In this document: positions 1 through 12,974 of the stretch, piece after piece
Position numbering within the stretch: position 1 is the stretch's first letter
Layout: each line of letters begins with the position of its first letter
DNA from: Candidatus Poribacteria bacterium
Lineage (GTDB): Bacteria; Poribacteria; DTPJ01; WJIO01
Length of the DNA: 12,974 bases
Direction: 5' to 3'
Assembly (NCBI GenBank): GCA_014730235.1
Contig: WJIO01000264.1
Span: 1 to 12,974, forward strand
Translations under genes and position numbers: made by a program
The notes under the pieces: generated by a model
What the model was told of the DNA's origin: nothing
The model's input: the letters and a program-made list of their open reading frames with translations, nothing else
Databases searched by the model: none

Positions 1-127
1 ATACTGCTGAGTCCAAATCCGCCAGTGGTTGCAGCTTTTTGGGATTTAAAGTATCAACGTAAGAATCATTGGGTATTTCAAAATGGCAAGTACTTTTTCC
101 GTATTTGAGTTTTATTTCTTTTAGCAT
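1..127 (-). CDS. LarA-like (nickel-dependent hydroxyacid racemase family) protein, N-terminal fragment
   Basis: The first 42 codons of a gene that runs off the left edge. The start is ATG at 127-125, preceded by an AGGTGA ribosome-binding site. The fragment begins MLKEIKLKYGKS and continues with a run ending in PKKLQPLADLDSAV. This matches the usual N-terminus of LarA-family proteins (DUF2088): a short beta hairpin beginning K-x-L-K-Y-G, then a segment with a proline and an acidic residue before the first long helix. Family members use a nickel-pincer nucleotide to racemise or epimerise 2-hydroxy acids; characterised members act on lactate, malate and some sugar acids. The gene starts 23 nt after the GH88 gene on the same strand, so the two are probably co-transcribed, which would favour a sugar-acid substrate (inference). 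The catalytic histidines and lysine lie outside the window, so family membership rests on the N-terminus alone. Confidence 0.6.
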   Translation of the reverse strand, partial: MLKEIKLKYGKSTCHFEIPNDSYVDTLNPKKLQPLADLDSAV

Positions 128-150
128 ATTTCACCTGTTTATATCTATTA

Positions 151-1542
151 TTACTTTATAAAGAAATTCATATAATTATTTTCAGCCATGCGTTTTATAA
201 GCACAGCGAGTTCCAGGGCGTGATAATCACCCCACATAGACGATTCACCACAGGGGATTTTTTGATCCGGGGGTATGTAATCCCATCCGTTAGGCCTGTG
301 ATATACTGAATGTAAAATTAGTCCTTCGTGTTCAGAATCAGTGGAAATATATGGTTCTCTAAACAGAGACTTCGCCACAGTTAAACCGGCGGAAATATAA
401 TGGTTTCCCCTTTCGGCATCTCCATTCTTGCTCAAAAATTTTCCCAGACGGATTAAGCCCTGGGCGGTTATGCTGGCGGCTGAACTGTCCACTGGTTCGT
501 AATCATTATAAGGATCAGCCGGTTTGTCAAGGTAATTTTCAATTGATGTAAGATTTGGCGCGCCGGTATCCCAGTATGGAATTCCATCGGTAGGTGTATT
601 AGCAATATAGAAATCAGCTATCTGCTGAGCTGTATTAAGAAAATGTTTGATAAATTCTTCTTTACGTGACATTCCGTCTATATCAATTTCCATGAATTCT
701 TTTTCATCCAGATAATCGAGAAATTCCAGTTGTTCCGCATATCCACATATAGCCCATGCCAGTCCTCGCGTCCATGTGCTGAAAGGTGAGTATCCCTGCT
801 GAGTGCTAGGACATCTGTAAGCTCCGCTGTTTAGATTGAATATTGATTCATGAACCACACGTCCGTTTATATCAAAGCTATCCCTATTATTTCCATGATA
901 TATACAGTATTGGTTTGTAGTCTCCGCATGTTTTAAAAGCCTTTCAATCAGGGAAATCCTTTGATCCTGCTCCCCCATCAGGAAGTGTCCAAGCTGATGG
1001 CTAACTGCCAGTATTCGCAAAGACCGCATAGTGTCTATAAAAAGTGAATGGGGGCCGTTGAAAGAGCAAATATAGCCAAGATTATCAGGGAGTTCAGTCC
1101 ATCGGGCAGCCTGCACAGCCCCTGAGACTTTTAGGGCCAGCTCATAAAAGTTCATTTCCCATTTGTCTTTATCGATCTTTCCCTCTTTCATAAGCCGATA
1201 TAAATTTCCATATGTACTGATATTGTTAAACCCATGATCATGAACGCCTATGTGGGTTAGATGGGGGGCCATTAATTCCATCGTGCTTTTACGGCCGTAT
1301 TCCAGGGATGCAGTATTTCCGGTAGCATCAAAATGTAAAAGAGGCATTCCATACATAAAGCCCTGAGTCCATTCTGTCCAACCTCTGAGGGTATATCTAC
1401 CTTTTACGGTAAATACCGGAGTTCCTTTTTCCGGCATCCATTTTTCTTTCAATTTGAATATTTTCTGACCGGCCAGGTCAATTAATCTATCTAAATCTGA
1501 TTTTAAAATCTCAGGAGTTATTCCTGTATTTACAGAGATCAT
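151..1542 (-). CDS. GH88 family unsaturated glucuronyl hydrolase
   Basis: 463 aa. It would hydrate and cleave delta-4,5-unsaturated uronic acids from the non-reducing end of oligosaccharides made by polysaccharide lyases. The GH88 pattern is clear throughout: HDHGF at 101-105 carries the first conserved Asp (D102); FIDTM at 168-172 carries the second (D170), matching the catalytic pair of characterised family members; GYSPFSTWTRGLAWAICGY (250-268) is the aromatic (alpha/alpha)6-barrel signature; IPYWDTGAP (321-329), DSSAASITAQGL (352-363) and the C-terminal ESSMWGDYHALE (433-444) follow. No signal peptide is seen, so the enzyme is expected in the cytoplasm, acting on imported oligosaccharides. 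ATG at 1542 has a GGAGGA site just upstream. The LarA-like gene follows 23 nt downstream. The GH105 family shares this fold, but the motifs fit GH88 better. The exact uronide cannot be told. Confidence 0.88.
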   Translation of the reverse strand: MISVNTGITPEILKSDLDRLIDLAGQKIFKLKEKWMPEKGTPVFTVKGRYTLRGWTEWTQGFMYGMPLLHFDATGNTASLEYGRKSTMELMAPHLTHIGVHDHGFNNISTYGNLYRLMKEGKIDKDKWEMNFYELALKVSGAVQAARWTELPDNLGYICSFNGPHSLFIDTMRSLRILAVSHQLGHFLMGEQDQRISLIERLLKHAETTNQYCIYHGNNRDSFDINGRVVHESIFNLNSGAYRCPSTQQGYSPFSTWTRGLAWAICGYAEQLEFLDYLDEKEFMEIDIDGMSRKEEFIKHFLNTAQQIADFYIANTPTDGIPYWDTGAPNLTSIENYLDKPADPYNDYEPVDSSAASITAQGLIRLGKFLSKNGDAERGNHYISAGLTVAKSLFREPYISTDSEHEGLILHSVYHRPNGWDYIPPDQKIPCGESSMWGDYHALELAVLIKRMAENNYMNFFIK

Positions 1543-1575
1543 TATCTATCCTCCATATATTCTATATATAAATAT

Positions 1576-1668
1576 GTAATCGTTAAAAAATGAATGCAAT
1601 TTACCATCATGGTAAGGGTATTATTCTAAACACATTTTTCATCTTTGGTTCTTCCGGGTTTAGTGTGG
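1576..1668. repeat. Modular palindromic repeat, copy 1 (modules C-A-B)
   Basis: Three modules shared with the 5636-5775 region. Module C is GTAATCGTTAAAAAATGAA (1576-1594). Module A is 1598-1642, 45 nt, identical to 5717-5761 except for one base (T1622 against G5741), and contains the near-palindrome TTACCATCATGGTAA (7-bp arms around one base). Module B is 1647-1668, 22 nt, identical to 5636-5657. In this copy C lies left of A, while in the other copy an exact inverted C lies right of A. This suggests an ancestral element with C as terminal inverted repeats around A. It may be a miniature mobile element or a REP-like repeat; no transposase is seen nearby. Confidence 0.75.
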
Positions 1669-1799
1669 GAATATATTTTCCTGACTCATTTTCCTAATTT
1701 TCGGCCACTGATATACTATCATAGCTCCATAAATGAATCAAATAATAAATACTCTACATGATATATTAATCCAAGTGTTCAGGATTGGCATATATGTAA

Positions 1800-2100
1800 T
1801 TGGATTACAAAACAAAGCATAAATTTTACATCCCTGTGTTATTGCGAAGAACGGAGTAACAAATAAAGTTTTTAGTCTGTATCAGAAGTTTTGGCTCATC
1901 CAGTTTGAATGTGGAGGTGTAAAAAACATTGTCCAATTAAGAAAAAAATATCCTCCATTTGTCATTCCTGCTTCAAGCTTTTTCAAAAAGCTTGAAGCAG
2001 GAATGACAAGCTGAGAAAATTTTCAAATTATAACCATACTCAAACCAAAAGAGCCAAAGTTTTCACGGATATAAATTTTATGCTTGGATTACAAAATAAA
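1800..2100. repeat. Large imperfect fold-back element with flanking direct repeats
   Basis: A direct repeat TTGGATTACAAAAYAAA (16 of 17 bases) lies at 1800-1816 and 2084-2100. Inside it, 1816-1833 pairs with 2067-2084 (16 of 18 bases complementary), about 1887-1914 pairs loosely with about 2034-2062, and the centre is the perfect inverted repeat at 1959-2009. The left arm has roughly 50 extra nt (about 1834-1885) with no partner in the right arm, which looks like an insertion or a decayed arm. The layout resembles a decayed MITE or nested palindromic repeats. No open reading frame of interest lies inside. Confidence 0.6.
1959..2009. repeat. Perfect 25-bp inverted repeat with a one-base centre
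   Basis: The left arm 1959-1983 and right arm 1985-2009 are perfect reverse complements around C1984. The arm begins TTGTCATTCCTGCTTC. The first part, TGTCATTCCTGCTT, recurs at 5681-5694 beside another small hairpin, so this belongs to a dispersed family. It resembles the widespread gtcattcc(c/t)gc palindromic repeats of bacterial genomes. Transcribed from either strand it would form a very stable stem. It has no following T-run that would make it a clear terminator. Confidence 0.9.
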
Positions 2101-2103
2101 AGG

Positions 2104-2131
2104 TTGACAAACATAATGAGATAATTATAAT
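2104..2131 (+). promoter_or_regulatory. Consensus sigma70-type promoter for the small secreted protein
   Basis: TTGACA at 2104-2109 and TATAAT at 2126-2131 are separated by 16 nt; both hexamers match the consensus exactly. Transcription would start near 2138, giving a leader of about 50 nt before the ATG at 2189. The promoter begins three bases after the outer direct repeat of the fold-back element ends. Confidence 0.75.
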
Positions 2132-2188
2132 CAATATATTAGTATAAATGTTTTATATTATAATACAACGGACTGAGGGGTGATAGTA

Positions 2189-2812
2189 ATGCTGTATAAG
2201 AAAATATTCTTTTTATCCTTTATTCTTTTTGTCTTTATTTCTTTTCAAACCTTTGCAGCTCAGGATGAACCACCAAAGGATGTTATGATTTTTTCCCAGG
2301 TGTTTGAAAATATTGCGGATAACTCATGGTCAAATTTGGAATTTCCCAATGATCCAATGCCTTCGGGACTATATTACATTGAATTGACTGAACTGGTGGG
2401 AACTGTGGGTTGTTGGGGTTCCAAGAAAAACCCCTATGAAAATGGCCCTAACGAAGAGCTTTTGATAGCTTGGCAAGATGGTAAACCCATGGGTGGAAAT
2501 GAGGACTCGGATTTCAGGTTGCAATATCGTCCCCAAGGGGGAAGCTGGATAGAACTCATAGTAATCGCGCCCCAGGGAGCCATCAATGATACATGGAATC
2601 CCTTTGGATTACAGGAAGCCCAGGAATCCATAGGACAGACTTTTATAGCTCCAGAGAAATTTACCGGCGTAGGCCTTCAGACCCCTACTTGGAATACGGC
2701 TAACAGCTCATGTACTATATCCCTGTATTCAGCAGAGGAAATACAACAAGCTGTTAAACCTGATGAAAAAATGGCGTCAAAATGGAGTAATATCAGAATT
2801 CTGTATTATTAG
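2189..2812 (+). CDS. Small secreted protein, possible carbohydrate-associated beta-sandwich domain
   Basis: 207 aa with a classical signal peptide: MLYKK, a hydrophobic core FFLSFILFVFISF, and a likely cleavage near TFA-AQ or AA-QD (residues 23-25). The mature part (about 183 aa) has no motif of a known enzyme that I recognise. Segments such as SGLYYIELTELVGTVGCWG and IGQTFIAPEKFTGVGLQTPT look like alternating beta strands and recall non-catalytic modules attached to secreted carbohydrate-active proteins; this is a weak impression. Two cysteines (GCWG and SSCT) could form a disulphide after export. ATG at 2189 was chosen over GTG at 2180 because GAGGGG (2175-2180) sits 8 nt upstream of the ATG and overlaps the GTG. 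It is the only plus-strand gene here and is convergent with the sensor-kinase gene 52 nt downstream. Real gene: likely. Function: unknown. Confidence 0.75.
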   Translation: MLYKKIFFLSFILFVFISFQTFAAQDEPPKDVMIFSQVFENIADNSWSNLEFPNDPMPSGLYYIELTELVGTVGCWGSKKNPYENGPNEELLIAWQDGKPMGGNEDSDFRLQYRPQGGSWIELIVIAPQGAINDTWNPFGLQEAQESIGQTFIAPEKFTGVGLQTPTWNTANSSCTISLYSAEEIQQAVKPDEKMASKWSNIRILYY

Positions 2813-2864
2813 CCAGTCCGATATAATGTCTTGAATTTGCTAAATTTGGTCTACAGATAATCTA

Positions 2865-5108
2865 TTATTGTTGGCCTAATAGCTTCTGTATGGTTTCCCT
2901 GAGATTTACTAGCTGGAAAGGCTTTTCCAGATAAGGATTACCTGTTTCTTGCAGGAATTTCTGGGTGTCAGGGTTTGTTACGTCCCCGGTGATGAATATC
3001 ATACGTTTGGCAAGTTTCGGGTCTTTACGTTCTATAAACTTATGCAGCCGGTCACCGGTAAATCCACATGGCATTCTCAGGTCTGATATAATCAGATCGT
3101 ATTCTTCAAATTCCAGTTTTTCCATTGCCTCGTTTCCATCCCGGGCAATATCGGCTATATGACCCATCTGGTTAAGAACTGTTGATAGAAGGTCTACAAC
3201 ATCAGGATCGTCATCTACTACCATTATTTTTTTGCCGGTTTCCAGGGAATAAATTTCCGATTCATCGGTGGTTTCCTCAGAAATTCCTGTCTTTTCATCC
3301 ACTGAGGGTATTTCTAAGGTAATAGTATTACCTTTTCCTATTTGGCTGTATATACGGATATTGCCGCCCATATTTCTAAGAACCTGGCATGAAATGCTTA
3401 GTCCCAGACTAATGTTATTATCCGCATATGAATCAAAAGAAAATGGATCCCGCATCCTTTCAATATCATCCTCGAGAATACATGTTCCTGTGTCCTCAAA
3501 TTGTATTATTATGTAACCATCTTCGTATTTGGTGGTTATAGTCAAACGCCCTCCGTTGTCATATTCTACCATCCGCTGTTCTGCATACTGCATAATACGC
3601 AAAATCAACCTTTGTATGCTGCTGGAATTAGGAACTGTACCGGGCATTCCGCGACCTAATCTGGTGTAAACATCTATATTGTTTTCCCATAATTGATGAC
3701 GTTTTAGTTTCAGGGCACTCCGGATCAGATCGTTTATATGCGGCTTTTCCCTTCGGAATTCATTTTCTTTTGCTATAGCCAATACGTTACGGACAATTTC
3801 AGCACATCTTTCAGATTCTTCATAAATCTTTGATACCATGCTGTTAATGTCATCTCCATCTTTTCTGTTAAGCAGCATTTGGGAATATACGGTTAAAGGT
3901 GTAAATCTGTTATTCAATTCGTTTGCCACATTAGAAAGCAGTTCGCCCATAGAAACTAACCGTTCCCATTGCATCATCCGTTCCCAAACCTTTGTTTTTT
4001 CCTGCAAGCTATAAATAAAGAAAATAGCTCCTATAATTCTTTCTTCATCACTCCTGAAAGGATGGGCGTTCAAATTTACACTTACTATACTCAGATCTCT
4101 ACGTATATGGTCTATTTTTTTTATATCAACCGATTCACCTTCTAAAAGACTCTCCAGGAGTTCCTGACATTCGACATGGTAATCGGCAGGAAATACCATT
4201 TCGCAAAAGGAATTGTTAATCATTGATGATTTTTCATATCCATAAAGATCACAAGCAGTCTGGTTGCAAAAGCTTATATTACCTTTTTTGTCTACAATTA
4301 CTATGGCCTGGGGAAAATTATCCAGCATATTAATTGGGATAAATTGCTCTTTTAAGTCTAATTTATCAGAAGAGCTTTTGCTCAAATAGATTCCCATTAT
4401 TTTGCCGGCTGTGGTAAATATTTTCCTGTCCTCTAAATCATAAAAGCGAGGATTGGAAAATTTGATACGGGCAATTGATAATATTTCATCATTGGTAGTA
4501 ATTGGAAAAAATACTGACAAATTGTCATTGTAATATATGACAGCCTCTTTTCTATTTATGGCTTTCCGAACAGACTGCATTTCTGGTTGCGTTAAAGGAG
4601 AAACATAGCTGGAATCAGCGATGTCCGATGGTAGCAAGATAGTTTTTGCATCTTTATCAAAAACTCTGGCAAACTGGAGTAAAATGTTATCAGGCTCCAA
4701 AGTTGATTCTGCAATAGAATTTAAGAGTATATCAACAGCCCGAAGCTTAGTATGTTGCAAAGATTTATCCGATTCCTGCAGTTTTTCCACAATCAAAACA
4801 AGATGCTTGTCTAAGTCCTCATCAGAAGAAATCAATGCAGCCCTTAATTTTACAGGAACAGGCATACCTCCTTTTGCATATAATACGCTTTCACCATATA
4901 ACCAATCAGAACCCCTGCTGTCATCTGTCAAATGTTTAATCAAAGCCTGGTCATGGAGTATATCCGAAATGTGTTTTCCTTTTAATTCACCACTGCGATA
5001 ACCAATCATAACCCTTGCTACTTGATTACAACGTCGAACACTCATATTTTTATCAAAATCAAGCACACCATCAGAGCTTACAAATAACAGATCTTCATAA
5101 GTGAGCAC
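2865..5108 (-). CDS. Degenerate hybrid sensor histidine kinase (PAS, GAF-like, PAS, HisKA-like, HATPase, receiver)
   Basis: 747 aa, soluble, no membrane segments seen. Apparent domains: PAS (about 1-110); a GAF-like region (about 125-245); PAS (about 258-370, with FPQAIVIVDKKGNISFCNQTA); dimerisation/phosphoacceptor-like helices (384-445); HATPase-like (455-603); receiver (627-745). The H-box region reads MGELLSNVANELNN, with N396 (codon AAC, 3921-3923) where family members have the phosphorylated His. The ATP-binding part is also eroded: the N-box reads ILRIMQYAEQRM without its usual Asn; G1 is DTGTCI (539-544) instead of DxGxGI; G2 is NISLGLS (565-571) instead of GTGLGLS. The receiver keeps its key residues: the acidic run D632-D634, phospho-accepting D676, T707 and K729. 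It probably works as a receiver or scaffold protein rather than as an autokinase (inference). The start is GTG at 5108, with GAGGAG 10 nt upstream; an ATG in between is out of frame. It follows coaD by 14 nt. Confidence 0.85.
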   Translation of the reverse strand: MLTYEDLLFVSSDGVLDFDKNMSVRRCNQVARVMIGYRSGELKGKHISDILHDQALIKHLTDDSRGSDWLYGESVLYAKGGMPVPVKLRAALISSDEDLDKHLVLIVEKLQESDKSLQHTKLRAVDILLNSIAESTLEPDNILLQFARVFDKDAKTILLPSDIADSSYVSPLTQPEMQSVRKAINRKEAVIYYNDNLSVFFPITTNDEILSIARIKFSNPRFYDLEDRKIFTTAGKIMGIYLSKSSSDKLDLKEQFIPINMLDNFPQAIVIVDKKGNISFCNQTACDLYGYEKSSMINNSFCEMVFPADYHVECQELLESLLEGESVDIKKIDHIRRDLSIVSVNLNAHPFRSDEERIIGAIFFIYSLQEKTKVWERMMQWERLVSMGELLSNVANELNNRFTPLTVYSQMLLNRKDGDDINSMVSKIYEESERCAEIVRNVLAIAKENEFRREKPHINDLIRSALKLKRHQLWENNIDVYTRLGRGMPGTVPNSSSIQRLILRIMQYAEQRMVEYDNGGRLTITTKYEDGYIIIQFEDTGTCILEDDIERMRDPFSFDSYADNNISLGLSISCQVLRNMGGNIRIYSQIGKGNTITLEIPSVDEKTGISEETTDESEIYSLETGKKIMVVDDDPDVVDLLSTVLNQMGHIADIARDGNEAMEKLEFEEYDLIISDLRMPCGFTGDRLHKFIERKDPKLAKRMIFITGDVTNPDTQKFLQETGNPYLEKPFQLVNLRETIQKLLGQQ

Positions 5109-5122
5109 AGGGAATCATCTCC

Positions 5123-5605
5123 TCAACAGGAAAATTTCTCCTTTAGTTTCAGCTTAACCAGATCGGGAACAAGACCATCCAGACATCCTCCGACACTGGC
5201 AACTTCTTTAACAAGACTTGACCTGATATACGAATGTTGCAGACTTGTCATAAGGAACACTGTCTCTATTTCACTGTCCAGGTTACGGTTCATCAGGGCC
5301 ATTTCCAACTCGAATTCAAAATCCGATATAGCCCTTAAACCTCTTACTATAACCCTTGCTCCATGGCTTCTGACATAATCCACAGTTAAGCCTGATATTT
5401 TGTCTACCGTTATCCTATCATATTTCTTTGTAAGTTCCTTTACCATTTCAAAACGTTCATCAGTGGTGAAAAGCGGGGCTTTGCCGTGATGATGGGCTAC
5501 CGCAACTATAATCCTATCAAAAATACATAGAGCGCGTTCAATAATATCCACATGTCCATTTGTTATTGGATCAAAACTACCGGGATAAACAGCTAATTTC
5601 CGCAT
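5123..5605 (-). CDS. coaD: Phosphopantetheine adenylyltransferase
   Basis: 160 aa, the normal family length. It transfers AMP from ATP to 4'-phosphopantetheine, the penultimate step of coenzyme A synthesis, in the cytoplasm. The nucleotidylyltransferase pattern is complete: YPGSFDPITNGH (7-18) with the TNGH ATP-binding motif; VRGLRAISDFEFE (87-99), which contacts substrate; IETVFLMT (113-120); and the C-terminal SSLVKEVASVGG (129-140). One position differs from the most common form: YIRSS where many CoaD proteins have an ISSS stretch. ATG at 5605 has a GGAG site upstream. The sensor-kinase-like gene follows 14 nt downstream, so the two are probably one transcript. That pairing is likely incidental, as coaD is a housekeeping gene with varied neighbours. 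Confidence 0.96.
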   Translation of the reverse strand: MRKLAVYPGSFDPITNGHVDIIERALCIFDRIIVAVAHHHGKAPLFTTDERFEMVKELTKKYDRITVDKISGLTVDYVRSHGARVIVRGLRAISDFEFELEMALMNRNLDSEIETVFLMTSLQHSYIRSSLVKEVASVGGCLDGLVPDLVKLKLKEKFSC

Positions 5606-5635
5606 GTATGTGTCTCCAATATAGTTAAATTTCCT

Positions 5636-5775
5636 GGTTCTTCCGGGTTTAGTGTGGTAAGATAAGAAACTTCTTTATGCTGTCATTCCTGCTTTCTCAG
5701 GAACGATATATTTTTTAATTTACCATCATGGTAAGGGTATGATTCTAAACACATTTTTCATTTTTTAACGATTAC
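5636..5775. repeat. Modular palindromic repeat, copy 2 (modules B-A-inverted C)
   Basis: Lies in the 183-nt gap (5606-5788) between coaD and the upstream dehydrogenase. Module B (5636-5657) is identical to 1647-1668. Module A (5717-5761) differs by one base from 1598-1642 and holds TTACCATCATGGTAA. Module C (5757-5775) is the exact reverse complement of 1576-1594. Between B and A lies TGTCATTCCTGCTT (5681-5694), shared with the 25-bp inverted repeat at 1959-2009, which forms a small hairpin with CAGGAA at 5698-5703. Two repeat families are therefore packed together here, as in the gap at 1543-2188. No definite promoter for coaD could be made out in this gap. Confidence 0.75.
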
Positions 5776-5788
5776 GTTTTGGGTAGAT

Positions 5789-6829
5789 TTACGGATTAAT
5801 AACAACCTTCATCCCTTTGCGGCTTTCCACAGTATCGAAGGCTTCCATAATTTGATCCAGGGGGAAATTATGGGAGATAAATTTTCTGGCATTTATCCTG
5901 CCGCTGGCAAGAAATTCCAGGGCCATTCGGTGATGTCGTGGAGTGCTTCCATGAGAACCGAACAGATAACATTCCTTGTAATGTATCATATTTGTATCCA
6001 GCATTATGGGATCAGTGCCTTTGGGGAGTCCAGCAAAGAAATTGACCCGTCCTCTGTTCTTTATAACTGTCAAAGCCTGCTTCTGGGCTTCCAGGGATGA
6101 AGTTGCCGTAAGCACAACATCTGCTCCCATTCCGTCAGTTTCTTCCATGACTCTTTCGGTGAAATCCTCCTCAGTGGCGGATATAACAACGTCAATATCA
6201 TATTTTTTGGCCATTTCCAGCCGGGTTTTGGATCTCTGGGATATCATAACTTTCCGCGCACCCATGTATCGGGCAAGTTCTGCCATCATGCACCCTACAG
6301 GCCCGGCCCCGATAATTGCCACAGTATCACCTAAGGAAAGCCATGAAAGTTCTAATCCATTTATGCAGCAGGCCAAAGGTTCGGCCAGAGCGGCTTCATC
6401 ATAACCAAGCTCTCCCGGTATTTTGTGTATTGGGCCGTGGGTGATAACAAGAGGGTCTACCAGTAAATATTCCGCAAATCCACCAGGGAATTGATAACCC
6501 ATAGCATAGTTGATTTCGCAGTTGTTTCCCTGCCCATCTCTGCAAAAGGCACACTCACCACATGGGACATCTGCTCCTATAGCCACTCTATCACCAACCT
6601 TGAATCGATTGACTTTTGAACCGACTTCAGCTACTTCACCGGCGATCTCATGACCGATAATCTGGGGTGGTTTCACTCTGGGATTGCCGTAATGATATAT
6701 TCTTAGATCTGAGCCGCATACTGCGCAGGATTTCATTTTGAGCAGTAACCCTCGATCATCTTCCAGTTTTGGAGTTTCAACTTCTTTGACGGTTATTTTT
6801 TCAAGTCCCTCAAGGACAGCAGCTTTCAT
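5789..6829 (-). CDS. Zinc-dependent medium-chain alcohol/polyol dehydrogenase (sorbitol/threonine dehydrogenase-like)
   Basis: 346 aa, the typical length. It would oxidise a sugar alcohol or secondary alcohol (or run in reverse) with a nicotinamide cofactor. Catalytic zinc ligands: C38 (in SCAVCGSD), H60-E61 (in IIGHE) and E150 (in AEPL). Structural zinc: C90, C93, C96 and C104. Rossmann loop: GAGPVG at 174-179. After the second Rossmann strand the usual Asp of NAD-dependent members is missing; the sequence is SQRSKTR (197-203), with Gln198 and Arg199, which may mean NADP preference (inference). ATG at 6829 is preceded by AAAGGAGAAG. It is the last gene of the cooC, GatD-like, dehydrogenase run, starting 23 nt after the GatD-like gene ends. 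Its closest relatives appear to be the sorbitol/L-iditol and threonine dehydrogenase groups; the substrate is not determinable. Confidence 0.88.
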   Translation of the reverse strand: MKAAVLEGLEKITVKEVETPKLEDDRGLLLKMKSCAVCGSDLRIYHYGNPRVKPPQIIGHEIAGEVAEVGSKVNRFKVGDRVAIGADVPCGECAFCRDGQGNNCEINYAMGYQFPGGFAEYLLVDPLVITHGPIHKIPGELGYDEAALAEPLACCINGLELSWLSLGDTVAIIGAGPVGCMMAELARYMGARKVMISQRSKTRLEMAKKYDIDVVISATEEDFTERVMEETDGMGADVVLTATSSLEAQKQALTVIKNRGRVNFFAGLPKGTDPIMLDTNMIHYKECYLFGSHGSTPRHHRMALEFLASGRINARKFISHNFPLDQIMEAFDTVESRKGMKVVINP

Positions 6830-6852
6830 TATTTTTCTTCTCCTTTATCGGT

Positions 6853-7908
6853 TCAAAAAACAAACATAACTTTATTAAAAAATTCCTGTTTTTTATACAT
6901 CATATCAAATACTTCCACAGCTTGTTTAAGATTAAATCTGTGGGTAATGAGGTTTTCCAGATCAAGAGCTTTGGAACTCATAAATTGCAGAGCCGTTTTC
7001 CATTCGTTTTTAGGAACAGCCGTAAAGCTTGAGTTCCACGTTCCGTATATCGTCAACTGCCCCCTGAGAATGGCTGAAGCTGTCTTTTCAGGTATAGTAA
7101 CGTTTCCGCTAACATTACCCATAAGAACGACTTTACCCAGCTTTCTTACTATCCTTAATGACTGTTCAAATGTGACAGGGGTGCCGGCAGCTTCTATACA
7201 TAAATCTGCGCCTATGCCACCGGTTTCTTTGATTACTGTCTCAACAGGATCGTTTCGCCTTGAATTGATACAGTTCTTAAAACCGTAATCCTTTGCGACA
7301 GAGAGTTTTTCATCCACTATATCCGTGACAAATACCCGACCAGCGCCGCAGATTCTCGCCCACTGAGCCAATATTATACCTATAGGGCCTGCGCCCAGAA
7401 TTACAACGTTATCACCGGCATCCACTCCCGATCTCCTGAGGGCATGAAGGGCAACAGAAGCAGGTTCGGTCATTGCAGCCCATTCAAAACTGACGTTATC
7501 GGGAACTTTTACGAGATTCGCTATGGGAGCAGTTATATACTCCGCAAATCCGCCGTCAGTTCTGGAACCGAGGTAATCGTAATTATCACATTGGGCGTAT
7601 TCGCCGATCTGGCAGTATGGACATTTTCTACAAGGAATTAGCGGAAATACAGCCACCTTATCACCGGCTTTAAAATCAGTGGAAATATCTGAATTAATTT
7701 CGGATATCTCACCGGCAAACTCATGCCCCGGTATCAATGGGAACGAGTAAGTTCCCTTTTTCTTGACCCGCGGTACATCTGAACCACACACGCCAGCAGC
7801 TTTGACTTTAATCAGCGTTTCCCCCGGATTAAGTTCTGGAACAGGTACATCCTCGTAGCGCAGATCACCAACGGCATGAAGCACCGCCGCTTTCATTTTT
7901 TCAGGCAT
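6853..7908 (-). CDS. GatD-like zinc dehydrogenase (galactitol-1-phosphate 5-dehydrogenase family)
   Basis: 351 aa medium-chain dehydrogenase. The first domain reads like galactitol-1-phosphate 5-dehydrogenases: GVCGSDVPRV (39-48), a PLIPGHEFAGEI stretch (57-68), AVFPLIPCRKCPYC (86-99), and DYLGSRTDGGFAEY (111-124). The C-terminal GTWNSSF (289-295) and the ITHRF (321-325) plus QEFFNKV (341-347) signatures also fit that group. Catalytic zinc: C41, H62-E63, E148. Structural zinc: C93, C96, C99, C107. Rossmann loop GAGPIG (172-177), with D196 at the end of the second strand, indicating NAD. ATG at 7908 overlaps the end of cooC by 8 nt and has AGGAGA 11 nt upstream. A second in-frame ATG at 7896, where MKAAVLH begins, is also conceivable but lacks its own site. 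Members of this group act on several polyols and polyol phosphates, and no PTS or phosphorylating gene is nearby, so the substrate is open. Confidence 0.88.
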   Translation of the reverse strand: MPEKMKAAVLHAVGDLRYEDVPVPELNPGETLIKVKAAGVCGSDVPRVKKKGTYSFPLIPGHEFAGEISEINSDISTDFKAGDKVAVFPLIPCRKCPYCQIGEYAQCDNYDYLGSRTDGGFAEYITAPIANLVKVPDNVSFEWAAMTEPASVALHALRRSGVDAGDNVVILGAGPIGIILAQWARICGAGRVFVTDIVDEKLSVAKDYGFKNCINSRRNDPVETVIKETGGIGADLCIEAAGTPVTFEQSLRIVRKLGKVVLMGNVSGNVTIPEKTASAILRGQLTIYGTWNSSFTAVPKNEWKTALQFMSSKALDLENLITHRFNLKQAVEVFDMMYKKQEFFNKVMFVF

Positions 7909-8686
7909 TATTAAATAAATCTCCTAATTCATTAAAAATTTCTCTAAATTTACCCTTAAAATCCGATTTTATATCGTAAGGGGAAATTCCCTCTAAATCA
8001 GCTTCTACAAGCTTTTCGTCATAAGGTAGAAAACCCATTATTTTAAAATCTGCAAGATTTGATCTTATTATTTCTTTTGTTTTATCGTTTCTTATTTTGT
8101 TACCAATAACAGCTATCTGTGGAATTCCTATACCATGTGCTAAATCCCTGATGCGTTCTGCCGTCTCAAAGCTCAACTTCCCCGGTTCTACCACGATAAT
8201 CAGCAGATCAACGGCCTCTCCTGTGCCTCTGCTGAGGTGCTCGATTCCGGCTTCCATATCCATGATAATTATATCATCAGTCTTTAACAGCAGGTGCTTC
8301 ATCAACTCACGAATAAAGGCATTTTCGGCGCAGTAACATCCACTTCCGCCCTCTTTTACAGAGCCTACCTGAAGGAATCTGACACCTTTATGCAAAATGC
8401 TGAATTTTTCAGGAATATCATCAACCTTTGGTCTGGATTTAAAGAAAGTGCCAAATACACCAAAGTCCTTAGCTCCGGTTCTATCCTTGATCATATCTTT
8501 CATCTCAGATAGAGGTTTTATATTCTCTATCTGTTTATCTGACAGACCTATACACCTGGCCAGGCTGGAATCGGGATCCACATCAACAGCCAGAATATTA
8601 TAATCATTCTCGGCATACATCCGGGCCAGCATACCTGCTATAGTGCTTTTCCCCACACCCCCCTTTCCTGCTACCGCTATTTTCAT
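7901..8686 (-). CDS. CooC-type nickel-insertion ATPase (carbon monoxide dehydrogenase maturation factor family)
   Basis: 261 aa P-loop ATPase of the MinD/NifH class. The deviant Walker A is GKGGVGKST (7-15), with K8 and K13. DVDPDSSLA (35-43) is the switch I region. The CooC hallmark is GSGCYCAEN (114-122), whose C117-x-C119 pair binds nickel or zinc at the dimer interface in characterised CooC. DMEAGIEHLSRGT (143-155) and VVEPGKLSFETA (165-176) follow, both typical. The length matches CooC. Known CooC proteins use ATP hydrolysis to deliver nickel to the C-cluster of CO dehydrogenase, but no such gene is in the window. ATG at 8686 is preceded by GGTGA. The GatD-like gene overlaps its last 8 nt, so the two are translationally coupled. 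It heads a three-gene run with two zinc dehydrogenases. Family assignment is firm; the client protein is unknown. Confidence 0.88.
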   Translation of the reverse strand: MKIAVAGKGGVGKSTIAGMLARMYAENDYNILAVDVDPDSSLARCIGLSDKQIENIKPLSEMKDMIKDRTGAKDFGVFGTFFKSRPKVDDIPEKFSILHKGVRFLQVGSVKEGGSGCYCAENAFIRELMKHLLLKTDDIIIMDMEAGIEHLSRGTGEAVDLLIIVVEPGKLSFETAERIRDLAHGIGIPQIAVIGNKIRNDKTKEIIRSNLADFKIMGFLPYDEKLVEADLEGISPYDIKSDFKGKFREIFNELGDLFNNA

Positions 8687-8758
8687 TATAGTTCACCGTT
8701 ATTTTGGGAGAATTTGCTAATCCCCCATTCAAGCCAGAAAAACCATTTATTCTACTAC

Positions 8759-8788
8759 ATTATTTGCAAATTTTTCCGTAAAAGTCAA
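8759..8788 (-). promoter_or_regulatory. Candidate sigma70-type promoter of the cooC operon
   Basis: On the minus strand TTGACT (8788-8783) and AATAAT (8764-8759) are separated by 18 nt; each hexamer matches consensus in 5 of 6 positions. Transcription would start near 8752 and leave a leader of about 65 nt before the cooC ATG. The 132-nt gap 8687-8818 otherwise shows no clear hairpin or repeat. Confidence 0.45.
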
Positions 8789-8818
8789 TAACAAACTCAA
8801 ACAAGAGCATTTAACTGA

Positions 8819-9154
8819 TCAATTAGCAATGATAATCATATATTTAAGCGTTTCAGGCCCGGGGTTGCTAATGCCGTGCATTTTTGGACCTTCTACAAAC
8901 ACAGCCGTATTTGGGCCAGCTTTAAAGGACACTCCCTCCAATGTGATCCGGGCTTCGCCCTCGAGGATAAAGAAAATTTCTTCCCCTTCATGAGTATGTT
9001 CCTCATGGGCTCGCATACCGGGTTTTATTACAGATATGTGCATCTTGAGCTTTTTTGCACCTATGGTTTCATCTACATAAATTTTGGCATATCCCTCTGG
9101 ATCTTCAGGCTTTCCTCTTAACCTTGCTTTGTCCCATGAAATTACAGATGCCAT
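8819..9154 (-). CDS. Small single-domain cupin protein
   Basis: 111 aa, one cupin_2-type beta barrel. Motif 1 runs from PGMRAHEEHTHEGEEIFFI to G66, with metal-binding candidates H53, H55 and E59. Motif 2 reads GPKMHGISNPG (89-99) with H93 and the conserved N97. Such small cupins act as sugar isomerases or epimerases, dioxygenases or sensors; nothing here decides which. The start is ATG at 9154, because AAAGGA lies 7 nt upstream and the cupin homology begins just after. A longer reading frame extends to 9325 but that extension lies inside the upstream oxidoreductase gene. The gene follows the Gfo/Idh/MocA gene by 28 nt and probably shares its transcript and pathway. Confidence 0.85.
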   Translation of the reverse strand: MASVISWDKARLRGKPEDPEGYAKIYVDETIGAKKLKMHISVIKPGMRAHEEHTHEGEEIFFILEGEARITLEGVSFKAGPNTAVFVEGPKMHGISNPGPETLKYMIIIAN

Positions 9155-9182
9155 AATAATGTCCTTTCTATATTTGGTTAAT

Positions 9183-10172
9183 TTACTTAATAACGCCGGA
9201 TGCCCGGAGGACAGTTTCCTGGACAATAAATTCATGATCAAGGCTTCTGTCCGGTTTTTTCTCACCTCTGATGTCCGCCACCAGGGCCACCAGTTCGCCG
9301 TCATATCTGGACCGTTTTTCCACATTTACAACCTGCCAGCCTTTTACAAAATTTCCCCTGGCTTCATGCAGACACAGCCTGACAGTTGGATTTTGCCTGG
9401 GTTCAATAGGTTCCATTATAACACTGCCCTTTGTTCCATACACCTCAAATCTTCGGGCTTCAAAAGCCCCTACTTCCAGGGCTGATGATTCCAAATGTGC
9501 TATGGCCTTGTCATATTCAAAGACTGCCATGCAATTGTCCTTGAATTCTGGATGCTTGCCCAACTCGTTCCTTAAAAATGGTGTTACTTTATTTGGCCTT
9601 CCCAAAAGATAAACCACTATATCCGTCAGATGGCAAAGCAATTCAAAAAACATACCTCCGGGATATTCACTCAGGAAAATCCTTTGCTGGTTTTGATAAA
9701 GGCTGGACATGTGTCCCCGCACTGAGAAAATATTCCCCAGACTGCCCTCTTTTACCCTATCAAAAAGAAATTGGAAACCTGAGTTATAACGAAACATGTA
9801 ACCAAGCTGAACCATCAGATTTTTTTTCGCAGCTATATCCAGTATTTCCTGAAATACCTTCAGATCAGTTCCCGCCGGTTTATCAAGCCATACATGCTTG
9901 TCATGATTGACACACTCCCTGGCAAAAGTAAGGTTGTCCCTTACATATCCCTCCACAGCTACTGCTGATATAGATTCATCTTCCAGCATCTGATCCTTTG
10001 ATTCATACCATCTTACACCCTTATATACCTCTGCACCGGCTTTTTTCTCGTGCACTTTTGAATCAGGTTCAAATATTCCACAGAACTCTACGTTGGGATT
10101 TCTTTTCATAGCGTCGGTTTTGCCTGATGCATGGGCATGAGCTATACCGTATTGAGCCATTTTTACAGACAT
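9183..10172 (-). CDS. Gfo/Idh/MocA family oxidoreductase
   Basis: 329 aa, the usual length. Members oxidise, reduce or epimerise sugars and inositols using NAD(P). An N-terminal Rossmann domain (about 1-120) is followed by the alpha/beta substrate domain (about 121-329). The glycine-rich loop is unusual: MAQYGIAHAHASGK (5-18) in place of GxGxxG. I recall a sub-branch of the family with a similar Q-Y-G-x-x-H start, so this may be a normal feature of the subgroup. The EKP motif is DKP (97-99, in WLDKPAG). The catalytic-region motif reads GGMFFELLCHLTDI (172-185) with H181 and D184 where the family has its conserved His and acidic residue. ATG at 10172 is preceded by GGGAGGT. No signal peptide. 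The cupin gene follows 28 nt downstream. An operator-like palindrome lies 35-42 nt upstream of the start. Confidence 0.9.
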   Translation of the reverse strand: MSVKMAQYGIAHAHASGKTDAMKRNPNVEFCGIFEPDSKVHEKKAGAEVYKGVRWYESKDQMLEDESISAVAVEGYVRDNLTFARECVNHDKHVWLDKPAGTDLKVFQEILDIAAKKNLMVQLGYMFRYNSGFQFLFDRVKEGSLGNIFSVRGHMSSLYQNQQRIFLSEYPGGMFFELLCHLTDIVVYLLGRPNKVTPFLRNELGKHPEFKDNCMAVFEYDKAIAHLESSALEVGAFEARRFEVYGTKGSVIMEPIEPRQNPTVRLCLHEARGNFVKGWQVVNVEKRSRYDGELVALVADIRGEKKPDRSLDHEFIVQETVLRASGVIK

Positions 10173-10206
10173 TCTGTTACCTCCCCAAAAAATATTTTAA
10201 AAATGT

Positions 10207-10214
10207 AAACGTTT
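10207..10214. promoter_or_regulatory. LacI-type operator-like palindrome upstream of the Gfo/Idh gene
   Basis: AAACGTTT with its central CG, in the context TGTAAACGTTTTTT, resembles the TGTAAACGTTTACA operators of LacI-family sugar repressors; only the left half matches well beyond the core. It lies 35-42 nt upstream of the oxidoreductase ATG, a suitable place for repression. No LacI-family gene is in the window. Confidence 0.35.
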
Positions 10215-10240
10215 TTTTTCTTTTTGCGTTTATAGAAATA

Positions 10241-10329
10241 GTAAAACGAGTCTCGAATATAAAAACCAGCCTTAATACCTATAATGACTCATAGCATAGC
10301 TGGATACCCATCTGCGAGACTCGTTTAAC
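10241..10329. repeat. Nested inverted repeat (cruciform, structured RNA or paired operators)
   Basis: 10244-10255 (AAACGAGTCTCG) and 10315-10326 (CGAGACTCGTTT) are perfect 12-bp inverted repeats, 14 of 15 when extended to 10241-10255 and 10315-10329. Inside them CCAGC (10266-10270) pairs with GCTGG (10299-10303), and CTAT (10279-10282) with ATAG (10291-10294), all roughly sharing one centre near 10285. Each outer arm also contains its own 9-bp palindrome, CGAG-W-CTCG, centred at 10251 and 10319. The element lies upstream of the Gfo/Idh gene. Confidence 0.65.
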
Positions 10330-10353
10330 TTAACAAAATATCATTGCAGCCAA

Positions 10354-10435
10354 AATAACGAAAGCCGATCCCTGGTCTCCTTTTTAACTATCCCTTATAT
10401 AGTATTTTCCTCTCCTTGGATCGGCTTTTGTTATT
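10354..10435. repeat. Inverted repeat overlapping the 3' end of the CBM9-like gene, possible terminator
   Basis: 10354-10371 (AATAACGAAAGCCGATCC) and 10418-10435 (GGATCGGCTTTTGTTATT) are complementary at 17 of 18 positions, with a 46-nt loop that can form a small inner hairpin (ACTAT/ATAGT on the minus strand). The proximal arm includes the stop codon of the CBM9-like gene (TAA at 10433-10431). On the minus-strand transcript the stem follows directly after the coding region and is followed by UUAUUUU, so it may end transcription. The long loop is unusual for a simple intrinsic terminator. Confidence 0.55.
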
Positions 10436-11513
10436 CGCTGACCCACACTCGTCCATCATGGCTGATATGCCAGATGCCTTTCTTACCATTAGCATCAATC
10501 TTTTCAACTGTAATTTCATATCCACTTTGAGTTGTCTGCATCAGGGGATTTCCCTCAATATTATCAAGACCAAGCTCTTCCAGACTTTTCGCCCAACTTC
10601 CATAAGCATCCTTATAATCTTTTTGGGCATAATATATACGCTGTAGCAAAAAGCGAATCGGTAAAGAGGGATCGGGTCTGAATTTGTCTTTTCCAAATTC
10701 GGCGGTGGAGAACTGCACAAAACCCCATTTCTCCGGGCGGTGCATATCTATCACACCTTGGGGCGACCATATCCAGTTATTTTCCCGCTTTTTGGGAATC
10801 TTTTTATATTTACCATCAACAACTTCAATATCCCATTCGACCCTAGAAAAATTGATACGCCATTGATCCCCATTTTCCGGCGGTGTCTTACGATGAGCAC
10901 ATTCAGATAGTATCTCCCATGGAAAAGCCAATTCCACCGACCAACCTTTATCAGTATCGCTGGGGTTGTTTATAGTTCCATCCACATATACACCTATCTT
11001 AAGACCGGGGATTTCCCAGCTATCCACAGCCGGCCCACCATCTTTATATGGTTTTATAAGCAGCAGATCCCACTCCGTACCAAAGGCATTAAGCTCAATC
11101 TCGTAATACTGATGGCTGTCGCCATCGGGATCGATAAAAATTTCAAAATCGTTGTCATAGAAAATAACGCTGTCATGCTCTGTAAGAGTAGCCCATACAT
11201 GTGGTTCTTCCAGTTGCGCACCAATATAAAAACAATTGTCATCCCATAGCATCTTGGCTCGGGTTTGATACGTGGGTTTGGGTTTTACGTCGCCTTCAAT
11301 ATCGGCAAAATCCTCAGTCCATGGGGCTTTTTGCCATGAATCCTCCTCCAGCTTTCCATCAATATTGATAGGGCTTAAAGCCCGATAACAAACATAATTC
11401 CTGGGCTTGATACGTTCCATTTTTTCCCAATCCTCAGACCAACGAGCCTCCAGAGATGTCACACCAATAAATATAAAAATCAAAACAAATTCAGCGAATA
11501 CAATCAGCTTCAT
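10431..11513 (-). CDS. Secreted CBM9-like carbohydrate-binding protein
   Basis: 360 aa. A signal peptide (MKLIVFAEFVLIFIFIGVTSLEA, cleavage near residue 23) sends it across the inner membrane; there is no lipobox Cys. The CBM9-like domain occupies about residues 40-275: it opens with YRALSPINIDGKLEEDSW, continues with AKMLWDDNCFYIGAQLEEPHV and DNDFEIFIDPDGD, then the family-typical YYEIELNAFGTEWDLLL, KGWSVELAFPW, WRINFSRVEW, and NNWIWSPQGVIDMHRPEKWG. The last 80 or so residues form a tail without a domain I recognise. These proteins are taken to bind sugars or line up with secreted glycan-degrading systems; catalytic activity is not shown. ATG at 11513 has an AGGAGA site. It follows the ABC-F gene by 14 nt. 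The inverted repeat at 10354-10435 overlaps its stop. Confidence 0.87.
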   Translation of the reverse strand: MKLIVFAEFVLIFIFIGVTSLEARWSEDWEKMERIKPRNYVCYRALSPINIDGKLEEDSWQKAPWTEDFADIEGDVKPKPTYQTRAKMLWDDNCFYIGAQLEEPHVWATLTEHDSVIFYDNDFEIFIDPDGDSHQYYEIELNAFGTEWDLLLIKPYKDGGPAVDSWEIPGLKIGVYVDGTINNPSDTDKGWSVELAFPWEILSECAHRKTPPENGDQWRINFSRVEWDIEVVDGKYKKIPKKRENNWIWSPQGVIDMHRPEKWGFVQFSTAEFGKDKFRPDPSLPIRFLLQRIYYAQKDYKDAYGSWAKSLEELGLDNIEGNPLMQTTQSGYEITVEKIDANGKKGIWHISHDGRVWVSE

Positions 11514-11527
11514 AAATATCTCCTATG

Positions 11528-12974
11528 TTAATTTAACTGATCCCGCATCCTCAAATAATGTTCATAACCACCGGCATATGAATGTAATTGACCATGCTTT
11601 ATTTCAATAACCCTTTGGGCTATTCTGGACAGCAAATGCCTGTCGTGGGATACCATTATCACTGTTCCTTTATACGTTTCCAGAGCTTCTTCCAGCACTT
11701 CTATGGATGGAATATCCAGGTGATTTGTAGGCTCATCCAGAACCAGCAGATTTGCCTTTGTATATACTAGCTTTGACAGCACAACCCGGTTTTTCTCACC
11801 GCCGCTCAGATTATCAATCTTCTTGAAAGCTTTATCTCCCCGGAACATAAGCTTTGACAGCAAATACATAGTCTCTTCATTTGATAAATCCGTATTACCA
11901 CCAAGTTCGCTGTAAATTGTATTATCCGGCTTTAACCCTCGCTGTTCCTGGTCAAAATAGCTTATAAGCAGATTTTCGCCCAGATTCACCTCGCCTCCTG
12001 TAGGTTCCTCAAGACCCAGGATAATTCTCAACAATGTGGTTTTACCCGAACCGTTAGGACCTACAATAGCAACATTTTCTCCCCATCTAATATTTAAATC
12101 CACTTTTGAAAATAACACGTTATCGCCGTAACTTTTGGACAGGTTCACAAATTCAACCACCATCTCACCGCTGCGCTTCTGGAATTCCAGATTAAGCTGC
12201 ATTTTGGTTTTTTTCCGGGGTTTATCAATTAAATCCATGCGATCCAGTGTTTTTTTCATGCTTCTTACCTGACCGGAGAACTTGGATGACTTTCCCTTTA
12301 CACTCCAGGAGCGCAAGGTTGCAATAGCCTCTTCAAGATGGGCTATTTCCTGCTGTTGATTGACATAATCATAGTGCTGCTTTATACGTTCTCGCTCTTT
12401 TTGATCTGCATAATATGAGTAATTGCCATTATACTGACGCAGTTTTCCGAATTCAAGCTCTATGGTTTTTTCAGTAACTTCATCCAGCAGGTAGCGATCA
12501 TGGGATACCATCAAAAGAGTTCCCCTGTAATTCCTGAGAAAGTTCCCAAGCCATTCCATAGCATCCACATCCAGGTGATTCCCTGGTTCATCCAGCAGTA
12601 AAAGATCAGGTTGTTTTAATAATGCCCTGGCCAATTGTGCTCTGGATTTCTGACCTCCACTGAGGGCTGATGCAGGCAATTCCATATCCGAAGATTTAAA
12701 ACCCATTCTGTGCAGAATTGTCTCCAAACGGTATTCATAACGATACCCATCACGGCTTTGGAATCTGGATTGCAGAACGTCATATCGATTCATAACCTCT
12801 GCAAGTCTGTTCTTATCACCTTTAAGCGTCTCCATCTCAATTTCCAGCTTTTCAATCTGGGCTTTCATGGCCAGTATTTCATTATCGCAGATTTCCTCCC
12901 GCAGGCTTTTGGATTCGTCAAACCGGGCTTCCTGGGCCACATATCCAATCCGCAGCTCGGGATTAATCCTCACC
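11528..12974 (-). CDS. ABC-F family ATPase, C-terminal about 480 residues (5' end beyond the window)
   Basis: A soluble two-domain ABC-F protein cut at the right edge; the missing N-terminal part (roughly 60-80 residues) would carry the first Walker A. Positions count from the first in-window codon. First ATPase domain: RIGYVAQE (8-15, Q-loop), LSGGQKSRAQLARALL (104-119, signature), DLLLLDEPGNHLD (123-135, Walker B), SHDR (157-160). A charged linker follows (about 185-265; the P-site tRNA-interaction region in family members). Second domain: GPNGSGKTT (305-313), LSGGEKNR (389-396), LVLDEPTNHLD (410-420), SHDR (442-445). There are no membrane segments. ABC-F proteins act at the ribosome in translation or drug protection; the subgroup (Uup, EttA, YdiF or other) is not decided. 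One site reads DEPGNHLD instead of the usual DEPTNHLD. The GTG at 12973 aligns within the family's interior, so it is not the real start. Confidence 0.9.
   Translation of the reverse strand, partial: VRINPELRIGYVAQEARFDESKSLREEICDNEILAMKAQIEKLEIEMETLKGDKNRLAEVMNRYDVLQSRFQSRDGYRYEYRLETILHRMGFKSSDMELPASALSGGQKSRAQLARALLKQPDLLLLDEPGNHLDVDAMEWLGNFLRNYRGTLLMVSHDRYLLDEVTEKTIELEFGKLRQYNGNYSYYADQKERERIKQHYDYVNQQQEIAHLEEAIATLRSWSVKGKSSKFSGQVRSMKKTLDRMDLIDKPRKKTKMQLNLEFQKRSGEMVVEFVNLSKSYGDNVLFSKVDLNIRWGENVAIVGPNGSGKTTLLRIILGLEEPTGGEVNLGENLLISYFDQEQRGLKPDNTIYSELGGNTDLSNEETMYLLSKLMFRGDKAFKKIDNLSGGEKNRVVLSKLVYTKANLLVLDEPTNHLDIPSIEVLEEALETYKGTVIMVSHDRHLLSRIAQRVIEIKHGQLHSYAGGYEHYLRMRDQLN

Follow-up and report, generated by a model that had tools for sequence, protein, structure and literature searches.

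The window analysed here comprises the whole of contig C198 (12,974 nucleotides), from a Candidatus Poribacteria genome (G000) assembled into 451 contigs with a total of 5.53 Mb and a completeness of 91.6%. On the minus strand, positions 2865..5108 encode a putative pseudo-histidine kinase (pseudo-HK) of 747 amino acids with a PAS-GAF-like-PAS-DHp-CA-REC layout. Its GTG start codon was backed by the alignment of the N-terminus (MLTYEDLL) with that of a homologue from a second genome (MLSYKDLL). The gene lies 14 bp downstream of coaD (phosphopantetheine adenylyltransferase; 5123..5605, minus strand), and the next gene downstream is convergent. As the likely GAGGAG ribosome-binding site of the pseudokinase (5119-5124) overlaps the coaD stop codon, the two genes may be translationally coupled. 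Elsewhere in the window, a CbiA-family P-loop ATPase (7901-8686, minus strand), CooC/ParA-like by eye, adjoins a pair of zinc-type dehydrogenase genes, and the window contains no carbon monoxide dehydrogenase. A listed cupin-like open reading frame (8819-9325, minus strand) begins inside an oxidoreductase gene (9183-10172), and its translation probably begins with the internal ATG at MASVISWDKARLRG.

Domain organization of the pseudokinase

Domains were delimited on the basis of Pfam matches, predicted secondary structure and an AlphaFold2 model (mean pLDDT 77.9), which contained a PAS-like N-terminus, a GAF-like domain, a second PAS domain, two long DHp helices, a CA domain and a receiver. 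Since the pTM of the model was only 0.36, the arrangement of these domains was not predicted. All the features described below lie on the minus strand. The N-terminal PAS domain (residues 1-112; 4773..5108) was recognized from a PAS_9 match on the N-terminus of the homologue together with the strands and helices of the model, while the GAF-like domain (residues 113-250; 4359..4772) was assigned from predicted secondary structure only, with no Pfam match to these residues. The second PAS domain (residues 260-367; 4008..4331) matched PAS_9 with an E value of 2.4e-20. The DHp/HisKA dimerisation domain (residues 376-450; 3759..3983) scored 30.0 bits against HisKA (cut-off 26.9) and corresponded to the two long helices of the model (368-414 and 419-446). 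The CA/HATPase_c domain (residues 451-604; 3297..3758), whose ATP site is degraded, was identified by Pfam (44.6 bits, cut-off 26.4), by motif alignment and by its modelled fold, which matched that of DivL (4q20; Z 19.7, 140 residues, 2.1 A). The receiver (residues 625-747; 2868..3236) is fused at the C-terminal end, with a Response_reg match above the cut-off at residues 628-740 (71.9 bits, E 6e-20) and a modelled fold matching that of Spo0F (6ifh; Z 19.3, 118 residues, 1.4 A).

Degeneration of the transmitter and integrity of the receiver

The original prediction placed Asn396 (AAC, 3921..3923) at the position of the phospho-accepting His, and both the codon and the alignment with HisKA domains agreed with this assignment. 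It had also described a parallel erosion of the ATP site, which was corroborated against L002, an intact paralogue (G000:C365; 33% identical across 477 residues). In the alignment of both proteins, the H-box changed from HELNNPL in L002 to NELNNRF in the window protein, and the N-box from LINNAHQAM to IMQYAEQRM, with both Asn positions occupied by R504 and Y508 (residues 504-508, RIMQY; 3585..3599). The G1 box changed from DTGPG to DTGTC, the second Gly being replaced by Cys (residues 539-543; 3480..3494). The lid DPFFTTK of L002 became DPFSFDS and the G2 box GKGTGLGLS became DNNISLGLS, so that FTTK and the first GxG were missing from the ATP lid and G2 region (residues 555-570; 3399..3446) by alignment and model; the lid (555-566) was modelled with pLDDT values below 50. 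Accordingly, the window protein has neither the H-box His nor intact N, G1, F and G2 boxes of a functional hybrid histidine kinase, while its receiver carries the acidic pair (D632/D633) and the predicted D676, T707 and K729, all of them present in the homologue as well. Its HisKA and HATPase_c domains are still recognizable despite the loss of the His and of ATP-site elements, as in pseudo-HKs.

Replacement of the His was rare among the distinct H-boxes of the retrieved loci. In the genome of the window, 48 of 50 carried His, the exceptions being the pseudokinase (Asn) and a kinase on contig C373 (Gln); in the second genome (G001), represented by a similarity-drawn sample and not by a complete census, His was found in 15 of 16, the homologue (Asn) being the sole exception. 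The kinase with Gln (L102:338-1099, minus strand, within G000:C373:2000-3300) has the H-box sequence TQKMRSPLSAV and, as its N-box (LILNA), G1 box (DSGCG), FTTK and GLGL are intact, it may still bind ATP.

A homologue in a second genome

The homologue was found in G001, the sole other genome of the order examined, which belongs to a different family and has an 88% complete assembly. It is 748 amino acids long and aligned end to end with the window protein, with 37% identity. Its H-box reads AANELNN, with AAT as the Asn codon, and its ATP site is also altered (IINDAEQRM at the N-box, DTGTC at G1, no FTTK and INIGL at G2), yet the counterparts of the receiver residues listed above are all kept. 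The original prediction had left room for a sequencing error, one base separating CAC from AAC. Because the independent homologue also has Asn at this place, and the N-box, G1, lid and G2 are lost in both proteins, an assembly or sequencing error at codon 396 was rejected, with a probability that we consider negligible.

The H-box Asn and the G1 Cys are common to both proteins, as are the stretches ANELNN, AEQRM and EYDNGG, while the remaining lesions differ in detail, a pattern that fits a single ancestral loss followed by independent drift. No His of the DHp region was conserved in the alignment of the two proteins, which ruled out a substitute acceptor shared by both within this domain. Among 84 genomes of the phylum no third member of the family was found (threshold E 1e-70), and a single-sequence contig scan yielded only distant receiver or kinase matches and no further members; the N-terminus had no match among phage records.

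Descent and sequence constraint

In a maximum-likelihood tree of 23 transmitter-receiver regions, with bootstrap values not fully settled, the window protein and its homologue were monophyletic (100/99) and fell inside a group (100/99) with the intact kinases L002, L022 and L023. The exact sister of the pair was unsure (84/59), and its stem and tips were longer than those of L002. Close homologues with intact boxes, which would have counted against a pseudokinase family, were not seen, as the three intact kinases branch outside the pair.

The identity between the two pseudokinases in the transmitter core was 38% (DHp 40%, CA 37%), compared with 48-67% in 11 functional histidine kinase pairs, defined as the reciprocal-best pairs of the two genomes among the retrieved loci. 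In the receiver, identity reached 56-57%, vs. 54% and 49% for two pairs of functional hybrid kinases. Synonymous sites were saturated (pS 0.75), while pN was 0.43 overall, 0.41 in the CA domain and 0.27 in the receiver, and neither of the two frames contained a stop codon. Judged from these identities and from the pS and pN values, constraint is inverted relative to functional histidine kinases: the receiver is the best-kept part, and the transmitter is relaxed yet not neutral.

The faster divergence of the transmitter core compared with functional kinases, as well as the long branches, could also be expected from a decaying gene en route to loss. However, in both families the frame has stayed open over approximately 748 codons, 247 codons being one step from a stop, synonymous saturation stands against a far lower pN, and the catalytic residues of the receiver are all retained, so that decay was considered very improbable. 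The maintained pseudokinase of the original prediction was thus supported by a monophyletic clade without His, with saturated synonymous sites, a pN well below them and no stops, in which the same state is found in another family, although the clade has two members only.

Proposed function and alternatives

We favour, with moderate confidence, a maintained pseudo-HK in which autokinase activity would have been lost, the receiver would be loaded in trans, and the dead PAS/GAF/PAS dimer would serve as a switchable scaffold. According to this explanation, the DHp helices would dimerise the protein and the PAS-GAF-PAS region would act as sensor, autophosphorylation being presumably impossible. Phosphate would reach the receiver in trans, donated by another histidine kinase or by a small phosphodonor, and the phosphorylation state of the receiver, together with the sensory domains, would set the shape of the dead transmitter dimer, which in turn would act on another protein. 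The pN of the CA domain, compared with saturated pS, places this dead domain far from neutrality, which fits a scaffold. If this explanation is true, the pseudokinase would be a clear example of a transmitter that has exchanged its enzymatic role for that of a scaffold, its attached receiver being still in use.

The main rival is a phosphatase-only HisKA protein, in which E397 and N400 (ExxN) would assist in the dephosphorylation of its own receiver or of another one. It holds this place since the two proteins are identical in the ExxN stretch that follows the lost His (ELNN, residues 397-400; 3909..3920); NELNN as a whole was preserved although the flanking residues drift. The H139N substitution of NRII is reported to yield a kinase-dead phosphatase, a case that was given no weight here. 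HisKA phosphatases normally retain a nucleotide-binding CA domain, however, and the window protein is devoid of the ATP lid and N-box motifs. The His contributes to HisKA phosphatase activity yet is not essential for it, and a review of pseudo-HKs saw no sign of phosphatase activity as a general role of the class (PMC12632262). Moreover, the pseudokinase DivL does not act as a phosphatase, and it stabilises DivK~P (PMC4211667). On the whole, a phosphatase was considered unlikely.

A regulatory heterodimer partner, whose DHp domain would associate with its counterpart in an intact hybrid kinase, inhibiting or redirecting that kinase, ranks third, after the scaffold and the phosphatase, and was regarded as a slightly more doubtful option than the latter. 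The genome of the window does encode the paralogue L002, which is intact and shares the PAS-DHp-CA-REC layout, and heterodimers of kinase pairs are documented for HrrS and native ChrS (PMC9491836). Nevertheless, this reading does not need the receiver, the best-conserved part of the protein, and a search of the G001 assembly (88% complete) for L002 yielded no close orthologue, the best match being the pseudokinase, followed by paralogues with 30-33% identity; L002 was consequently rejected as an obligate partner.

Gene neighbourhood and candidate partners

The gene neighbourhoods of both pseudokinases were compared. In G001, the homologue is overlapped by 7 bp by a CheR-PAS gene (L096:278-2110, plus strand; 610 aa, CheR E 4e-53) and is convergent with a REC-GAF-PAS-HK gene that adjoins a secretin gene. 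The genome of the window also encodes a CheR-PAS homologue (L109:1441-3345, plus strand; 634 aa, 38% identity), as a solitary gene at C267, unlinked to the pseudokinase contig. A conserved neighbourhood was rejected: in the window the pseudokinase gene follows coaD, in G001 it adjoins CheR-PAS, and a look for coaD in the G001 assembly gave no match.

Full-length CheR-PAS was present only in these two genomes of the 84, nearly all other matches corresponding to the CheR part alone. This distribution and the overlap in G001 make CheR-PAS a candidate partner of the pseudokinase; however, the co-occurrence may reflect common descent, since it involves only two genomes of the order and two members of the family. 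CheR-PAS would be the best candidate target of the scaffold, a pairing that the available sequences weakly suggest. As for the phosphorelay, every Hpt domain detected in the two genomes belonged to a long open frame (697-1629 aa); with no stand-alone Hpt among them, a soluble Hpt was rejected as the next relay step.

A more specific and rather speculative proposal, which we hold to be improbable as it stands, couples two proteins into one device: the kinase-dead hybrid sensor, switched by phosphorylation of its own receiver, would control a stand-alone CheR-PAS methyltransferase. If true, phosphotransfer signalling would feed protein methylation outside an ordinary chemoreceptor array.

Comparison with known systems

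The closest described architecture, likened here by description, is that of CCNA_03265 (CC3162) from Caulobacter crescentus, which, like the window protein, is a hybrid histidine kinase without the conserved His and with the receiver Asp kept (PMC11481889). It was picked up in a hyper-adhesion screen and its mechanism is not settled; the authors of that study propose either that an Hpt phosphorylates the Asp or that the protein forms heterodimers with a different hybrid kinase (PMC11481889). While in CCNA_03265 a neighbouring His (H151) might take over, no His of the DHp region is conserved between the window protein and its homologue.

DivL is likewise a PAS pseudokinase with a replaced His and a conserved CA fold, which binds ATP poorly and whose dimer reads a phosphorylated receiver (PMC4211667). 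The His position is occupied by Tyr550 in DivL and by Asn in the window protein and its homologue. Moreover, DivL reads a separate response regulator, DivK, whereas the window protein carries its own intact receiver, and DivL still binds TNP-ATP weakly, whereas the N-box and lid motifs of the window protein are gone. The frameshifted ChrS of Corynebacterium glutamicum is also a kinase-inactive relative of histidine kinases, with an effect that depends on a paralogous kinase; unlike the window protein, it is laboratory-evolved, keeps its His and works with a separate response regulator, ChrA (PMC9491836).

Within the same phylum, L002, L022 and L023 have their domains in the same order as the window protein between DHp and REC (33-36% identity), and L002 also has in common with it the second PAS domain and the receiver signature TGD..NPDTQKFL. 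All three keep the His, N-box, G1, FTTK and G2, and do not have the PAS-GAF N-terminus of the window protein. Pseudo-HKs are already a recognized class, and 722 of 76,471 sampled HisKA domains (0.9%) were reported without His (PMC12632262). A role has been established for few of them; in the present case, the pattern of constraint marks the receiver as the selected part and a second genome provides a candidate partner, and it is the inverted constraint and the link with CheR-PAS that are worth following.
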